Part shown: positions 1 to 64,000 of the stretch, piece by piece
Position numbering within the stretch: position 1 is the stretch's first letter
How the letters are laid out: the number at the start of each line of letters is the position of its first letter
NCBI RefSeq assembly: GCF_000194605.1
Contig: NC_015321.1
Location: 1,736,001-1,800,000, forward strand
Source: Fluviicola taffensis DSM 16823
GTDB lineage: Bacteria > Bacteroidota > Bacteroidia > Flavobacteriales_D > Crocinitomicaceae
DNA: 64,000 nt
Direction: 5' to 3'
The notes under the pieces: model-generated
Told to the model about the DNA's origin: nothing
Seen by the model: only the letters and a program-made list of their open reading frames with translations
Databases searched by the model: none
Program-made: the position numbers and the translations under genes

Positions 1-413
1 TCGGTTATTTATTCGAGCAGCCAACTGCTGAAGGTAGAAAAGTAATGGATCACATTCTCGGATTGAACTTATTTATTGAATATGCCGATAAAAAACGTAT
101 TCAATTCAACAATCCCCCAGATCTCAATTTTGAGACATTCGAACGCCTTTTACCCTTTGCAATTGTACTTGGACTAGCCAAAGAATGGGAAGGTCAGTTT
201 AATCCTGTTGAACTACAAACTGGATATGGAATGACTGGATATTGGTATGCTGGATTGGGAATGTATGGCTTTTCCAGTTTTAGCTCGGGCGCATTTTCTT
301 CTGCAATTTCTTCTGCTTCTGTTCCACCAAGTTCTTCTTCAGGAGGATCGTTTTCTGGTGGTGGTGGATTCTCTGGCGGTGGTGGCGGAGGCGGTGGTGG
401 CGGAGGCTGGTAA
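1..413 (+). CDS. DUF2207 family membrane protein, C-terminal part
   Basis: The reading frame is open from the left edge (first full codon at base 3), so this is the 3' end of a larger gene. The visible part reads GYLFEQPTAEGRKVMDHILG and then a segment ending PFAIVLGLAKEWEGQF, typical of the cytosolic tail of DUF2207/YciQ-like predicted membrane proteins. The last 45 residues are Ser- and Gly-rich and end in a run of glycines plus Trp, a low-complexity tail also usual in this family and not a frameshift. The signal peptide and membrane spans expected upstream are outside the window. The function of the family is unknown. Confidence 0.8.
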   Translation, partial: GYLFEQPTAEGRKVMDHILGLNLFIEYADKKRIQFNNPPDLNFETFERLLPFAIVLGLAKEWEGQFNPVELQTGYGMTGYWYAGLGMYGFSSFSSGAFSSAISSASVPPSSSSGGSFSGGGGFSGGGGGGGGGGGW

Positions 414-421
414 ATTTCGCT

Positions 422-2116
422 TCAACCTTTTTGAATCATGGTGTGATTTAGAACCAAAATATCCAATGCCGATTCTTCGAATAATTCAATGGCTTGCTGG
501 GGAGTTTCCACAATGGGCATTCCTTTCTTGTTGAAGCTGGTATTGAGCAAAACCCCGATTCCCGTTTCTTGGTGAAATTTCTGTATGAGTTTGTAAAACA
601 ATTCATTCCAATGCGCATCAACTGTTTGAACACGAGCGGTTCCATTGACATGCGTCACATTTTGCAGTTGTTCCATGTATTCTTCCTTGGTTTGATCGAC
701 CAAAATCATATACGGACTTTTTCTTCCTGAGCGAAAATAAGTAGCGGCCAATTCAGGTAAAACAGCGGGTGCAAACGGACGGAAATCTTCCCTAAACTTG
801 ATGTTCGCATTGATATGATCTCCTAATCCTCTGATTCCAGGATGCGCCAAAATACTTCGATGACCCAATGCACGTGGTCCAAATTCACACTCATCTTGAA
901 ACCAACCAATGGTTTTTCCTAGCGCTAATTTCTTAGCTACAAACGCCAATAAATCGTCTTTTTCCATGTGTTGAATACTCCAAGTCTTAGGAGTACCCGC
1001 TAAAGCAGCGGCGATCTCTTCTTTCGAATAGCTTTTGCCAAAACAGGTATTCTCCGTGTGTTTTACTTTCTGATTCTTCAAGATTTCCAGCCAACCGTAA
1101 TAGGCACAACCCAAAGCCAACCCATTATCTCCCGCAGCTGGTTCGATGTAAAAATTCTCGAGGATTCCTTCATCGAGCAAAAAAGTATTCGCTACTGCAT
1201 TTAATGCAACTCCACCACCATAACACACGTTTTTGTGAGGAAATCGCTTCAAACGGTCTTCAAAACACCAACGCACAGCTTTTTCCACTTGTTTTTGAGC
1301 CCAAAAAGCCAGATCCGCATAGTATTGAAAATGTTCTTTAAAAAACACATATCCTGTAGAAGGCATTTTCAAGTATTGCTGCCAATCTGTTCGCACCAAT
1401 AAAGATCCTTTCGTAAACTCAAAAGCTTCCTGTTCAATCACTCCTGCTTTCCCATAAGGAGCTAAGCCCATCAGTTTACCTACATCATCCATGTTTCCAA
1501 ACACATAATGACTAATCGCAGCATAAAATCCACCAATGGAATGTGTCGTTGTTGGAAGCTTCAAACCATTACCCAAATTTCTTTCAACTGGACTAAAATC
1601 TTTTAAAAGAGGAGTTAGCTTTTGTCCATCAAACTGATAAAAACTGTCTTTTTCGCACCACAATTGATCCTGAGAAAGTTGATTTAGATTTTCTGGGGAA
1701 AAAAATCCTTCGGAAGAATCTGTGCATTGCTGATATGGACTTCCGCATCCATCAATTACCATCACAACACACTCTTCAAAGTGGCACGTTCCTACAGCAC
1801 TGTATGCATGAGCTAAATGATGAGAAATGCTAACCAAAGGTGGATTTTCCGATTCAGTAAAAAGTCGTTTTCCTTGAAATCGTTCTCGATCAGGAATTTC
1901 AAAATTGGCCGTTTGAACAACCAAATCTATATCCGCTAGGGTAATTCCTTCCGCATCTAAACAATATTGAATGGCATCGGTATCATTTCCTCCATCGTGC
2001 TTTATTCGGGTAATGCGTTCCTTTTCAATTCCAACGCAAACAACACCGTCTTTTAATAAAACTGCGGAACCGTTGTGTGAAAGTCCTGTTCCCAGAACGT
2101 AAAGTGGTTTTGACAT
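422..2116 (-). CDS. Carbamoyltransferase, NodU/TobZ family
   Basis: 564 residues, the normal length for NodU/CmcH/TobZ O-carbamoyltransferases, which transfer a carbamoyl group from carbamoyl phosphate through carbamoyl-AMP to a hydroxyl group of a sugar or antibiotic. The N-terminal Kae1-like ATPase fold is visible: GLSHNGSAVLLKDG near the start, the metal-binding SHHLAHAYSAVG about residue 100, and VIDGCGSPY shortly after. The C-terminal YrdC-like carbamoyltransferase domain has the ECEFGPRALGHRSILA and LLNTSFNKKGMPIVETP motifs. It is the last gene of a minus-strand group with the S4 and YjbR genes, 25 bp behind the S4 gene. No sugar or antibiotic genes are nearby, so the acceptor is unknown; cell-surface glycan modification is a guess. 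Confidence 0.88.
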   Translation of the reverse strand: MSKPLYVLGTGLSHNGSAVLLKDGVVCVGIEKERITRIKHDGGNDTDAIQYCLDAEGITLADIDLVVQTANFEIPDRERFQGKRLFTESENPPLVSISHHLAHAYSAVGTCHFEECVVMVIDGCGSPYQQCTDSSEGFFSPENLNQLSQDQLWCEKDSFYQFDGQKLTPLLKDFSPVERNLGNGLKLPTTTHSIGGFYAAISHYVFGNMDDVGKLMGLAPYGKAGVIEQEAFEFTKGSLLVRTDWQQYLKMPSTGYVFFKEHFQYYADLAFWAQKQVEKAVRWCFEDRLKRFPHKNVCYGGGVALNAVANTFLLDEGILENFYIEPAAGDNGLALGCAYYGWLEILKNQKVKHTENTCFGKSYSKEEIAAALAGTPKTWSIQHMEKDDLLAFVAKKLALGKTIGWFQDECEFGPRALGHRSILAHPGIRGLGDHINANIKFREDFRPFAPAVLPELAATYFRSGRKSPYMILVDQTKEEYMEQLQNVTHVNGTARVQTVDAHWNELFYKLIQKFHQETGIGVLLNTSFNKKGMPIVETPQQAIELFEESALDILVLNHTMIQKG

Positions 2117-2141
2117 GAATAGTGCTTAAATATGTTTTTAA

Positions 2142-2534
2142 TTAGTCTTCATCATCGTCTTCGAGCCATTCAAAAAAGGAATCAAAATTGTCTCGATCTT
2201 TTCTGGAAGGCCTACCCGTTCCATATTCTCGATACACACTTTGTGCTTCTTGGTATGTTTTGAATTTTTCCAGTTCCAAAGGATCTGTAATATCTATCAA
2301 ATAATCGGAAACGAGCTTTGCTCCTACTCTTCTATCCAATAAATCCTTGATTTTGTAACTGAAGGTTGCATTGTTTTTAATAATCGAAATCGTATCTCCT
2401 ATTTTCACCTCTTTGGATGGTTTCACGGGATTATTATTCAATTTTATTCTGTTCTTTTGAACCAATTCTGTAGACAAAGTTCTAGTTTTCGCCAAACGCA
2501 CAAACCACACGTATTTATCAATTCTCAAGCTCAT
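2142..2534 (-). CDS. S4-domain RNA-binding protein (Hsp15-like)
   Basis: 130 residues from the ATG that gives MSLRIDKYVWFVRLAKTRTL, which aligns with the start of the S4 fold; a longer reading frame starts 10 codons upstream but lies inside the preceding gene. S4 residues occupy about 1-65 (RIDKYVW, LVQKNRIKLNN, VKIGDTISI), followed by a conserved extension with RVGAKLVSDYL and a very acidic tail. Hsp15-like proteins bind stalled 50S subunits carrying nascent tRNA; that role here is by family. The start overlaps the end of the YjbR gene by 17 bp, so the two are translationally coupled. Confidence 0.85.
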   Translation of the reverse strand: MSLRIDKYVWFVRLAKTRTLSTELVQKNRIKLNNNPVKPSKEVKIGDTISIIKNNATFSYKIKDLLDRRVGAKLVSDYLIDITDPLELEKFKTYQEAQSVYREYGTGRPSRKDRDNFDSFFEWLEDDDED

Positions 2535-2868
2535 CGCGCAATTTTTTTGGTAAGGAGGAAACAATTAGTTCGTAAGAATGTACGATTAACTCTTTGATCA
2601 AAGAATCATCTACTAATCCTTCCAAAGAAACCGTATTCCAATGCTTCTTACTCATGTGATATCCAGGTTGAATTCCATCGTAACGTTCTCGCAATTCTAT
2701 TGCTCTTTCTGGATCACATTTGAGGTTAATTCCCGTCGGGTTTTCCACATCCACCAAAGCAAACATTTTATTTTGAACCTTGATTACAAGTGTTCGTTTA
2801 TCAAAGGGAAAAGTTTCCGTTGCACCTGGAAGCTGAAAACAGAAATGAATTAATTCGTCGAAATGCAT
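2518..2868 (-). CDS. MmcQ/YjbR family DNA-binding protein
   Basis: 116 residues, the usual length of the YjbR (CyaY-like double wing) family. Visible family marks are the N-terminal LPGATETFPFD, then KMFALVDVEN, INLKCDPERAIELRERYDGI and the HMSKKHWNTVSL block. Members are small cytosolic proteins with a DNA-binding-like fold whose cellular role is not established. It is the first gene of the minus-strand group leading to the S4 protein and the carbamoyltransferase. The peptidase gene on the other strand begins about 70 bp away, so the promoters are divergent. Confidence 0.85.
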   Translation of the reverse strand: MHFDELIHFCFQLPGATETFPFDKRTLVIKVQNKMFALVDVENPTGINLKCDPERAIELRERYDGIQPGYHMSKKHWNTVSLEGLVDDSLIKELIVHSYELIVSSLPKKLRDELEN

Positions 2869-2937
2869 GGTGGAAAGGTAGTAAAAAGCTTACTTTTAAT
2901 GTTGATTTCCCTTCAAATTTTACGAATATCAATTGAC

Positions 2938-3837
2938 ATGGTTATTATCGCTTTTATTCTAATTGGCTCACTTCTTGGTTTTGGCATTATTTCCTACCGC
3001 AAAGTTGCCCACCCCAAATGGATTGTTCCTCGTGAAATTTTTCCTACTTTGTGGAGAGAAATCCTGAATAGCGAAGTTGTATTTTACGCCTCTTTGAATT
3101 CTGAAGAAAAAATCCGTTTCGAATACAAAGTACAAGAGTTTCTCTTGAATTGTCGGATTACTGGAGTGAAAACAACCGTAAATTTAACGGATAAAATCCT
3201 GGTTGCTTCGAGTGCGGTAATTCCTGTTTTCGGTTTCGATTCTTGGAAATACACCAATATTCGTGAGGTATTATTGTATCCTGCAATGTTCGATGAAAAC
3301 TATCAATTTGAAGGAGAGTCGAACCGTCAAATTCTAGGAATGGTTGGAAATCAAAGCATGGAAGGAATTATGATTTTATCGAAACAAGCCTTGAATTTGG
3401 GTTTTAAAAATGAATCCGACAAAGAAAACACGGCAATTCATGAGTTCGTTCATTTAATCGATAAATCAGACGGTGAAATTGATGGGATCCCGAAAGTGTT
3501 GATGCAAAAACAATATGCCATTCCTTGGATAGATCTAATCACAAAAGAAATGGATCGAATTTATGAAGGGAAGTCAGATATCAATCCTTATGGCGGAACG
3601 AATCGCGCAGAATTCTTTTCTGTTGTGAGCGAATATTTCTTCGAACGTCCGAAATTACTACAAGAGAAGCACCCCGAACTGTATGATCTGCTGGAGAAAA
3701 TCTTCAACCAAAACATGGCAGACCGAAAACTCGCTAAAAAACAAGTTAGTATTGGTAGAAATGATCCGTGTGTTTGTGAAAGCGGAGAGAAGTTTGAAAA
3801 TTGTTGTGGCTCCGTTCATTATAAAAAACCAATCTAG
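2938..3837 (+). CDS. MtfA-like zinc peptidase with C-terminal SEC-C motif
   Basis: 299 residues from ATG 2938 (MVIIAFILIGSLLGFGIISY), giving one N-terminal membrane helix at about residues 2-18; the reading frame could begin 25 codons earlier but that start lies over the divergent gene. The glucose-regulated peptidase MtfA fold is indicated by the zinc motif HEFVHLIDK (HExxH) near residue 184 and a downstream NRAEFFSVVSEYFFE that supplies the third ligand. The last 25 residues form a SEC-C zinc knuckle: GRNDPCVC followed by CC. MtfA in enterobacteria binds the Mlc repressor, but no mlc is seen here. The SEC-C tail suggests a protein or ribosome docking function; that is inference. Confidence 0.82.
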   Translation: MVIIAFILIGSLLGFGIISYRKVAHPKWIVPREIFPTLWREILNSEVVFYASLNSEEKIRFEYKVQEFLLNCRITGVKTTVNLTDKILVASSAVIPVFGFDSWKYTNIREVLLYPAMFDENYQFEGESNRQILGMVGNQSMEGIMILSKQALNLGFKNESDKENTAIHEFVHLIDKSDGEIDGIPKVLMQKQYAIPWIDLITKEMDRIYEGKSDINPYGGTNRAEFFSVVSEYFFERPKLLQEKHPELYDLLEKIFNQNMADRKLAKKQVSIGRNDPCVCESGEKFENCCGSVHYKKPI

Positions 3838-4348
3838 TTTGAAGAAGGTGATTTTAGTTTGATTCGTTCTGAAAATTAGTTTCTCGTTTACAAATCCACC
3901 AAACCCAACATTATCAATTTCGAGGGCAAAGAGATTGGTTAATTAAAAGCTATAAAATCGAGAAATAGAACGTTGGATGATGAAATCCTAGCTTATCTCA
4001 TTAAGTATCATTTTAAATGGGAAGCTTGTAAATACAAGGATGAAACGATTGATTCGGTTTATAGTTTCAGGTATCAAATTATTTGAGGAAAGTTGAAATT
4101 TAATTAACAAAACAGTTTTGTTCTCACTGAGCGGCTTTCTAATCTCCCATTTTTTCTCAAAAGGTTATTTTTCCAATTCGCTAATTCGCCAAATAGCGAA
4201 CCGAGCCATGATAAAGGTTTTTAGACACATAAAAAGACCAAGCACTTTTAAAAAATTTGATTTACAACTTATTCTAAGCTATTGTTTTTAACAAAAAATC
4301 TTGTGCAAAATCAACCTTTTTCTTAAATTAAATAAGAAACAACAAATT
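3838..4348. other. 511-bp gap with small ORF remnant and a hairpin
   Basis: No complete gene is visible. Bases 3942-4086 hold a 47-codon stretch without a start codon that reads like protein (RTLDDEILAYLIKYHF, ending SFRYQII), probably a remnant of unknown origin. A perfect inverted repeat TTCGCT...AGCGAA sits at 4177-4200. The right end is the leader of the ArsR-type gene. Confidence 0.4.
4324..4340 (+). promoter_or_regulatory. 17-bp box shared by both ArsR-type genes
   Basis: TAAATTAAATAAGAAAC occurs here, ending 8 bp before the start codon, and is identical at 59987-60003, 7 bp before the second ArsR-type gene. The flanking 5' bases are also similar (AATCA followed by a T-run). Its place suggests a leader or operator for autoregulation, but a conserved ribosome-binding leader is equally possible. 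Confidence 0.5.
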
Positions 4349-4651
4349 ATGGGAACAAGTAAAATCTATCCTTATTCTAATCAAACACTACAATTAGCGC
4401 AAATTGCAAAATCTTTAGGACACCCTGCAAGAATTACAATCATTAAGTATCTTTTTGAAAATCATAAAGCGACCAACGAAAGTTTTCAAAGAATAACCAC
4501 ACTATCAAAATCAACCATTTCAAAACACATCAAGGAATTAGTACTTGCAAACTTGGTTTATTCCGATTATAGAGAATTTGAGGGAAACTACTATTTGAAA
4601 CCAGAAGCTGGACTTCTCATTGAAATGCTCATTCAAGAGATAAACCAGTAA
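4349..4651 (+). CDS. ArsR-type winged-helix transcriptional regulator
   Basis: 100 residues from ATG 4349; an upstream start would add 16 residues that do not resemble the family. The winged-helix core is clear: QIAKSLGHPARITIIKYLFE (helix 1-2), a recognition helix TLSKSTISKHIKELVLANLV and the wing YSDYREFEGNYYLKP. The ELCVCDL-type metal-binding cysteines of ArsR/SmtB are absent, so it is not a metal sensor of the classic kind. It is a paralogue of the gene at 60011-60334 (shared KxLGHPARIxI and LSxSTISxHxxEL). It lies 40 bp before ispG but ispG has its own promoter element between them. Confidence 0.82.
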   Translation: MGTSKIYPYSNQTLQLAQIAKSLGHPARITIIKYLFENHKATNESFQRITTLSKSTISKHIKELVLANLVYSDYREFEGNYYLKPEAGLLIEMLIQEINQ

Positions 4652-4662
4652 AATTCATTATG

Positions 4663-4670
4663 TACCTTTG
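4663..4670 (+). promoter_or_regulatory. -7 promoter element for ispG
   Basis: TACCTTTG matches the Bacteroidota -7 consensus TAnnTTTG and lies 21 nt before the chosen ispG start codon, arguing against an upstream TTG start at 4668. No good -33 TTG is seen at the usual distance. Confidence 0.6.
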
Positions 4671-4691
4671 TCTGGTACAATTTCTTTAAAG

Positions 4692-6602
4692 ATGTCCGAA
4701 CAAATCAATTTCTGTACCGATTTATTCCATCGCGAGCGCTTTGAAACACGCGAAGTAAAAGTTGGAATCACCACAATTGGTGGAAAAAATCCCATTCGGA
4801 TTCAATCCATGACCACAACGGATTCTATGGATACGGCAGGTTCCATCGATCAATCTATACGCATGATTGATGCAGGCTGCGAATTGGTACGCTTAACAGC
4901 ACCATCGAAGAAAGAAGCAGAAAACCTTAGAGTTATCAAAAAAGAGCTCGTTAAACGCGGTTACAACACTCCATTAGTAGCAGACATACATTTTACACCG
5001 AACGCAGCTGAGATTGCCGCAAAACACATCGAAAAAGTACGTGTGAATCCAGGGAATTATGCTGACAAAAAGAAATTCGAAGAAATAGATTACACCGAAG
5101 AAAGTTATCAAGCAGAGTTAATTCGCATCGAAAAGAAATTTACACCACTGGTGTTACTTTGCAAAGAACACCAAACTGCCATGCGAATTGGAACGAATCA
5201 CGGTTCATTATCGGATCGGATCTTAAGCAGATTTGGAGACACACCTGAAGGAATGGTTCAATCAGCAATGGAGTTCATCCACATTTGTCGGAAAAACGAT
5301 TACCACGAATTGGTGATTTCCATGAAAGCGAGTAATACACTTGTAATGGTTCAAGCCTACCGATTACTTGTGAAAACCATGAAAGAACAAGGAATGAATT
5401 ATCCATTGCACCTTGGAGTCACTGAAGCTGGAGATGGAGAAGATGGTAGAATTAAATCAGCAGTTGGAATTGGAGCTTTACTAGAAGATGGTTTAGGAGA
5501 CACGATTCGGGTTTCATTGACAGAAGATCCTGAATTTGAAATTCCAGTGGCACAAAAATTAGCACAAAAATTTCAAGAAAAAAACGAATACAAACTAAAT
5601 TATTCGTCAAAAATAAATTTCGATTATTTTAACCATAATAAACGGATTACTAATTCATTATTAAATATTGGTGGAAGTAATACTTCAATTGTTTTTTCTG
5701 ATTTATCAAAGAAAAACAAAATAGTTTCAACTAATTTTTTCGGATTCGGATATTCTTATTCGGAACCATTAGATAAATGGAATATTTTTGACCAAGCAGC
5801 AGACCTTGTTTATCTTGGAGATCAGACGATTGACTTCGAAATTCCAGGAACACTGCGGATTGTTCAGAACTACGAAGCGTGGAAAACGCACAAAAGATCA
5901 GATGCTTATCCTTTATGTACTCTCCAAGAATACACCAAAAACAAACCAGAAGGAGTTGTCTTTTTACTTGTAGATCTGGATGCAGAAACCGCAGTTTCAG
6001 AGTTGCCAAGCGAACAAATCATCTATGTAGCTGAAACTAAAAAACACCAAAAAACACAGGTTATCCGCAAATTTCAATATGAATTGGCGGAATTAAATAA
6101 TCGCGTTCCCGTTATTTTGAAACTGAATTACGAATTAGAAGAATTGGAAATGCTTCAATTGTATGCAAGTTCAGATGCTGGAATACATTTTATTGATGGT
6201 TTTTCAGACGGAATATGGATTACAGCTCCGCGACCTTTAGTTGATTTGAATAGTTTATCCTTTGGAATTCTGCAGGCCACAAGAACTCGTATTTCCAAAA
6301 CAGAATACATTTCTTGTCCGTCGTGTGGAAGAACCTTATTTGATCTACAGGAAACAACTGGAAAGATTCGTGAACGCACATCTCACTTGAAAGGACTCAA
6401 AATCGGAATCATGGGATGCATCGTAAATGGTCCTGGAGAAATGGCAGATGCAGATTACGGATATGTTGGAACTGGTCCAGGGAAAATAAATTTGTACAAG
6501 GAAAAAACAGTGGTAAAGAAAAATGTTTCAGAAGAAGAAGCGGTTGATGCATTGATTCAATTAATTCGTGACAACGGAGATTGGATTGAGCCGAATAAAT
6601 AA
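4692..6602 (+). CDS. ispG: 4-hydroxy-3-methylbut-2-enyl diphosphate synthase
   Basis: 636 residues. IspG (GcpE) reductively dehydrates methylerythritol cyclodiphosphate to HMBPP in the MEP isoprenoid pathway, using a [4Fe-4S] cluster. The TIM-barrel half is visible at about 1-300 (GGKNPIRIQSMTTTDS, VADIHFTPNAA, KVRVNPGNYA, AVGIGALLEDGLGDTIRVSL). The C-terminal iron-sulfur half has SCPSCGRT and MGCIVNGPGEMADAD, giving the three cluster cysteines. Between them is an extra domain of roughly 240 residues, the A* insertion typical of Bacteroidota, Chlamydia and plants. ATG 4692 (MSEQINFCTDLF) fits the promoter at 4663-4670. Confident call. Confidence 0.97.
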   Translation: MSEQINFCTDLFHRERFETREVKVGITTIGGKNPIRIQSMTTTDSMDTAGSIDQSIRMIDAGCELVRLTAPSKKEAENLRVIKKELVKRGYNTPLVADIHFTPNAAEIAAKHIEKVRVNPGNYADKKKFEEIDYTEESYQAELIRIEKKFTPLVLLCKEHQTAMRIGTNHGSLSDRILSRFGDTPEGMVQSAMEFIHICRKNDYHELVISMKASNTLVMVQAYRLLVKTMKEQGMNYPLHLGVTEAGDGEDGRIKSAVGIGALLEDGLGDTIRVSLTEDPEFEIPVAQKLAQKFQEKNEYKLNYSSKINFDYFNHNKRITNSLLNIGGSNTSIVFSDLSKKNKIVSTNFFGFGYSYSEPLDKWNIFDQAADLVYLGDQTIDFEIPGTLRIVQNYEAWKTHKRSDAYPLCTLQEYTKNKPEGVVFLLVDLDAETAVSELPSEQIIYVAETKKHQKTQVIRKFQYELAELNNRVPVILKLNYELEELEMLQLYASSDAGIHFIDGFSDGIWITAPRPLVDLNSLSFGILQATRTRISKTEYISCPSCGRTLFDLQETTGKIRERTSHLKGLKIGIMGCIVNGPGEMADADYGYVGTGPGKINLYKEKTVVKKNVSEEEAVDALIQLIRDNGDWIEPNK

Positions 6603-6616
6603 AAAATTAATTAGCA

Positions 6617-6881
6617 ATGAAAACAATCTTCTGCCAGCGGATATGCTCAGATAGATTCACTTCACAAACAGATTGAACTAGATTCCACTGAACTAATAAA
6701 AATTCAGTTGAGAATTGATAGTTTAAAGCTCCAACTAGATTCTCTCAAATCAGAATCGGAAAAAACTCAGGTTCTCATCGATACATTAAAACAAGAAAAC
6801 ATCCTCTTGAGAGAATTGATGAAATTATACCTAGAACAAATAAATCGCAAACAGGAAGAAGCATTGAAAGAGGAGGAATAA
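6617..6881 (+). pseudogene. Broken gene for a small secreted coiled-coil protein
   Basis: An ATG at 6617 reads MKTIF, like the start of a signal peptide, but this frame soon stops. The next frame, open from about 6636 to the stop at 6879-6881, reads SGYAQIDSLHKQIELDS and continues as a heptad-like coiled coil with repeated IDSL/LDSL/IDTL and a charged end KEEE. SGYAQ looks like a signal-peptidase site. The simplest reading is that a short deletion in the signal sequence shifted the frame. A sequencing error is an alternative. It follows ispG by 14 bp and could have been co-transcribed with it. Confidence 0.55.
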
Positions 6882-7044
6882 AAAGCAAAAAACATTTTCT
6901 GTCTGGACAATGATGCGAAGCAGTAGATTTCGAAAAAACGAGCAAAAAAGTTAAAAATTTCACTTGATTTCCTGCCGTTTCAGCACCCACCCAAGGTGTT
7001 TTCACATCAAAAAGACAAAAACACCCTTAAAAACGCTAAAAACA

Positions 7045-7920
7045 CTATTTCTTGCGGAAAATATAGATTTGAGAGCTCGACAATCCTTCCTTTGACTTCT
7101 GATTTGACAAAAATCCAATTCTCATCGCTTTTAACATGGAACCACCTTTGTATTTTTCACTCAGCATCGAAACATAGTAGCTATCAAATTTCATTGGAAG
7201 CATTTTTTCAAATTTCAGTCCTTTTGATTCAACTAAAGGAATAATTGACTTCGGAGAAAAATGATAGAGGTGACGTGGAACATCATAAGCTGCCCAAAAC
7301 TCTTTATAATATTGTGCGTCGAAAGAAGTATAATTTGGAACCGCAATAATTAAAACACCACCTTGGTTTACTAAAGAAACTATCTTATCCAAATCTGCCT
7401 GTAAATTGTAAACGTGTTCCAACACGTGCCACATGGAAATAATATCAAACGATTGATTTAACTCATGAAGCAAACTTAAATCTTTTAGTTCAATTCCATT
7501 TTCCGACAAAGCAACTTTTCGAGCATCTTCATCGGGCTCTAAACCTAAAACCGAATACCCTGATTGTTTTGCCTTCGTTAAAAAGTGACCCGTTCCTGCA
7601 CCAATATCTAAGAGTTGTTTTCCATCCGTCAATTGCTTTAATAAAGCAATTTTCTTCTTCAAAGTATAAGAGCGTACCCAGCCATAAACTTTATTTACGA
7701 AACCTTTCTTAGTTGAACTGTGCGAAACATAATCCTCCGACTTGTAATAATCGCTAATGTGATCTATAGTCGGTCGCGGATTTGTAAACAGCAAATGACA
7801 TGAGCTACAAAGATCCAAATTGAAATTTTCCTTAGAAAGAAAATGATCCGTTACAGTCAAATATGTACTTAACGATGATGCTCCACAAGCGGGGCAAATT
7901 GATTGGTTTAAATGTTCCAC
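7045..7920 (-). CDS. Class I SAM-dependent methyltransferase with zinc-ribbon N-terminus
   Basis: 291 residues. An N-terminal four-cysteine knuckle (ICPACGASS and DLCSSCHLLFTNPRP) precedes a Rossmann methyltransferase domain: LLDIGAGTGHFLTKAKQSGY is the SAM-binding motif I (about residues 104-123), GLEPDEDA motif II, and FDIISMWHVLEHVYN motif IV. This layout is found in Methyltransf_23 proteins of surface-polysaccharide and small-molecule pathways; the substrate is not apparent. The only in-frame start is a GTG whose bases lie inside a parS site, 6 bp after the mnmG stop codon, so it is the last gene of the mnmG operon. Confidence 0.85.
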   Translation of the reverse strand: MEHLNQSICPACGASSLSTYLTVTDHFLSKENFNLDLCSSCHLLFTNPRPTIDHISDYYKSEDYVSHSSTKKGFVNKVYGWVRSYTLKKKIALLKQLTDGKQLLDIGAGTGHFLTKAKQSGYSVLGLEPDEDARKVALSENGIELKDLSLLHELNQSFDIISMWHVLEHVYNLQADLDKIVSLVNQGGVLIIAVPNYTSFDAQYYKEFWAAYDVPRHLYHFSPKSIIPLVESKGLKFEKMLPMKFDSYYVSMLSEKYKGGSMLKAMRIGFLSNQKSKEGLSSSQIYIFRKK

Positions 7921-7928
7921 GTGAAACT
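7913..7928 (+). promoter_or_regulatory. parS-like ParB-binding site 1
   Basis: TGTTCCACGTGAAACT matches 15 of 16 bases of the widely conserved parS sequence TGTTCCACGTGAAACA. It covers both the mnmG stop codon and the GTG start of the methyltransferase on the minus strand. Confidence 0.85.
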
Positions 7929-9798
7929 ATCTTCCTAAATGAATTAATAAAACTGAAATATCGCTAGGGGAAACACCACTAACTCTTGACGCCTGACCAA
8001 TGGTAGCAGGCTTAATTTTCGTCAACTTATCTCTTGCCTCTAAAGACAAAGACTTCATAGAATTATAGTCAATAGAAGCAGGAATAACTAATGTTTCCAT
8101 TCGAGATAACTTTAGTGCTACCTCTTCCTCACGAGCAATATAACCTTCATATTTTAACAAAATTTCAGCTTGTTCTACAGCATCGGCATGTTCCACGTGT
8201 AACCTTTCGGCCAAACCACGAACATGTTCACTCATTTCTAATACATGCTCCATGGTAACATGTGGGCGAGTGATAACTGAAGACAATTTGATTTGTTGTG
8301 AAAGAGGGGCGCTTCCAACACCTTCCAAAATAGGATTCGCAATTTCTGGGCTAACACCTTCCTTACGCAAAGCACCTATTAGTTCTTTGGCTGCATTCAC
8401 TTTTCTATTCACACGATCCAAAGCTTCTTGATCCTGTAAACCTAATTCAACAGCCATAGGAACCAAACGAATATCCGCATTATCCTGACGAAGTAAAATA
8501 CGATACTCTGCTCTAGAAGTAAACATTCTATACGGTTCTTGGGTTCCTTTAGTAATCAAATCATCGATTAAAACTCCAATATAAGCATCACTTCTTCCTA
8601 AAATAAGCGGTTCTCTTTCTTGTACTTTCAATGCCGCATTAATTCCCGCCATCAGACCTTGACAAGCTGCTTCTTCATATCCAGTTGTACCGTTAATTTG
8701 TCCAGCAAAATACAATCCCTCTATCAACTTTGTCTCCAAGGTGTGTTTCAACTGAGTAGGAGGGAAGTAATCGTATTCAATCGCATAACCCGGTCTGAAC
8801 ATCTTTGCATTTTCGAATCCTTCAATGGAATGAAGCGCACGCAACTGAACATCTTCTGGTAAACTCGTAGAGAAACCATTCACATAAATCTCAACTGTTT
8901 TCCAACCTTCAGGCTCTACAAACAATTGATGTCTATCTCTATCTGCAAAACGGTTAATCTTATCCTCAATACTTGGACAATATCTTGGACCACTACTTTT
9001 AATAGCACCATTAAACATGGGCGAACGGTCAAACCCTTCACGCAACAAATCATGAGTTAGGGTAGAGGTATAAGTAATGTGACAAGGGCGCTGAATTTTC
9101 AAAGCCTCGGTATTTCCGTAAGAAAACTTACTTGGATTTTTATCCCCTTCTTGAATTTCCATCTTGGAATAATCCAAAGATCTACCATCAATTCTTGGTG
9201 GAGTTCCTGTTTTCATTCGTCCAGACTCAAAACCCAAAGCAATCAAATCTTCGGTAATTCCAGTTGAACCTTTCTCACCAATTCGTCCACCTCCAAACTG
9301 TTTTTCACCCAAATGAATCAGTCCATTCAAAAACGTTCCATTAGTCAAAACAACCGATTTTCCATAAATAGAAAGACCCATTGAGGTTCGAACCCCAACA
9401 ACCTTTCCACCTTCCACAATCAATCCGTTTGACATATCTTGCCAAAAATCCACGTTCGGATTTTGCTCCAGCAACAAACGCCATTCTTCAGCGAACTTCA
9501 TTCGATCATTCTGAGTACGAGGAGACCACATTGCTGGTCCTTTCGAAATATTCAACATCCGAAATTGAATCGCAGACAAATCTGAAACAATTCCAGAGCC
9601 ACCTCCAAGCGCATCAATTTCTCTCACTATTTGCCCTTTCGCCACACCACCCATTGCAGGGTTGCAACTCATCTGAGCAATTGTATTCATATTCATTGTA
9701 ACTAACAACACCGAACTTCCCAATTTCGCAGCTGCATTCGCAGCTTCGCAACCAGCATGTCCACCACCCACTACAATGACATCATAATTCTTCAACAT
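7927..9798 (-). CDS. mnmG: tRNA U34 carboxymethylaminomethyl synthase subunit MnmG
   Basis: 623 residues, normal for MnmG (GidA). With MnmE it installs the cmnm5 group on U34 of tRNAs reading NNA/NNG codons, using FAD, NADH and methylene-THF. The FAD-binding [17 protein letters not shown] lies at residues 8-24, followed by [20 protein letters not shown], the signature around the catalytic cysteine region, and [18 protein letters not shown] near residue 370 where the FAD site is completed. The C-terminal helical domain ends [12 protein letters not shown]. It follows ybeY by 42 bp, a gap that holds a perfect parS site. A degenerate parS lies inside its coding sequence. No mnmE or rsmG is seen nearby. 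Confidence 0.98.
8189..8204 (+). promoter_or_regulatory. Degenerate parS-like site inside mnmG
   Basis: TGTTCCACGTGTAACC matches 14 of 16 bases of parS. It is embedded in mnmG codons for LHVEH. Weak alone, but it lies between stronger sites. Confidence 0.5.
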
Positions 9799-9807
9799 AC
9801 TATTTCA

Positions 9808-9823
9808 TGTTTCACGTGGAACA
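9808..9823 (+). promoter_or_regulatory. parS ParB-binding site 2, perfect match
   Basis: TGTTTCACGTGGAACA is the exact reverse complement of the parS 16-mer. It occupies the 42-bp gap between ybeY and mnmG, just upstream of the mnmG start codon. Confidence 0.9.
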
Positions 9824-9840
9824 AAATTACTACCATCACA

Positions 9841-10284
9841 CTAAGCCTTCAAATGTTCCACGTGAAACTTACGTAACATTAACATATCGTTTTCTTTCTG
9901 TCGCATCAACTTCTCATCCTCATCAGACTTATCTTTATAACCACACAAGTGCAATAAACCATGAACACAAACACGATGCAATTCATCTTGAAACAAGACA
10001 TCAAACTCATCTGCGTTATCCCGAACACGATCAACACTAATAAACAAATCACCAGAAACCAAATCTTCTTCAGTATAATCGAATGTGATAATATCCGTGA
10101 AAAAATCATGTTGCAAATATTCTCTATTCATTTCTAACAAATGCTCATCTGAACAAAAAATCAAAGAAATATCACCCAAAGATTTTCCTTCAGCCTCACA
10201 AACGTTCGAATACCATGCAAACAAAAATTCCGGATTTACACCCGGAACTTCATCTATATCTTCAAAAAAAATCTCTACCATCAT
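9841..10284 (-). CDS. ybeY: Endoribonuclease YbeY (rRNA maturation)
   Basis: 147 residues. YbeY is a metal-dependent RNase for 16S rRNA 3'-end maturation and ribosome quality control. Family marks are SLIFCSDEHLLEMNREYLQHDFFTDIITFDY, seen here as separate blocks, then GDLFISVDRVRDNA and the metal motif HGLLHLCGYKDKSDEDE. The canonical third ligand histidine (GYDH) is replaced by the sequence GYKDK, as is usual in Bacteroidota. The start ATG overlaps the stop of the upstream anti-sigma gene (ATGA arrangement); a second ATG directly follows. The C-terminal FHVEHLKA is encoded by a parS site. Confidence 0.95.
   Translation of the reverse strand: MMVEIFFEDIDEVPGVNPEFLFAWYSNVCEAEGKSLGDISLIFCSDEHLLEMNREYLQHDFFTDIITFDYTEEDLVSGDLFISVDRVRDNADEFDVLFQDELHRVCVHGLLHLCGYKDKSDEDEKLMRQKENDMLMLRKFHVEHLKA
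9854..9869 (+). promoter_or_regulatory. parS-like ParB-binding site 3
   Basis: TGTTCCACGTGAAACT, 15 of 16 matches to parS, encoding FHVEH at the YbeY C-terminus. It is 46 bp from the perfect site at 9808. Confidence 0.85.
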
Positions 10285-10694
10285 TTATTAAAAAAAACAC
10301 TCACCTCATTTCCTTGGTCATTAAAGCGCACTTCATCTGCCAAGTTTCTCATCAAGAAAATTCCTCTTCCGTTTTCCTTTTCTATATTCTCAGGAGCGGT
10401 CGGATCGGGGAGGTAAGAATGATCAAAACCTTTACCTTCATCACAAATTCGGAAACCAAATCCATCAGCGGTTTCATAAAACTCCAATTTGACTTCTTTA
10501 CTTTCGTGCAACAAGTTTCCATGAATAATTGCATTGTTCACAGCTTCCGTTACCGCTATCAACACATTGCCATACATGTCTTCATCTATTCCAACTGTTT
10601 GACAAGCTTTATCAATCATAGACTCCACAACAGGTAAGTTATTCAATTCTGAAGGAATGCTTAACGAATCAATTAAAGTAAACCCTTCTTCCAT
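10281..10694 (-). CDS. Serine-kinase/anti-sigma-type ATP-binding protein (RsbW-like)
   Basis: 137 residues with a GHKL ATPase fold of the HATPase_c_2 type. The N box is AVTEAVNNAIIHGN (about 47-60), G1 is CDEGKGFDHSYLPDP and G2 is NGRGIFLMRNLADEV. Relatives bind and phosphorylate anti-anti-sigma factors or inhibit sigma factors, but no STAS-domain partner is in the window. In Bacteroidota this gene often travels with ybeY and mnmG. Its stop overlaps the ybeY start and it follows the DUF4175 gene by 26 bp, so it is an internal gene of the operon. Confidence 0.85.
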   Translation of the reverse strand: MEEGFTLIDSLSIPSELNNLPVVESMIDKACQTVGIDEDMYGNVLIAVTEAVNNAIIHGNLLHESKEVKLEFYETADGFGFRICDEGKGFDHSYLPDPTAPENIEKENGRGIFLMRNLADEVRFNDQGNEVSVFFNK

Positions 10695-10720
10695 TCTTTA
10701 AATTTAATGTTCTACGTATG

Positions 10721-13700
10721 CTAGAATTGGTTGAAGTACTTACTCGCTTTGTCCTTGTAATATTTCGTTAACAAAGGATCTACTGCACGCAACAACTCAA
10801 CTTGTCCAAGCTTGTTACGCTTATACTCATCAAATCTAATAAGGTTACCATAATTCGTGTTTTTTCCTGAAGTAGACTCTCGTTTCTCTTCGAAGCCTCT
10901 TTCTTTCAAGGCTTTGTCACTTTCCAATAAACGTGTTAAAATGTCTTGTTGGCGACGGATCATATCTGGAGAAAACTGTTTATTGATCAAATCTTTCTCC
11001 TGCTGTTCCAATTCTTTGATTAGCGGATTCAATTGATTTCCTTTTCCATTTCCGTCATTATTCATCTCATTTCGCAACTGTTCTAATCGCTGACGAATAG
11101 CCGTTTGTTGAGCCGCCATTTTTGCAACCTCCTTGTTTCCCAAACCAGGCATTCCTTGATTTCCTTCTCCAGGCATTTGACCCGGTTTATCTCCGGGTTG
11201 TTTTCCTCCTGGATTTGGCCCCTTCTTCATTTGCTCTAATTGTTTCTTCAACATTTCCTTCATATCACCAGGAGACATTTCACCACCCGAAGGTTTTTTT
11301 CCAGATCCGCCAGGATTGTCACAAGAACCAGAACCTGGTTTTTCAGACTGTGCTTGCTGCTGCATTGCTTGTAAACTTTCATTCAACATCAACGCCAAAT
11401 TGTTGTAACTCGTCATCACATACTGTTGATGTTGTTGCATTGGTTTTCTGCTATGCTCACCAATTTCATCCGTAATCAATGCAAAGTTTGTTCGAATCTC
11501 CTTTACTTCTTTATCAATAAAAGGCGCGATTTTCGTTTGTCTTTTAGCCAGAGCCATCAAGCTATCTTCAATCAATTTATTGTCATCGATAATGCTCCGC
11601 TGTTTTCTTCCTAACTTATTGTAGAAAGGATCCATGTCTTTCACTTTGCCAAATTTGTTCATCACTGACTCTTGATCAAAACTCAAAGACATTAAATTTT
11701 CGAGCAGCAAACGAATCAAGCCCATGTCTTCTTCATTCTGTTTTTTGTTAGCCGACTCTTGCTGATTATTCAATTGATCTGAAAGCTCTTTCATTTTTTC
11801 TGAAGCTTTCTTTTGATTTTCTCCTGCCTTGCTTTTCTTACCTTGATCCAGTTTGCTTTTAGCGTCCTTCATTTCATTTGAAATATCTTGTTGCTCTTGC
11901 TCAAAAGAATCCATTGGCATTGGACGATCTAATTCTTCGTTCAACTTTTGCATTTCCTGCATATCCTTTTTCAGGTCATCGAACTTTTTATTCAACTCTT
12001 CTTGTTTCTTGGAAGCATCTTTCTCCGACACTTTTTCGTCTTTAATATCCTTCTCTAATTTTTCCTGTTCAGCAGCCAGTTGATCCAACTCCTTTTCCAA
12101 ATCATCAATCTTCTCGTTCACTTGCAAACGTTTCAGCATTTCCATCGTACGATCCAATTGTTTCTTCATCTCGTCACTAGATGCATCCAACTTTTCAGTT
12201 TCGTTTTTCATCTGTTGCTGATCATTCTTCTCCATCAGTTTCTCCAAGTCATCAAGGAGTTTTTTCAACTCATCATCCATTACTTCTTTCAACAACTCTT
12301 CAATTAATTCCTGTTGCTTTAAAAGCTCTTCATCTTGCTCACTCAACTTATTCTTTTCTTCATTACTCGCATCCAATTTGTCTTTAATTGCCTGTAATTC
12401 TTCTTGTAAAGTTTGTTGTTGTTGTTTCAAACTTTGAACTTGCTCCATATTTTTGAAATCACTTTTTGATTTATTCATCAAGGATTTTTGAAGCTTATTC
12501 ACATCTTTTTGAAACTGTTCCGTTTTCTTAAAAACATCTGTCAATGCATTCTTTAATTCTTTCTGAACTTCATCACGTTTCTCATTCAAATTCGTAAGAG
12601 TTGGCAATTCATACACAAAATTCTGAGAAGAGGTACTCTTCGATCCATTCACACCATCGTTATCAAAAACCTGAAAATGATATCCAATCTTATCTTCAAC
12701 AGCAATATTGTCTCGGCTAAAATCAACCGCAAATGAAAATTTATCATTAGTACTAGAATACTTATCTACAAGGATTTTACGTTTCAACTCACCTCCACCT
12801 TTTTTATGAATTGTATAGACAAAATACAAAGAGGTTAGTCCGTAGTCATCAGATATTAACCCTTCAAACAAACGAACCGAAGTTCTTACAGAGTCGATGC
12901 TTTCTGAAACGAGAATAGAAGGAAATCCGTCTTTTATAACATGAACTTGAATATTGGCCGTATCCAACACATTCAAATCTTTATTTTTCAAAATAAAATT
13001 GATAGAGCCATCTTCTTTATAAGTAGACTGAAAGTTTCCGCTTGATCCATCAAACTGCTTTGTGAAATTGTTGCTAAAAACTTTAAACCAACGAACATTT
13101 CTAGCTTCCACATTCCAATCCACTTTCGTTCCTTCCGGAATATCAAGATCAGCTATGTTCAACATACGCTCATCCTTTTTATTCAAATATTTAGGATAAT
13201 GCAAAGTCGCAACAACTTTCCCCAAAGAAGAATTTCCAAGAACTTTTACTTGAAACTCTTTCGACTCAAACCCTTCACTTTCGAAATGAAACACCAAATC
13301 AGTTTTCAAATTATCAATAGGAAACTCCATGCGGTTCTTACGAACTTTATTCATTTTATACCTTCCACGGCTAGAAACCAAAAACACATGTTCTGGAACA
13401 TACAAACCAGTAATATCCACTTCCACATTATATGAACTTCCCTCACGTAAGCGATCTGTTTTATTCACCAATGTAAAATCGAACGGAGCTTCTTGCGCCT
13501 GAGAAAAATTCACCACATTCGAAGATCCTTTAGTAATCCAATTCGGAGTGAAAATGGCAACACCTGCAAAAAGAAGAATAACTGGAATCACATACTTCAA
13601 ATACTTTTTTGATTCTTCATACCGAACAGCTTCTTCAAACTTAACGGTCAATAATTCATTCGATTTCTGAGAAACGCTTGCACGAATCAATTCGAAACTG

Positions 13701-14068
13701 CGATCGTTTTCATTGATATTTTCATTCAACTGAAGTGTGTTCAATAAACGGTCAGAAACATTCGGGAAAAATGAACCAATAATTCGAGCAGCTTGTGTGC
13801 GATTAATTCTCTTTCCAAAAGAATACAAGCGCATAATTGGAAGCCCAAAATAACGAATCAATAAATAACTATTCATTCCCAAAAACAAAATCAAGAGAAT
13901 AAGTCGAACAGAGCTTGGAAAACGACCAAAATATTCTAGGACGCTAACCGTTAGCCAAGAAGCCAACAAAAAGCCAATAACGATCAATACACCTTTTAGT
14001 ATTTCGCTCTTGTAATACTTTCGGATGAAGCCGTCTATTTGTTCAATTAAGCGATCAAATGCTGACAT
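10721..14068 (-). CDS. DUF4175 family membrane protein
   Basis: 1115 residues. Two N-terminal membrane helices (about 25-45 and 55-75) and a third near 160-175 precede an extracytoplasmic beta-rich part, then a long Lys/Glu/Gln-rich coiled coil from about 490 to 800, and a low-complexity Gly/Pro/Met-rich region (GGKQPGDKPGQMPGEGNQG) near 990. The C-terminus resumes as helical. This matches DUF4175 proteins of Bacteroidota, whose function is not known. It is the first gene of the minus-strand operon with the RsbW-like protein, ybeY, mnmG and a methyltransferase. The gap to gltX holds divergent promoters. Confidence 0.88.
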   Translation of the reverse strand: MSAFDRLIEQIDGFIRKYYKSEILKGVLIVIGFLLASWLTVSVLEYFGRFPSSVRLILLILFLGMNSYLLIRYFGLPIMRLYSFGKRINRTQAARIIGSFFPNVSDRLLNTLQLNENINENDRSFELIRASVSQKSNELLTVKFEEAVRYEESKKYLKYVIPVILLFAGVAIFTPNWITKGSSNVVNFSQAQEAPFDFTLVNKTDRLREGSSYNVEVDITGLYVPEHVFLVSSRGRYKMNKVRKNRMEFPIDNLKTDLVFHFESEGFESKEFQVKVLGNSSLGKVVATLHYPKYLNKKDERMLNIADLDIPEGTKVDWNVEARNVRWFKVFSNNFTKQFDGSSGNFQSTYKEDGSINFILKNKDLNVLDTANIQVHVIKDGFPSILVSESIDSVRTSVRLFEGLISDDYGLTSLYFVYTIHKKGGGELKRKILVDKYSSTNDKFSFAVDFSRDNIAVEDKIGYHFQVFDNDGVNGSKSTSSQNFVYELPTLTNLNEKRDEVQKELKNALTDVFKKTEQFQKDVNKLQKSLMNKSKSDFKNMEQVQSLKQQQQTLQEELQAIKDKLDASNEEKNKLSEQDEELLKQQELIEELLKEVMDDELKKLLDDLEKLMEKNDQQQMKNETEKLDASSDEMKKQLDRTMEMLKRLQVNEKIDDLEKELDQLAAEQEKLEKDIKDEKVSEKDASKKQEELNKKFDDLKKDMQEMQKLNEELDRPMPMDSFEQEQQDISNEMKDAKSKLDQGKKSKAGENQKKASEKMKELSDQLNNQQESANKKQNEEDMGLIRLLLENLMSLSFDQESVMNKFGKVKDMDPFYNKLGRKQRSIIDDNKLIEDSLMALAKRQTKIAPFIDKEVKEIRTNFALITDEIGEHSRKPMQQHQQYVMTSYNNLALMLNESLQAMQQQAQSEKPGSGSCDNPGGSGKKPSGGEMSPGDMKEMLKKQLEQMKKGPNPGGKQPGDKPGQMPGEGNQGMPGLGNKEVAKMAAQQTAIRQRLEQLRNEMNNDGNGKGNQLNPLIKELEQQEKDLINKQFSPDMIRRQQDILTRLLESDKALKERGFEEKRESTSGKNTNYGNLIRFDEYKRNKLGQVELLRAVDPLLTKYYKDKASKYFNQF

Positions 14069-14179
14069 AAAAACAATTCTTATAGGAATAACTTACTAAA
14101 GTAGAAAAGTTCACAGAGAACATCTGCTACAAATTCCGTCTTCTGTACACTTAAGCCATAAAAAAGGTTAATAAATGAT

Positions 14180-14187
14180 TACTTTTG
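14180..14187 (+). promoter_or_regulatory. -7 promoter element for gltX
   Basis: TACTTTTG matches TAnnTTTG and ends 15 nt before the gltX ATG, which also excludes an upstream TTG start at 14185. Confidence 0.6.
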
Positions 14188-14202
14188 CTGAAAAAAATAA
14201 GC

Positions 14203-15714
14203 ATGAGCTCGTCAGACGTACGTGTGCGCTTCGCACCATCCCCAACAGGACCTTTACACATGGGAGGTGTTAGAACCGCTCTTTACAATTACCTTTTCGC
14301 AAAACACAATAATGGAACATTCATTATTCGTATAGAAGATACAGATCAAACCCGTTTCGTTCCTGGAGCACAAGAATACATCATGGATTCATTGAAGTGG
14401 TGTGGAATTATACCTGACGAAGGTCCAGGAATCGGTGGAAATTATGGCCCTTATGTTCAAAGTGAGCGCCAAGAACTTTACAAACCTTATGCAATAGGTT
14501 TGGTAGATAACGACAAAGCATACTATGCTTTCGACACTCCTGAAGAATTAGAAGCGGTTCGTGAACAAGCAAAACTAATGGGAATGCCGAACTGGCAATA
14601 CAACAGCGTTACACGCACCAATTTAAAAAACTCATTAACTCTTCCAGCTGATGAAGTGAAGCGACGTTTGGATGCGGGCGAACCATTTGTTATTCGATTC
14701 AAAATGCCACGCAATCACGATGTGCGTTTTGAAGATATCGTTAGAGGATGGGTTGTTGTAAACACTAACAATTTGGATGACAAAGTGTTATTCAAAAGTG
14801 ATGGAATGCCAACTTACCATTTAGCGAACATTGTTGACGATCATTTGATGAAAATATCTCATGTGATTCGTGGTGAAGAATGGTTGCCATCTGCTCCAAT
14901 GCACGTACTATTGTATCAAGCATTTGGTTGGGATGCACCTTTATTTGCTCACTTACCTTTGTTATTGCGCCCAGATGGAAATGGGAAACTCTCTAAAAGA
15001 GATGGAGACCGTTTAGGGTTCCCTGTATTTCCTGCAAATTGGATTGCAGCTGATGGTGAAAAATATTCTGGTTACCGTGAAAACGGATATTTCCCTGGAT
15101 CATTTATCAACATGCTAGCATTCTTAGGATGGAATCCTGGAACCACACAAGAAATTTTCTCTATGGATGAATTGATTCAAGCATTTTCGCTAGAAAGAGT
15201 AGGGAAGGCTGGAGCGAAATTCGACCCAGAAAAAACAAAATGGTTCCAACAACAATACTTGAAAAACACGTCTGAAAAAGAATTAGCTCAATTATTAAAG
15301 AATGAATTCAATCTAACAGATTCTGAAGAGCGTTTGGAAGCTTTTTGTAAATTGATGAAAGAACGTGCAACTTTTGTGAAAGATATGATGAGTGAAGGAT
15401 CTTACTTGATCAACAAGCCAACTTCATACGATGAGCAAACCGTTTCAAAAAAATGGAAAGAAGATTCTGCGGCATTAATGACAGAATGGAAAAACACATT
15501 AGAAGCGCTTCCAACATTTGACCCAATAACAATTGAAACTGCATTTAAAGCGTTTCTAGAAGTGAAATCTTTAGGAATTGGAGCTGTGCTTCCTTTATTC
15601 AGATTGTTGATTACAGGAGCAGGAACAGGACCTTCTATGTTCGAAATTGCTTCTTACCTTGGAAAAGAAGAATGCATTACTCGTATGAATGACGGATTGG
15701 CAAAACTAGGATGA
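14203..15714 (+). CDS. gltX: Glutamate--tRNA ligase
   Basis: 503 residues. Class I aminoacyl-tRNA synthetase charging tRNA-Glu. The HIGH-type motif is RFAPSPTGPLHMGG at about 8-21; RIEDTDQTR follows; the KMSKS-type motif is KLSKRDGDRLG near 258. The C-terminal helical anticodon-binding region runs to the end. The DNA around 14960-15100 encodes HLPLLLRPDGNGKLSKRDG, standard for the family. The ATG giving MSSSDVRVRFAPS fits both family alignment and the promoter element. folB overlaps its stop codon. Confidence 0.97.
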   Translation: MSSSDVRVRFAPSPTGPLHMGGVRTALYNYLFAKHNNGTFIIRIEDTDQTRFVPGAQEYIMDSLKWCGIIPDEGPGIGGNYGPYVQSERQELYKPYAIGLVDNDKAYYAFDTPEELEAVREQAKLMGMPNWQYNSVTRTNLKNSLTLPADEVKRRLDAGEPFVIRFKMPRNHDVRFEDIVRGWVVVNTNNLDDKVLFKSDGMPTYHLANIVDDHLMKISHVIRGEEWLPSAPMHVLLYQAFGWDAPLFAHLPLLLRPDGNGKLSKRDGDRLGFPVFPANWIAADGEKYSGYRENGYFPGSFINMLAFLGWNPGTTQEIFSMDELIQAFSLERVGKAGAKFDPEKTKWFQQQYLKNTSEKELAQLLKNEFNLTDSEERLEAFCKLMKERATFVKDMMSEGSYLINKPTSYDEQTVSKKWKEDSAALMTEWKNTLEALPTFDPITIETAFKAFLEVKSLGIGAVLPLFRLLITGAGTGPSMFEIASYLGKEECITRMNDGLAKLG

Positions 15715-16073
15715 ATCACATCATTGAAGTAAACGGAATAAAACTCTACGCGTATCATGGCTGTTTGGAGGAAGAAGGAAAGATTGGTGGAAACTATATA
15801 GTAGATGTTCACATGAAAACCAACTTTCAAGAAGCTTCAATGAGTGATGAATTGAGTCAGACTATTGATTATGTTCACATCAATTTGATTGTTACTCAAG
15901 AAATGGCTATTCGTTCCAAGCTGATTGAGCATGTTGGCCAACGGATTGTTTCACGTATTGAAAAAGAAATCAAGGGGTTAATTGGTTTACGGGTGAAGGT
16001 TACAAAAATTTGTCCCCCGATAAACGGAGATGTAGATAACGTAGCAATTAGTATTGAAACTGGAAGCTTTTAG
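15711..16073 (+). CDS. folB: Dihydroneopterin aldolase
   Basis: 120 residues, normal for FolB, which converts 7,8-dihydroneopterin to 6-hydroxymethyl-dihydropterin and glycolaldehyde in folate synthesis. Visible marks: IIEVNGIKLYAYHGCLEEEGKIGG at the start (the YHG..EE block around the active site), TIDYVHINLIVTQEM, LIEHVGQRIV, and VKVTKICPPINGDVDNVAISI. The start ATG overlaps the gltX stop as ATGA, so the two genes form a coupled operon. Confidence 0.95.
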   Translation: MNHIIEVNGIKLYAYHGCLEEEGKIGGNYIVDVHMKTNFQEASMSDELSQTIDYVHINLIVTQEMAIRSKLIEHVGQRIVSRIEKEIKGLIGLRVKVTKICPPINGDVDNVAISIETGSF

Positions 16074-16134
16074 AAAAGTCGAAAAACTGAAGAAATTTCA
16101 ATGAATATTTGGTTAACAAAAACAACCATTTTCA

Positions 16135-16163
16135 TTGGGATTAAAGAAAATTTACTATTTTTG
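16135..16163 (+). promoter_or_regulatory. Promoter of tRNA-Cys
   Basis: TTG at 16135-16137 and TATTTTTG at 16156-16163 are separated by 18 bp and match the Bacteroidota -33/-7 pattern. The tRNA begins 12 nt after the -7 element. Confidence 0.7.
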
Positions 16164-16175
16164 CGTCCACAATAC

Positions 16176-16246
16176 GGTCTCGTGGCCGAGCGGTTAGGCA
16201 ACGGTCTGCAAAACCGTCTACTCCGGTTCGAATCCGGACGAGACCT
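16176..16246 (+). tRNA. tRNA-Cys (GCA)
   Basis: Cloverleaf drawn by hand: acceptor GGTCTCG pairs with CGAGACC, anticodon stem ACGGT/ACCGT with loop CTGCAAA gives anticodon GCA, and the T arm is TCCGG-TTCGAAT-CCGGA. The discriminator base is T (U73), a hallmark of tRNA-Cys. CCA is not encoded. Confidence 0.96.
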
Positions 16247-16249
16247 CTC

Positions 16250-16287
16250 AAAAGTCTTCATCTAATGATGGAGACTTTTTTGTTTTT
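16250..16287 (+). terminator. Intrinsic terminator after tRNA-Cys
   Basis: AAAAGTCTTCATC and GATGGAGACTTTT form a stem with a TAAT loop, followed by a T-rich run, 3 nt after the tRNA. Confidence 0.85.
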
Positions 16288-16333
16288 ATCTGGTAGAAAA
16301 ATGATTATCCGCAATAATAATACGATATCTCAA

Positions 16334-16463
16334 TGTGGCAAATAAACCACAAGAAAGCAACCTCTACTAAAGAAGAGGATAACTTTGATCAAAGTTGCAA
16401 TCCGGCGTAGCTACTTAGTGCACATAATTCCGCAAATTTTAGTTGCTATCTACGGTATAAAAC
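16334..16463 (+). other. Cluster of short inverted repeats, possible structured RNA
   Basis: Three hairpins follow in 63 bp: TGTGG...CCACA (16334-16351), CCTCT...AGAGG (16361-16378) and the perfect palindrome AACTTTGATCAAAGTT (16381-16396). CGTAG near 16405 can pair with CTACG near 16451. The segment ends at a strong terminator. No ORF of note is present. It could be a small RNA; it matches no RNA family I can name. Confidence 0.3.
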
Positions 16464-16499
16464 AAAAAAGCATCCGCCAAATGACGAATGCTTCTTTTT
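16464..16499. terminator. Bidirectional intrinsic terminator
   Basis: AAGCATCCG pairs with CGAATGCTT (one mismatch), with A-run before and T-run after, so it can act on both strands. It lies just downstream of the minus-strand CHU_C gene and after the structured segment on the plus strand. Confidence 0.8.
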
Positions 16500-16523
16500 G
16501 TTATTTCAGTTTACGTGTAATTA

Positions 16524-17477
16524 TTAGCGTCTTAATTCAAACAATTGAATCTCTCTAAAACTTTTACCGTTTTGTTGTTTACCTGTAACGATTGCAGCGT
16601 AACTTCCACTTGGAGCCACTTCACCTGCCATATTCATACCGTTCCATTCATCTCTCGGATTATTCGTTTTGAACATTTCACGATTGTTTTGATCAATAAT
16701 CAAGAGTTGAAAATCGTCAATATTTTCAACGGTAACAAAATAGGTGTCGTTATCTCTATCTCCATTCGGAGTAAACACGTTTGGAAATTTAGTAACCTTA
16801 GATTCGTCTAACTTTACAAAAACAGGTTCTTTCGTATCCTCTGGATGTTTTACAAGAGATGTTATTTCTTTTGAAACAACCTTCTTATCAACAGGAGCCT
16901 TTTTCGATTCTGTTTTATCCACTAATTCATTCTTCTCCTTATCCGTTGGAGTTACTTTCTCTGCCGTTTTACCCTTATCTTGTATAATAGATTCAGAAGA
17001 ATGATCCGAACCAATTACTCGTTCTTCATTCTTCTTATATTCTTTACTAAAAGGATTCATTTCTTGCGGAATATCTTCAAACGGTCCTGTTGAATTCGTC
17101 TCTAGTTGTTTAGCAGTGTATGTATCCTGCTTTTTATCCGTAGTGGCGGATTCTGTTTTTTTACTTTCTTCTTCGGGACTCGATACAGAAATATTTTGAG
17201 AGATCTCCTTTGGAGCATCTGTCATCTTATTTGTAGATTCCTCACCTGAATTCAAAGCAATAACAGTAGTGACCACACCCACAGTTCCCACTGCGGCCGA
17301 GCCAATAATCCATTTCGTCAAAGCAGAAAGCCCTTTTGTTGCAATTGTTGCCGTTGAAGCAACACCTGCAGCAGCCATCTTAGCTTGAACACCAGCCCAC
17401 AAGTCCGGTCTTACCGAAGTGGTTTGGTTTTCAAATGCCTTCGAAAACAGTTCTTGTATATTATCTTTTTCAATCAC
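16524..17477 (-). CDS. Sigma-factor partner: membrane protein with CHU_C/gliding-type C-terminal domain
   Basis: 317 residues. The N-terminus (about 1-45: DNIQELFSKAFENQTTSVRPDLWAGV) resembles the short cytosolic part of putative anti-sigma proteins. One membrane helix follows at about 52-73, then a long Lys/Glu/Thr-rich linker to about 230. The end (VFTPNGDRDNDTYFV, DEWNGMNMAGEVAPSGSYAA, FELRR) is a gliding-motility-associated C-terminal (CHU_C) domain, usually a T9SS sorting or surface module. The GTG start overlaps the end of the ECF sigma gene by 8 bp, so it is very likely co-translated with it. Whether it really inhibits the sigma factor is inference. Confidence 0.8.
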   Translation of the reverse strand: MIEKDNIQELFSKAFENQTTSVRPDLWAGVQAKMAAAGVASTATIATKGLSALTKWIIGSAAVGTVGVVTTVIALNSGEESTNKMTDAPKEISQNISVSSPEEESKKTESATTDKKQDTYTAKQLETNSTGPFEDIPQEMNPFSKEYKKNEERVIGSDHSSESIIQDKGKTAEKVTPTDKEKNELVDKTESKKAPVDKKVVSKEITSLVKHPEDTKEPVFVKLDESKVTKFPNVFTPNGDRDNDTYFVTVENIDDFQLLIIDQNNREMFKTNNPRDEWNGMNMAGEVAPSGSYAAIVTGKQQNGKSFREIQLFELRR

Positions 17478-18003
17478 GTTCTAATAGTTCTAATTGAGTG
17501 CGCAGAAAAGCTCGTGCACGCGAGTATTGAGATTTGGAGGTATTCTCCGTCACTCCCAATGTATCTGCTATCTCTTTGTGTGAATAACCTTCAATAGCAA
17601 ACATGTTAAATACAACACGGTATCCATCTGGCATCTCATCAATCATTTTTAGTAATTGTGCCAAATCCATTCCATCAAACTGATGGTCTGTAAAAGATAC
17701 TTTGTATTGAACATCATCTATTTGAACATCGTCCAATAGTTTCTTATTCTTCCGAATGGAGTCTAAAGCAGTATTTACCATAATTCTTCTGACCCATCCT
17801 TCCAAAGATCCATCCATTTTGAAATCCACAATCTTCTGAAAAATCTTTACAAAACCATCTTGTAATACATCTTCAGCCTCTTGTGAGTTTCTGAGATAAC
17901 GCTGACAAACTGCCAGCATCTTGGGAGCAAACTTATCAAACAACGCTCGCTGTGCTTTTGAATTTCCTTTGGCGCATTCAGTTACCAATGTTAAATCATC
18001 CAT
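17470..18003 (-). CDS. ECF-type RNA polymerase sigma factor
   Basis: 177 residues. Sigma-70 region 2 is at about 10-80 (AQRALFDKFAPKMLAVCQRYL, AEDVLQDGFVKIF, with WVRRIMVNTALDSIRK) and region 4 at about 115-170 (MPDGYRVVFNMFAIEGYSHKEIADTLGV, TSKSQYSRARAFLRTQL). Region 1.1 and region 3 are missing, as in ECF sigma factors. The overlapping downstream gene encodes a membrane protein with a periplasmic CHU_C domain, the probable regulator. Target genes cannot be read from the sequence. Confidence 0.93.
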   Translation of the reverse strand: MDDLTLVTECAKGNSKAQRALFDKFAPKMLAVCQRYLRNSQEAEDVLQDGFVKIFQKIVDFKMDGSLEGWVRRIMVNTALDSIRKNKKLLDDVQIDDVQYKVSFTDHQFDGMDLAQLLKMIDEMPDGYRVVFNMFAIEGYSHKEIADTLGVTENTSKSQYSRARAFLRTQLELLERD

Positions 18004-18102
18004 AGCACTTGCTGTATCAATAGACTCTAAACTACCAAAAAAGGTTGCATCGGGCTAATTTCTTCCAAATAAAAAATTAATTTAGTGGTACTTTTACACC
18101 CC

Positions 18103-19332
18103 ATGAAAAATCATTTTGTTTCTTTGTTGGTAACTATTTTAACAGCAACATCTTTCTACGCTCAAAAAATTTCATTAACTCCAGGAACGTATTCCGCTTA
18201 TCTTCAGTTGAATGAAACAACGCAATTACCCGTCCATTTAACGGTAGAGAAAAAACAAAAGCGTTTATTATTGGTTGTGCATAATGCAGAAGAAAGAATT
18301 GAATTGACGAATGGGATTAGAAAAGGTGATACCACCATTCTTCCTTTTCCAAATTTTGATTCGGAACTGCGTTTTATTACTGATAAGAAAAAAGAAATTA
18401 GAGGATTTTGGTTTAATTACAATAAAGGAACAAACTATAAAGTTCCTTTTTTCGCAAATTTAAATCAAAAACCACCGAAAAAAGCCTCGCCTTCTGGTGA
18501 TTTGAATGGAAAATGGGAAACGCATTTCTCTCCTAAGACAGCCGATGAAGAAAGCGCCCTAGGTATTATTGCTCAAAAAGAAAATCACATTACGGGTACT
18601 TTCCGAACAGAAACAGGTGATTATCGATTCTTAGAGGGGTTTATTGAAGGCTCTAAATTCTATTTATCTGCCTTCGATGGATCACATGCGTTTTTAATAA
18701 ACGGAACCTTAAAAGACCAAAAAGCGCAAGGCAATTTCTATAGCGGAAAACATTATTCCACTAATTTCGTGGCAAGCTATAATCCAAATTATGAGTTACG
18801 AAATCCAGATTCAATTACTGTAATCAAAACAACTGATAAGGCATTTGGATTTGAACTCAAAAAGGTTGATGGATCAACCTATGTGTTCCCAAATAATGAA
18901 ACAAGAGGAAAGGTAGTCATCGTTCAAATCATGGGAACTTGGTGTCCAAATTGTATGGATGAAACCAATTACTACAAAGAATTGTATGACAAATACCATT
19001 CAAAAGGATTGGAAATAATATCTATTGGCTATGAAGCCGCAGACTCTTTTGAAGAACAAGCAAAGAAAATTCTCACTTTAAAACAGCGGAAAAGCTTGGA
19101 GTTTATTTTCCTCGTTGGTGGAAAAGCTTCTAAAGGAATTGCGTCCAATCAATTTAAAATGTTGAATGAAGTTATTTCCTTTCCAACTTCTATTTACATC
19201 GGAAGAGATGGTGAAGTAAAACGGATTCACACTGGATTCAACGGTCCAGGAACAGGAGATGTTTACATAGAATACGTTGAAAAAACAAATGCTTTGATAG
19301 AATCTTTGCTTGGAATTAGCGGTTCAAAGTAA
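18103..19332 (+). CDS. Secreted/periplasmic TlpA-like thioredoxin-fold protein
   Basis: 409 residues from ATG 18103 (MKNHFVSLLVTILTATSFYAQ), a signal peptide cleaved after about residue 21. The first 260 residues are beta-rich with no family I recognise. The last 150 form a TlpA/AhpC-TSA-like thioredoxin fold with the redox motif TWCPNCMDE near residue 280, then ISIGYEAADSFEEQ and SFPTSIYIGRDGEV (cis-Pro region). Role by family: thiol-disulfide exchange in the periplasm. The 3' end overlaps the convergent M28 peptidase gene by 17 bp. Confidence 0.83.
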   Translation: MKNHFVSLLVTILTATSFYAQKISLTPGTYSAYLQLNETTQLPVHLTVEKKQKRLLLVVHNAEERIELTNGIRKGDTTILPFPNFDSELRFITDKKKEIRGFWFNYNKGTNYKVPFFANLNQKPPKKASPSGDLNGKWETHFSPKTADEESALGIIAQKENHITGTFRTETGDYRFLEGFIEGSKFYLSAFDGSHAFLINGTLKDQKAQGNFYSGKHYSTNFVASYNPNYELRNPDSITVIKTTDKAFGFELKKVDGSTYVFPNNETRGKVVIVQIMGTWCPNCMDETNYYKELYDKYHSKGLEIISIGYEAADSFEEQAKKILTLKQRKSLEFIFLVGGKASKGIASNQFKMLNEVISFPTSIYIGRDGEVKRIHTGFNGPGTGDVYIEYVEKTNALIESLLGISGSK

Positions 19333-20770
19333 TTCGCTTTGGAGCATTTGCTAATTCCCAAGCTGTGAAATACACCAATCTTGCTACCTTTTCTACTTTC
19401 GAGAAAATGATCTTTTCTACATCGTCTGTGGGTTGATGATAATCTTCGTGAACTCCGCTGAAATAAAAAATCACAGGAATATTGTGCTTTGCAAAATTGT
19501 AATGATCCGAGCGGTAATAAAACTGATTGGGGTCTGATAAACTGTTGAATTTGTAATCCAGTTTCAAATCTGTATACTTTTTATTCGCTGCTTCGTTAAT
19601 TTCATGTAAATCATCGCTCAACATATTTGATCCAATAATATAAATGTAGTTCGTGTCTTTTTCATGGGCAATATCATTTCGACCAATCATATCAATGTTC
19701 AAATCAGCAACTGTATTTTCCAAGGGAATAATCGGATGGGAAGAATAATAATCCGAACCCAATAATCCCTTTTCCTCTCCTGAAACAGGCATAATTAAAA
19801 TGGATCGTTTAGGTCCTTCTCCATTTTTCTTTGCTTCCATAAAAGCTTCGGCTAATTCTAATAATGCAACGGTTCCTGTTCCATCATCATCTGCTCCATT
19901 GTAAACAACCCCATGATCTACGCCAATGTGATCGTAATGTGCCGTGATAATTACGACTTCTTTCGAAAGAATAGGATCACTTCCCTCTATATAAGCCAAT
20001 ACATTCGAACTTTTCAACTTATCCTGCTGTGTATTGATCTGTGCATTTAATGTGAAAATTGGTTTCGAAAATTTAAGAACTTTCCCTTTTCCAATGAATA
20101 AACCATTTGATTCTTTCTTTAAACTTTCTAATGCAGACTGCTTCAAAAATAAAATTGGAAACTCCGCTTTCTTCTTTTCATCTGCCAAATACATGGTTTT
20201 AGTAGTTACATAATGTTCCAAATATTCATACAGGGTATCGTATTTATCAGAAACAAGAATAATTCCTTTTACATGTTTAGGAAGTTGTTTTTTCAATTCT
20301 GAAACTTCTTTCCGAACCTCCATGCTTTTCATTACATGAACAACATAACACGGTTTTTCTTCCGCTTCTTTTAATTGTTCTACAGCATATACAGGAATAT
20401 TCTCCAATGTCGTTTTTGACTTGCAACCATAATAAATAAAGTCGGATTTAAAATTCAAAGACAAGCCATTCAAAGACAAGGTACCACCTGGCGTACTTTC
20501 AATAACCTCAAAATGTTGCTCGAAATCTGTCATCCCTGGAGCAAATGAGCAACCTAATCTTTTAAAATAAGCAGTTAAAAAATCAGCCGTCATTTTCTGA
20601 CCCTGCTTTCCAGTTTCTCTTCCTAAATAATCATCCGAAGCAATAACTGACAGATTTTTCTTTAAATCTGCTTCATTGATAGTTGCACTGTATTTTTTCG
20701 CAAGATCAACCTGCTGTGAAAAACAAACACACAAAGCACTTGAAAATAGTAAACTGATTATTCCTTTCAT
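19316..20770 (-). CDS. M28 family zinc aminopeptidase with PA domain
   Basis: 484 residues from ATG 20770 (MKGIISLLFSSALCVCFSQQ), a signal peptide; upstream in-frame starts lack one. A protease-associated domain occupies about 100-230. The M28 catalytic domain has all expected zinc ligands: IITAHYDHIGV, YNGADDDGTGT, SGEEKGLLGSDY, LNIDMIGRND and the final YRSDHYNF. Related enzymes release N-terminal amino acids from peptides outside the cytoplasm. No T9SS domain is present, so it is probably periplasmic. It converges on and overlaps the TlpA-like gene by 17 bp. Confidence 0.93.
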   Translation of the reverse strand: MKGIISLLFSSALCVCFSQQVDLAKKYSATINEADLKKNLSVIASDDYLGRETGKQGQKMTADFLTAYFKRLGCSFAPGMTDFEQHFEVIESTPGGTLSLNGLSLNFKSDFIYYGCKSKTTLENIPVYAVEQLKEAEEKPCYVVHVMKSMEVRKEVSELKKQLPKHVKGIILVSDKYDTLYEYLEHYVTTKTMYLADEKKKAEFPILFLKQSALESLKKESNGLFIGKGKVLKFSKPIFTLNAQINTQQDKLKSSNVLAYIEGSDPILSKEVVIITAHYDHIGVDHGVVYNGADDDGTGTVALLELAEAFMEAKKNGEGPKRSILIMPVSGEEKGLLGSDYYSSHPIIPLENTVADLNIDMIGRNDIAHEKDTNYIYIIGSNMLSDDLHEINEAANKKYTDLKLDYKFNSLSDPNQFYYRSDHYNFAKHNIPVIFYFSGVHEDYHQPTDDVEKIIFSKVEKVARLVYFTAWELANAPKRITLNR

Positions 20771-20856
20771 ACTTATTATAATAGTGAAAAGGTTCAAAAA
20801 GTTCAATTATTAAAAAGGTTTAAACCATTGAACTCTTTAAACTATTGAACCTTGAA

Positions 20857-21297
20857 TTATTTACACATTGGTATTTTATCAATTCTATTTTGATGTCTTC
20901 CGCCTTCAAATGCAGTATTCCAAAAAATATCCACCATTTCAATTGCTTCTTCAACCGTAATAAATCGAGCAGGTAAAGTTAAAATATTGGCATCATTGTG
21001 TTCACGAGCCAATTGTGCAATTTCTTTTTTCCAACAAAGTGCTCCTCTAATTCCTTGGTGTTTATTAACTGTCATATTAATACCATTTCCACTTCCACAA
21101 ATTACAATTCCTTTTGAACCACCATTTGCTTCCACATAATCCGCAACTGGGTGACCATAATCTGCATAATCAATACTTTCTTCACTGTAACATCCAAAGT
21201 CTTTTAACTCATAACCTTTTGATTCTAAGTGATTTATAATTATTGATTTCAATTGAAACCCTGCATGATCTGCACCGATTGGAATAATTTGAGCCAT
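20857..21297 (-). CDS. rpiB: Ribose-5-phosphate isomerase B
   Basis: 146 residues, the usual RpiB/LacAB size. It interconverts ribose 5-phosphate and ribulose 5-phosphate in the pentose phosphate pathway. Marks: IGADHAGFQLK at the start, DYGHPVADYV, the phosphate-binding GIVICGSGNGINMTVNKHQGIR with the active-site cysteine (VICGSGNG), and REHNDANILTLPARFI. It is the last minus-strand gene before the large AT-rich gap to the LytTR regulator. Confidence 0.95.
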   Translation of the reverse strand: MAQIIPIGADHAGFQLKSIIINHLESKGYELKDFGCYSEESIDYADYGHPVADYVEANGGSKGIVICGSGNGINMTVNKHQGIRGALCWKKEIAQLAREHNDANILTLPARFITVEEAIEMVDIFWNTAFEGGRHQNRIDKIPMCK

Positions 21298-21958
21298 AAT
21301 TTGTTGTTTGCGACAAAGTTACAACCTTATCAACAAATGGCACAATCAATTAACAATAAGAAAAAAGAGTTTTTGTCAAAGTATTGATTAACATACTATT
21401 AATAAAACAAGTTTTACACAGCATTTCATTTCAAGTTGTCAATATCTGTTAGAAAGATTCAATAAGTATTTCTAGGAAATTCAAACTATTTAAACATATG
21501 TACAAGTTATTGAATTAAGCACTAAAAAGTTTGATGTATTTATACGCCTTTTATCCCCATGTTAAACACATATTATCAGATGATAAATAAACTTAATTAT
21601 ACACATTAAGAAAATCACTCTATTTGTTCATATCTATGTAATCTATTGTAAACGAACTATAAAAGAAGCTTTATCACTGTCAATAACTCAATCTATTTTA
21701 CTCATAAGTTTAAAAAACGAATCTTTACCTAATAAGTTTTACACGAATTAACACCCCTAATAGATATAGTAAATATCTTTTATAAAATCTTTTTATTCTA
21801 TTTATTAGGTTTCTTCTGTTTTTTAACCTTATTTGCACAATTCATAGTTAAAGTTTATATTCGAATAGACGAATGAAAGTTAATCGTCTACGAAATTATT
21901 AAAACGCATTGTAATTGAATCTCAATTTTAATTACTTTTGACTCCAAAGCTGTAAAGA
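21298..21958. other. Candidate chromosomal replication origin (oriC)
   Basis: 661 bp with no gene, visibly AT-rich. One perfect DnaA box TTATACACA lies at 21597-21605. Near-matches with one difference are TTATCAACA (21327), TTTTACACA (21412), TTATCCCCA (21551) and TTAAACACA (21562); TTTTACACG lies near 21738. An especially AT-rich tract at 21760-21830 could unwind. Genes to the left are mainly minus strand. Four parS sites lie 11-14 kb away. dnaA is not in the window, so this rests on motifs and context only. Confidence 0.5.
21909..21940 (+). promoter_or_regulatory. Promoter of LytTR response regulator
   Basis: TTG at 21909-21911 and TACTTTTG at 21933-21940, spaced by 21 bp, match the Bacteroidota pattern. 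The start codon is 18 nt downstream. Confidence 0.6.
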
Positions 21959-22720
21959 ATGACGAAGGCTAATGTATTAGTTGTAGAAAATGAATTCATA
22001 GTTTCAAAGGATATCCAATCCAGTTTGAAGAAGCTTGGCTATAATGTAGTTGGGGCGGTTCCTTCAGGTGAAAAAGCACTTGAATTATTGGAATCAGATC
22101 AGCCTGATATTGTCTTAATGGATATCATGTTAAAAGGTGAAATGAATGGAATTGAAACGGCAGAAATTGTTCGAAATCAATATTCCATTCCGGTCATTTA
22201 TTTAACCGCTTATGCCGATGAAGCGACTCTTGCAAAAGCAAAAGTTACAGAACCTTATGGGTATATTTTAAAACCGTTCAAAGAAATAGATTTACATACT
22301 TCTATTGAAATGGCTCTTTATAAACACAAAAAAGAACAGGAAGTTGAGCGTGAGCGCGATATACTTTATTCTTTGGTGGAAAATAAAGAGAAAGATGCAA
22401 TGAATGAATTCATTTTTGTAAAATCCAATAGTAAATTGGTGAAATTAAACATGAATGACATTTATTTTATTGAAGCTTTAAAGGATTACGTAGTTATCAA
22501 TACGAATGAAACACGCTATACGATTCATTCTACGATGAAGGATATTGAAACAAAATTGGGAACAGATCAGTTTATTCGTGTTCACCGTTCTTTTATTGTA
22601 CGTTTGGATAAAATTGCATCCATCGATTTTCCGAATTTGCAATTAGAAAATGACCGTAAACTCATTCCAATTGGAGGTTCATATAGAGATGAGCTGACAA
22701 ACAGAATTAAACTGCTTTAA
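21959..22720 (+). CDS. LytTR-family response regulator
   Basis: 253 residues. An N-terminal receiver domain (about 1-125) has the acidic pocket VVENE, the phosphoacceptor Asp in IVLMDIML (residue 55), the conserved Thr in IYLTAYAD and the Lys in ILKPFKE. A linker helix follows, then a LytTR DNA-binding domain from about 145 (FIFVKSNSKLVKLNMNDIYFIEALKDYV, RVHRSFIVRLDKI). Such proteins act with a sensor kinase, but none is adjacent, so it is an orphan regulator. It borders the candidate origin. Confidence 0.93.
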   Translation: MTKANVLVVENEFIVSKDIQSSLKKLGYNVVGAVPSGEKALELLESDQPDIVLMDIMLKGEMNGIETAEIVRNQYSIPVIYLTAYADEATLAKAKVTEPYGYILKPFKEIDLHTSIEMALYKHKKEQEVERERDILYSLVENKEKDAMNEFIFVKSNSKLVKLNMNDIYFIEALKDYVVINTNETRYTIHSTMKDIETKLGTDQFIRVHRSFIVRLDKIASIDFPNLQLENDRKLIPIGGSYRDELTNRIKLL

Positions 22721-22840
22721 AACCACAATTTTTTCAGATAATAAGCTCTTAATTACCATTCCATCAATAATTTGGTCTTTATACATTTATTTTAAAAATG
22801 TGTTGGAGTTATTTTGTAGAATTGGTTAAAATATACGCTT

Positions 22841-24487
22841 ATGAAAACTATTTTGTTTGCTGTTGCACTATTTACCTTTGGATTTATTTCAGCTCAAGAT
22901 AAGTCACCAAAAATTTTACATGTTAAATTCAAAGATGGAACAAAGGTATCTGCTCAGTCGGGTAGTTTATTTTTAGCCAATGAGATTTATCCAAACACAT
23001 CTGGCTTGTCTCAATTTGGACACTGGGAGCCTTTCTATTCCATTTCAAGTGATTTATTACAATCTTACTATGCAAAAGCAAAAGAGCGGCTTAAAAAGAA
23101 TCTTTCTGATCCGAATACTATTTTTGAGTTTCATGTGAATGCTGGAGAAAATGTAGAATTGGTCAAAAAGAAATTAGAAACATTAACTGCACTAAAATAT
23201 GTGAGTGTTCCTCCAAAATTAAGCACACCTGCAGCTCCTAATTTACAGCCATCACAACTTTATTTGTTTGATCAAGATCCTGGAATTCATGTACAGGAAT
23301 TTTGGAATACATACGCTAATCATGGTTCAAATGTGAAGATTTGTGATGTCGAATATATGTTTAATGCAGATCATGAGGACTTACCTAATGTAACAATAAT
23401 AGGACCTGAACCAGAAGACCCAGGCTTTGGTCCAAATCACGGAACTGCCGTTTTGGGTGAAATAGGATCTTTAAATGATGGTATAGGAACTACTGGAATT
23501 ACTTACGAAAGTGATTTCTATTTTGCAGGGGCATATATCAATTTTGAGTATTATTTGGAAGAAGCACTTATTAGTACCTTAACTGAATTGGGTGAAGGAG
23601 ATATTGTCTTGATTGAACAACAAACAATGGCTTTTGATGGAACACCTGATGAAGGGTATGCTCCAGTGGAGTGGTATGAACCATTTTACGATGCTATTCA
23701 ATTAATTTCTGGAAATGGAATTATCGTTGTAGAAGCTGCAGGAAACGGAAACAGAAACTTGGATCATGCAATGTTTTCCACGGATAATTTTGGACATCAT
23801 CCTTTCTTGCAAGAAAATTGGTCGGAAGCTATAATGGTTGGCGCAGGAGCAGTTGGTGTTGATGATTTACCCCGCGCAAAATTGTGGTTTTCAAATTACG
23901 GAAGTAGAATTGATGTTCAAGGAAATGGAGAAGAAGTAGTAACTACTGGCTACGGAACTGCTTATTCAGCTGAAGGACTAAACCGCGAATATTCCAATAG
24001 TTTTGGAGGAACATCCGGAGCTTCGCCAATTGTGACAGGAGCAGTTGCTTTGTTGCAATCATTACACAAACAACATGCAGGATTTCCGTTTGATGTGAAT
24101 TATGTAAGAAACTTATTGATAACAACTGGAAAACCTCAAGTTGAAGGAACGCTTTTCCCGCTTTCGGAAAAAATAGGACCATTGCCAAACGTGTTTGCTG
24201 CAGCAAATTTAATGATGGATGAACTAGGAATTGAAACCTTCGAAAAGGATGCGTTTACTGTTTACCCCAATCCAACTCAAAGTTCTTTTACCATTTATGT
24301 ACCAAGTGAATCTGTTTCTTCTATTCAATTGCGAGATGTTTCTGGAAAGGAAATCCAACTGAATAAGGTAAAAACGATTACAGGATTTGAGGTTACAAAT
24401 TCCACTATTTCAGAGGGAATGTATTATTTATCAATTTATTACAAAGACGGAACAGTTGTTACAAAACCAGTTCAGATAGTTCATTAA
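22841..24487 (+). CDS. Secreted S8 (subtilisin-like) serine protease with T9SS sorting domain
   Basis: 548 residues. Signal peptide MKTILFAVALFTFGFISAQ. The subtilase domain has Asp in KICDVEYMF (about 168), His in NHGTAVLGEIG (about 200), oxyanion Asn in VVEAAGNGNRN (about 305) and Ser in GGTSGASPIVTGA (about 391). The final 80 residues (FTVYPNPTQSSFTIYV and YYLSIYYKDG) are a type A T9SS C-terminal sorting domain, so the mature enzyme is exported through the outer membrane. Substrates are unknown. The GNAT gene follows after 9 bp. Confidence 0.93.
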   Translation: MKTILFAVALFTFGFISAQDKSPKILHVKFKDGTKVSAQSGSLFLANEIYPNTSGLSQFGHWEPFYSISSDLLQSYYAKAKERLKKNLSDPNTIFEFHVNAGENVELVKKKLETLTALKYVSVPPKLSTPAAPNLQPSQLYLFDQDPGIHVQEFWNTYANHGSNVKICDVEYMFNADHEDLPNVTIIGPEPEDPGFGPNHGTAVLGEIGSLNDGIGTTGITYESDFYFAGAYINFEYYLEEALISTLTELGEGDIVLIEQQTMAFDGTPDEGYAPVEWYEPFYDAIQLISGNGIIVVEAAGNGNRNLDHAMFSTDNFGHHPFLQENWSEAIMVGAGAVGVDDLPRAKLWFSNYGSRIDVQGNGEEVVTTGYGTAYSAEGLNREYSNSFGGTSGASPIVTGAVALLQSLHKQHAGFPFDVNYVRNLLITTGKPQVEGTLFPLSEKIGPLPNVFAAANLMMDELGIETFEKDAFTVYPNPTQSSFTIYVPSESVSSIQLRDVSGKEIQLNKVKTITGFEVTNSTISEGMYYLSIYYKDGTVVTKPVQIVH

Positions 24488-24496
24488 TTTTAGTGG

Positions 24497-24901
24497 ATGG
24501 AAAAATTAATCATCACTTCTGATAAAAATCAACTAGATATCGAATTCATCACAGCCTTTATATCGAAAACCTATTGGGCAAAAGATAGAACATCGCAAAT
24601 GATGCAAATCTGTATTGATCATTCCCTGAATTTCGGAGTTTATCTAAATAAAAAGCAAATCGGTTACGCGCGCGTTGTAACCGATTATGTGCAGTTTGCC
24701 TATATTATGGATGTATTCATAGATGAAGCACACCAAGGAAAGGGTTTTTCAAAAGAGTTGATGCAATTTATTCTTACAGATGAATCCTTGAAAGCTGTCA
24801 AAGTTTGGCGACTAGCAACTGCCGATGCACATGAATTGTATCGAAAATTTGGATTTACAGAATTGTCAAAGCCAGAGAATATGATGGAGTTAATGAAGTG
24901 A
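24497..24901 (+). CDS. GNAT family N-acetyltransferase
   Basis: 134 residues with a single GNAT fold. The acetyl-CoA-binding motif A is YIMDVFIDEAHQGKGFSKELM (shown as core DEAHQGKGFSKEL), followed by WRLATADAHELYRKFGF, where the conserved Tyr lies, and a short end. Most similar to small stand-alone acetyltransferases of unknown substrate. It follows the subtilase gene by 9 bp and may be co-transcribed, though a functional link is not evident. Confidence 0.88.
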   Translation: MEKLIITSDKNQLDIEFITAFISKTYWAKDRTSQMMQICIDHSLNFGVYLNKKQIGYARVVTDYVQFAYIMDVFIDEAHQGKGFSKELMQFILTDESLKAVKVWRLATADAHELYRKFGFTELSKPENMMELMK

Positions 24902-24932
24902 GTTTATTTAATAATATATGCAATTGAATGTA

Positions 24933-25107
24933 ATGAAACAATTAGCAGAATTTGTAAAGGAATGCAGAAAGAGTTGGAGTTGCTTTAGCGGTTGTTTGAA
25001 AAATAGAGCAAGGAAAGACTAATTTGAACTATGACAAAGTGAATTTGGTTCTTCGCATCTTTGGTCATGAATTGGTTCCTGTGAAGAATAAAATTGTGGA
25101 GAAATGA
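24933..25107 (+). pseudogene. Decayed HipB-like XRE antitoxin
   Basis: The start reads MKQLAEFVKECRK in one frame and the rest, after a shift and probable deletion of about 20 codons, reads VGVALAVV-stop-KIEQGKTNLNYDKVN and then LRIFGHELVPVKNKIVEK-stop. This is the pattern of HipB-like helix-turn-helix antitoxins (LAEFVKxxRK ... KIEQGKTNLNxDKVNxVL). The internal TGA lies where relatives have Arg, consistent with a CGA to TGA change. No hipA toxin remains. Confidence 0.65.
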
Positions 25108-25164
25108 GAAGCGGAAAGGGATATTACAAATAGTATAATACTGTTATCAATATTAATTAATACA

Positions 25165-26181
25165 ATGAAATCGCAAAGGGTTTATAAATACAGATCAGGA
25201 GATGATTCTACATTTGAGAGAGATGTAAAAACATTAGAGGAAAACTGTTTTTTTGCTCCATCTTTTAATTTATTAAACGACCCAAGTGAAACCCTAATAA
25301 TAGACACATTTGATTATCAACTTGGAATATTTACCAAATTGTTCAGACTCAAAACAGAAAATGGGAAAGCAAGGATTAAAAAATCGTATAATGAATTAAT
25401 TTCCAAGAAAGACGAACTAGGAATTTATTCGCTTTCTAAGACTTTTAACGATGAATTGCTTTGGGCACATTATGCAAATTCACATAAGGGTTTTTGCATA
25501 GAATATGACATGGATAAACTAATTGATAATTTTTCGAATGAAGAATTGTATCCGTTTCCAGTAAAATATTCAAGGGTTCCCCCACAAATAGGTTTGAATG
25601 AATTGATAAATGGTAATCTGCTTTCGATAATTAAAAAAATCTCTGGAACAAAATCAAAAAAATGGAAATATGAAAGTGAGGTGCGAATAATTAGAAACCT
25701 ATCTGGAAAACAAGTATATAATCATAAGGCACTTAAAGGGATTTATTTTGGTTTGAATATGGAACATTCAAAAAAGGATCAGTTAATAAGTCGCTTTCTT
25801 GAGAGAGGGGTTGATTTTTACCAAATAGTTCAGCGCAAAAATCTTTATGGATTCCAAGCAGAACTTATTTTTAGAGCAGTTGAGGATCCGGCATATTTGA
25901 AAATAGTTCCACAAAAATTAACGCTGTCGAGTCCAGTAGAATATAAAATAGAAGAAAAACATTATGATGTGATTTCAAAAACAGGTCATCTCAAAATAAT
26001 ATTAGATGAAGAGATAAATCACAATTCATTATTATGGTTAGCTAACTTGTTTAAAAAGGATATTTTTAATAATACAGATAGGGTCTATATGTGTTATTGG
26101 ATAAAGACAATTGAGGATAACGTGTGTTGGGCTACAACCGATTTTGAAGCCGAAAAAATTGAAATAAATATTTGTGGATAA
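25165..26181 (+). CDS. DUF2971 domain protein
   Basis: 338 residues. The N-terminal two thirds carry DUF2971 marks: VYKYRSGD near the start, FFAPSFNLLNDPSE, IYSLSKTFNDELLWAHYANSHKGFCIEYD (core LLWAHYANSHKGFCIEYD) and KKWKYESEVRIIR. The C-terminal 90 residues have no recognised family. DUF2971 proteins are common in accessory regions and often occur near defence or toxin genes, but their activity is not established. The gene follows the hipB remnant, so this short stretch may be an old accessory insertion. Confidence 0.82.
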   Translation: MKSQRVYKYRSGDDSTFERDVKTLEENCFFAPSFNLLNDPSETLIIDTFDYQLGIFTKLFRLKTENGKARIKKSYNELISKKDELGIYSLSKTFNDELLWAHYANSHKGFCIEYDMDKLIDNFSNEELYPFPVKYSRVPPQIGLNELINGNLLSIIKKISGTKSKKWKYESEVRIIRNLSGKQVYNHKALKGIYFGLNMEHSKKDQLISRFLERGVDFYQIVQRKNLYGFQAELIFRAVEDPAYLKIVPQKLTLSSPVEYKIEEKHYDVISKTGHLKIILDEEINHNSLLWLANLFKKDIFNNTDRVYMCYWIKTIEDNVCWATTDFEAEKIEINICG

Positions 26182-26438
26182 ATAACATTGAGGTTTAGGA
26201 TAAATAATTATCCTAAACCCATGTACTTCTGAATTCTTCCGTGAACATCTGTGTTCCTAAGTGGGAAACAAAAACTTTTGTGTTCTTAGTGTCCTTTATG
26301 GTTTAAACATATCCTGCCACAGACCCGAAGTCTCTACAATGAAACGTTCTATTATTCTTATTCAAGTTATCAATACGACAAACTTTCGGCTAAGAAATAA
26401 TAATAGTATACGAGCTATCACAAATGGCACACTTTTGG

Positions 26439-26446
26439 TAAATTTG
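26439..26446 (+). promoter_or_regulatory. -7 promoter element of secreted protein gene
   Basis: TAAATTTG matches TAnnTTTG and ends 14 nt before the ATG at 26461. Confidence 0.5.
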
Positions 26447-26460
26447 AAAAAAACTTACGT

Positions 26461-26931
26461 ATGAAATACTTTAAATCATTAGGACTTTTATTTTTTGCAT
26501 CGATACTGTTGAATACGGCATTTGCACAAAAAACACCTCTTGTTGGGGGAATTGAAACAATCTCATTCAAGTTTACAGAATCTTCGATACAGCTGCCGGT
26601 CAACTATGAAGTAACCATAAATCAGAGTACAATTGAAATTGTTACTGAAAAGTATACTGAATCTGGTGTGGAGAAAAGTAAAGAGAGCAAAAAAATCTCG
26701 AAAAAGGATTGGGCTAAATTATGCGATTTAGCTGGTAAACTACAAGAATCTGGAACTTATTATCCAGAAGGAGGAACTGGATACCAAACCTACGAATTAA
26801 TAAGAAAAAATGCAGGAACAATCCAATCATATATTTTAATATGGACTAGTTTGACTGAAAACAAAGTAGACAAAACAACTCAGGATTTGGTTACTTTAAT
26901 AAAAAGCTTGACACCAAGACCTAAAAAATAA
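26461..26931 (+). CDS. Secreted protein of unknown function
   Basis: 156 residues. A clear signal peptide (MKYFKSLGLLFFASILLNTAFAQ) ends at about residue 23. The mature part is mixed beta and helical, with a Lys/Ser-rich middle (SGVEKSKESKKISKKDWAKL) and GTYYPEGGTGYQTYEL. I do not recognise a family. Its own promoter element and a strong terminator make it a single-gene transcript. Confidence 0.75.
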   Translation: MKYFKSLGLLFFASILLNTAFAQKTPLVGGIETISFKFTESSIQLPVNYEVTINQSTIEIVTEKYTESGVEKSKESKKISKKDWAKLCDLAGKLQESGTYYPEGGTGYQTYELIRKNAGTIQSYILIWTSLTENKVDKTTQDLVTLIKSLTPRPKK

Positions 26932-26956
26932 TATTCAGCTTGTTAGTAAGCATATA

Positions 26957-26995
26957 TAAAGGGTTAGCTCAATTTTGGGTTAACCCTTTATAATT
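26957..26995. terminator. Intrinsic terminator between convergent genes
   Basis: TAAAGGGTTA at 26957-26966 pairs perfectly with TAACCCTTTA at 26981-26990. It lies between the secreted-protein gene and the convergent RNase R gene; the flanking T-run on either side is short. Confidence 0.65.
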
Positions 26996-27028
26996 TGTAA
27001 AAAGATAGAACGGTATAAAAAAGACTTA

Positions 27029-29185
27029 TTATTTTGCCACCGAAACCAACTCCAAATCAATCTGTCTTTTCTTAGGATGAACCTCTGAAATCTTTACCCG
27101 AACAGAATCTCCAAAATGGAAGGTTTTCCCTGTTTTTTGTCCAACAATCGTCATTTTTTTCTCATCAAATGAATAACGATCTCCAGGAAGTTCCTGCATC
27201 GCAACCATACCCTCACACGCATTTTCTGTCATGCGCACAAATAATCCGAATTCAGCTAGTCCAGAGACAATTCCATCAAATTCTTCTCCAATTTTATCGT
27301 GAACAAATACCACTTGGAAATACTTGTTCGATTCGCGTTCTGCTTCTGTGGCTTTGCGCTCCGTGCGTGAAATGCGTTTGCAAATATCGTCTAAGGCGTT
27401 GTTGTATTTATGCGGTCTGTTTTCCAAACACTCCAATAAAATGCGGTGAACCATCAAATCGGCATAGCGACGAATGGGTGAAGTGAAATGACCGTAATAC
27501 TGAAAAGCCAAACCGTAGTGACCAATATTGTCTGTATCGTAAGTTGCTTTAGCCATGCTTCGAATTGCCATTTGCTGAATGATGCTGTACTCGTTTTTCA
27601 AGCGAATATCATTCAACAATTTGTTGATACTTTGGGCTGCTTTTTCGGGACTCGTAAATTCCAATGAATACCCGAATTTATCCAAAAATAAACCGAATAA
27701 TGCGATTTTCTCCGGATCTGGCTTATCATGAATACGGTAAACAAACGGAACAGGATCTTTCCCTTTTTGAGGCGCTCCAACAAACATCGCAACGCGCTTA
27801 TTTGCCAAAAGCATAAATTCTTCAATGAGCTGATGTGCATCTTTTGAAACCTTCACAACCACGTCTATGGGTTCTTTATTTTCATCCAATTTGAAACGAA
27901 TCTCTTCTGAGTTAATCATCAAAGCACCCTGTTTAAATCGCTCTTTTCGATAGATTTTTGCGATTTTATCTAAAATATGGAGTTCTTCTTTGTATGGACC
28001 TTCAGCTCCTTCCAAGATTTCTTGTGCATCTTCATACGCAAAACGATGATCGGAATGGATGACCGTTTTACCAAACCATTCGTTATACATTTTTCCATTT
28101 TCATCCAATTCGAAAACTGCTGAAAAAGTAAATTTATCTTCTTTCGGACGAAGGGAACAAACCATGTTTGAAAGCTGCTCAGGCAACATTGGAATCACGC
28201 GATCTACCAAGTAAACAGAATTTCCTCGACGCAAAGCTTCTTTGTCCATGGCAGAATCTGGTTTTACATACTGACTCACATCAGCAATGTGAACACCGAT
28301 TTCCAAATGTCCGTTTTCCAATTTTCGAATCGACAAAGCATCATCGAAATCTTTTGCATCTGCAGGGTCGATCGTGAAGGTCAAAATCTCTCTAAAATCT
28401 CTTCTCTTCGCAACTTCAACAGGATCAAGCTCAAGTGTTACTTGTTCGGCTTCATTCATTACATCCGCTTCAAATTCAATGGGAATTCCTTGACCAATCA
28501 AAATGGAGATCATTTCATTGTCGTGTAATGAATTTCCTCCCAATGTTTGAATCACTTCCCCAAAAGGAAATTCAGCCGATTTTGGCCAAACAGTGATTTT
28601 TACCAATGCTTTATCCTTGTTCTTGGCTTTATTCAATTTTTCGAACGGAATATAGATTTTTACTCCTGTTTTGGTATTATCAGGAATTAAGAAGGCATGT
28701 TTGTCAAACATCTGAATCGTTCCAACAAACTGCGTTCTTTCTCGTGAAACAACTTCTATTACTCTTCCTTCAGGTCTACTTCCGCCTTTTTTATTGAGGG
28801 CAACACGAACAACATCTCCGTGAATTGCATGCCCCAAATTATGCGGAGCAATGAATACATCTGGTTCTTTTTTGCTGATGGTAACAAAGCCAGAACCGCG
28901 CATGGTTAATTCCAATTCTCCTTCGATTGTTTCAATCTGGTTGGAGTAAATATATGTTTCATGTCCGCTTTTACGAACGAATCCTTCTGTTTCTAATTCG
29001 CGTAATAAACCAACCACTAATTTGCGCGATTCACTTTCGTGCACATGCAACAAGGTGCAAACCTGTTTATAGTTCAAGAGTGCATCCGGATGTTGTTCAA
29101 ACATTTTTCGAATGATGTGATACAGACCCGTTTTTAGTTTTTTGGTCGATTTATCTTTGATTTTTTTTGGTCCTTTTTTACCCAT
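27029..29185 (-). CDS. rnr: Ribonuclease R
   Basis: 718 residues from ATG 29185 (MGKKGPKKIKDKSTKKL). RNase R is a processive 3'-5' exoribonuclease for structured RNA. Order: helix-turn-helix and cold-shock domains (about 20-230, with RGSGFVTISKKEPDVFI), the RNB catalytic domain with the metal-binding aspartates in TIDPADAKDFDDALS, then HIADVSQYVKPDS and SPIRRYADLMVHR, and the C-terminal S1 domain (about 630-715, EEFDGIVSGLAEFGLFVRM). All catalytic residues that can be checked by eye are present. Confidence 0.96.
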   Translation of the reverse strand: MGKKGPKKIKDKSTKKLKTGLYHIIRKMFEQHPDALLNYKQVCTLLHVHESESRKLVVGLLRELETEGFVRKSGHETYIYSNQIETIEGELELTMRGSGFVTISKKEPDVFIAPHNLGHAIHGDVVRVALNKKGGSRPEGRVIEVVSRERTQFVGTIQMFDKHAFLIPDNTKTGVKIYIPFEKLNKAKNKDKALVKITVWPKSAEFPFGEVIQTLGGNSLHDNEMISILIGQGIPIEFEADVMNEAEQVTLELDPVEVAKRRDFREILTFTIDPADAKDFDDALSIRKLENGHLEIGVHIADVSQYVKPDSAMDKEALRRGNSVYLVDRVIPMLPEQLSNMVCSLRPKEDKFTFSAVFELDENGKMYNEWFGKTVIHSDHRFAYEDAQEILEGAEGPYKEELHILDKIAKIYRKERFKQGALMINSEEIRFKLDENKEPIDVVVKVSKDAHQLIEEFMLLANKRVAMFVGAPQKGKDPVPFVYRIHDKPDPEKIALFGLFLDKFGYSLEFTSPEKAAQSINKLLNDIRLKNEYSIIQQMAIRSMAKATYDTDNIGHYGLAFQYYGHFTSPIRRYADLMVHRILLECLENRPHKYNNALDDICKRISRTERKATEAERESNKYFQVVFVHDKIGEEFDGIVSGLAEFGLFVRMTENACEGMVAMQELPGDRYSFDEKKMTIVGQKTGKTFHFGDSVRVKISEVHPKKRQIDLELVSVAK

Positions 29186-29333
29186 AATTCGTGTTGTTAC
29201 GTAAAAATACAAATACGAAATGACTTTCAGAGGTTTGGACTTGTTATGAAAACAAAAGTAGGAGGAAGCACTTCGTCTTGTTTCTAGTTTACATCATTCA
29301 ACTCATTTTTGGTATAAACTCTACTAAAAGCGT

Positions 29334-30641
29334 TCACTCTTTAGTTTCTGAAAGAGCAAAAGCTAATCCATAAAGCGGAATATTTTTGAATTTTTCTTCT
29401 TCGCGGTAATTACTCAGGGATGTTCTAATAGCTGTTTTTGGATTGTATTTTAGAATGTATTCTTTCAAACTTTTAGCTTGCAAGTTTTCTTCTGCTTTCA
29501 CTTCTATCGGAATAATCTCATTATCACGTTGAACGATAAAATCAATTTCTGCCGTTCCCACTTCAGTGGTCCAATAAGCAATGTCTAAACCAGAAATTGT
29601 TTGAAGTGATTGTAGAATAAATTGTTCCGAAAAAGCTCCCTTGAATTCTGTCATGATAGTGTTCTTTTCTAACAAAATACTCACAGGAATATTTCCCATT
29701 GCTGCCAACAAACCAAGGTCAATAAAGAAGAGCTTGAACACATCGAAGTTGGTATAGGATTTTAACGGAAAGTTCGGTGTTGTAACACGCGTCACTTTTG
29801 TTATTAATCCAGCGTTCACTAACCAATTGATTGCTTCTTCAAACTCTTTCGCTCGAGCACCATTTTTAACTTGATTGTAAATGAATTTTTTGTTTTCTTT
29901 CGACAATTGACCAATCAAATTTTCCCATACTAGTCGAATTTTAGGAACAATAGAGTACGGTGCATATTTTGAAAAATCTTGTTCATATCCCTTTAAAATG
30001 GATAACTGTATGGTGCGAGCTAATTGGTAATCAGAATGTTGAAAATAAACAGACAAAACTTCAGGCATTCCACCTAGAAAATAGTAGGTACGCAAATGCT
30101 GAATTAATTGCTCGTGAAAGGTTTGGAGTAAAACCCAATTGTTTTGTTGAAGAGTTTGAGCTAATATTTCTTGATTACAATTGATCAAGTATTCATAGAA
30201 ACTCATGGGGTAAATTTCCAAAAAATCAACTTTTCCAACAGGAAATGATTCTTCGGAATGAAGGCTTAATCCTAATAAAGACCCAGCGGCAACAACATGA
30301 TATTCTGGTGCGTTTTCTTTGAAATATTTTAGTGAAGTGATTCCGTTTTTTGCAACCTGAATTTCATCAAAAATGATTAAGGTTGTTTCTGGAATTATTT
30401 TTTTCCCATGAATAATTTCCAAGACTGAAATAATTCGGTGAACATCGAGATTTGGGTCAAATAGATTTTTTGCAATTTCTGATGCTTCGAAATTAATGTA
30501 AACACAATCTTCAAAATAAGTTTCACCAAAAGCTTTTAGCACCCAGGTTTTTCCAACTTGCCGAGCACCGCTTAATATAAGAGGTTTACGAATTGGACTT
30601 TGCTTCCATTCAAGGAGTTGATTTATAATAATTCGTTTCAT
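29334..30641 (-). CDS. AAA ATPase with DUF4143 (AAA_14 type)
   Basis: 435 residues. Walker A is SGARQVGKTW at about 24-33; Walker B is LIIFDEIQVAKNG near 88; sensor region AAGSLLGLSLH. From about 200 the DUF4143 domain follows, including the VWENLIGQLSKENKKF helix-turn-helix-like part and the nuclease-like end AEIDFIVQRDNEIIPIEVKAEENLQAKSL. The role of these common proteins is not established; toxin-antitoxin or mobile-element links have been proposed. A -7 element 7 bp before the ATG and a 32-bp-period repeat array lie upstream. Confidence 0.88.
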   Translation of the reverse strand: MKRIIINQLLEWKQSPIRKPLILSGARQVGKTWVLKAFGETYFEDCVYINFEASEIAKNLFDPNLDVHRIISVLEIIHGKKIIPETTLIIFDEIQVAKNGITSLKYFKENAPEYHVVAAGSLLGLSLHSEESFPVGKVDFLEIYPMSFYEYLINCNQEILAQTLQQNNWVLLQTFHEQLIQHLRTYYFLGGMPEVLSVYFQHSDYQLARTIQLSILKGYEQDFSKYAPYSIVPKIRLVWENLIGQLSKENKKFIYNQVKNGARAKEFEEAINWLVNAGLITKVTRVTTPNFPLKSYTNFDVFKLFFIDLGLLAAMGNIPVSILLEKNTIMTEFKGAFSEQFILQSLQTISGLDIAYWTTEVGTAEIDFIVQRDNEIIPIEVKAEENLQAKSLKEYILKYNPKTAIRTSLSNYREEEKFKNIPLYGLAFALSETKE

Positions 30642-30648
30642 TTAACTT

Positions 30649-30656
30649 CAAATATA
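30649..30656 (-). promoter_or_regulatory. -7 promoter element of AAA/DUF4143 gene
   Basis: On the minus strand TATATTTG matches TAnnTTTG and lies only 7 nt before the ATG, so the transcript may have little or no leader. Confidence 0.5.
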
Positions 30657-30658
30657 CA

Positions 30659-30738
30659 TTTTTTCAAAGGACTTTATGTAAATTGTTGCCTTTTTTCAAA
30701 GGACTTTATGTAAAACATCACATTTTTTCAAAGGACTT
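30659..30738. repeat. Three direct repeats with exact 32-bp period
   Basis: A 24-bp unit (TTTTTTCAAAGGACTTTATG plus TAAA) starts at 30659 and again at 30691, with a third, shortened copy (first 16-18 bp) at 30723. The 8-bp spacers differ. The array sits directly upstream of the AAA/DUF4143 promoter. Confidence 0.85.
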
Positions 30739-30801
30739 TTCCACCTGTTCTATTCTACAAACTACGAAAGAACACTTTATGGTAAGTATTTGTAGTTGAA
30801 C

Positions 30802-30832
30802 TTGGAATAACGAAGTTCGATTGTTACATTTG
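30802..30832 (+). promoter_or_regulatory. Promoter of ferritin gene
   Basis: TTG at 30802-30804 and TACATTTG at 30825-30832 with a 20-bp spacer. The ATG is 24 nt further on. Confidence 0.65.
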
Positions 30833-30856
30833 AGAAGACAGAAAAAACACAAAACA

Positions 30857-31381
30857 ATGAATAAGCGAATTGAAGCGGCATTAAATGATCAAATTCAGAA
30901 AGAATCATCTTCCTCTCATTATTACCTAGCAATGGCCTCTTGGGCTGAAACAAAAGGGTTAAATGGTACAGCTAAATTTATGTACACACATTCAGATGAA
31001 GAGCGTTTCCACATGTTGAAGCTGATCAAATTTGTCAATGAACGTGGAGGAGTTGCTATTGTTCCTGCGGTTCCTGAACCAGCGAGAGAATACGATTCTT
31101 TGGAGCGCGTTTTTGAATTGCTGCTCGAACACGAAGTTGGTGTTTCTGAAAGCATTAATGGCGTCGTGGATATTTGTTTGCAGGAAAAGGATTATTCAAC
31201 ACACAATTTTATGCAATGGTATGTTTCCGAGCAATTGGAAGAGGAGGCTTTGGCTCGCAGTATCTTGGATAAATTGAGGTTGATTGGCGGAGATAAAGGT
31301 GGTCTTTATTTGTTTGATCGTGATATGGAAACTGCTGCAGCCAATGCTGTAAAAGCAGCAAGCACAGCTCAAAAGGCATAG
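30857..31381 (+). CDS. Ferritin
   Basis: 174 residues from ATG 30857; an upstream in-frame start would lie before the promoter element. The non-haem ferritin four-helix bundle is clear, with ferroxidase ligands in QIQKESSSSHYYLAMA (Glu17), the SDEERFHML block (Glu50, His53) and LLEHEVGVSESI (Glu94 region), and NFMQWYVSEQLEEEALARSILD for the last ligands. It stores iron in 24-mers in the cytosol and protects against iron-driven oxidation. Length and helices fit FtnA rather than Dps or bacterioferritin. Confidence 0.94.
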   Translation: MNKRIEAALNDQIQKESSSSHYYLAMASWAETKGLNGTAKFMYTHSDEERFHMLKLIKFVNERGGVAIVPAVPEPAREYDSLERVFELLLEHEVGVSESINGVVDICLQEKDYSTHNFMQWYVSEQLEEEALARSILDKLRLIGGDKGGLYLFDRDMETAAANAVKAASTAQKA

Positions 31382-31445
31382 AACCCTAATATTGAAACTT
31401 TTTCAGCAATTTATTCGTTGAATAAACGAATTGAAAGTGAAACTT

Positions 31446-34400
31446 ATGCTCGTTCGATTACTAGGAATTGGAGCGGTTATTGCGTTTACTACTACTAGCG
31501 CGATTAGTCAAGTCTCGTATCGTTTTAGAAACTTTTCTATTAACGATGGACTCTCACAGAGTTCTGTGACGACTATTGTACAAGATAATGTGGGGACGCT
31601 TTGGCTGGGAACACAAGACGGATTAAATCGGTTTGATGGACAACAGTTTGAAGTCTTCACTTCTGATGATACTCCAGGGCTTGCTAGTTCCTATATTCAT
31701 TGTGGCTTAAAAGACCAGTTTGGCGAGTTGTGGTTTGGAACTGCTGATGGAGTTTCGGTGTATAACCCCAAAAAAGAAACATTTCGCTCGATTCTTTCTT
31801 CAGATGATAAAAACCTCTCCATTGAAAGTGTTTCGGAGGAAGCGAATGGAAATATTTGGTTGGGATCATCCACTTATGGATTGGCAAAGTACGATCGGAA
31901 GACAAAAAAAGTCTCTTTTTTAACAGCGACAATCCCTTCAAAAAGAATTCACTATATCAAGTTTGTCACAAAGAAAGAGCTAATTGTTTCTTTCGAGGAT
32001 GCTGGTGTGTATATCTACAACATTGAATCGAAAATCTGGAAACAATTATCCATTTCAAAAGGTCACAAAGCATGGTTGGTTTCAGATGTAGAACCTTTTT
32101 CTGAAAACAGTTACGTTTTTTCTACCAATCAAGGTTTGTGGCTGTTCGATTCTCAAACCCACAAGTTATTTCCGTTTTTAAAATTCATTGGAAAAGATTA
32201 CGGAATTGATGAGTTTTCGGATGTTTATGTAAAATCGACCAGCGAATTTTATATTGCCACAGTTAATAATGGATTGATTAGTGTCAATAACACCAATGAA
32301 GGATACAGAATCACTTTCAGCAAGAAAGACATTTTCCAAAAAAACGGAATTTTATTCAATGAGATAAATGAGTTGTTTTGTGATGAAAATGGAACAATTT
32401 GGGTTGGAACGCTGCGCGGTTTAAGTGGATTTAACCCGAAAAATGATTCGTTTTTTGGAGTTGGACCGTCGTCTAATTTGAGCCTCGGACTTCCTTCAGA
32501 AAGCGTTTGGGGATTTGCAGAGTCGAAAGATTTATCTAAGGTTTACATTGCCACAGACTTTGCTGTTTCTGAATTGAATCGAAAAACAGGAACGTTTAAG
32601 CACTATTATATCTCCAAAGCTCAAGATGTTAACGACAATAGCATTGTGTCTATTCACTATCTCACAGATGAACATTTTTTGATCGGAGCCAATGATGGTT
32701 TATATGATTTAAAAATTAAAAATGGAACGGGAGTTTATCACAAAGTTGTTTACAAAGGAATTGACAATCCATTGATTTTTCAAAGATTGTACAAGATAAC
32801 TCCCTACAAAGAATCTCAATTTTTCATTGCCACAAAGGGCGGTGTTTTGCTGTATAATCAAAAAACAGGCGAATTTACTCCGTTTGTCAATAATCCAAAA
32901 AAGCCAAAAACAACCATTGGAGCAGGAGTTTGTAGGGTTTCTTATAAAGGGTTAAACGACACGTATTATTTTGCTACAGGCGTTGGAGGAATTAATTTGC
33001 TCACCTTAGATTCTCAAGGAAAAGAACAGATAGTTCCTTATGAATTCAACAAGTCTATTTTAAAAGCAAGTAGAGATGTTATTTCAACAATCTATCAAGA
33101 AAATGAAACAACTTTGTGGTTGGGATCCTCAGGATCTGGTTTATTGAAGCTGAATTTAAAAACAGGAAAGGTTGTCGCTTATACCCGAAAGCAAGGGTTG
33201 CCCAATAATTTTGTGTACGGAATTTTACCAGATGAACGTGGAAATTTATGGTTGAGTACCAATAAGGGTTTGGCACGATTTAACACAAATGAAGAACGTT
33301 GTACGAACTATTCAGAGGTGAATGGATTAATGAGTAACGAATTCAACACGGGTGCTTACCTGCTTTCAAAAACGGGTGAAATGTATTTTGGAGGTATTGA
33401 AGGGTATAATTTCTTCAACCCCAAAAACCTACAAGAACAAAGAGATAAAATCTATGTAAACTTCTTAAAGTTTCGATTTGATGACCGTTGGTTGAAACCG
33501 GGTGATTCTGATGCGCCTTTTAAAGAATCATTCTCGTCTTTGTCTGATATAAAATTGGGATACGATGAGCGAAGTTTCACGATTCGTTTCAAGCCTACGG
33601 ATATCATTAATCGCGAGTTACTGCAATTCAAATACGAATTAGTTGGTTTGGATGAAGGTTCTGTATTTTTGGGTTCTTCTAGTGAGATTCACTTCACATC
33701 ACTGTCTCCAGGTTCTTATGTACTCAAAATTTATGTAAGAAGAGTAGATGGTGATTGGATTCAAGCAACTTCGGAAATGAACATCGAAGTCGCATCTCCT
33801 TTTTGGTGGAAATGGTGGTTTTGGGTGATTGTTTTAGTGGTTTTAACCATGCTAATCCTTCTTTTTATTCAATCCCGAATAAACTTGGCGCGCAGAGATC
33901 AAGTACGTTTGGAAATAAAGATTGTGGAGAGAACGAAGGAAATTCGGGCGCAAAACATGAAGATTGAATCTCAGAAAAAGGTCATAGAAAAGGAGAAGAC
34001 GAAAGTAGAAGAACAAAGTCGTTTGCTTCAAATAGAGAAAGATAAAACGGAGAATTTGTTGAGAAACATGATTCCTGAATCTACTGCCGAAGAATTGAAA
34101 ACGAAAGGTCGTGCTTCAGCGCGAGCTTATAAAACAGTTTCTGTATTGTTTACCGATTTTGTGGGTTTCACAAAAATTGCTGAAGGAATGAAACCAACCG
34201 ATTTGGTGAATAAATTGGATGTTTATTTTAGAAAGTTTGATGAAATCATTGTAAAAAACAACTTAGAGAAAATCAAAACAATTGGCGATGCATACATGTG
34301 TGCAGGTGGTGTTCCAGTTCGAAACAATACCAATCCAATTGATGCTGTTTTAGCGGCTCTTCAAATTCAGGAATACATGACGAATTTGAAGACTGAAGGA

Positions 34401-35354
34401 TTGAAAACAGGTTCTGAGTTTTGGGAACTGAGATTGGGAATCAACACGGGTGAAGTAACAGCAGGAGTAATTGGTTCTGAACGCTTGGCATATGATATTT
34501 GGGGAGCAACTGTAAATCAGGCTCAACGAATGGAAATGATGGGAGAACCAGGAAGAGTAACCATTTCAGGTTCCACATTCAAACTCATTGAGCCTTATTT
34601 TGAATGTACTTACCGAGGAAAGGTAAAGACAAAAAGCAAAGGCTTGATCGAAATGTTTACTGTAGAGCGGATCAAACCAGAACTGTCTATCAATGGAGAA
34701 GGGTTATATCCCAATGATCGTTTCCAACAAATCGTAAACCTCCATTTATACAGTAGTATTAATTACTACAAAGCAGAGCGTCACATTATGAGAGTGCTGG
34801 AGAAAGGCTTGTCGCCAATGCTACATTATCATAGTATTGAGCACACCAAAGATGTAGTTCGTGCTGTAGAACGTTATGCGCTCTTGGAAGGGGTTACCGA
34901 TGAGGGCTTGTTCCTATTGAAATCTGCGGCAACCTATCACGATGCTGGATTTGTTGAAATCTATGAAAAGAATGAGCCGGTAGGGGCAAGAATGGCTGAA
35001 GAAATTTTGCCGAAATACGGGTATTCAGAGCAACACATTGCTCAAATTAAAGAGCTTATTTTCGTTACCCAAATTCCGCATCAACCGAAAAACAAATTGG
35101 AGCAAATTATTTGTGATGCCGATTTGGATTATTTAGGAAGAGACGATTTCCACGAGATTGCAGATCGTCTGAGAAGAGAATTGCGAGAACATGGTAAAAT
35201 AGATAGTGACCGACAATGGGATAATATGCAGGTGTTTTTCTTGAATATGCACAAGTACTTTACGCCGACTGCCATTGCTAGTCGTCAGGCCAAGAAGATG
35301 AAAAACCTGAAAGAGGTTGAAGAGCGCTTAGCCCGTGATGAGTATAAAGATTAA
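31446..35354 (+). CDS. Propeller sensor - adenylate cyclase - HD phosphohydrolase fusion
   Basis: 1302 residues from ATG 31446 (a TTG 15 bp earlier is possible). Order: signal peptide (about 1-25); two-component-regulator beta-propeller repeats (LWLGTQDGLNRFDG, LWFGTADGVSVYN, IWLGSSTYGLAKYD, IWVGTLRGLSGFN, LWLGSSGSGLLKLN); Y_Y_Y domain ending near 785; one membrane helix about 792-811; coiled coil to about 870; class III cyclase about 890-1070; HD domain about 1125-1265. The cyclase has both metal aspartates (LFTDFVGFT, IGDAYM), the adenine-selecting Lys (EKIKTIGD) and Asp (YDIWGATVNQAQRME), and the transition-state Asn and Arg, so it should make cAMP. The HD domain has His in HSIEHTKDV, HD in TYHDAGF and Asp in CDADLDYLG. 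A histidine kinase, usual in such propeller proteins, is absent. Confidence 0.9.
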   Translation: MLVRLLGIGAVIAFTTTSAISQVSYRFRNFSINDGLSQSSVTTIVQDNVGTLWLGTQDGLNRFDGQQFEVFTSDDTPGLASSYIHCGLKDQFGELWFGTADGVSVYNPKKETFRSILSSDDKNLSIESVSEEANGNIWLGSSTYGLAKYDRKTKKVSFLTATIPSKRIHYIKFVTKKELIVSFEDAGVYIYNIESKIWKQLSISKGHKAWLVSDVEPFSENSYVFSTNQGLWLFDSQTHKLFPFLKFIGKDYGIDEFSDVYVKSTSEFYIATVNNGLISVNNTNEGYRITFSKKDIFQKNGILFNEINELFCDENGTIWVGTLRGLSGFNPKNDSFFGVGPSSNLSLGLPSESVWGFAESKDLSKVYIATDFAVSELNRKTGTFKHYYISKAQDVNDNSIVSIHYLTDEHFLIGANDGLYDLKIKNGTGVYHKVVYKGIDNPLIFQRLYKITPYKESQFFIATKGGVLLYNQKTGEFTPFVNNPKKPKTTIGAGVCRVSYKGLNDTYYFATGVGGINLLTLDSQGKEQIVPYEFNKSILKASRDVISTIYQENETTLWLGSSGSGLLKLNLKTGKVVAYTRKQGLPNNFVYGILPDERGNLWLSTNKGLARFNTNEERCTNYSEVNGLMSNEFNTGAYLLSKTGEMYFGGIEGYNFFNPKNLQEQRDKIYVNFLKFRFDDRWLKPGDSDAPFKESFSSLSDIKLGYDERSFTIRFKPTDIINRELLQFKYELVGLDEGSVFLGSSSEIHFTSLSPGSYVLKIYVRRVDGDWIQATSEMNIEVASPFWWKWWFWVIVLVVLTMLILLFIQSRINLARRDQVRLEIKIVERTKEIRAQNMKIESQKKVIEKEKTKVEEQSRLLQIEKDKTENLLRNMIPESTAEELKTKGRASARAYKTVSVLFTDFVGFTKIAEGMKPTDLVNKLDVYFRKFDEIIVKNNLEKIKTIGDAYMCAGGVPVRNNTNPIDAVLAALQIQEYMTNLKTEGLKTGSEFWELRLGINTGEVTAGVIGSERLAYDIWGATVNQAQRMEMMGEPGRVTISGSTFKLIEPYFECTYRGKVKTKSKGLIEMFTVERIKPELSINGEGLYPNDRFQQIVNLHLYSSINYYKAERHIMRVLEKGLSPMLHYHSIEHTKDVVRAVERYALLEGVTDEGLFLLKSAATYHDAGFVEIYEKNEPVGARMAEEILPKYGYSEQHIAQIKELIFVTQIPHQPKNKLEQIICDADLDYLGRDDFHEIADRLRRELREHGKIDSDRQWDNMQVFFLNMHKYFTPTAIASRQAKKMKNLKEVEERLARDEYKD

Positions 35355-35360
35355 GACACA

Positions 35361-35394
35361 AAAAAACCGCATCTACTTTTAGATGCGGTTTTTT
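35361..35394. terminator. Bidirectional intrinsic terminator
   Basis: AAAAAACCGCATCT pairs with AGATGCGGTTTTTT around a short loop, between the convergent cyclase and UspA genes. It can serve both strands. Confidence 0.92.
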
Positions 35395-35413
35395 AATATC
35401 ATTGCATTTGTTC

Positions 35414-36232
35414 TTAACTGAACAAGACGCTTCCACCGTATTTTCCAACTACTGGATTTACAATCAACGTAGGGATTTGAGCATCATTGGTAAGAATATA
35501 TTGTTCGTGATTTGCTGTGATAGCTCCAAGCATGTTATTGCGATTTAAGTTCATGATAGCAATTAAATCGGCGTCTAATGAAACCGCATGTTTTACCACT
35601 TCTTTGTCGAAACCACCTGTTGGAACCACTTTGGTTGTTACATCAATTCCTCTTTCGTGGAAAAATTTCACCGCAAATTGAATATTTGCTTTTACTTGAT
35701 GACGTAAAAACTCGTCTGTTTCATCCGGTGTAATAACATGAACACGAGACTTAAAGTAAGTAGCGATATTTGCCACATAAGCCAACTTTTGCTTAGTCTC
35801 TTTGTTTAAATCTAATGGAACTACAATATCATCATACCCATTTTCTTTAATTCCTTTTTCTTGAACTACAATAAATGGAACAGTAGAATGTGTAATCACT
35901 TTTAAAGCATAGCTTCCGGTAAGATGTTGCCATCCTGTTTGACCATGAGTACCCATAAAAATCAATTCTGCATGATTCTCAGAAGCAAAATCACCAATAT
36001 CATCAAAAATATTTCCTACTCGAATGAACGGTGTAATTTTTATATGTTCTTTATGTTGTTCAACGACTGCGTTTAGTTTTTCCTCAGCTTCACCAATCAA
36101 TTTTTCTTTTGCAACTACGTGAAGCAATAAAATTTCTGCACCTGTAGTCTTGGCAGTATTAATTGCATGATTCAGAGCATTTTCAGCAACAGCCGTAAAA
36201 TCATGGGGAACAATAATGGTCTTTTTTTCCAT
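35414..36232 (-). CDS. Universal stress protein, tandem UspA domains
   Basis: 272 residues from ATG 36232 (MEKKTIIVPHDFTAVAENAL). Two UspA domains in tandem: the first to about 140 ends with the ATP-binding pattern FMGTHGQTGWQHLTGSYALKVITHS (core GTHGQTGWQHLTGS), the second (DDIVVPLDLNKETKQKL) has a degenerate loop (NNMLGAITANHEQYIL). Such proteins act in the cytosol under stress; mechanism unclear. The reading frame extends upstream past the minus-strand promoter at 36263-36289, which supports this start. Confidence 0.92.
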   Translation of the reverse strand: MEKKTIIVPHDFTAVAENALNHAINTAKTTGAEILLLHVVAKEKLIGEAEEKLNAVVEQHKEHIKITPFIRVGNIFDDIGDFASENHAELIFMGTHGQTGWQHLTGSYALKVITHSTVPFIVVQEKGIKENGYDDIVVPLDLNKETKQKLAYVANIATYFKSRVHVITPDETDEFLRHQVKANIQFAVKFFHERGIDVTTKVVPTGGFDKEVVKHAVSLDADLIAIMNLNRNNMLGAITANHEQYILTNDAQIPTLIVNPVVGKYGGSVLFS

Positions 36233-36262
36233 AAGGAGCAATTGTGGGTTTTTATAGTAGTG

Positions 36263-36289
36263 CAAATGTAATCAAAGCATTAAAAGCAA
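36263..36289 (-). promoter_or_regulatory. Promoter of UspA gene
   Basis: On the minus strand TTG (36287-36289), 16-bp spacer, TACATTTG (36263-36270), 30 nt before the ATG. Confidence 0.5.
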
Positions 36290-36375
36290 TTATCCATTTC
36301 TAAGCTTAATATTAAAAATAAGACGTTAATAAAACAATAAGTCATTGTTTTTTCTCTATTTTGCTTGGATTAAAC

Positions 36376-36383
36376 TACCTTTG
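36376..36383 (+). promoter_or_regulatory. -7 promoter element of GH3-like gene
   Basis: TACCTTTG matches TAnnTTTG; the ATG at 36408 is 24 nt downstream, excluding the longer reading-frame start at 36345. Confidence 0.55.
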
Positions 36384-36407
36384 TGGTTACTAAAATTTTT
36401 AGAAACA

Positions 36408-37925
36408 ATGCCGATAATCGGGAAATTACTTAAAAAGACTACCGAATTTTCCGCACGAAGAGGTGCGTTGAAAGGACTTGATTTTAAAGATCAAATTAAA
36501 GTACTCTCGAAAATTCTATATTTCGCTGAAGAAACAAAATTCGGTCAGCACTATGATTTTCAATCTATTTTAGATTCTGAAAATAGAGTAGAGAATTTCC
36601 AAAAAGCAATCCCCATCCGAGATTACGATCAATTTTATAAAGATTGGTTGCACCGTTGTTTGGAAGATGAAGCAGATGTTATTTGGCCAGGAAAAATTAA
36701 ATATTTCGCTCTTTCCTCTGGAACGACAGGTTCTCCAAGTAAACGAATTCCTGTTACGAAGCAAATGATTCGCTCGTTTCAACGCAATACAATTAAACAA
36801 TTTACAGCCACAGCTGATTTAAACCTGTCAGATGGATTTTATCAAAAATCATTCATCGCGGTTGGTGGTTCTTCCAAGCCAGAGAAGAAAGGAAATCATT
36901 ACGAAGGTGATTTATCTGGAATCTTGAAGAAACACACATCGGTTGTGTTAATGCCACTTACAAAACCAGATGCAGAAACGGCAGCAATTAAGGATTGGAA
37001 CAAAAAATTAGACCGAATGGTTGAAAAAGCTCCAGAATGGGACATTAGTACCGTTGCTGGAATTCCAAGTTGGTGTATTATGCTCATGGAGCGAATCATT
37101 GAAAAATACCAAGTAGAATCGATTCATGATATTTGGCCAAACCTAGAATTGTACATGTTTGGTGGTGTTTACATCGAACCATATTTGAAGCGTTTTGAAA
37201 ATGTGTGTGGAAAGAAGGTTCACCTTTTGAATACGTATTTAGCTTCTGAAGGATATTTTGCATATCAACGAAGAGCCGAAAGTAATGGAATGCAGTTGTT
37301 GCTGAAATCTGGTATTTTCTTTGAATTTGTGCCATTTAACCGTGATAATTTCGATGAACACGGAAACATTAAACTGGAAGCAAAAGCGCTTACAGTAAAT
37401 GAAGTGGTGGGTGGTGAAGATTATGCTTTAGTAATTTCAACAAATGCTGGGTTGTGGCGTTATTTGGTGGGAGATTTGGTTCAGTTTGTTGATGTAGAAC
37501 GCAGAGAAGTTCGCATCAGTGGACGGATTAAACAATATTTGAGCTTGGTGGGAGAACATTTGTCATTGGATAATATCAATATGGCGATTCTAAAAACGAG
37601 CGAGAAGTTAAATATCACCATTCCTGAATTCTGTTTGTATGCAAATGCGGAAGAACAAAGACATTATTGGTGTTTTGGATCTCAAAAACCAATGGATTGT
37701 GATTTAGTAATGAAAACCGTTGATGAGTTTTTGTGTGAAGGAAATGATGATTATTCTTCTGTGAGAAAATACGACACATTAAAATCTCCAGTTGCTTATC
37801 AAACGGATGTGGATAATTTCTATAAGTTCTTGGAAGAAAAAGGAAGATTAGGTTCTCAAAATAAGTTCCCCCGTGTAATGAATGAATACCAGGCAAAAGA
37901 GTGGAAATTGTTCTTGGGAGTTTAG
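36408..37925 (+). CDS. GH3 family acyl-adenylate-forming protein
   Basis: 505 residues. It belongs to the GH3 (auxin-responsive promoter) family, relatives of plant acyl-amido synthetases of the ANL superfamily. The ATP-binding P-loop-like motif is ALSSGTTGSPSKRIPVT (about 100-116), followed by FMFGGVYIEPYLKRFE-like text, YLASEGYFAYQR (the motif around the adenylate site) and LYRYLVGDLVQF-like GLWRYLVGDLVQFVDVE, then a C-terminal domain with GEHLSLDNINMAILK. Bacterial members are common in Bacteroidota, with unknown acid and amine substrates. No pathway partner is adjacent. Confidence 0.92.
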   Translation: MPIIGKLLKKTTEFSARRGALKGLDFKDQIKVLSKILYFAEETKFGQHYDFQSILDSENRVENFQKAIPIRDYDQFYKDWLHRCLEDEADVIWPGKIKYFALSSGTTGSPSKRIPVTKQMIRSFQRNTIKQFTATADLNLSDGFYQKSFIAVGGSSKPEKKGNHYEGDLSGILKKHTSVVLMPLTKPDAETAAIKDWNKKLDRMVEKAPEWDISTVAGIPSWCIMLMERIIEKYQVESIHDIWPNLELYMFGGVYIEPYLKRFENVCGKKVHLLNTYLASEGYFAYQRRAESNGMQLLLKSGIFFEFVPFNRDNFDEHGNIKLEAKALTVNEVVGGEDYALVISTNAGLWRYLVGDLVQFVDVERREVRISGRIKQYLSLVGEHLSLDNINMAILKTSEKLNITIPEFCLYANAEEQRHYWCFGSQKPMDCDLVMKTVDEFLCEGNDDYSSVRKYDTLKSPVAYQTDVDNFYKFLEEKGRLGSQNKFPRVMNEYQAKEWKLFLGV

Positions 37926-38096
37926 TCCAAAAACTCAAAAGCTACTTTCCCGCTGATTTCGCAGAATCGGAACAAGTTGCACAGATTATAAGTGATCCTA
38001 CTGGTCTCGGTGTATTATAGAAATGAATGTGGTTTATCAATTGAATGAACGAGCGTGTTAACTGAGCAATAATTCGTGAATTCGTGGCGCCACCTG

Positions 38097-39002
38097 TTAA
38101 GTGTTTGTTTTTTTCAATTCACGCTCCCGCATTTTTGATTTATAAATCGCATTGGCAATTACCACCAAAATAATCATTGCGGAGCCAGCATAGAAATTCC
38201 CATTCAGCAACTCATCTTCGTGCAAAATCGGAATAGCCAGAAGAATCGTATAAACAGGTTCCAAATTAATACTCAGTGAAACCGTAAAAGCGCCTAATCG
38301 TTTCATTACTTCAATAGTCGCAATAAATGCAAAGGAAGTACAACAAACACCCAAGAAAATCAACCACGCAAAATCGCTCCCCGACATTTTAAACAGATTA
38401 CTATCCAATTTTCCATTGTATAGTAGCATTCCTGAAAGGAAAACCAATCCAATTCCCATTTCGTGCAGTGTAATTGCGGAGGAAGGAACTTCTTCAGCTA
38501 GTTTAGCATTGAAGACAGAAAAGAACCCAGCACATAATGCAGAAATCAACCCTAAAGCCAAAGCGAAATATTGTTTTTCGTCGAAATCGGAAGAAACAAA
38601 GTAGATTCCGAAAATCACTAAGGATCCGAATAAAAATTCGACCCAAGAGAACTTCTTTTTGAATACTAGCGGCTCAATCCAAGTCACATGGAGAGTTGCG
38701 GTTGATAAACACAAGATTCCCAATGAAGCGGTAGAAAGTTTGATAGAAGTATAAAATGTAATCCAATGAAGAGCCACGATAATTCCAGTTCCAAAAACCT
38801 TTAGCATGGCTTTTCGGTTGTGAATCCTCATCGGCATTTTCAACAGGTACAACCCAATTAGCAAGGAAATGAAAGCAATTAGAATACGATGCCAAACTAA
38901 ATATTGTGCTTCAATGTGAATGAGTTTGCCCAAAATCCCAGTGAATCCCCACATGAAAATGATGAGGTGCATGAGCAAATGATACTTGTATTTTTGGAAC
39001 AT
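38097..39002 (-). CDS. EamA (DMT superfamily) transporter
   Basis: 301 residues with ten predicted membrane helices in two five-helix EamA repeats: the first begins MHLIIFMWGFTGILGKLI, the second near residue 150 (ALALGLISALCAGFFSVFNA). FTVSLSINLEPVYTILLAIPI is the typical repeat 2 end, with the conserved Glu-Pro. Members export amino acids or metabolites or import nucleotide sugars; the substrate cannot be predicted. Basic tail KMRERELKKTNT is cytosolic. Confidence 0.9.
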   Translation of the reverse strand: MFQKYKYHLLMHLIIFMWGFTGILGKLIHIEAQYLVWHRILIAFISLLIGLYLLKMPMRIHNRKAMLKVFGTGIIVALHWITFYTSIKLSTASLGILCLSTATLHVTWIEPLVFKKKFSWVEFLFGSLVIFGIYFVSSDFDEKQYFALALGLISALCAGFFSVFNAKLAEEVPSSAITLHEMGIGLVFLSGMLLYNGKLDSNLFKMSGSDFAWLIFLGVCCTSFAFIATIEVMKRLGAFTVSLSINLEPVYTILLAIPILHEDELLNGNFYAGSAMIILVVIANAIYKSKMRERELKKTNT

Positions 39003-39096
39003 GGTGTAAAAGTAAAAATAAAGACTTACAAGTAATAGAAAGAATGAGCAGCCTTTTGTTCCCGATTTAAGAATTCAAAATTCTGCATTAAAACCC

Positions 39097-39104
39097 TATC
39101 TTTG
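39097..39104 (+). promoter_or_regulatory. -7 promoter element of fbp
   Basis: TATCTTTG matches TAnnTTTG and ends 15 nt before the fbp ATG. Confidence 0.6.
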
Positions 39105-39119
39105 TAAAAAACAACAATT

Positions 39120-40133
39120 ATGTCACACATCATCACACTCAGCGATTTTATCATGGAACGTCAAGCGGAATTTCCAGGTTCTTCTGGAGAATTGTCGCGT
39201 ATTTTGAACGATATTTCGGTTGCGTCAAAAATTGTTTCAAGAGATGTGAGACGTGCTGGATTGGTGGATCACATTTTAGGTGCTCAAGGTGATGTAAACA
39301 TTCAAGGTGAAGAACAACAAAAATTAGATGTGGTTGCTGACACACAATTCATCAAAGTGTTTGAATCGAGTGGTGAAATTTGTGGAATTGCTTCGGAAGA
39401 AAACGATGACTTTTTAGCCTTTACTTCTGAGCGTGCTAAAAGTGGAAAATACATTGTGTTGTTTGATCCATTGGACGGTTCATCGAATATTGATTGCAAT
39501 GTTTCTATCGGGACAATCTTCTCTATTTATCGCAGAATTTCTGAAAAAGGAACACCTGCTACCTTGGAAGATATGTTGCAAAAAGGAACCCAACAAGTCG
39601 CTGCTGGTTATGTATTGTATGGATCTTCTACCATGTTGGTTTACACAACTGGACACGGAGTAAACGGATTTACGTTGGATCCTTCTATTGGTGAATTTTG
39701 TTTGTCTCACCCCAATATGCGCATGCCAGAAACTGGGAGAATTTATGCGATGAATGAAGGAAATATTCACGAATGCGAACAAGGAATTAGAGATTACGTG
39801 GCATTTTGTCAAGAAGTTCAGGAAGACGGAAGACCATATTCAGGAAGATACATTGGTTCATTGGTGGCAGATTTCCATAGAAACTTAATCAAAGGAGGAA
39901 TTTACATTTATCCGGTTACGAATCAAAGCCCGCAAGGAAAATTGCGATTATTGTATGAATGTAATCCACTGGCTTTCGTTGCAGAACAAGCAGGGGGAAT
40001 GGCTACAAATGGTACAGATCGTGTTTTAGACATTCAACCAAGACAGTTGCATCAACGTTGTGGGTTCTTTACTGGATCGAAACAAATGATGGAAAAAGCA
40101 ATTGATTGCTTGGAGAAAGCACGAGCGAAATAA
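39120..40133 (+). CDS. fbp: Fructose-1,6-bisphosphatase class 1
   Basis: 337 residues, normal for class 1 FBPase, which removes the 1-phosphate of fructose 1,6-bisphosphate in gluconeogenesis. Metal-binding motifs: [11 protein letters not shown] (Glu), [26 protein letters not shown] (core DPLDGSSN). Substrate side: [24 protein letters not shown] and [21 protein letters not shown]. It is a single-gene unit with its own promoter element, followed at 115 bp by a lipoprotein gene. Confidence 0.97.
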
Positions 40134-40247
40134 TAGAGCGTTTAGTCAAAAAAACAGTTTTTCAGGAAACTATTTTCAAGTACGGATTTTCGCAACAAAC
40201 TGAACTAAAAAATAGTGTTAATTTGCAGAACACTAAATCAGCTGTTT

Positions 40248-40916
40248 ATGCGATTACTGATGCTATTTATTGCTACTTCAAGTATCTTTGTTTCTTCCTG
40301 TACGATTCAAAAAAGAACCTTCCGAAACGGTTACTACGTTTCTTGGAACAAACCGATTAAAGAAAAGAAACCCAAAGAGCTAAATGATGAAACGATCGTT
40401 TCTGAAATCCGCGGGAAGGACTCTGTTCAGAATGTGGAAGAACAACTTTCAGAGTTGTCTCATACAGATTCAATTTTTTCAGATTTAGCCGAGACACAAA
40501 AACGAGCAGACTCTTTATTTGTAAAGGAACCTGAAAAAATGGAGATGTCAACTCTTTCGGTGGTTTCGATTTTAAAAAAGGGTTTGAAGATAGAATCTGT
40601 GTTCTCAGCAAAAAAGCAACCTAAAAAAGAAGATAACTCAGAGCAAAAACTAGATCTTTTTGCGGCAAATTCGTTAGCGTTCGCATTGTTCTGTGGAGTG
40701 ATGTTAGTGCTTTCAATTACAGCTAGTTTGCCTGAATCTCTTGTTTTTATAGGTGTTCTAGCGCTATTCATAACCATCGCATTCGCAATCGTTGCATTTA
40801 TTCGAAAAAAGCGTCGTCCAGAGAAACACAAAGGAACATTTTTGGCAATCATCGCACTGGGTATTTTAGCTATGGGTGTTATTTTTTTCTTAGGATTTTT
40901 AATCTTATCAATTTGA
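40248..40916 (+). CDS. Lipoprotein with C-terminal membrane helices, paralogue of 54497
   Basis: 222 residues from ATG 40248 (MRLLMLFIATSSIFVSSC), a lipoprotein signal with cysteine at residue 18. Directly after the cysteine comes CTIQKRTFRNGYYVSWN, closely matching CTVTKRHFGKGYYIEWN in the protein at 54497-55174. A charged, Glu/Lys/Ser-rich linker follows to about 140, then three hydrophobic segments (LAFALFCGVMLVLSITA; SLVFIGVLALFITIAFAIVAFI; FLAIIALGILAMGVIFFLGFLIL) with basic connectors. I do not recognise a named family. Similar KRxFxxGYY motifs occur in other Flavobacteriales membrane proteins (recollection). Confidence 0.75.
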   Translation: MRLLMLFIATSSIFVSSCTIQKRTFRNGYYVSWNKPIKEKKPKELNDETIVSEIRGKDSVQNVEEQLSELSHTDSIFSDLAETQKRADSLFVKEPEKMEMSTLSVVSILKKGLKIESVFSAKKQPKKEDNSEQKLDLFAANSLAFALFCGVMLVLSITASLPESLVFIGVLALFITIAFAIVAFIRKKRRPEKHKGTFLAIIALGILAMGVIFFLGFLILSI

Positions 40917-40927
40917 TATAACCCCAA

Positions 40928-41539
40928 TTACTTCATCGTATTTACAACTGAGATATTGGGTAAAAACTGTGCAACTTTATCGTCTTTGTAGGGCTGACTT
41001 TTGCTTTCCAATAATTGTTTGCTTATTTCCGGTTGAGGAATCATTCTGCCGACAGCCAGTTGGCGATTATCGGGTTGTTTCAACACTTCTTGAACAAGTG
41101 TAATTGTGTCGTAAACAATCTTTGTAACAGTTGAGAACATTGGAATTTTTTGAAAAACAGTATCGTGTATAATTTGTACTGAAGGTGTCCCTGCAACTGA
41201 AATGTTTACCGGATTTTCACCGAAATTTAGTTTTAAGGAAGATTGACTTTCCCTTGGCCAGATAGCAATAAAAACAACAAGCATAGCAGCGACAGAAATG
41301 ATGGCTTGATACAAAGGAATACTTTTGGTGAAGAATCCTTTCTTCTGAACAGGAATTACAAGTGGAAGTGGTTCTACATGCTCTTCTTCCATGTCTGATG
41401 TAGTACTTATTATTTTTCGCTGTAACTCATATTCTTCTTCCGAAAGATGCTCTAAAACAAAGCTTTTTTCTTCTTTCGTGAGTTTGTTAAATGATTTGGA
41501 TTCTATCAAATCAAATAAGCGTTCGTGTAGCTCTTCCAT
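40928..41539 (-). CDS. Putative anti-sigma factor (membrane)
   Basis: 203 residues. The N-terminal 60 residues are acidic and helical (LFDLIESKSFNKLTKEEKSFV, LSEEEYELQRKII), like cytosolic sigma-binding parts, though without the zinc HxxxCxxC motif. One membrane helix lies at about 75-92 (YQAIISVAAMLVVFIAIW) and about 110 periplasmic residues follow. The gene starts 2 bp after the ECF sigma gene, which is the main reason for the call. Confidence 0.7.
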   Translation of the reverse strand: MEELHERLFDLIESKSFNKLTKEEKSFVLEHLSEEEYELQRKIISTTSDMEEEHVEPLPLVIPVQKKGFFTKSIPLYQAIISVAAMLVVFIAIWPRESQSSLKLNFGENPVNISVAGTPSVQIIHDTVFQKIPMFSTVTKIVYDTITLVQEVLKQPDNRQLAVGRMIPQPEISKQLLESKSQPYKDDKVAQFLPNISVVNTMK

Positions 41540-41541
41540 AA

Positions 41542-42150
41542 TTAAATCATTTTAAAGAGGGTTGTTTCAAAACTGGGGTCGTAAGGTTTCAGCTGATCGG
41601 TCATCTTTTTAGTCGCATAAAACAAACGCGACTTCACCGTTCCCAAGGAACAATCGGTTATTTCGGCAATTTCGTTCAGTGAAAAATGTTCCAAATACCG
41701 AAGTACGAAAACCGTTTTGTGAGGGTGTTCCAGATTATCAATACTTGTTTGTAAAGCTTTCAAGAACAAGTTTTTTTCCAGTTCACTTTCTCCCAATACT
41801 GAATGATGGATGGTTTCTGTATGTAGAGAAACTGTTTTTCCATGATGTCGATAAGCGGTTTTACACATGTTGGATGCAATCGTAAAAATCCAGGAATAGA
41901 ACTTTTTATCTGGATCAAACAAATGCTTTTTTTCTAACAGTTTCAGGAAAATTTCTTGCACAAAATCCTGCGCCAAATCCACATCTTTATTCAACATTTT
42001 AATAAAGTACCCCAACAATTTTTTACTATAGCGAGCATGCAATTCCACCAATGCAGATTCTGCTTGCTTGGCGGAAAAAGGAGAGTGATGGCCCATTATC
42101 TGAACCATCAACTCTTCGTCGCTTTGTTGTTTATGATGTAACTTGTTCAA
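41542..42150 (-). CDS. ECF-type RNA polymerase sigma factor
   Basis: 202 residues. Region 2: VELHARYSKKLLGYFIKML, DLAQDFVQEIFLKLLEK, YSWIFTIASNMCKTAYRHHG. Region 4: LEHPHKTVFVLRYLEHFSLNEIAEI followed by TDCSLGTVKSRLFYATKKM, the recognition helix. It is the middle gene of a three-gene minus-strand operon, 8 bp after the secreted protein and 2 bp before the membrane protein that is probably its anti-sigma factor. Confidence 0.93.
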   Translation of the reverse strand: MNKLHHKQQSDEELMVQIMGHHSPFSAKQAESALVELHARYSKKLLGYFIKMLNKDVDLAQDFVQEIFLKLLEKKHLFDPDKKFYSWIFTIASNMCKTAYRHHGKTVSLHTETIHHSVLGESELEKNLFLKALQTSIDNLEHPHKTVFVLRYLEHFSLNEIAEITDCSLGTVKSRLFYATKKMTDQLKPYDPSFETTLFKMI

Positions 42151-42157
42151 TGGCTGC

Positions 42158-43369
42158 TTATTGAGGATTGGAGGAGTTACTCTTCATCGTTGAAAGCAAT
42201 TCATTAATCTGCTTTTGCTGGTTATTTTGCTCAGCGATTTTTAGAAGTAGAATTTCTAATTCCTGTTTCTTTACAGTTTCCTCACTTTCGTTGTATTGCT
42301 GGTATAATTTAATCATGGAAGGAAGATACATTCCATTGAAATATTCTGCTTTCAGATTTCCAATATTATAGGAAAACACATCTTTCAAGTAATCCAGTAA
42401 ATAGCGTTTTTCATAATTCCTGCGGATAATGGCGTTATTGTCAATACTAGATTCACTGTATTTGTATGCCAATCCTGTGAGGTATAATTTATCTCCAAAC
42501 ACCTCTTCAAAACCATTTATTGCACTAGCAGAAACATAGGCAGGTCTTTTCCCTTTAAAAAAATGCTCGTAAAATTTTTTTGAAACAGCTTTTGCTTCTT
42601 CTTCTGTTTTGGTTTCTTCGAGGATTAATGGTTCATAACCTAGTTTTTTCAATAGACCATTCCTATAGCCATCTATGTTAATCAAATGTAGATTTATGAT
42701 GGTAACGTCTTTTCTAAAATTCTTTGCAGCTTGTACAATCCAAGGAGCATAGGTGTCGTTATCTCCATAAGTGAAAAGAATGGCGTTTTCATCCAGTTCC
42801 GAAAGGATATTATATCCCCAGTTCAGCATTCCAACAGGCAGTTCGTTGATTTCGAATAATCTTTTGGCGTATAAATTTCGTTTTTCGGGGTCATTTTGCA
42901 ATTCATAATGAATCATGAGTAAATCCTGAATCAAAGGATCATCCGGACGCAAAGCTTGTGCATTCAGGAGGTCTTGTGCTCTTAGTTGGTTTTCGTTTTC
43001 CGAACTGTCATGGAAACCGTTTTCAGAGTATTGAATGAAATAGGCTTCAAAGCTTTTTGGCATTGCTTTCCAAACCTGTTCGTGAATGGATTTGCACTGA
43101 GAGTACCATTTAGTGCGCTCTTCTTCTGTTGGTGCTAGGTTCCTTAAAGCGCGATTAGCTCTGTAGTAATTAATCCAGGCCTCTCCGTTCTTATTGTTTT
43201 TATCCAGTTCAGCTTTCCAGAGTTTAACCTGTGTTTCGTACCAAGAAGGTTCTTTTTTTTCTTTCGCAATGCTGTAAACAGTTTCCAGTTTTTGAATTAA
43301 GACACCGTCTTTTTGTGAAAAGGTGTGTGAAGCGATCAAAAATGTAAATCCGATTAATAAATGTTTCAT
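42158..43369 (-). CDS. Secreted protein with a DUF2723-like C-terminal module
   Basis: 403 residues with signal peptide MKHLLIGFTFLIASHTFSQ. Residues 50-180 are helical and TPR-like (WKAELDKNNKNGEAWINYYRANRALRN is one such helix pair, given here in part). From about 195 the text ENAILFTYGDNDTYAPWIVQAAKN and VTIINLHLINIDGYRNGL resembles the soluble C-terminal part of DUF2723 membrane proteins (TNGDNDTFPLWY-like, recollection). No membrane helices beyond the signal. It is first in the operon with the ECF sigma and its partner, so it may be the sensed or sensing component. Confidence 0.72.
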   Translation of the reverse strand: MKHLLIGFTFLIASHTFSQKDGVLIQKLETVYSIAKEKKEPSWYETQVKLWKAELDKNNKNGEAWINYYRANRALRNLAPTEEERTKWYSQCKSIHEQVWKAMPKSFEAYFIQYSENGFHDSSENENQLRAQDLLNAQALRPDDPLIQDLLMIHYELQNDPEKRNLYAKRLFEINELPVGMLNWGYNILSELDENAILFTYGDNDTYAPWIVQAAKNFRKDVTIINLHLINIDGYRNGLLKKLGYEPLILEETKTEEEAKAVSKKFYEHFFKGKRPAYVSASAINGFEEVFGDKLYLTGLAYKYSESSIDNNAIIRRNYEKRYLLDYLKDVFSYNIGNLKAEYFNGMYLPSMIKLYQQYNESEETVKKQELEILLLKIAEQNNQQKQINELLSTMKSNSSNPQ

Positions 43370-43490
43370 GTTCTTAATTTATGAAAAAATCAGCGCGCTT
43401 GATTTCTGGGTTTCTAAAAGGATTACTCAGCCGAAAGCAAAAGGTTCAAATGAGAAGTGGATTTTTTTCATAGAAAAATTCAAAAAAACA

Positions 43491-43519
43491 AAAACCCCCT
43501 CTATTTACGAAGGGTTTAA
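43491..43519 (-). terminator. Second minus-strand terminator-like hairpin
   Basis: On the minus strand AAACCCTTC and GAGGGGGTTT pair imperfectly and are followed by a long T-rich tract, as in an intrinsic terminator. Confidence 0.6.
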
Positions 43520-43613
43520 ATAAAAATAAAGTTCGTCCAATCGCATTTTCCGCCAGCATACCTTAATGATTTAGGAAAATAATTGACGGATATAGCATTT
43601 TGTTCAAAACAAG

Positions 43614-43643
43614 AAAGCCATCGGTCAATAACTGATGGCTTTT
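43614..43643. terminator. Terminator after DUF4382 gene
   Basis: AAAGCCATC pairs with GATGGCTTT around an 11-nt loop; T-runs flank it on both strands. It lies 36 bp downstream of the minus-strand DUF4382 gene. Confidence 0.75.
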
Positions 43644-43678
43644 CTGTGGACATACTACTACTACCTATTATACCACAC

Positions 43679-44203
43679 CTAAAGAGGATTGATCGATAAA
43701 ACTTTAATAACTGGTTTTAACGAATAAGATCCATTTCCTTGTGTTACGATACTTTTCTCTGCATCGAAATCAAGAACTAATTCGTATTCACTATTCGGAG
43801 CGAAGTCCGTGTTTAAATTAATTTTTAAGCCAGATTGTTGCGCAGATGGGGTTGCTAATGGATAATACAAGCTATCTACCATTACTGTGTTTTCGTCGCC
43901 AAGGATTAAGCGAAGTTGATTGATATGACCAGCTGGCAAAACACCTATGTTAACCAAGGTTGCAGAAACATCATTTTGTAAAGTCAACAAATCATACACT
44001 CCAGCGTTTGTTGGAAGATCCATCCAACCCTGATCATCATGATGAACTTGTACTTGCAGTACTTCTACATTGACTTGTTGGAAATCTCCTGGTGCATCCA
44101 CCATCTTTACAGTCATCCTACTTTCTCCTACTTTCTTCTTACAGCCAGTAGAGAAAGCGAACAAACATGCTGAAGCGATTACCGCTGCGAATAAAGTCTT
44201 CAT
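43679..44203 (-). CDS. DUF4382 domain lipoprotein
   Basis: 174 residues. Lipoprotein signal MKTLFAAVIASACLFAFSTGC with the modified cysteine at residue 21 followed by KKK. The mature part matches DUF4382: MTVKMVDAPGDFQQVNVEVLQVQVH, WMDLPTNAGVYDLLTLQND, LPAGHINQLRLILG and SGLKINLNTDFAP. This is a beta-sandwich family of envelope lipoproteins in Bacteroidota and others, with no established activity. Monocistronic and divergent from mfd. Confidence 0.88.
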   Translation of the reverse strand: MKTLFAAVIASACLFAFSTGCKKKVGESRMTVKMVDAPGDFQQVNVEVLQVQVHHDDQGWMDLPTNAGVYDLLTLQNDVSATLVNIGVLPAGHINQLRLILGDENTVMVDSLYYPLATPSAQQSGLKINLNTDFAPNSEYELVLDFDAEKSIVTQGNGSYSLKPVIKVLSINPL

Positions 44204-44364
44204 AATTTCGTTTTCACCCCTTCCCTAAAAGCCATGCCAAAAACAAAAACCATTGATTTTGTGTGAGTTAACTTGCTTTTGTTTTCCCAAATTTTTTCAA
44301 AATGAATTTGGATTTATCAATTTGAAATTTCAGAAAAATCACGATCTTTGCACCAACATTTACA

Positions 44365-44390
44365 AGGGGGTACAGTACGCTGTTCCCCCT
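44365..44390 (+). promoter_or_regulatory. Strong hairpin in the mfd leader
   Basis: AGGGGG-T-ACAG, loop TACG, CTGT-T-CCCCCT: a near-perfect 26-nt palindrome with one T/T mismatch, 24 bp before the mfd ATG. A weak promoter-like pair (TTG 44322-44324, GATCTTTG 44343-44350) precedes it, so it is probably transcribed. There is no T-run, so it is not an ordinary terminator. Confidence 0.6.
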
Positions 44391-44413
44391 AAACTGTTTA
44401 TTCGAAAAATGCC

Positions 44414-47400
44414 ATGGAACAGACACAATTTTTACAACTTTTCAAAAAGCTCAAAGGACTCGATGAAACTGCAAACTTATTGCAACAAGCGGAAATCCGC
44501 ATTCACTGGAAAGGATTAATTGGTTCTTCTAAGTCAATCGCAGTGGCTTCGGTGTGTGAACAAGTTCCCGGAAATCATTTATTTGTATTGGAGGACAAGG
44601 AATCTGCCGCATACTTTTTGAACGATTTAGAACAACTGCTTCCAGACAATAAACACATCTATTTTTACCCAGCTTCTTACCGAACGCCTTACCAGCTAGA
44701 GGAAACCGATAATGCAAATGTGGTTGCTCGAGCTGAAGTATTGGAAAAAATAAATACTGGAAAAAATACGTGGGTGGTTACCTATCCACAAGCCCTATTT
44801 GAGCGCGTTCCAACGCAGAAACGACTTTCAGAAAACACCATGCGTGTGGAGCGAGGCAAAACCTATTCGATTGACTTTTTCAATGAGTTGTTGTTGGAAT
44901 ATGGATTCGAACGTGTAGATTTTGTCTATGAGCCAGGTCAGTTTTCTATTCGTGGGGGAATTGTAGATATTTTCTCGTTTTCTAACGATCAACCTTTCCG
45001 CGTAGAGTTTTTTGGTGACGAGGTAGATTCGATTCGAACATTTGATCCCGTTTCACAATTATCGATTAATACGCATACACATTTTTCAGTAGTTCCGAAC
45101 GTACAACGCCAATTGGTTTTGAATGGAAATGGAACGTTTTTGGAATTCATTGGGAAACAAACAACCATTTGGTTGGCTTCGAATGATTTGGTGAAAGCGG
45201 CTTTGGAAAAAGATTATGAAAAGGCTGTAAAGGTTTATGACTCTTTGCCGAAGAATACAATTAAACACAGTTTGCCAAGCGAATTGTATATGCATCCTTC
45301 TGATTGGAAGGAACAATTGCCAGTGCACTCGATTGTGGAAATTGGACCTGAATACACTTTCAAAGCTTCCGAAACAATTACATTTGAAACACTTCATCAG
45401 CCGACATTTAATAAAGATTTCGATTTGTTGAAAGAAGATTTGCTAGCCCGTAGAAAAGCAGGCGCTACAAATATGATTTTTTCCAATCAACCCAAACAAA
45501 TCGAACGCTTGTACCAAATTTTTGAAGACATTGGCGCGGAAGTGGAATTTGAACCGATGAATAGTGCACTTCACGAAGGATTCATCATTCCAAGTTTGAA
45601 GTTGGTTTGTTACACAGATCATCAAATTTTTGAGCGCTATCACCGATTTAAGCTGAAAGAAGGATTCCGCCAAGCGAAACAAGCACTGACATTAAAGGAA
45701 ATTTACAACCTCCAAAAAGGAGATTATGTAACGCATATCGATCATGGGGTTGGCCAATTTTCAGGCTTGCAAACCATTGATGTAAGTGGGAAACAGCAGG
45801 AAGCTATTCGTCTGGTTTATCGAGATGGCGATGTGTTGTATGTGAGTATTCACTCGCTTCACCGCATTTCGAAGTTTACAGGAAAAGACGGCGCTGCGCC
45901 GAAGATGAATAAATTGGGAACTCAGGCTTGGGCTACTTTGAAGCAAAAAACCAAAAAGCGCATCAAAGAATTGGCCTTCGATTTGATTCAATTATATGCA
46001 AAACGCAAAAGTCAACCAGGATTTGCGTTTTCTCCTGATACTTACTTGCAAAACGAATTGGAAGCATCCTTCATGTACGAGGACACTCCAGATCAGTTAA
46101 AAGCAACACAAGCGGTAAAGGAAGACATGGAAAAAGAGACTCCGATGGATCGCTTGGTTTGTGGAGACGTTGGTTTTGGAAAAACGGAAATTGCTATGCG
46201 TGCGGCTTTCAAAGCGGTTGCTGACAGCAAACAGGTTGCAGTTCTGGTTCCCACAACGATTTTAAGTCATCAACATGCGCGGAGTTTCAAAGAACGTTTC
46301 AAGAATTTTCCCGCGAATGTAGATTACATCAATCGGTTTAAATCGGCGAAGGAAATTACGGCTACGTTGAAAAAAGTGGAAAGTGGTGAGGTGGATATTT
46401 TGGTGGGAACACACAAAATTGTCAGTGATAAAGTGAAATTCAAAGATTTGGGTTTAATCATTATCGACGAAGAACAAAAATTTGGGGTGGCTGTAAAAGA
46501 CAAATTGAAAACCCTCAAAACAACTGTCGACACACTTACCTTAACGGCAACACCAATTCCAAGGACACTTCAATTTTCATTGATGGGTGCACGTGATTTG
46601 AGTATCATCAATACACCGCCACCTAATCGTCAGCCAGTTCTAACAGAAGTGATCACCTTCAATGAAGAAGCTATCCGCGATGCAATTTCGTATGAGGTAA
46701 GTCGCGGTGGACAAGTGTATTTTGTCAACAACCGTCTAGCAAACATCAAAGAGATTGCTGGAATGATTTCACGGTTGTGTCCAGGAGTTCGTGTGGCAAT
46801 TGGTCACGGACAAATGGACGGAAAGCAGTTAGAAAAAGTGATGATGGATTTCATTCAAGGGGAATACGATGTTTTGATAGCCACTACCATTATTGAATCG
46901 GGAATTGATATTTCGAATGCGAATACGATTATCATCAACGATTCCCACATGTTCGGTTTAAGCGATTTACACCAATTGCGCGGTCGCGTGGGTCGCTCCA
47001 ATAAAAAAGGATTCTGTTACCTCATTTCACAACCCATCAGTTTATTGACTTCTGAAGCACGCAAGCGCTTGGAAGCATTGGTTCAGTTCTCCGATTTGGG
47101 TTCTGGATTCAACATTGCGATGAAAGATTTAGACATTCGCGGAGCAGGAAATTTATTGGGTGGTGAGCAAAGCGGATTCATCTCTGAAATTGGGTTTGAG
47201 ATGTATCAGAAAATCTTGAACGAAGCGATGGATGAATTGAAAGAAGAAGAATTCAAAGATTTGTATGACGACCGAAATACCGAATCAATGGGTGCTCACT
47301 ACGTAAAAGACTGTGTTTTGGAAACAGATTTCGAGTTACGCATCACTGAAGATTACATCAACAATGTTTCAGAGCGTTTGAGTATTTACCAAGATTTAGA

Positions 47401-47755
47401 CAATTTAAACACCAAAGAAGAAATAGAAGGATACAAACAACAGTTGATTGATCGTTTTGGTCCGTTACCGCGTGTGGTGAAAGAATTGTTGCGTTCCTTT
47501 GAATTGCGTTGGTTGGCACAGGAAATCGGCTTCGAAAAATTGGTCATCAAACAAGGATCAATGATTGGTTATTTTGTGGCAAGTTCTCAATCCAAGTACT
47601 ATGATTCACCCATGTTTACACGGGTATTGAAGTACGTTCAGACAAACCCTAAAGATTGCAAAATGAGCGAGAAGAACGATCGTTTGCGCATGCTCTACAG
47701 CAATGTAATGAATATGGATCAGGCATTTGAGCGATTGGGGGAGATCATAAATTGA
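44414..47755 (+). CDS. mfd: Transcription-repair coupling factor
   Basis: 1113 residues. Mfd removes RNA polymerase stalled at DNA lesions and recruits UvrA. Order: UvrB-like N-terminal modules (about 1-330, with FYPASYRTPYQLEETD and FSIRGGIVDIFSF), the CarD-like RNAP-interaction domain at about 430-500 (LQKGDYVTHIDHGVGQFSGL), the RecG-like motor with Walker A CGDVGFGKTE near 585 and Walker B IIIDEEQKFG near 683, motif TATPIPRTLQ, GRVGRS, and the C-terminal TRCF domain. Complete and typical. uvrC lies 7.4 kb away on the other strand. Confidence 0.97.
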   Translation: MEQTQFLQLFKKLKGLDETANLLQQAEIRIHWKGLIGSSKSIAVASVCEQVPGNHLFVLEDKESAAYFLNDLEQLLPDNKHIYFYPASYRTPYQLEETDNANVVARAEVLEKINTGKNTWVVTYPQALFERVPTQKRLSENTMRVERGKTYSIDFFNELLLEYGFERVDFVYEPGQFSIRGGIVDIFSFSNDQPFRVEFFGDEVDSIRTFDPVSQLSINTHTHFSVVPNVQRQLVLNGNGTFLEFIGKQTTIWLASNDLVKAALEKDYEKAVKVYDSLPKNTIKHSLPSELYMHPSDWKEQLPVHSIVEIGPEYTFKASETITFETLHQPTFNKDFDLLKEDLLARRKAGATNMIFSNQPKQIERLYQIFEDIGAEVEFEPMNSALHEGFIIPSLKLVCYTDHQIFERYHRFKLKEGFRQAKQALTLKEIYNLQKGDYVTHIDHGVGQFSGLQTIDVSGKQQEAIRLVYRDGDVLYVSIHSLHRISKFTGKDGAAPKMNKLGTQAWATLKQKTKKRIKELAFDLIQLYAKRKSQPGFAFSPDTYLQNELEASFMYEDTPDQLKATQAVKEDMEKETPMDRLVCGDVGFGKTEIAMRAAFKAVADSKQVAVLVPTTILSHQHARSFKERFKNFPANVDYINRFKSAKEITATLKKVESGEVDILVGTHKIVSDKVKFKDLGLIIIDEEQKFGVAVKDKLKTLKTTVDTLTLTATPIPRTLQFSLMGARDLSIINTPPPNRQPVLTEVITFNEEAIRDAISYEVSRGGQVYFVNNRLANIKEIAGMISRLCPGVRVAIGHGQMDGKQLEKVMMDFIQGEYDVLIATTIIESGIDISNANTIIINDSHMFGLSDLHQLRGRVGRSNKKGFCYLISQPISLLTSEARKRLEALVQFSDLGSGFNIAMKDLDIRGAGNLLGGEQSGFISEIGFEMYQKILNEAMDELKEEEFKDLYDDRNTESMGAHYVKDCVLETDFELRITEDYINNVSERLSIYQDLDNLNTKEEIEGYKQQLIDRFGPLPRVVKELLRSFELRWLAQEIGFEKLVIKQGSMIGYFVASSQSKYYDSPMFTRVLKYVQTNPKDCKMSEKNDRLRMLYSNVMNMDQAFERLGEIIN

Positions 47756-47789
47756 TCTATTGCGCATAGTAAATTTGAAAAACAATATG

Positions 47790-47893
47790 CGTTTTTGTTT
47801 CGTGTAAAGAAAACAGGAAAATCTTTACACGTTTTTGTTTCATGTAAAGAAAACAGGAAAATCTTTACACGTTTTTGTTTCGTGTAAAGAAAA
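47790..47893. repeat. 40-bp tandem repeats with embedded palindromes before fic
   Basis: Units with exact 40-bp period start at 47790, 47830 and 47870 (the third is partial). Across the unit boundary, TCTTTACACG (47862-47871) and CGTGTAAAGA (47881-47890) form a perfect inverted repeat around a TTTTTGTTT loop; the preceding pair (47822-47850) has one mismatch. They end about 32 bp before the fic start. Confidence 0.88.
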
Positions 47894-47925
47894 TGAAGAT
47901 ATCTTTATATAAAACACTCAATATT

Positions 47926-49002
47926 ATGATAACAAATTGGCATCCAACAAATTTGCCTCACACAATTGATTTAGAAACAAAAGCAATATTAAAAAAGTTA
48001 ACAGGCGCGCATCGTGCACTTGCTGAATTAAAAGGAATTGCTCAGAGTATTCCCCAACAGGAAATCTTGATCAATACATTAGCATTACAAGAAGCCAAAG
48101 ACAGTTCAGAAATAGAAAACATCGTTACCACTCATGATGAGTTATATAAAAGTTCATTGGAGGTTGGGGAAGCAATCTCTGCTCAAAGTAAAGAGGTTCA
48201 AAACTATATTGCAGCACTCAAAAAAGGATTTGCCATTGTAAAGAAAACAGAATTATTAACCGTTAATTCGATTCTAGAGATTCAGGAAGTGCTTGAACAA
48301 AACAATGCCGGCTTAAGAAAACAACCTGGAACAAGTCTGAAAAATCAAAAAACAGGTGAAATTGTTTATGAACCGCCTCAGCATGCTGAAGTTATTAAAA
48401 ATTTGATGACCAACTTAGAGATTTATATCAATGATCAACAGCAATCCGATATCGATCCGATTATTAAAATGGCAGTAATCCATTTTCAATTTGAAAGTAT
48501 TCATCCATTTTATGATGGAAATGGGAGGACAGGACGTATAATTAACATTCTGTATTTGGTTTTAAATGGATTGCTTGATCTACCGATATTATATCTCAGC
48601 AGATATATTATCAAACACAAAAATGATTACTATAGACTCCTTCAAGAAGTACGAGAAATAGAGAATTGGGAGGAATGGATTTTATTTATGATTGATTCAG
48701 TAGAACAAGTGGCAAAGAATACAATCACCTTAATTGTGAGCATTAAAGAATTAATGCAAAAAGTGAAAGTTCAGTTAAGAGATAATTACAAATTTTACAG
48801 TCAAGAATTACTAAATCACTTATTCAAACAACCGTATACGAAAATTGAATTCTTGATGACCGATTTGAGTATTAGCAGGGTTACGGCTTCAAGCTATTTG
48901 AATCAACTAGCAGAGGATGGTTTATTAATCAAACATAAACTTGGTAAATCAAACTATTATATAAACACTCAGTTGATGAACTTGTTATTTGCGATGGATT
49001 GA
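47926..49002 (+). CDS. Fic family AMPylase-like protein (class II)
   Basis: 358 residues from ATG 47926 (MITNWHPTNLPHTIDLETKAIL), which fits the family start; a longer frame begins inside the repeats. The active-site motif is HPFYDGNGRTGR near 193, complete. An N-terminal inhibitory helix with the S-x-E-x-E/N pattern (DSSEIENIVT, about 58-67) places it in class II, self-inhibited Fic proteins. A flap (GEIVYEPPQ) precedes the core. A winged helix (LSISRVTASSYLNQLAEDGLL) forms the C-terminus, as in many Bacteroidota members. By family it transfers AMP to a protein; the target is unknown. Confidence 0.93.
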   Translation: MITNWHPTNLPHTIDLETKAILKKLTGAHRALAELKGIAQSIPQQEILINTLALQEAKDSSEIENIVTTHDELYKSSLEVGEAISAQSKEVQNYIAALKKGFAIVKKTELLTVNSILEIQEVLEQNNAGLRKQPGTSLKNQKTGEIVYEPPQHAEVIKNLMTNLEIYINDQQQSDIDPIIKMAVIHFQFESIHPFYDGNGRTGRIINILYLVLNGLLDLPILYLSRYIIKHKNDYYRLLQEVREIENWEEWILFMIDSVEQVAKNTITLIVSIKELMQKVKVQLRDNYKFYSQELLNHLFKQPYTKIEFLMTDLSISRVTASSYLNQLAEDGLLIKHKLGKSNYYINTQLMNLLFAMD

Positions 49003-49105
49003 GGATCACTAATTTCCTTCCCTCAACAATTTACCCGCTTAAATCAATAATTACTAATTGATTCGAAAATTTGACCTAGCTTGCCAAAACTTTAACACTG
49101 CGAAC

Positions 49106-51232
49106 ATGAAATCACTTCTTTTCACTTGTGCATTGGGAATATTGGTTTCAATGAATGCTTTTGGACAAGAAATCCATTTGAATTGCAACCACCCAAATCC
49201 AACTACCGAATCACTTAAACAGATTAAGTCACTTTTAACACATTCTCAGAAATCCACGGATCTGAAAATTTTCCCGGTTGTGTTTCATGTGCTTCATCAA
49301 AATGGGTCCGAGAATATCAGTGAAGCACAGATTTATGAAGCAATGACATACTTAAATGCAGATTTTCAAAAGTTGAATGCAGATACGATATCTGTTGTAA
49401 GTCCTTTTGACACACTTATTGGCAAAGTCAATTTTGAATTTAGGCTTGCAACGATTGATCCAAATGGAAATCCAACAAACGGAATAACTCGAATTTTAAC
49501 TCCTTTAACAACTGGAGCAAAGGAAAACTCTAAAATATATGGGTGGGATCCTTCGAAATACATCAATATTTGGGTAGTTAGAAGTTTTGAAGAGCCAATT
49601 AGCGGATTAACCCACAATCCGTTATCTCTTGGCCCAGACCCATGCGCAGATGGAATTATGATGTTGAATAGTTATTTAGGGTCAATAGGAACTGGAAATA
49701 GTCAAATGATTCATTTTTTGACTCATGAAATGGGGCATTTTTTTGGGTTGTATCATTTGATGGAAAACACAAATGCTCCTTTTGGCACCAATGATTGTGG
49801 TTATTCTGATGGAATTGAAGACACACCGCATACTTCAGAAGCATATTCTTGCTTTAATAATTTAAACACTTGTAATGATTCACTATATTCAGAAAGTTTC
49901 AACTATTGGGGATATGATGTTCCAGACATGGAGCAAAATTTTTTAGCGGCTAATTATTGCAGTCGGATGTTCACGAAAGGTCAAGTTGCCTTAATGCGCA
50001 GTGTGGCTGAAAGCCCAATTTATGGCAGAGCCCACTTATGGTCGGCTTCAAATTTAGTGGCTACAGGAACAGGTCCTGGCTCTGTAATAAGTTCAATTGT
50101 GCCTCCAAGCTCTGATTTTTCTTTTCAAACTAATACTTCTGGCGGTGTCCCACTTTATCAGGCATTGATTTGTTCTGGAAACAATGTTTCCTTTAATATT
50201 CAAAATGGGCAGCCTGCAGGAACTACTTATTTATGGTCATTTTCAGGAGCAGTACCTGCAAGTTCAACACTTTCAAATCCAACAGTGAATTATGGAAGCC
50301 CAGGGTTTTACGACGTAACTTTAACTGCAACTAATGCCAACGGTTCAAGTACCACGAGTCATTCTTCCATAGTTTATGCGAGTGATAGCTGGCCTGATTT
50401 TATTGGACCAATGGTTCAAGACTTTAATGTTTCGGGAGATTTTTGGTTGAGTCAGAATCTCAATGAAGACAATGGGTATTTCCAACGAATTGGAAATCAT
50501 GGAACTCAAAATTCAGGATGCTTTTTATTGGGGAATCGGTATGAACCAGATACTACAAATCTTTGTTATTCGACGTCTATCCTTCAAACACAATTAAGTA
50601 AGGACAATCTTATTTCACCAGCTTTTGACTTATCCAATTCAACGTCAATAACCATTTCATTCGATTATGCATACGGTTCAGCAGTTATTCCTGATTCTGC
50701 GGCAACCGAAGTATTGAAAGTATATTATTCACGAGACTGCGGAAAAACCTGGGTTTTGAAAAAAACAATTGCAGATACAGCATTAATTACAGCTTTTGTC
50801 CCTCAAAACGCCAATTTTATTCCTGCTCAAAATCAATGGAGAACGATTTCTTTTCCTTTTACTGGAATTTCAACAGACAACAAAACAAGGTTCAAGTTTG
50901 AGTTCGTGGCTTCCAACTATTCGAATAATTTCTATGTCGACAATTTTGTAATTGATGGTGTTTTGGGAATTTCTGATAGTGAATTGTCTGGAATTGGAAT
51001 TTATCCTAATCCTTCTCAAAAAGGTGGAATAATCACAATTTCTGGCTTGCCAAATTCAACTTCTCAATTACTGATTAGCGACATGCAAGGAAAATTGGTT
51101 TTCCAAAAAGAATTGTCTGATGGTTCTTCAGAAAGCGAAGTACAATTGAGCACGGATTTGAAATCTGGATGTTATTTGGTAGAGGTTACGCAAAACGGAT
51201 CTAAGTTTTTGACTCGATTGATTCTTGAATAG
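49106..51232 (+). CDS. Secreted M43 (pappalysin) metalloprotease with PKD and T9SS domains
   Basis: 708 residues from ATG 49106 with signal peptide MKSLLFTCALGILVSMNAFGQ. The M43 domain is at about 50-310: the zinc motif THEMGHFFGLYHLME near 205, a downstream Met-turn region (YCSRMFTKGQVALMR) and NSYLGSIGTG before the zinc site. A PKD-like domain follows (about 345-440, TTYLWSFSGAVPAS), then a beta-sandwich (about 450-620), and a type A T9SS C-terminal domain (GIGIYPNPSQKGGIITISG). It is thus predicted to be exported to the cell surface or medium. Confidence 0.93.
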   Translation: MKSLLFTCALGILVSMNAFGQEIHLNCNHPNPTTESLKQIKSLLTHSQKSTDLKIFPVVFHVLHQNGSENISEAQIYEAMTYLNADFQKLNADTISVVSPFDTLIGKVNFEFRLATIDPNGNPTNGITRILTPLTTGAKENSKIYGWDPSKYINIWVVRSFEEPISGLTHNPLSLGPDPCADGIMMLNSYLGSIGTGNSQMIHFLTHEMGHFFGLYHLMENTNAPFGTNDCGYSDGIEDTPHTSEAYSCFNNLNTCNDSLYSESFNYWGYDVPDMEQNFLAANYCSRMFTKGQVALMRSVAESPIYGRAHLWSASNLVATGTGPGSVISSIVPPSSDFSFQTNTSGGVPLYQALICSGNNVSFNIQNGQPAGTTYLWSFSGAVPASSTLSNPTVNYGSPGFYDVTLTATNANGSSTTSHSSIVYASDSWPDFIGPMVQDFNVSGDFWLSQNLNEDNGYFQRIGNHGTQNSGCFLLGNRYEPDTTNLCYSTSILQTQLSKDNLISPAFDLSNSTSITISFDYAYGSAVIPDSAATEVLKVYYSRDCGKTWVLKKTIADTALITAFVPQNANFIPAQNQWRTISFPFTGISTDNKTRFKFEFVASNYSNNFYVDNFVIDGVLGISDSELSGIGIYPNPSQKGGIITISGLPNSTSQLLISDMQGKLVFQKELSDGSSESEVQLSTDLKSGCYLVEVTQNGSKFLTRLILE

Positions 51233-51374
51233 GCAACTCAAAAACACGCTGAAATGTAGAAATTTAAAGGGCTGTTCGCAATATCGCGAACATGCAACCA
51301 AATTCAGAAGCTTTGTAGCTGATTCATTCCTTCAAGGAATAAAAAATACTCTCATACATGAATCCTAAATCAAT

Positions 51375-51417
51375 AAAAAACCTCGATTCCGAAATACGGG
51401 ACCGAGGTTACTTTTTA
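51375..51417. terminator. Bidirectional terminator
   Basis: AACCTCG (51379-51385) pairs with CGAGGTT (51403-51409), extended by inner GC pairs, with A-run before and T-run after, between the convergent M43 protease and BlaI-type genes. Confidence 0.85.
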
Positions 51418-51429
51418 ATTCAATTATTC

Positions 51430-51753
51430 TTATAAAATCTCACTCAAAGAAGCAGTACTGTTGTAGAATGAAACGATTTCGTTTCTGCTTCCATCAAAGT
51501 AATCCTTCAAAATGTAATCCGCTAAATAATCGCGGTACTGATCACGGCTAATTTTCGGAAGGTAGATGTACCCTCTTCCCATTGGCTTGTGTTTGATGAA
51601 TTTTTTACGTTCTAAAATTCTTACAATTGTTGAAACAGTATTGTACGCTGGTTTGGGATTTGGATACAAATCAACAATTTCTTTAACTGTTGATTTTTCG
51701 AGTTTCCAAAGGCGTAACATGACTTTTTCTTCTGCGGGTGTTAGTCTTTCCAT
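51430..51753 (-). CDS. BlaI/MecI/CopY-type transcriptional repressor
   Basis: 107 residues. The BlaI winged helix is plain: LTPAEEKVMLRLWKLEKSTVKEI, PKPAYNTVSTIVRILERKKFIKHKPMGRGYIYLP, then a shortened dimerisation helix (DQYRDYLADYILKDYF). In the classic systems a membrane protease BlaR1/MecR1 is encoded next door; here there is none, and the neighbour is a PepC-like peptidase. Truncated relative to the usual 120-130 residues but without visible damage. Confidence 0.9.
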   Translation of the reverse strand: MERLTPAEEKVMLRLWKLEKSTVKEIVDLYPNPKPAYNTVSTIVRILERKKFIKHKPMGRGYIYLPKISRDQYRDYLADYILKDYFDGSRNEIVSFYNSTASLSEIL

Positions 51754-51777
51754 GTTATTTTAAATTGCGGTAAGTTG

Positions 51778-51808
51778 CAAACCTAACAAAAAAAGATTTT
51801 ACTTCCAA
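51778..51808 (-). promoter_or_regulatory. Promoter of BlaI-type gene
   Basis: On the minus strand TTG (51806-51808), 20-bp spacer, TAGGTTTG (51778-51785), 24 nt before the ATG. Confidence 0.55.
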
Positions 51809-51816
51809 AAGTTTAA

Positions 51817-53013
51817 TTAGATTTTTAGTTTATTTTTTAGCTCTTTTGCTAAACCGTTTTTATCTAAGTAAATATTGATGGTTTTCATGCGAAAATAGTT
51901 CTCAGATACATACAAAAATCCTTGTGGTAAATTGTCTGTTCCCCATGAGTTCTTTACTAGAAAATAACGTGTTCCATTTTGATCTTTGTAAAGTCCAACG
52001 ATGTGCATTCCATGATCATCTGTTGTTGTTTTCCCATCGTACTCTTCTTGTCTTTTCTCTTGAGTAATCACCAATTCTTTCACAGGTTCTAAAAACGCAT
52101 TCGATGTTTTTGCTGCTCCAGCATCATTGAAAGATTTATTGTCTTTTCCACGAATTTGAATCGTTGACTCATCTTCTGGGTAAATAGCAATTCCTTGACG
52201 GAAGTTAAATCCTTTCTCAGAAACGTCTGCTCCCCAAGCCAAAGTATATCCATTTTTCAATGCATTCTCGGCTACCGAAACTAAATCTTCTAATGGAACA
52301 TTGTAACTATCTCCCCAAGCCCAGTTGTCTGGAATTGCAATTTCACAAGATTCGTAAAATGGATCATTGCTAAATGAAGTGATGGATACATAATCGTTCA
52401 TTTTTAAACCTAGTGATGCTGCATAGCTAACAGGAGTATACTTTTTACCGTCTAAAGTAAATTCGGTAATATCTGGTCCCAAATAAGCATCTAGAAGAGA
52501 AGAAAATGCTTTTTTCCATTCTGTTCCAATTCCTTTTCCTTTTTGAACTTCTGCAAGAACTGTTTGCATAAAACTATTCAATACAGCGAACAATTCTTCG
52601 TGGTTGTAAGTTGTTTTCCCATTCGTCAATCCGGTGTAAACGCTTCTTGGAACAATTCCATAACGTTTAATCACATAAGGAATATCGTGAAATGCACCAC
52701 CTTCAGAAAAGTTGATTTTTCCATCCATACGGATGAAACGATCGGCCTTTGCTTCATACGCTTTACGAACGATATACATTTCAGATAATTCTGCAGGATT
52801 TTTGTGTCCTAACCGAATCAATTCACTTTCAAAGAAAGATAAAGAGGAGAAGCTCCAACAAGTTCCAGTCATTCCTTGACTTTCTACAGGTGTAGCATCT
52901 AATTGTACGACTTTCGTGAATTCGTATTTACTCTCTGGGGCATTTGTTACTGTTTGAGCAAATGTAATTTGGGTACTTAAAGCCAAGGCTCCAAATAAAA
53001 GATGTTTTCTCAT
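51817..53013 (-). CDS. C1B papain-like aminopeptidase (bleomycin hydrolase/PepC type)
   Basis: 398 residues with signal peptide MRKHLLFGALALSTQITFAQ, so it is periplasmic, unlike cytosolic PepC. The catalytic Cys lies in ESQGMTGTCWSFSSLSF near 52, the His in TTDDHGMHIVGLYKD and the Asn in LVKNSWGTDN. C1B features include LGHKNPAELSEMYIVRKAY and GGAFHDIPYVIKRYGIVP. By family it is a cysteine aminopeptidase acting as a hexamer. It ends 64 bp before the BlaI-type gene start. Confidence 0.93.
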   Translation of the reverse strand: MRKHLLFGALALSTQITFAQTVTNAPESKYEFTKVVQLDATPVESQGMTGTCWSFSSLSFFESELIRLGHKNPAELSEMYIVRKAYEAKADRFIRMDGKINFSEGGAFHDIPYVIKRYGIVPRSVYTGLTNGKTTYNHEELFAVLNSFMQTVLAEVQKGKGIGTEWKKAFSSLLDAYLGPDITEFTLDGKKYTPVSYAASLGLKMNDYVSITSFSNDPFYESCEIAIPDNWAWGDSYNVPLEDLVSVAENALKNGYTLAWGADVSEKGFNFRQGIAIYPEDESTIQIRGKDNKSFNDAGAAKTSNAFLEPVKELVITQEKRQEEYDGKTTTDDHGMHIVGLYKDQNGTRYFLVKNSWGTDNLPQGFLYVSENYFRMKTINIYLDKNGLAKELKNKLKI

Positions 53014-53080
53014 TTTTCTAGTTTATGGCCCTAAAATAGAAATTTAACAGCAATTAGACTTGTTTATTAATGTATTAAGC

Positions 53081-53181
53081 TGAGTTCGATTTAAAATTTT
53101 GTTTAGAATGTCTGTATATTCTTATACTTTAATAAAAACAGTGAAGGAATGGCTGGGCTATTCCTTTTAAATCGAACTCAG
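53081..53181. repeat. 101-bp element with 17-bp terminal inverted repeats
   Basis: CTGAGTTCGATTTAAAA (53081-53097) is exactly complementary in reverse to 53165-53181. A smaller hairpin (GGAATGGC/GCTATTCC) is nested inside. The right arm covers the dprA stop codon. It may be a MITE-like insertion or a long transcriptional hairpin. Confidence 0.8.
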
Positions 53182-54281
53182 GTTATTAGTTGAAAACGTC
53201 TACCTGGAAGTGAACGGACTAAACCCTTGAATTCCAAACTCAACAAATCGCTTGAAACCTCGCTGACCGTTAGTGATGATAAATAACCAATGGTATCCAA
53301 TGTTAGTTCTGTTTTGGTTTGCATCACGGAAACAATTTTTTCTTCTCTTGGATTTAATTCAATGAATAATGAACGCTGCTGAACTGGATTTTTTTCTTTC
53401 AAGTGCCAATTCATGGCTTCTATAATATCTTCCGAGTTGCGCGTCAATGCAGCTTGGTTTTTTCGAATGAGATTCAAACAACCTTTAGAAAATGGACGAT
53501 GAATGTCGCCAGGATACGCAAAGACATCTCGGTTATAATCGGCAGCCAAACTGGCTGTTATCAATGATCCGCCTTTTTCACCACTTTCTATTACGATTGT
53601 TGCATCACTTAATCCAGCGACTATTCTGTTGCGCATTGGAAAATGAGCGGGCTCTGGTTTTTGTGAGGGAATAAATTCACTAATTAACCCTCCGTTTTCC
53701 AACATTCTTTCTGCAATTTTCCGGTGTTCACTTGGATACATTTTCGCCAAGCCATGACCCAAAACCCCCCAAGTTGGCAAACCCTTTTTTAGCGCTTCTT
53801 GATGTGCAAAAACATCAATTCCATAAGCCATTCCGCTTACAACTGTTACATGATGTGCAGCTAAACCATCAATTAATTCTTGAGTCAGGGCTTTCCCATA
53901 ATCTGTTGCATGGCGGGTTCCTACGACGGAAATTATTTTTGGAGGATTCCAATCAATGTTTCCTTTGCTGTAAATCAAAAGTGGGGCATCGCTGCATTGT
54001 TTGAGCCTTCTAGGATATTCCTTTTCGGTGAAAAACAAAGTTGTTCCTCCAATGCGTTCCAGTTCGTGGAGAACTTTATCAGCTTCCATTAAAGCATTTA
54101 ATCTCAATTTTAATGACACGAAATCAGCTGGAATCCCTGGAATTTTGGAAAGATTTAACCTTTTCTCTGAAAAAAATGCTTCTAAATCGTTGAAATGAGA
54201 GACGATTACCCGAGCTCTTCGACTTCCGATGCCACTTAAAAAAGTAAGTGCAATTTGATGATGAATAGTTGTAAAATTCAA
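53178..54281 (-). CDS. dprA: DNA-processing protein DprA
   Basis: 367 residues. DprA loads RecA onto incoming single-stranded DNA in natural transformation. Order: a short N-terminal HhH-like part (LTFLSGIGSRRARVIV), the Rossmann core (about 70-290) with IISVVGTRHATDYGKALTQELI, VVSGMAYGIDVFAHQEALKKG, NRIVAGLSDATIVIESGEKGGSLITA and VFAYPGDIHRPFSKGCNLI-like text, and a C-terminal winged helix (about 310-367). The last codons lie in an inverted-repeat arm shared with the downstream gap. Confidence 0.96.
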   Translation of the reverse strand: MNFTTIHHQIALTFLSGIGSRRARVIVSHFNDLEAFFSEKRLNLSKIPGIPADFVSLKLRLNALMEADKVLHELERIGGTTLFFTEKEYPRRLKQCSDAPLLIYSKGNIDWNPPKIISVVGTRHATDYGKALTQELIDGLAAHHVTVVSGMAYGIDVFAHQEALKKGLPTWGVLGHGLAKMYPSEHRKIAERMLENGGLISEFIPSQKPEPAHFPMRNRIVAGLSDATIVIESGEKGGSLITASLAADYNRDVFAYPGDIHRPFSKGCLNLIRKNQAALTRNSEDIIEAMNWHLKEKNPVQQRSLFIELNPREEKIVSVMQTKTELTLDTIGYLSSLTVSEVSSDLLSLEFKGLVRSLPGRRFQLIT

Positions 54282-54496
54282 TTTTTAGACCTTTAGACTC
54301 TTGAATATAAGAAAAAACAGCATTACAATGCAAGCCCGAATTTTACTTTTTTCCATCCAAATTCATGTATTCCACCCAAAAATGACCAATAGTTCCTCTT
54401 CGCTCAAAGTTAAAACCCATACATTCTAAATAACGTGTACGGAATATCGCAACAACTCTTTTTAGGAGTATTTATTCCTTTACAAAAATTTAAGCT

Positions 54497-55174
54497 ATGA
54501 AAGATCTAACTAAACTCTTCATTCTATTATTTTCCATTGCAGTTGTTTTTTGTTCTTGTACGGTTACAAAACGCCATTTTGGAAAAGGGTATTACATAGA
54601 ATGGAATCAGAAACACCGAACAGCAGAAACAAATTCTTCAGAAAAAATAGTCTCATCAGAAGAAATATCGCCCGCTGAAACAGGATCTCAAAAAGACACC
54701 ATTCAAGTTATTTCGAATGAATCAGCTCAAGAAATCCGACCTGTTATTGAATCAATTGAGCAACAAGAACCAGTAAAAAAGCAAGAGAAACCGAGAATCC
54801 TAAAAAAACTCCTTGAAAAAAAATTAGAAAAAATCGCAGATAAACTAAATCCAAGACCTGATGATAGATGGGATATGGAGGATGAAGAGCCAAAAATTCA
54901 CCCTTTGACTTGGGCAATAATGGGAGTATTAACACTTGGTGTTGCATGTATTGGGCTAATGATGGTAAATATTTTTTTCATTTTTGGAGTTGGAGGGTTT
55001 GCATTTATTGGATTAATCCTTGGAATTATTGCATTGGTTTCAGTAAAAAAACATCCAGAAAAGTATAAAAAACGAAGATTAACAAAATTCTTTGCCTTGT
55101 TTACGATTATTGCTGGATCAATAGTTGTTGGGGTTTTAGGATTGTTTTTTTTACTAGCGTACTTACTCTATTAG
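54497..55174 (+). CDS. Lipoprotein with C-terminal membrane helices, paralogue of 40248
   Basis: 225 residues. Signal MKDLTKLFILLFSIAVVFCSC with the lipid cysteine near residue 21, then TVTKRHFGKGYYIEWNQKH, matching the paralogue at 40248-40916. The middle (30-125) is charged and Glu/Lys/Gln-rich with QKDTIQVISNESAQEI. Three hydrophobic stretches follow from about 133 (LTWAIMGVLTLGVACIGLMM; FFIFGVGGFAFIGLILGIIALV; LFTIIAGSIVVGVLGLFFLLAYL). No named family recognised. Its last 4 bases overlap the end of the convergent uvrC gene. Confidence 0.75.
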   Translation: MKDLTKLFILLFSIAVVFCSCTVTKRHFGKGYYIEWNQKHRTAETNSSEKIVSSEEISPAETGSQKDTIQVISNESAQEIRPVIESIEQQEPVKKQEKPRILKKLLEKKLEKIADKLNPRPDDRWDMEDEEPKIHPLTWAIMGVLTLGVACIGLMMVNIFFIFGVGGFAFIGLILGIIALVSVKKHPEKYKKRRLTKFFALFTIIAGSIVVGVLGLFFLLAYLLY

Positions 55175-56961
55175 CTATTGCTGTTGAAGAACGAACGAAT
55201 GATTTGCGCTTTTGCTTTTCCAACAATAGCCGCCAAACTTTCTTCACTTTGTTCTTTCACACGTTTCACGGATTTGAAAGCTTTGATTAAATCCTGAACC
55301 GTTTTCTCTCCGATTCCTGGAATTTCTTCCAGTTCATTGCTCAGTGCGCTTTTACTTCTACGATTTCGGTGATGGGTAATTCCAAAACGGTGGGCTTCGT
55401 TGCGTAGATGCTGAATCACTTTCAATGTTTCAGAACGCTTATCGAGATACAGAGGCAAACTATCTCCCGGATAAAATAATTCTTCCAGGCGTTTTGCGAT
55501 GCCGATGATGGCAATTTTCCCACGTAAATCTAATTTCTCCAAAGCTTCTAATGCTGCGCTCAATTGTCCTTTGCCACCATCAATAATGATTAATTGTGGC
55601 AAAGGCTGTTCTTCTTCCAAAAGCCGACGATATCTTCTGTAAACAGCTTCACGCATGGTTGCAAAATCATCCGGGCCTTCAACCGTTTGAACATTGAAGT
55701 GGCGGTAATCTTTCTTACTCGGTTTCGCGTCTTTGAAAACGACACAGGCAGAAACCGGATTCGTTCCTTGAATATTCGAGTTATCGAAACATTCAATGTG
55801 AGCGGGTAGTTCTTTCAAACGCAGATCAGTTTTCATGGTTTCCAAAATGCGATTGGTGTGTTTTTCAGGATCTTTTATTTTCTCTTGTTTGATTTTTTCC
55901 AATCGGTAAAACTTCGCATTTCGCAAGGATAGGTCAATCAATGCTTTTTTATCTCCTCGCTGCGGGGCAAAGAAACGAACGCCTTCCATCTCCCAATCTA
56001 CGTCTGCTTCCACTAAAATTTCAGTCGCATTGCTTTGAAATCGCTCCCGCAATTCAGGAAGCACAAAAGTGATAATGTCTTGCTGTGTTTCGTCTAATTT
56101 TCGCTTTACTTCAACCGTTATTCCGTGAATAATTGCTCCATGATTGATGACTAAGTAATTCACAAAAACGGTGTCGTTATCTTCCACCATTGAGACAACG
56201 TCGACCTGATGAATAGTAGGGGAAACAACGGTAGATTTCGCTTTATACTTTTCAAGTAACTCAATCCGGGTTTTTATATCGTGCGCCTCTTCAAATCTGA
56301 AATCAGCGGAAGCTTGTAGCATTAATTGTTTTAAATTCTGAATAACAGTATAAATATTCCCTTTCAAAATTCCTTCAATTTGGTCAATCATTCCATTGTA
56401 AACTTGTGCCGTTTGCTTCTCCTCACAAGGACCTTTGCATTTTCCAATGTGGTACTCTAAGCACACTTTGTAATTTCCTTTTTCAATTTTGTTTGTAGCT
56501 AAATCGAGTGCGCAAGTTCTCAAGGGAAACAAATCTCGAATCAAATCCAGCAATGCATGCATGATTCTTCCACTCGGATATGGACCAAAGTATTTAGAGC
56601 CGTCTTTTACAAGTAACCGCGTTGAGAATACGCGAGGAAAAGGTTCTTTTTTGATACAAATCCAGGGATAGGTTTTGTCGTCTTTTAATTGAATATTGTA
56701 TTTTGGAAGGTATTTCTTGATGAGGTTATTTTCCAACAACAAAGCATCCATTTCCGTATCAACGACGATGTATTGAATATCAGCAATTTTCCGAACAAGA
56801 ATTTGCGTTTTTGCGTGATCGTGATTTTTATTGAAATAGGAGGAAACCCGTTTTTTTAGGTTTTTTGCTTTCCCAACATACAAAATGGTTCCATTTTTAT
56901 CGAAATACTGGTACACGCCTGGTTTTTCAGGAAGTGTTTTCAGTTTTAATCCAATATCCAT
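55171..56961 (-). CDS. uvrC: Excinuclease ABC subunit C
   Basis: 596 residues from ATG 56961 (MDIGLKLKTLPEKPGVYQYF); a GTG five codons upstream is the other option. UvrC makes both incisions in nucleotide excision repair. The GIY-YIG nuclease is at about 12-95 (GVYQYFDKNGTILYVGKAKNLKKR), the UVR helix pair at about 200-235 (the segment with DFRFEEAHDIKTRIELLEKYK), the RNase H-like endonuclease at about 370-530 (HIECFDNSNIQGTNPVSACVVF, LIIDGGKGQLSAALEAL), and a C-terminal HhH pair (LEEIPGIGEKTVQDLIKAFKS). All expected parts present. Confidence 0.97.
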   Translation of the reverse strand: MDIGLKLKTLPEKPGVYQYFDKNGTILYVGKAKNLKKRVSSYFNKNHDHAKTQILVRKIADIQYIVVDTEMDALLLENNLIKKYLPKYNIQLKDDKTYPWICIKKEPFPRVFSTRLLVKDGSKYFGPYPSGRIMHALLDLIRDLFPLRTCALDLATNKIEKGNYKVCLEYHIGKCKGPCEEKQTAQVYNGMIDQIEGILKGNIYTVIQNLKQLMLQASADFRFEEAHDIKTRIELLEKYKAKSTVVSPTIHQVDVVSMVEDNDTVFVNYLVINHGAIIHGITVEVKRKLDETQQDIITFVLPELRERFQSNATEILVEADVDWEMEGVRFFAPQRGDKKALIDLSLRNAKFYRLEKIKQEKIKDPEKHTNRILETMKTDLRLKELPAHIECFDNSNIQGTNPVSACVVFKDAKPSKKDYRHFNVQTVEGPDDFATMREAVYRRYRRLLEEEQPLPQLIIIDGGKGQLSAALEALEKLDLRGKIAIIGIAKRLEELFYPGDSLPLYLDKRSETLKVIQHLRNEAHRFGITHHRNRRSKSALSNELEEIPGIGEKTVQDLIKAFKSVKRVKEQSEESLAAIVGKAKAQIIRSFFNSNS

Positions 56962-57077
56962 TTTTTTATCATCCACTATGTAAAGTTAATCAAGAAGTGG
57001 AAAATCACCAGTTGTTAGTTTGTTTAAATAATCGAAAGGAAAAAAGTTCTTTGGGACCAAAGTTTTGGGAATTAGTC

Positions 57078-57085
57078 TATTTTTG
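57078..57085 (+). promoter_or_regulatory. -7 promoter element of M48 protease gene
   Basis: TATTTTTG matches TAnnTTTG and ends 15 nt before the ATG. Confidence 0.55.
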
Positions 57086-57100
57086 TAAAAATGTCAATCT

Positions 57101-57904
57101 ATGAAGAGAATAATTGTTTTTTCTGTATTCTTAATTGCTTCAGCAACTGCTTTAGTAAATTGTAATGGATCTAAAAACCTGGCCTCAAAAATTAATCTTT
57201 TTCCAGTAGATCAAGATCGTCAGCTTGGGGCACAAGTAGCTGCAGAAATCGATGGAAATCCAAAAGAGTACCCACTTTTAGATTCCGCATCAAATAAAGA
57301 GATTTATCAATACTTGTACAAGATTCGAAATACGATTTTGAATTCTGGTCAGGTAAAATATAAGAGTGAGTTTGCTTGGAGGTTGCGTATCATTCATGAT
57401 GACAGCACGTTGAATGCTTTTTGTACGCCTGGTGGATATATCTATGTTTATACAGGAATCATGAAGTATTTAGATAATGAAGCTCAATTGGCTGGAGTTT
57501 TGGGACATGAAATTGCACATGCAGACTTACGTCATTCTACTCGTCAAATGACGCAGATGTACGGAGTTCAGACACTACTTTCAATCATTGCGGGGAATCA
57601 GCAACAATTGGCACAAATTACTGCGGGATTGGTTGGTTTGAAATTTTCTCGTAATCATGAATCAGAAGCTGACAAAGCCTCAGTGACTTACTTGTGTCCA
57701 ACAGTTTATCAAGCGGATGGTGGAGCAGGATTCTTTGAAAAAATTGCTGCAGCTGGAGGTTCTCGTCAACCCCAATTTTTAAGCACACATCCAAATCCAG
57801 AAAATCGCATTGAAGCATTCAAAAATTACAAAATTGAAATGGCTTGTCAAGGAGTAAATGATTTTACTTCTGAGTACAAGCGAATTATCGCAAAATTACC
57901 TTAA
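57101..57904 (+). CDS. M48 family metalloprotease lipoprotein (BepA/LoiP-like)
   Basis: 267 residues. Lipoprotein-type signal MKRIIVFSVFLIASATALVNC with cysteine at 21. The M48 peptidase domain has FCTPGGYIYVYTGIMKYLDNEAQLAGVLGHEIAHADLRHS (core GHEIAH, about residue 133) and the third zinc ligand in SRNHESEADKASV. Such proteins act in the periplasm on outer-membrane protein quality control; specific target unknown. The cyclase gene follows by 6 bp, so the two are one operon. Confidence 0.92.
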   Translation: MKRIIVFSVFLIASATALVNCNGSKNLASKINLFPVDQDRQLGAQVAAEIDGNPKEYPLLDSASNKEIYQYLYKIRNTILNSGQVKYKSEFAWRLRIIHDDSTLNAFCTPGGYIYVYTGIMKYLDNEAQLAGVLGHEIAHADLRHSTRQMTQMYGVQTLLSIIAGNQQQLAQITAGLVGLKFSRNHESEADKASVTYLCPTVYQADGGAGFFEKIAAAGGSRQPQFLSTHPNPENRIEAFKNYKIEMACQGVNDFTSEYKRIIAKLP

Positions 57905-57910
57905 AATTTT

Positions 57911-58678
57911 ATGCAGTTATTTCTTGGTGACGGAAGTTACATATTGGTTAATGAAGGAATAGATTGTTCTCTTCCATTAGAAGGAAGTGAAGACAATGTG
58001 CGAGCCTGGTACGTTTCAGCTCCAGTTATTGAACCCGTTCGCGAGAATGGTTGGGTGGGTGCAGTTGCTGAAGGCGGGAGCGTGAATTTTCGCTCTATTC
58101 AATTTAATCCTCATAGTCATGGAACTCACACGGAGTGCTTGGGACATATTACCCCAGATGTACATTCTGTAAATGGCGTTATTGACAAGTTGTTGTATAG
58201 ATCATTGTTAGTTACTGTTTCACCAGAAATTCGCATGAATGAGGATGGATCTATTGATAGAGTGATTACCGCAAAAGTACTCTCGGAACTAGTTAGTGGA
58301 TTTCAGGTCGAAGCGCTTATTATTCGTACACTTCCGAATGATTTGGGGAAAATGAATTTGAATTATTCTGATACGAATCCAGCGTATTGTGATGTAGATA
58401 TTTTGCCTTTGTTGGATGAATTAGGAGTGCTTCACTTGTTGATTGATACACCTTCAGTTGATCGTGAAAAAGATGGTGGAATCTTGGGTTTTCATCATGG
58501 ATTTTGGGGTGTTCCCAATCAAGAGCGTTTTGACCGCACAATTACAGAACTTGTTTTTGTTGCTGACGAAGTGATGGATGGAGAATACATGTTGAATTTA
58601 CAAACAGCTCCCTTTGTCAATGATGCAACACCCAGCAGACCACTTTTGTTTCCTCTACATAGAAATGCGGAGGATTAA
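57911..58678 (+). CDS. Cyclase family protein (kynurenine formamidase-like)
   Basis: 255 residues of the cyclase/KynB fold, a metal-dependent hydrolase. The metal motif is FNPHSHGTHTECLGHI near residue 70 (HxGTHxE type), followed by ALIIRTLPNDLG and DILPLLDELGVLHLLIDTPSVDREKDGG, close to the usual GIDTPSVD. KynB cleaves N-formylkynurenine, but no tryptophan-degradation genes are nearby, so the substrate is open. It shares an operon with the M48 protease gene upstream. Confidence 0.88.
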   Translation: MQLFLGDGSYILVNEGIDCSLPLEGSEDNVRAWYVSAPVIEPVRENGWVGAVAEGGSVNFRSIQFNPHSHGTHTECLGHITPDVHSVNGVIDKLLYRSLLVTVSPEIRMNEDGSIDRVITAKVLSELVSGFQVEALIIRTLPNDLGKMNLNYSDTNPAYCDVDILPLLDELGVLHLLIDTPSVDREKDGGILGFHHGFWGVPNQERFDRTITELVFVADEVMDGEYMLNLQTAPFVNDATPSRPLLFPLHRNAED

Positions 58679-58718
58679 AAAAGAGTATATTTGTTATAGA
58701 AATTAAAAAAAGTGGCGT

Positions 58719-58726
58719 TATTTTTG
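58719..58726 (+). promoter_or_regulatory. -7 promoter element of lipoprotein gene
   Basis: TATTTTTG, 28 nt before the ATG at 58755. A second match, TATATTTG, lies at 58686-58693. Confidence 0.5.
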
Positions 58727-58754
58727 GTGTCACAGATTGATAAAATAATAAAAC

Positions 58755-59285
58755 ATGAAACGAATTTTTGCTTTTGCGGTTTTAACTTTCCTAGTTGCAA
58801 GTTGTGCTCAAAAAATACCTTACACGGATCAGGTAAAACAAGATTTTGATTTAACGCCAGAAAACATGACGAAGGTTCAGTTTTATACTTCTTCGAATAT
58901 TATTTTGGAAAAAAATCAATCTTCTGGGAACCAAGGAACAGGAACATCTGGAGAATTGGTGGTTAATTCATCTAAAACTCAAAACCGTGTTATTATTCCT
59001 ACGAATACTAGAGGTATTTTCGAAAAGATTGGACCAAACAATGAAGTGATTGTTCGTTTTGAAATCGGATCGGGTAAAGTCATTAAGTTTGCTACTCGCG
59101 TTACTCAAACAAGTGGAAAATACTACTTGGTAGCTGATTGGAAAAATAATGGTGGAACGATGGAATATGGAAATGAAACATATACTATTTCATCAGGTGG
59201 AAGCAGTGCGTTTTTGCAAGTTCGTATCAAGAAACTTCAAAAAACAAAACGAAAAGACCGCGTTGTAAAAGGAATGAAAGTTTAA
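58755..59285 (+). CDS. Lipoprotein of unknown function
   Basis: 176 residues. Lipoprotein signal MKRIFAFAVLTFLVASC (cysteine at 17), then AQKIPYTDQVKQDFDLTPEN. The mature part is beta-rich with a Gly/Ser/Thr loop (NQSSGNQGTGTSGELVVN) and a basic C-terminus (KKLQKTKRKDRVVKGMKV). The segment KVQFYTSSNIILEK recurs in lipoproteins of other Bacteroidota as far as I recall, but no function is attached. Strong terminator follows. Confidence 0.78.
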   Translation: MKRIFAFAVLTFLVASCAQKIPYTDQVKQDFDLTPENMTKVQFYTSSNIILEKNQSSGNQGTGTSGELVVNSSKTQNRVIIPTNTRGIFEKIGPNNEVIVRFEIGSGKVIKFATRVTQTSGKYYLVADWKNNGGTMEYGNETYTISSGGSSAFLQVRIKKLQKTKRKDRVVKGMKV

Positions 59286-59309
59286 TTTGAACGAATAAAT
59301 TTATTTGAG

Positions 59310-59346
59310 AACGGGAACACAATTTGTGTTCCCGTTTCTTTTTTAA
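59310..59346 (+). terminator. Intrinsic terminator, overlapping hemJ promoter
   Basis: AACGGGAACACA and TGTGTTCCCGTT form a perfect 12-bp stem with an ATTT-type loop, followed by a T-rich tail. Confidence 0.9.
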
Positions 59347-59351
59347 CTTTG
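59324..59351 (+). promoter_or_regulatory. Promoter of hemJ
   Basis: TTG (59324-59326), 17-bp spacer, TAACTTTG (59344-59351). Only 5 nt separate the -7 element from the ATG, suggesting a leaderless transcript. The -33 element lies in the terminator stem. Confidence 0.55.
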
Positions 59352-59356
59352 TAGTA

Positions 59357-59905
59357 ATGGAATTTTTGCTTGAAAATTATGCCGTTTGGAAAGCACTTCA
59401 CATCATTTTCGTGGTGAGTTGGTTTGCTGGACTATTTTATATGGTTAGATTATTTATTTATCATACAGAAGCAAACACAAAGCCTGATGAAGAAAAGCGA
59501 ATTTTGCAAGCACAGTTTAATATTATGCAAAATCGGTTGTGGGTGATCATCACAACTCCCGCAATGATCCTTACAGTTGTTTTTGGAACATTGATGCTCA
59601 TTGCTAATCCTGGATTATTAAAAATGCCTTGGATGCATATCAAGCTAACCTTCGTTGCAATTTTGTTGGTGTATCATTTTATTTCTCAAGGAATCATGAA
59701 TCGCTTGAAAAATGGTTCTTCCAAATGGACTTCGGGTCATTTGCGTATTTGGAATGAAGTGGCAACTTTGCTCTTGGTTGCGATTGTTTTTCTGGTGATT
59801 ATGAAAACGAGTTTGGGATGGCTTGGCGGAGTGATTGGATTCTTTGGAGTTGGGATTGCGTTGATGTTGGGGATTAAACTGTATAAGAAGTTGCGAAAGA
59901 ATTGA
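59357..59905 (+). CDS. hemJ: Protoporphyrinogen IX oxidase HemJ
   Basis: 182 residues from ATG 59357 (MEFLLENYAVWKALHIIFVV), chosen because the longer frame starts upstream of the promoter. HemJ oxidises protoporphyrinogen IX to protoporphyrin IX in haem synthesis. Four to five membrane helices, the conserved His in WKALHIIFVVSWFAGLFYMVRLFIYH (core KALHIIFVVSWFAGLFY), then WVIITTPAMILTVVFGTLML, MPWMHIKLTFVAILLVYH and WNEVATLLLVAIVFLVIMK match the HemJ/UPF0093 family. No other haem genes are adjacent. Confidence 0.92.
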   Translation: MEFLLENYAVWKALHIIFVVSWFAGLFYMVRLFIYHTEANTKPDEEKRILQAQFNIMQNRLWVIITTPAMILTVVFGTLMLIANPGLLKMPWMHIKLTFVAILLVYHFISQGIMNRLKNGSSKWTSGHLRIWNEVATLLLVAIVFLVIMKTSLGWLGGVIGFFGVGIALMLGIKLYKKLRKN

Positions 59906-59937
59906 ATGACGTAATATTGCGGAATTACGTCAAAAAA
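59906..59937. repeat. 32-bp direct repeat, copy 1 (palindromic)
   Basis: Contains TGACGTAAT and ATTACGTCA as a perfect 9-bp inverted repeat around an 8-nt loop, then CAAAAAA. It starts directly after the hemJ stop. A copy with one mismatch lies at 60326-60357. Confidence 0.9.
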
Positions 59938-59986
59938 TATTTTTCATTTTTGTTGAAAACCACTTTTTATAAATCACATTTTTTTC

Positions 59987-60003
59987 TAAATTAAATAAGA
60001 AAC
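59987..60003 (+). promoter_or_regulatory. 17-bp box shared by both ArsR-type genes
   Basis: TAAATTAAATAAGAAAC, identical to 4324-4340, ending 7 bp before the start codon. Confidence 0.5.
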
Positions 60004-60010
60004 GGAAAAC

Positions 60011-60334
60011 ATGGGATCAACAAAAAAGGAACAATATACAAGAATACAGCTTGATTACGCAGGTTATACTAAAGCATTAGGACATCCAGCTCGAATTTCA
60101 ATCGTTGAATATCTAAATCATTATCCACGAGGAAAATGTAGGGAATTTGTTCGATTGACGAAACTTTCACGTTCTACAATTAGTCAGCATCTGAATGAAC
60201 TTATTAATGCTGGAGTAGTCTTTGAAAGGTATGATGATTGGTCGAATGATCACTATTATTTTCTAAATCCAAGAGCTCGAGATCTGTTTATCGAAATAGC
60301 CCAGATTTTTTGTAATTGTCAGCCGATGACGTAA
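60011..60334 (+). CDS. ArsR-type winged-helix transcriptional regulator
   Basis: 107 residues. Winged helix: YAGYTKALGHPARISIVEYL, recognition helix KLSRSTISQHLNELINAGVV, wing FERYDDWSNDHYYFLNP. Classic ArsR metal cysteines are missing in helix 3; two cysteines near the C-terminus (FCNCQPMT) could bind a metal or be redox-active, which is only a possibility. Paralogue of 4349-4651. The stop codon lies inside repeat copy 2, and the gene with its leader is bracketed by the 32-bp repeats. It precedes an enoyl-CoA hydratase gene by 69 bp. Confidence 0.85.
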   Translation: MGSTKKEQYTRIQLDYAGYTKALGHPARISIVEYLNHYPRGKCREFVRLTKLSRSTISQHLNELINAGVVFERYDDWSNDHYYFLNPRARDLFIEIAQIFCNCQPMT

Positions 60335-60357
60335 TATTGCGGAATTACATCAAAAAA
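60326..60357. repeat. 32-bp direct repeat, copy 2
   Basis: Same sequence as 59906-59937 with one difference (A at 60349 for G at 59929), exactly 420 bp downstream. Encodes the last codons of the ArsR-type gene. Confidence 0.9.
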
Positions 60358-60403
60358 GCACCAATTCGAAAATAAGTGAATAACTTTACAAAAAGACTTT
60401 AAA

Positions 60404-61186
60404 ATGACATACGAAAATATCTTGGTGTCCCAAAACGGACATACCCAAACAATTACAATCAATCGCCCGAATCAATTAAACGCATTGAATAAGCAAACGA
60501 TTACCGAGCTGAATGATGCATTAAATGCAGCAAATCAAGATGCTGAAACAGGTGTGGTAATCCTTACTGGTTCTGGTGAAAAAGCGTTTGTTGCTGGTGC
60601 TGACATCAAAGAGTTTGCAGATTTTTCAGTAGAAAAAGGTCGCGAGTTGGCTGCTCAAGGACAGCAGTTGTTGTTTTCCTTTATTGAGAACATGACCACT
60701 CCAGTTATCGCTGCAGTAAACGGATTTGCATTGGGTGGGGGATTGGAATTAGCAATGGCATCACACATCCGCATCGCTTCTGCAAATGCAAAAATGGGTC
60801 TTCCAGAAGTTTCCTTAGGAGTAATTCCTGGTTATGGTGGAACGCAGCGTTTGGCTCAATTGGTTGGACGTGGAAAAGCGAATGAACTAATTTTTACAGC
60901 TGGAATGATTTCTGCAGAAGAAGCAAAAAATTGGGGATTGGTAAACCATGTTTGTGAGCCAGAAGAAATAATGGATTTGGCAAACGAATTGGCAGCTAAG
61001 ATTTTGAAAAACTCAGGTACAGCTATTGCTTCTGCGATTCGTGCTGTAAATGCTTTGTATTCGGAAGGTGGACAAAAAGGATTTGATACGGAAGTAGAGG
61101 AATTTGGCAAATGTTTCGGAACTGCTGATTTCAAAGAAGGTACGGGAGCATTTATCGAAAAAAGAAAACCTAACTTCAGAGCATAA
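60404..61186 (+). CDS. Enoyl-CoA hydratase/isomerase family protein
   Basis: 260 residues of the crotonase fold. Marks: ITINRPNQLNALNKQTI, AFVAGADIKEFADFS (CoA loop, oxyanion hole), AVNGFALGGGLELAMASHIRIAS (oxyanion glycines), and MGLPEVSLGVIPGYGGTQRLAQLVGRGKA with Glu in PEVSLG as a catalytic glutamate, GFDTEVEEFGKCF. Both catalytic glutamates of a hydratase seem present. It hydrates 2-enoyl-CoA in fatty-acid or amino-acid degradation; the exact pathway is not shown by neighbours. Its stop abuts the flippase start. Confidence 0.93.
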   Translation: MTYENILVSQNGHTQTITINRPNQLNALNKQTITELNDALNAANQDAETGVVILTGSGEKAFVAGADIKEFADFSVEKGRELAAQGQQLLFSFIENMTTPVIAAVNGFALGGGLELAMASHIRIASANAKMGLPEVSLGVIPGYGGTQRLAQLVGRGKANELIFTAGMISAEEAKNWGLVNHVCEPEEIMDLANELAAKILKNSGTAIASAIRAVNALYSEGGQKGFDTEVEEFGKCFGTADFKEGTGAFIEKRKPNFRA

Positions 61187-62653
61187 TTGAATCCACTTAA
61201 AAAACTATTAGGGCAAACTGCTGTTTATGGGTTGTCAAGTATTCTTGGGAGAACTCTAAACTACTTATTGGTACCATTCTACGTTTGGATTTTTGAAGAC
61301 AATCCGGATGTATATGGTGTTGTTTCTCAGTTATATGCCTTCGTAGCTTTTTTGATGGTGTTGCTTACCTTTGGAATGGAAACATCTTATTTCCGTTTCA
61401 TTCAGGATAGTGAAAATCGGGAACAGGTTTTCCGGAATAGTTTTTTGACGGTTATTCTTTTAAATCTGCTCTTTTTCATAGGAATCTGTTTTTTCGATAA
61501 CGGAATAGCTGATAAGATGCTGTTTCATGAAAACCCGGAGTATATCGTAATGATGTGTGCAATTGTAGTAATTGACGCAACATCCAGCTTACCCCTAGCA
61601 AAACTCAGAGCGGAAGAAAACGCCAAAAAGTTTGCACTCATCCAATTTTCGGCGATTGGCGTAAATATCTTATTGAATCTTGTTTTGTTGAGCTGCTTCT
61701 TCGATAAGCAAGATCCAAGCTCAGGAGTGATTTATATTTTGATTGCAAATCTGCTCTCAAGCTTGGTCAAACCCGTGATGCTTTACAAAGACTTCACAGC
61801 AATAAGCTTCAAATTTGACGCTGTATTATTCAGGAAGATGAGTGTTTATGCCATTCCGATTGTAATTGCAGGATTTGCAGGAATAATCAATGAAACCATT
61901 GACCGAATCATGTTGAAGCAAATGCTTTACGATCCCGCCAATGGCTTTACTGCAAAAATGGCGGATGCAGAAATTGGTATTTATAGTGCTTGCTACAAAC
62001 TAGCCATGCTAGTAACGATTTTATTACAAGCATACCGTTATGCAGCCGAACCCTTTTTCTTTAACCAAATGAAGAATCAGGACCGCAATAAATTGTATGT
62101 CAAATTGATGAATTATTTTGTGGCTGCTGTTTGCTTGGTCTTTTTACTCGTCTCACTGAATCTGGATATTTTCCAATACTTTATTACCAGCAAAGTTTTT
62201 AGGGCAGGGCTAGATGTTGTGCCAATTTTGTTGTTGGCAAATGTCTTTTTGGGAATTTACTTCAACCAAAGTATCTGGTATAAACTCACGAATCAAACCA
62301 AATATGGTGCGTACATTTCCATTATGGGTGCAATTCTGACGATAGGAATCAATTACCTGTTTATTCCCAAATATGGTTATAAAGCAAGTGCTTGGGCTAC
62401 ACTGATTGTTTATGCATTTCAAATGGTGGTTTCCTATTTGTGGGGTCAAAAACACTTTCCGATTAAATACAACCTGCGCAAATTTTTCCTCTACTTGGGA
62501 ATGAGTATTCTCATCTATTTTGTGTCGATTAAGATTCCTTATGGAGATCATTCCCTGATTAAGTTTTTCATGAATAACATGTTGATCGTGGTATTCATAT
62601 ATCTTGTTTTTTCAGTGGAAGGAATCAAGCTTTCAACGCTTCGTAGAAAATAA
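61187..62653 (+). CDS. Polysaccharide biosynthesis flippase (MATE/Wzx-like)
   Basis: 488 residues, about 12-14 membrane helices. The start is TTG directly after the hydratase stop codon; an in-frame TAA just before it and no nearby ATG make TTG the only choice. First helix: LLGQTAVYGLSSILGRTLNYLLVPFYVWIF (start GQTAVYGLSSILGRTLNYLL), then VYGVVSQLYAFVAFLMVLLTFGMETSYFR, typical of lipid-linked oligosaccharide flippases of the MOP superfamily. It moves lipid-linked glycans across the inner membrane; the specific lipid is unknown. No glycosyltransferases adjoin. Confidence 0.9.
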   Translation: MNPLKKLLGQTAVYGLSSILGRTLNYLLVPFYVWIFEDNPDVYGVVSQLYAFVAFLMVLLTFGMETSYFRFIQDSENREQVFRNSFLTVILLNLLFFIGICFFDNGIADKMLFHENPEYIVMMCAIVVIDATSSLPLAKLRAEENAKKFALIQFSAIGVNILLNLVLLSCFFDKQDPSSGVIYILIANLLSSLVKPVMLYKDFTAISFKFDAVLFRKMSVYAIPIVIAGFAGIINETIDRIMLKQMLYDPANGFTAKMADAEIGIYSACYKLAMLVTILLQAYRYAAEPFFFNQMKNQDRNKLYVKLMNYFVAAVCLVFLLVSLNLDIFQYFITSKVFRAGLDVVPILLLANVFLGIYFNQSIWYKLTNQTKYGAYISIMGAILTIGINYLFIPKYGYKASAWATLIVYAFQMVVSYLWGQKHFPIKYNLRKFFLYLGMSILIYFVSIKIPYGDHSLIKFFMNNMLIVVFIYLVFSVEGIKLSTLRRK

Positions 62654-62684
62654 AAACCCCTTCAACGAAAGCTGAAAGGGTTTC
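62653..62684. terminator. Bidirectional terminator
   Basis: AAACCC-TTCA pairs with TGAA-GGGTTT around an 8-nt loop (single mismatched bases inside), A-rich before and T-run after, between the convergent flippase and the SprB-repeat gene. Confidence 0.8.
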
Positions 62685-62702
62685 AAAAGTTGCAAGATGT
62701 TC

Positions 62703-64000
62703 TTACTTAATTACTTTATAAGTCTTAGAAATACGTTCTCCCGAAAGGATTAACAAATACGTTCCATGAGAAACAGATTCCAATTGGTTCAATTCAATCA
62801 ATCCTGAATTCAAATTAGGCATTTCCGAAAGCACTCTTCCGTTTAAATCAATCAACTTCATTGACAGAATCACACCATCTTTATTATCCACAGAAATGGA
62901 ATTACTGAATGGATTTGGATAAATAGAAATGGATTCTAATGGATTTTCTTTGAGTTGGAGCGGAGTTGAAATGCTTGTTCCACTAAAGTAAAGAACACCA
63001 TTTATTTTGAAGAAATCATTTCCAGATTTGTTCGGGCAGAAAACAGAGATTGTTAGTGCATAATATCCTGGACTTCCAGCCAAACCAAGTGTGTCAAGAA
63101 TATATGTTGTATCCGTTGGGGTGTAAACGGCCCAAGTAACATACAAGTTCTGGTTGATTGAATCATAAACAGCTTGATACAATGAAGCTGAGTCAATTGT
63201 GTTGTAATCGATGATACAGTTTGTGACTAGATTTGAATACAAAGTGTCATTGATAAGACCGTTCGGATAGGGATTGTTTCCATAAATGGAAGAAGAATCT
63301 GCAATGATAAAATCTACAGTTGTTGAGTCATTTAAATTATCCCAAACTGTTACAGAGTAAATTCCAGCACAAAGATTTGAGATTGAATTACTGATTTGAC
63401 CATTACTCCATAGTATAGCATAAGGTGTATTTCCTCCGCTTGGTGAAACGGAAGCAGAACCTGAGCAATTTGAAATGTAGTCATCAGCAGTATTCAGATT
63501 TGCTGATAAAGCATATAGCGTATCCTGACCAACACCACTTGAAAGTTCATTGGCACAGCCGATAGCATCTGTACACCAAACTGAATAGTGCCCAGGACAT
63601 GCATTCGTTAAATTCTGGGTTGTATCACCGTTTGACCACAAATAGGTGTAAGGTGCTGTCCCACCAATTGGTGTAAAATTAATTCCCCCATCACACGAAC
63701 CTTGTGGATATGGTGTGCAGTTTATTAGAGAAACTCCCCAAACAAAGCCAGCACAGTCTAGGATAACAAAATTGATGGTAGTGTCATTATAAAGAGCATC
63801 CCAGATAGTGACAGAATGGGTTCCTGCACAAAGATTATTTGCGAAACTTGTAGTTACACCGATATCCCATTGATAAGTATATGGTGCTGTTCCTCCAGTT
63901 GGTAATAGAGAAGCCGATCCGTTGCAATTGTTGTTGGTAAGATCATTTACTGAGGTTAAATGAGGAACAATAGGTGTTAATTGTGTGGAATCTACTACTG
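62703..64000 (-). CDS. Surface protein with SprB repeats and T9SS sorting domain, 3' part
   Basis: The frame stays open to the right edge, so the 5' end is outside; an apparent TTG start at 63641 is internal. At least three SprB-type repeats are visible: TPIGGTAPYTYLWSNGDTTQ, SPSGGNTPYAILWSNGQ and PTGGTAPYTYQWDIG, each with a Cys pair and SVxxWD ending. The C-terminus (SISIYPNPFSNSISVDN, GTYLLILSGERISKTYKVIK) is a type A T9SS sorting domain. By analogy with SprB it is a surface adhesin, possibly for gliding or attachment. A terminator lies 20 bp after the stop codon. Confidence 0.9.
   Translation of the reverse strand, partial: VVDSTQLTPIVPHLTSVNDLTNNNCNGSASLLPTGGTAPYTYQWDIGVTTSFANNLCAGTHSVTIWDALYNDTTINFVILDCAGFVWGVSLINCTPYPQGSCDGGINFTPIGGTAPYTYLWSNGDTTQNLTNACPGHYSVWCTDAIGCANELSSGVGQDTLYALSANLNTADDYISNCSGSASVSPSGGNTPYAILWSNGQISNSISNLCAGIYSVTVWDNLNDSTTVDFIIADSSSIYGNNPYPNGLINDTLYSNLVTNCIIDYNTIDSASLYQAVYDSINQNLYVTWAVYTPTDTTYILDTLGLAGSPGYYALTISVFCPNKSGNDFFKINGVLYFSGTSISTPLQLKENPLESISIYPNPFSNSISVDNKDGVILSMKLIDLNGRVLSEMPNLNSGLIELNQLESVSHGTYLLILSGERISKTYKVIK

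Follow-up and report, generated by a model that had tools for sequence, protein, structure and literature searches.

A propeller-sensor protein of Fluviicola taffensis linking a class III cyclase to an HD domain, a candidate writer and eraser of cyclic mononucleotides

CAPE proteins (combined adenylyl cyclase with phosphodiesterase) are known from Marchantia and other streptophytes (PMC5159850, PMC8115329), and in MpCAPE, where one chain contains a class III cyclase together with a class I phosphodiesterase (PDE), both activities have been demonstrated (PMC5159850). Among bacteria, Pfam architectures combining a cyclase with a phosphohydrolase domain (PF01966), along with one neighbouring pair of cyclase-like and PF01966 genes, HSW_3800/HSW_3799, figure in a 2016 survey (PMC4886424). 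The sections of that survey considered here deal with the domain combination and the single pair, and hold neither an eraser role, sensor diversity and reciprocal decay nor links to cyclic-nucleotide-binding (CNB) domains, universal stress proteins (USPs) or PycTM. No characterised bacterial cyclase-HD case was found in the open-access literature, most subscription journals being outside the scope of the search. The association of cyclases with HD domains in bacteria is already known computationally, and the candidate new part is a role of one HD family in the removal of cyclic mononucleotides (cNMPs).

The protein described here is encoded in a 64,000-nucleotide window of the genome of Fluviicola taffensis DSM 16823, a single contig of 4,633,577 bp. 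The gene (positions 31446-35354 of the window, plus strand, as all of its parts) is read from an ATG, with an in-frame TTG upstream at 31431, and specifies 1302 aa with no internal stops. A signal peptide (aa 1-21, 31446-31508, by hydropathy) precedes a Reg_prop beta-propeller (about aa 25-690, 31518-33515; Pfam PF07494, 7.9e-22) and a Y_Y_Y domain (aa 724-782, 33615-33791; PF07495, 4.5e-11), which together with one TM helix (about aa 788-812, 33807-33881; hydropathy peak 2.81) make up a periplasmic sensor of the Reg_prop/Y_Y_Y type. These are followed by a signalling coiled coil and cyclase transducer (aa 836-884, 33951-34097; a sub-threshold HNOBA match), by a class III nucleotidyl cyclase (aa 892-1074, 34119-34667; Guanylate_cyc PF00211, 9.3e-46, with diagnostic residues and PDB relatives), and by an HD domain (aa 1095-1302, 34728-35351) delineated by alignment, AlphaFold, Foldseek, profile search and a motif census. 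The fusion of a propeller sensor to a cyclase and an HD domain, proposed in the first-pass annotation, is borne out by this one intact frame, in which all catalytic and metal residues are present. The accompanying idea that a propeller feeding a cyclase is exceptional is not supported, propeller-cyclases devoid of HD being common in Bacteroidota.

Hybrid two-component systems share with this protein the Reg_prop-Y_Y_Y periplasmic sensor, the TM helix and the coiled coil. They differ in output, the 1302-aa chain ending in cyclase-HD and showing no HisKA, HATPase_c or receiver domain by Pfam, and no polysaccharide locus adjoins the gene. CAPE is alike in combining, on one chain, a cyclase of class III with a cyclic-nucleotide PDE of the HD fold, the latter a candidate one in the window protein. 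CAPE, however, is a plant protein with a class I PDE N-terminal to the cyclase, whereas here the order is cyclase-HD, the HD domain is C-terminal, bacterial, about 200 aa long and not of the PF00233 type, and a periplasmic sensor is present.

In the reading preferred here, to which we assign a probability of about 0.6, the cyclase would write cAMP and the HD domain would hydrolyse it. A signal sensed by the periplasmic propeller/Y_Y_Y part would alter, via the TM helix and the coiled coil, the state of a putative dimer. The class III cyclase would convert ATP to cAMP, and the C-terminal HD domain would hydrolyse the cyclic mononucleotide as a bacterial class-I-like 3',5'-cNMP phosphodiesterase. 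The sensor may set the balance of synthesis and breakdown, akin to GGDEF-EAL proteins for c-di-GMP, both the ligand and the direction of control being conjectural. If true, bacteria would possess, on one chain, an equivalent of plant CAPE and of the GGDEF-EAL proteins.

Among the 35 other family genomes, 30 encode the fusion in a single frame (1235-1325 aa), and an assembly artefact is therefore rejected; the same domain order is shared by relatives, and not split in all of the close ones, as an artefact would have it. Two genomes (G029 and G034) retain TM-cyclase-HD and miss the propeller alone, in two (G004 and G015) the gene is interrupted by contig ends, and the remaining exception (G033) is a genome 59% complete. 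The least conserved part is the sensor, which is 26-49% identical to its counterparts in orthologs other than those of the closest relatives; the cyclase and HD domains range over 55-83% among orthologs, a pattern expected for a fixed output served by a changing input. In distant orthologs the HD domain is mostly conserved as well as or better than the cyclase (71% against 60% in one example). A glycan, suggested at first as the ligand, finds no support, because no polysaccharide-utilisation genes were found in the stretch read around the cyclase-HD gene, and because carbohydrates are listed as not usable by F. taffensis RW262T, which glides and lives in freshwater (PMC3236050).

Residues of the cyclase were monitored in 24 aligned cyclase-HD sequences. 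The metal-binding Asp904 and Asp948, the ATP-type, substrate-selecting pair Lys944/Asp1017, and the transition-state residues Asn1024 and Arg1028 are invariant in all of them; the set typical of class III cyclases is complete, in agreement with the first reading of the catalytic site. According to established residue rules, the Lys/Asp pair predicts ATP as substrate. Matches of the cyclase to PADLOC PycC are weak only, which is what any class III cyclase yields.

In the HD domain, His1129, His1133, His1165-Asp1166, Glu1177, Asp1224 and Asp1226 are invariant in a 40-member alignment, and lie within a conserved motif (Y-H-x3-H-T ... HD ... E ... D-A-D-x4-G) featuring the H...HD...D metal signature of the HD superfamily; the metal motif had been reported as intact, and it is. 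Pfam makes no PF01966 call in the window protein, even at E<=10, and leaves the last ~210 residues uncalled, but many fused or stand-alone homologues pass the PF01966 cut-off across the corresponding region. AlphaFold models the domain with confidence as all-helical (pLDDT 95.7; 92.8 for cyclase plus HD). A single-sequence phmmer search of the HD domain against the PDB returned noise only (Exuperantia, troponin), and an alignment profile was required. The top matches of the profile are the HD hydrolases 2pq7 (1e-9), YedJ (1e-6) and YpgQ (1e-3), followed by a group formed by PDE5, PDE9, class 1 PDEB1, PDE10 and PDE4 (E 0.0035-0.25). In Foldseek results 2pq7, YpgQ and class I PDEs are intermixed, at weak E-values (at least 3.5e-3), and the count of class I PDEs is inflated by the redundancy of PDE4D in the PDB.

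Class I PDEs (PDE4, PDE5, PDE9; PF00233) have in common with the window domain the HD fold and the H-x3-H and HD motifs, and are distant matches by profile and fold. The window domain is smaller, and in PDE4 the spacing to the later metal ligand is different. As PF00233 does not figure among the matches listed for this domain (E<=10), and the likeness by profile and fold is only distant, the domain is not filed as a class I PDE, and it may work like one. Hydrolysis of (p)ppGpp, also raised as an activity to assay for this domain, was rejected, RSH-type families being absent from the Pfam and NCBIfam results and from the listed PDB profile matches, the best 60 of which include no RelA/SpoT protein.

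Members of the HD family, counted at E<=1e-30, are present in 188 of 296 genomes of the class Bacteroidia. The domain is fused behind cyclases whose sensor is a propeller, receiver, TPR, GAF-like, Y_Y_Y or TM-only one, or which have none, part of this naming having been done by eye from the sequence; one further cyclase of the cyclase-HD type, a receiver-cyclase-HD protein (G000:C1:4480945-4482150), is encoded by F. taffensis itself. On a tree built from 149 HD domains, fusion has to change about nine times, and these changes include a secondary split (L082/L083) within the propeller clade. Non-fused HD genes reside at 600 bp or less from a cyclase gene in 13 of 51 cases, which are not independent, given shared ancestry and three loci each coming from two families; chance adjacency is estimated at roughly 1%, assuming about ten cyclases per 4 Mb genome. 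Some of the HD/cyclase gene pairs share the strand, with a gap of 2-98 bp, and stand-alone HD genes adjacent to a cyclase are found in Taibaiella koreensis (19 bp) and in a Rufibacter. HD is also fused to cNMP_binding plus SpoIIE, and to cNMP_binding plus histidine kinase, the cNMP_binding domains of these proteins carrying canonical FGE..RSA phosphate cassettes, a type known to bind cNMP. Some PycTM effectors, known from Pycsar, similarly bear an N-terminal HD domain of this family (L074, L078).

These fusions bear on the nature of the HD substrate. YpgQ is reported to act on nucleotide pyrophosphates, and the window domain could be a pyrophosphohydrolase or phosphatase of the YedJ/YpgQ type, working on NTPs, pyrophosphate or another nucleotide rather than on the cyclic one, and for instance tuning the substrate or the product of the cyclase. 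This is rather unlikely. In its favour, 2pq7, YedJ and YpgQ (E 1e-9 to 1e-3) are the closest solved relatives and the best matches by both sequence and structure, and USPs, often ATP binders, are frequent neighbours of HD genes. Yet class I PDEs come next in the profile search, and fusions to PycTM and to canonical-cassette cNMP-binding domains are unexpected for a housekeeping pyrophosphatase; to our knowledge, the YedJ/YpgQ/2pq7 hydrolases have no tie to cyclases or to cNMP-binding domains.

The assignment of a cyclic mononucleotide to the HD domain rests on context, i.e. on cyclases, cNMP-binding domains and PycTM. The associations of the family, those with USPs included, indicate a common pathway, not a reaction. 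As comparative evidence links HD to cyclic mononucleotides, the early suggestion that one chain both makes and breaks a messenger is favoured, with synthesis and breakdown each a predicted activity. A broader proposal, rated at about even, is that the domain founds an undescribed and widespread family of Bacteroidota cNMP phosphodiesterases, combined in modular fashion with cyclases (writer-eraser), with CNB domains or PycTM (eraser-reader) and with USPs, and that in Bacteroidales it has separated into neighbouring proteins, a writer whose HD is dead and an eraser whose cyclase has decayed. Bacteroidota have many class III cyclases, and a candidate family of erasers, linked to writers, readers and USPs, opens cNMP removal to direct testing, besides offering genome annotation a concrete hypothesis for numerous HD proteins that lack a name.

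Cyclase and HD sites are both complete in 62 of 77 fused proteins. In seven the HD site is broken, the cyclase being complete in all seven; in seven others a cyclase residue is lost, and HD is complete in every one; one protein is truncated. None of the 77 has both sites broken; with about 0.6 such proteins expected, the count by itself is not significant. In three loci of the Bacteroidales type (L120, L123, L137) HD-live and HD-dead cyclase-HD proteins are encoded at a distance of about 3 kb, with a propeller-like and an RdgB-like gene in between. The HD-dead partner has lost HD ligands and has an intact cyclase; in the HD-live partner the six cyclase residues that were scored are retained, and DxWG (now DIKG) and AGxxG are lost. 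Further variation was observed in L141, where the cyclase of the HD-live partner features a change of Asn to His, and the neighbour is cut off by a contig end. The Bacteroidales pairs look like one bifunctional ancestor split into a writer and an eraser, a pattern that does not by itself prove a reaction.

The seven fused proteins retaining the HD fold despite lost metal residues, and the constant order and spacing of HD and cyclase in fused proteins, would also suit a domain which mainly binds the cyclic nucleotide, or regulates the cyclase allosterically as a product sensor, and whose catalysis is slight or absent. Such a role is improbable, metal residues being complete in 143 of 150 homologues in the motif census, and the HD domain occurring also alone or fused to other outputs.

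A CRP-like receptor was looked for in the genome. F. taffensis encodes 15 CNB-domain proteins, all of which were inspected, but none has an FGE..R(S/T)A phosphate cassette of the canonical form, so that the use of cAMP in this species is not independently supported. Candidate receptors include a non-canonical CRP-like protein and the USP. Neither CpdA-type nor class II PDEs were detected by profile searches of the F. taffensis genome, and an unrelated metallophosphatase could act as eraser. The lack of the cassette is in line with the protein writing and erasing a nucleotide other than cAMP, either cGMP or, on the model of Pycsar, a pyrimidine cNMP, as are the existence of HD-PycTM fusions and the weak PycC matches of the window cyclase. 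We give little credence to this variant, as Lys944/Asp1017 is an ATP-type pair, PycC matches are generic for class III cyclases, and PycTM is missing from the F. taffensis genome. A Pycsar-like defence component, to which HD-PycTM relatives might point, is very improbable, because in Pycsar a pyrimidine cyclase lies beside a PycTM or PycTIR effector, while the neighbours here are ferritin and USP genes, with no effector next door and no PycTM in the genome, and the locus is stable across the family among housekeeping genes.

The local gene order is RNase R, ferritin, cyclase-HD gene, USP, GH3, EamA and FBPase, and erodes with distance. Orthologs of the cyclase-HD gene in the family are often flanked by ferritin and USP genes. 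The ferritin gene (30821-31381, plus strand; PF00210, synteny) lies upstream and is a conserved neighbour within the family; the USP gene (35414-36265, minus strand; PF00582) is convergent, and is a conserved neighbour of the HD family. USP genes were found at 2 kb or less from 43 of 150 HD genes (24 of 77 fused, 19 of 73 other), often overlapping them or 0-64 bp distant on the same strand. Near cyclase-only genes they were found in 3 of 64 cases, and since every such locus also contains an HD gene, the USP follows HD, not the cyclase.

A universal stress protein gene (window 35414-36265) adjoins the focal cyclase-HD gene, and such genes are found near 43 of the 150 genes carrying an HD domain of the focal family, in contrast to cyclases lacking HD, which they do not track. 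Next to fused cyclase-HD genes their orientation is mostly convergent or divergent; next to stand-alone HD genes they often lie on the same strand and overlap. The universal stress protein is a possible nucleotide sponge or receptor.

At three Bacteroidales-type loci (L120, L123, L137) two cyclase-HD proteins reside side by side (5884-7287 and 10293-12152 in L120), separated by one propeller-like and one RdgB-like gene. One features a live HD and a decayed cyclase, the other a live cyclase and a dead HD.

HD domains are also fused to cNMP_binding domains with canonical cassettes (L174, L182, L183, L189), the architectures being HD-cNMP_binding-SpoIIE phosphatase and HD-cNMP_binding-histidine kinase-receiver. 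In proteins of 859-880 aa (L187, 2887-5466; L188, 5099-7741) an HD of the focal family forms the C-terminus, TPR repeats are present and the N-terminus looks TIR-like by eye; in L188, 14 bp separate the gene from a receiver-cyclase gene. In L185, L186 and L193 the HD is carried by a YitT/DUF2179 membrane protein (assignment Pfam-confirmed in L185 only), and cyclase genes adjoin the fusions. HAMP-type membrane proteins, ending by eye in a SpoIIE-like phosphatase, neighbor cyclase-HD or HD genes in two families (L054, 2266-4095; L082, 4521-6290).

Elsewhere in the window, a subtilase (22841-24487) has a type IX secretion sorting signal as its tail.
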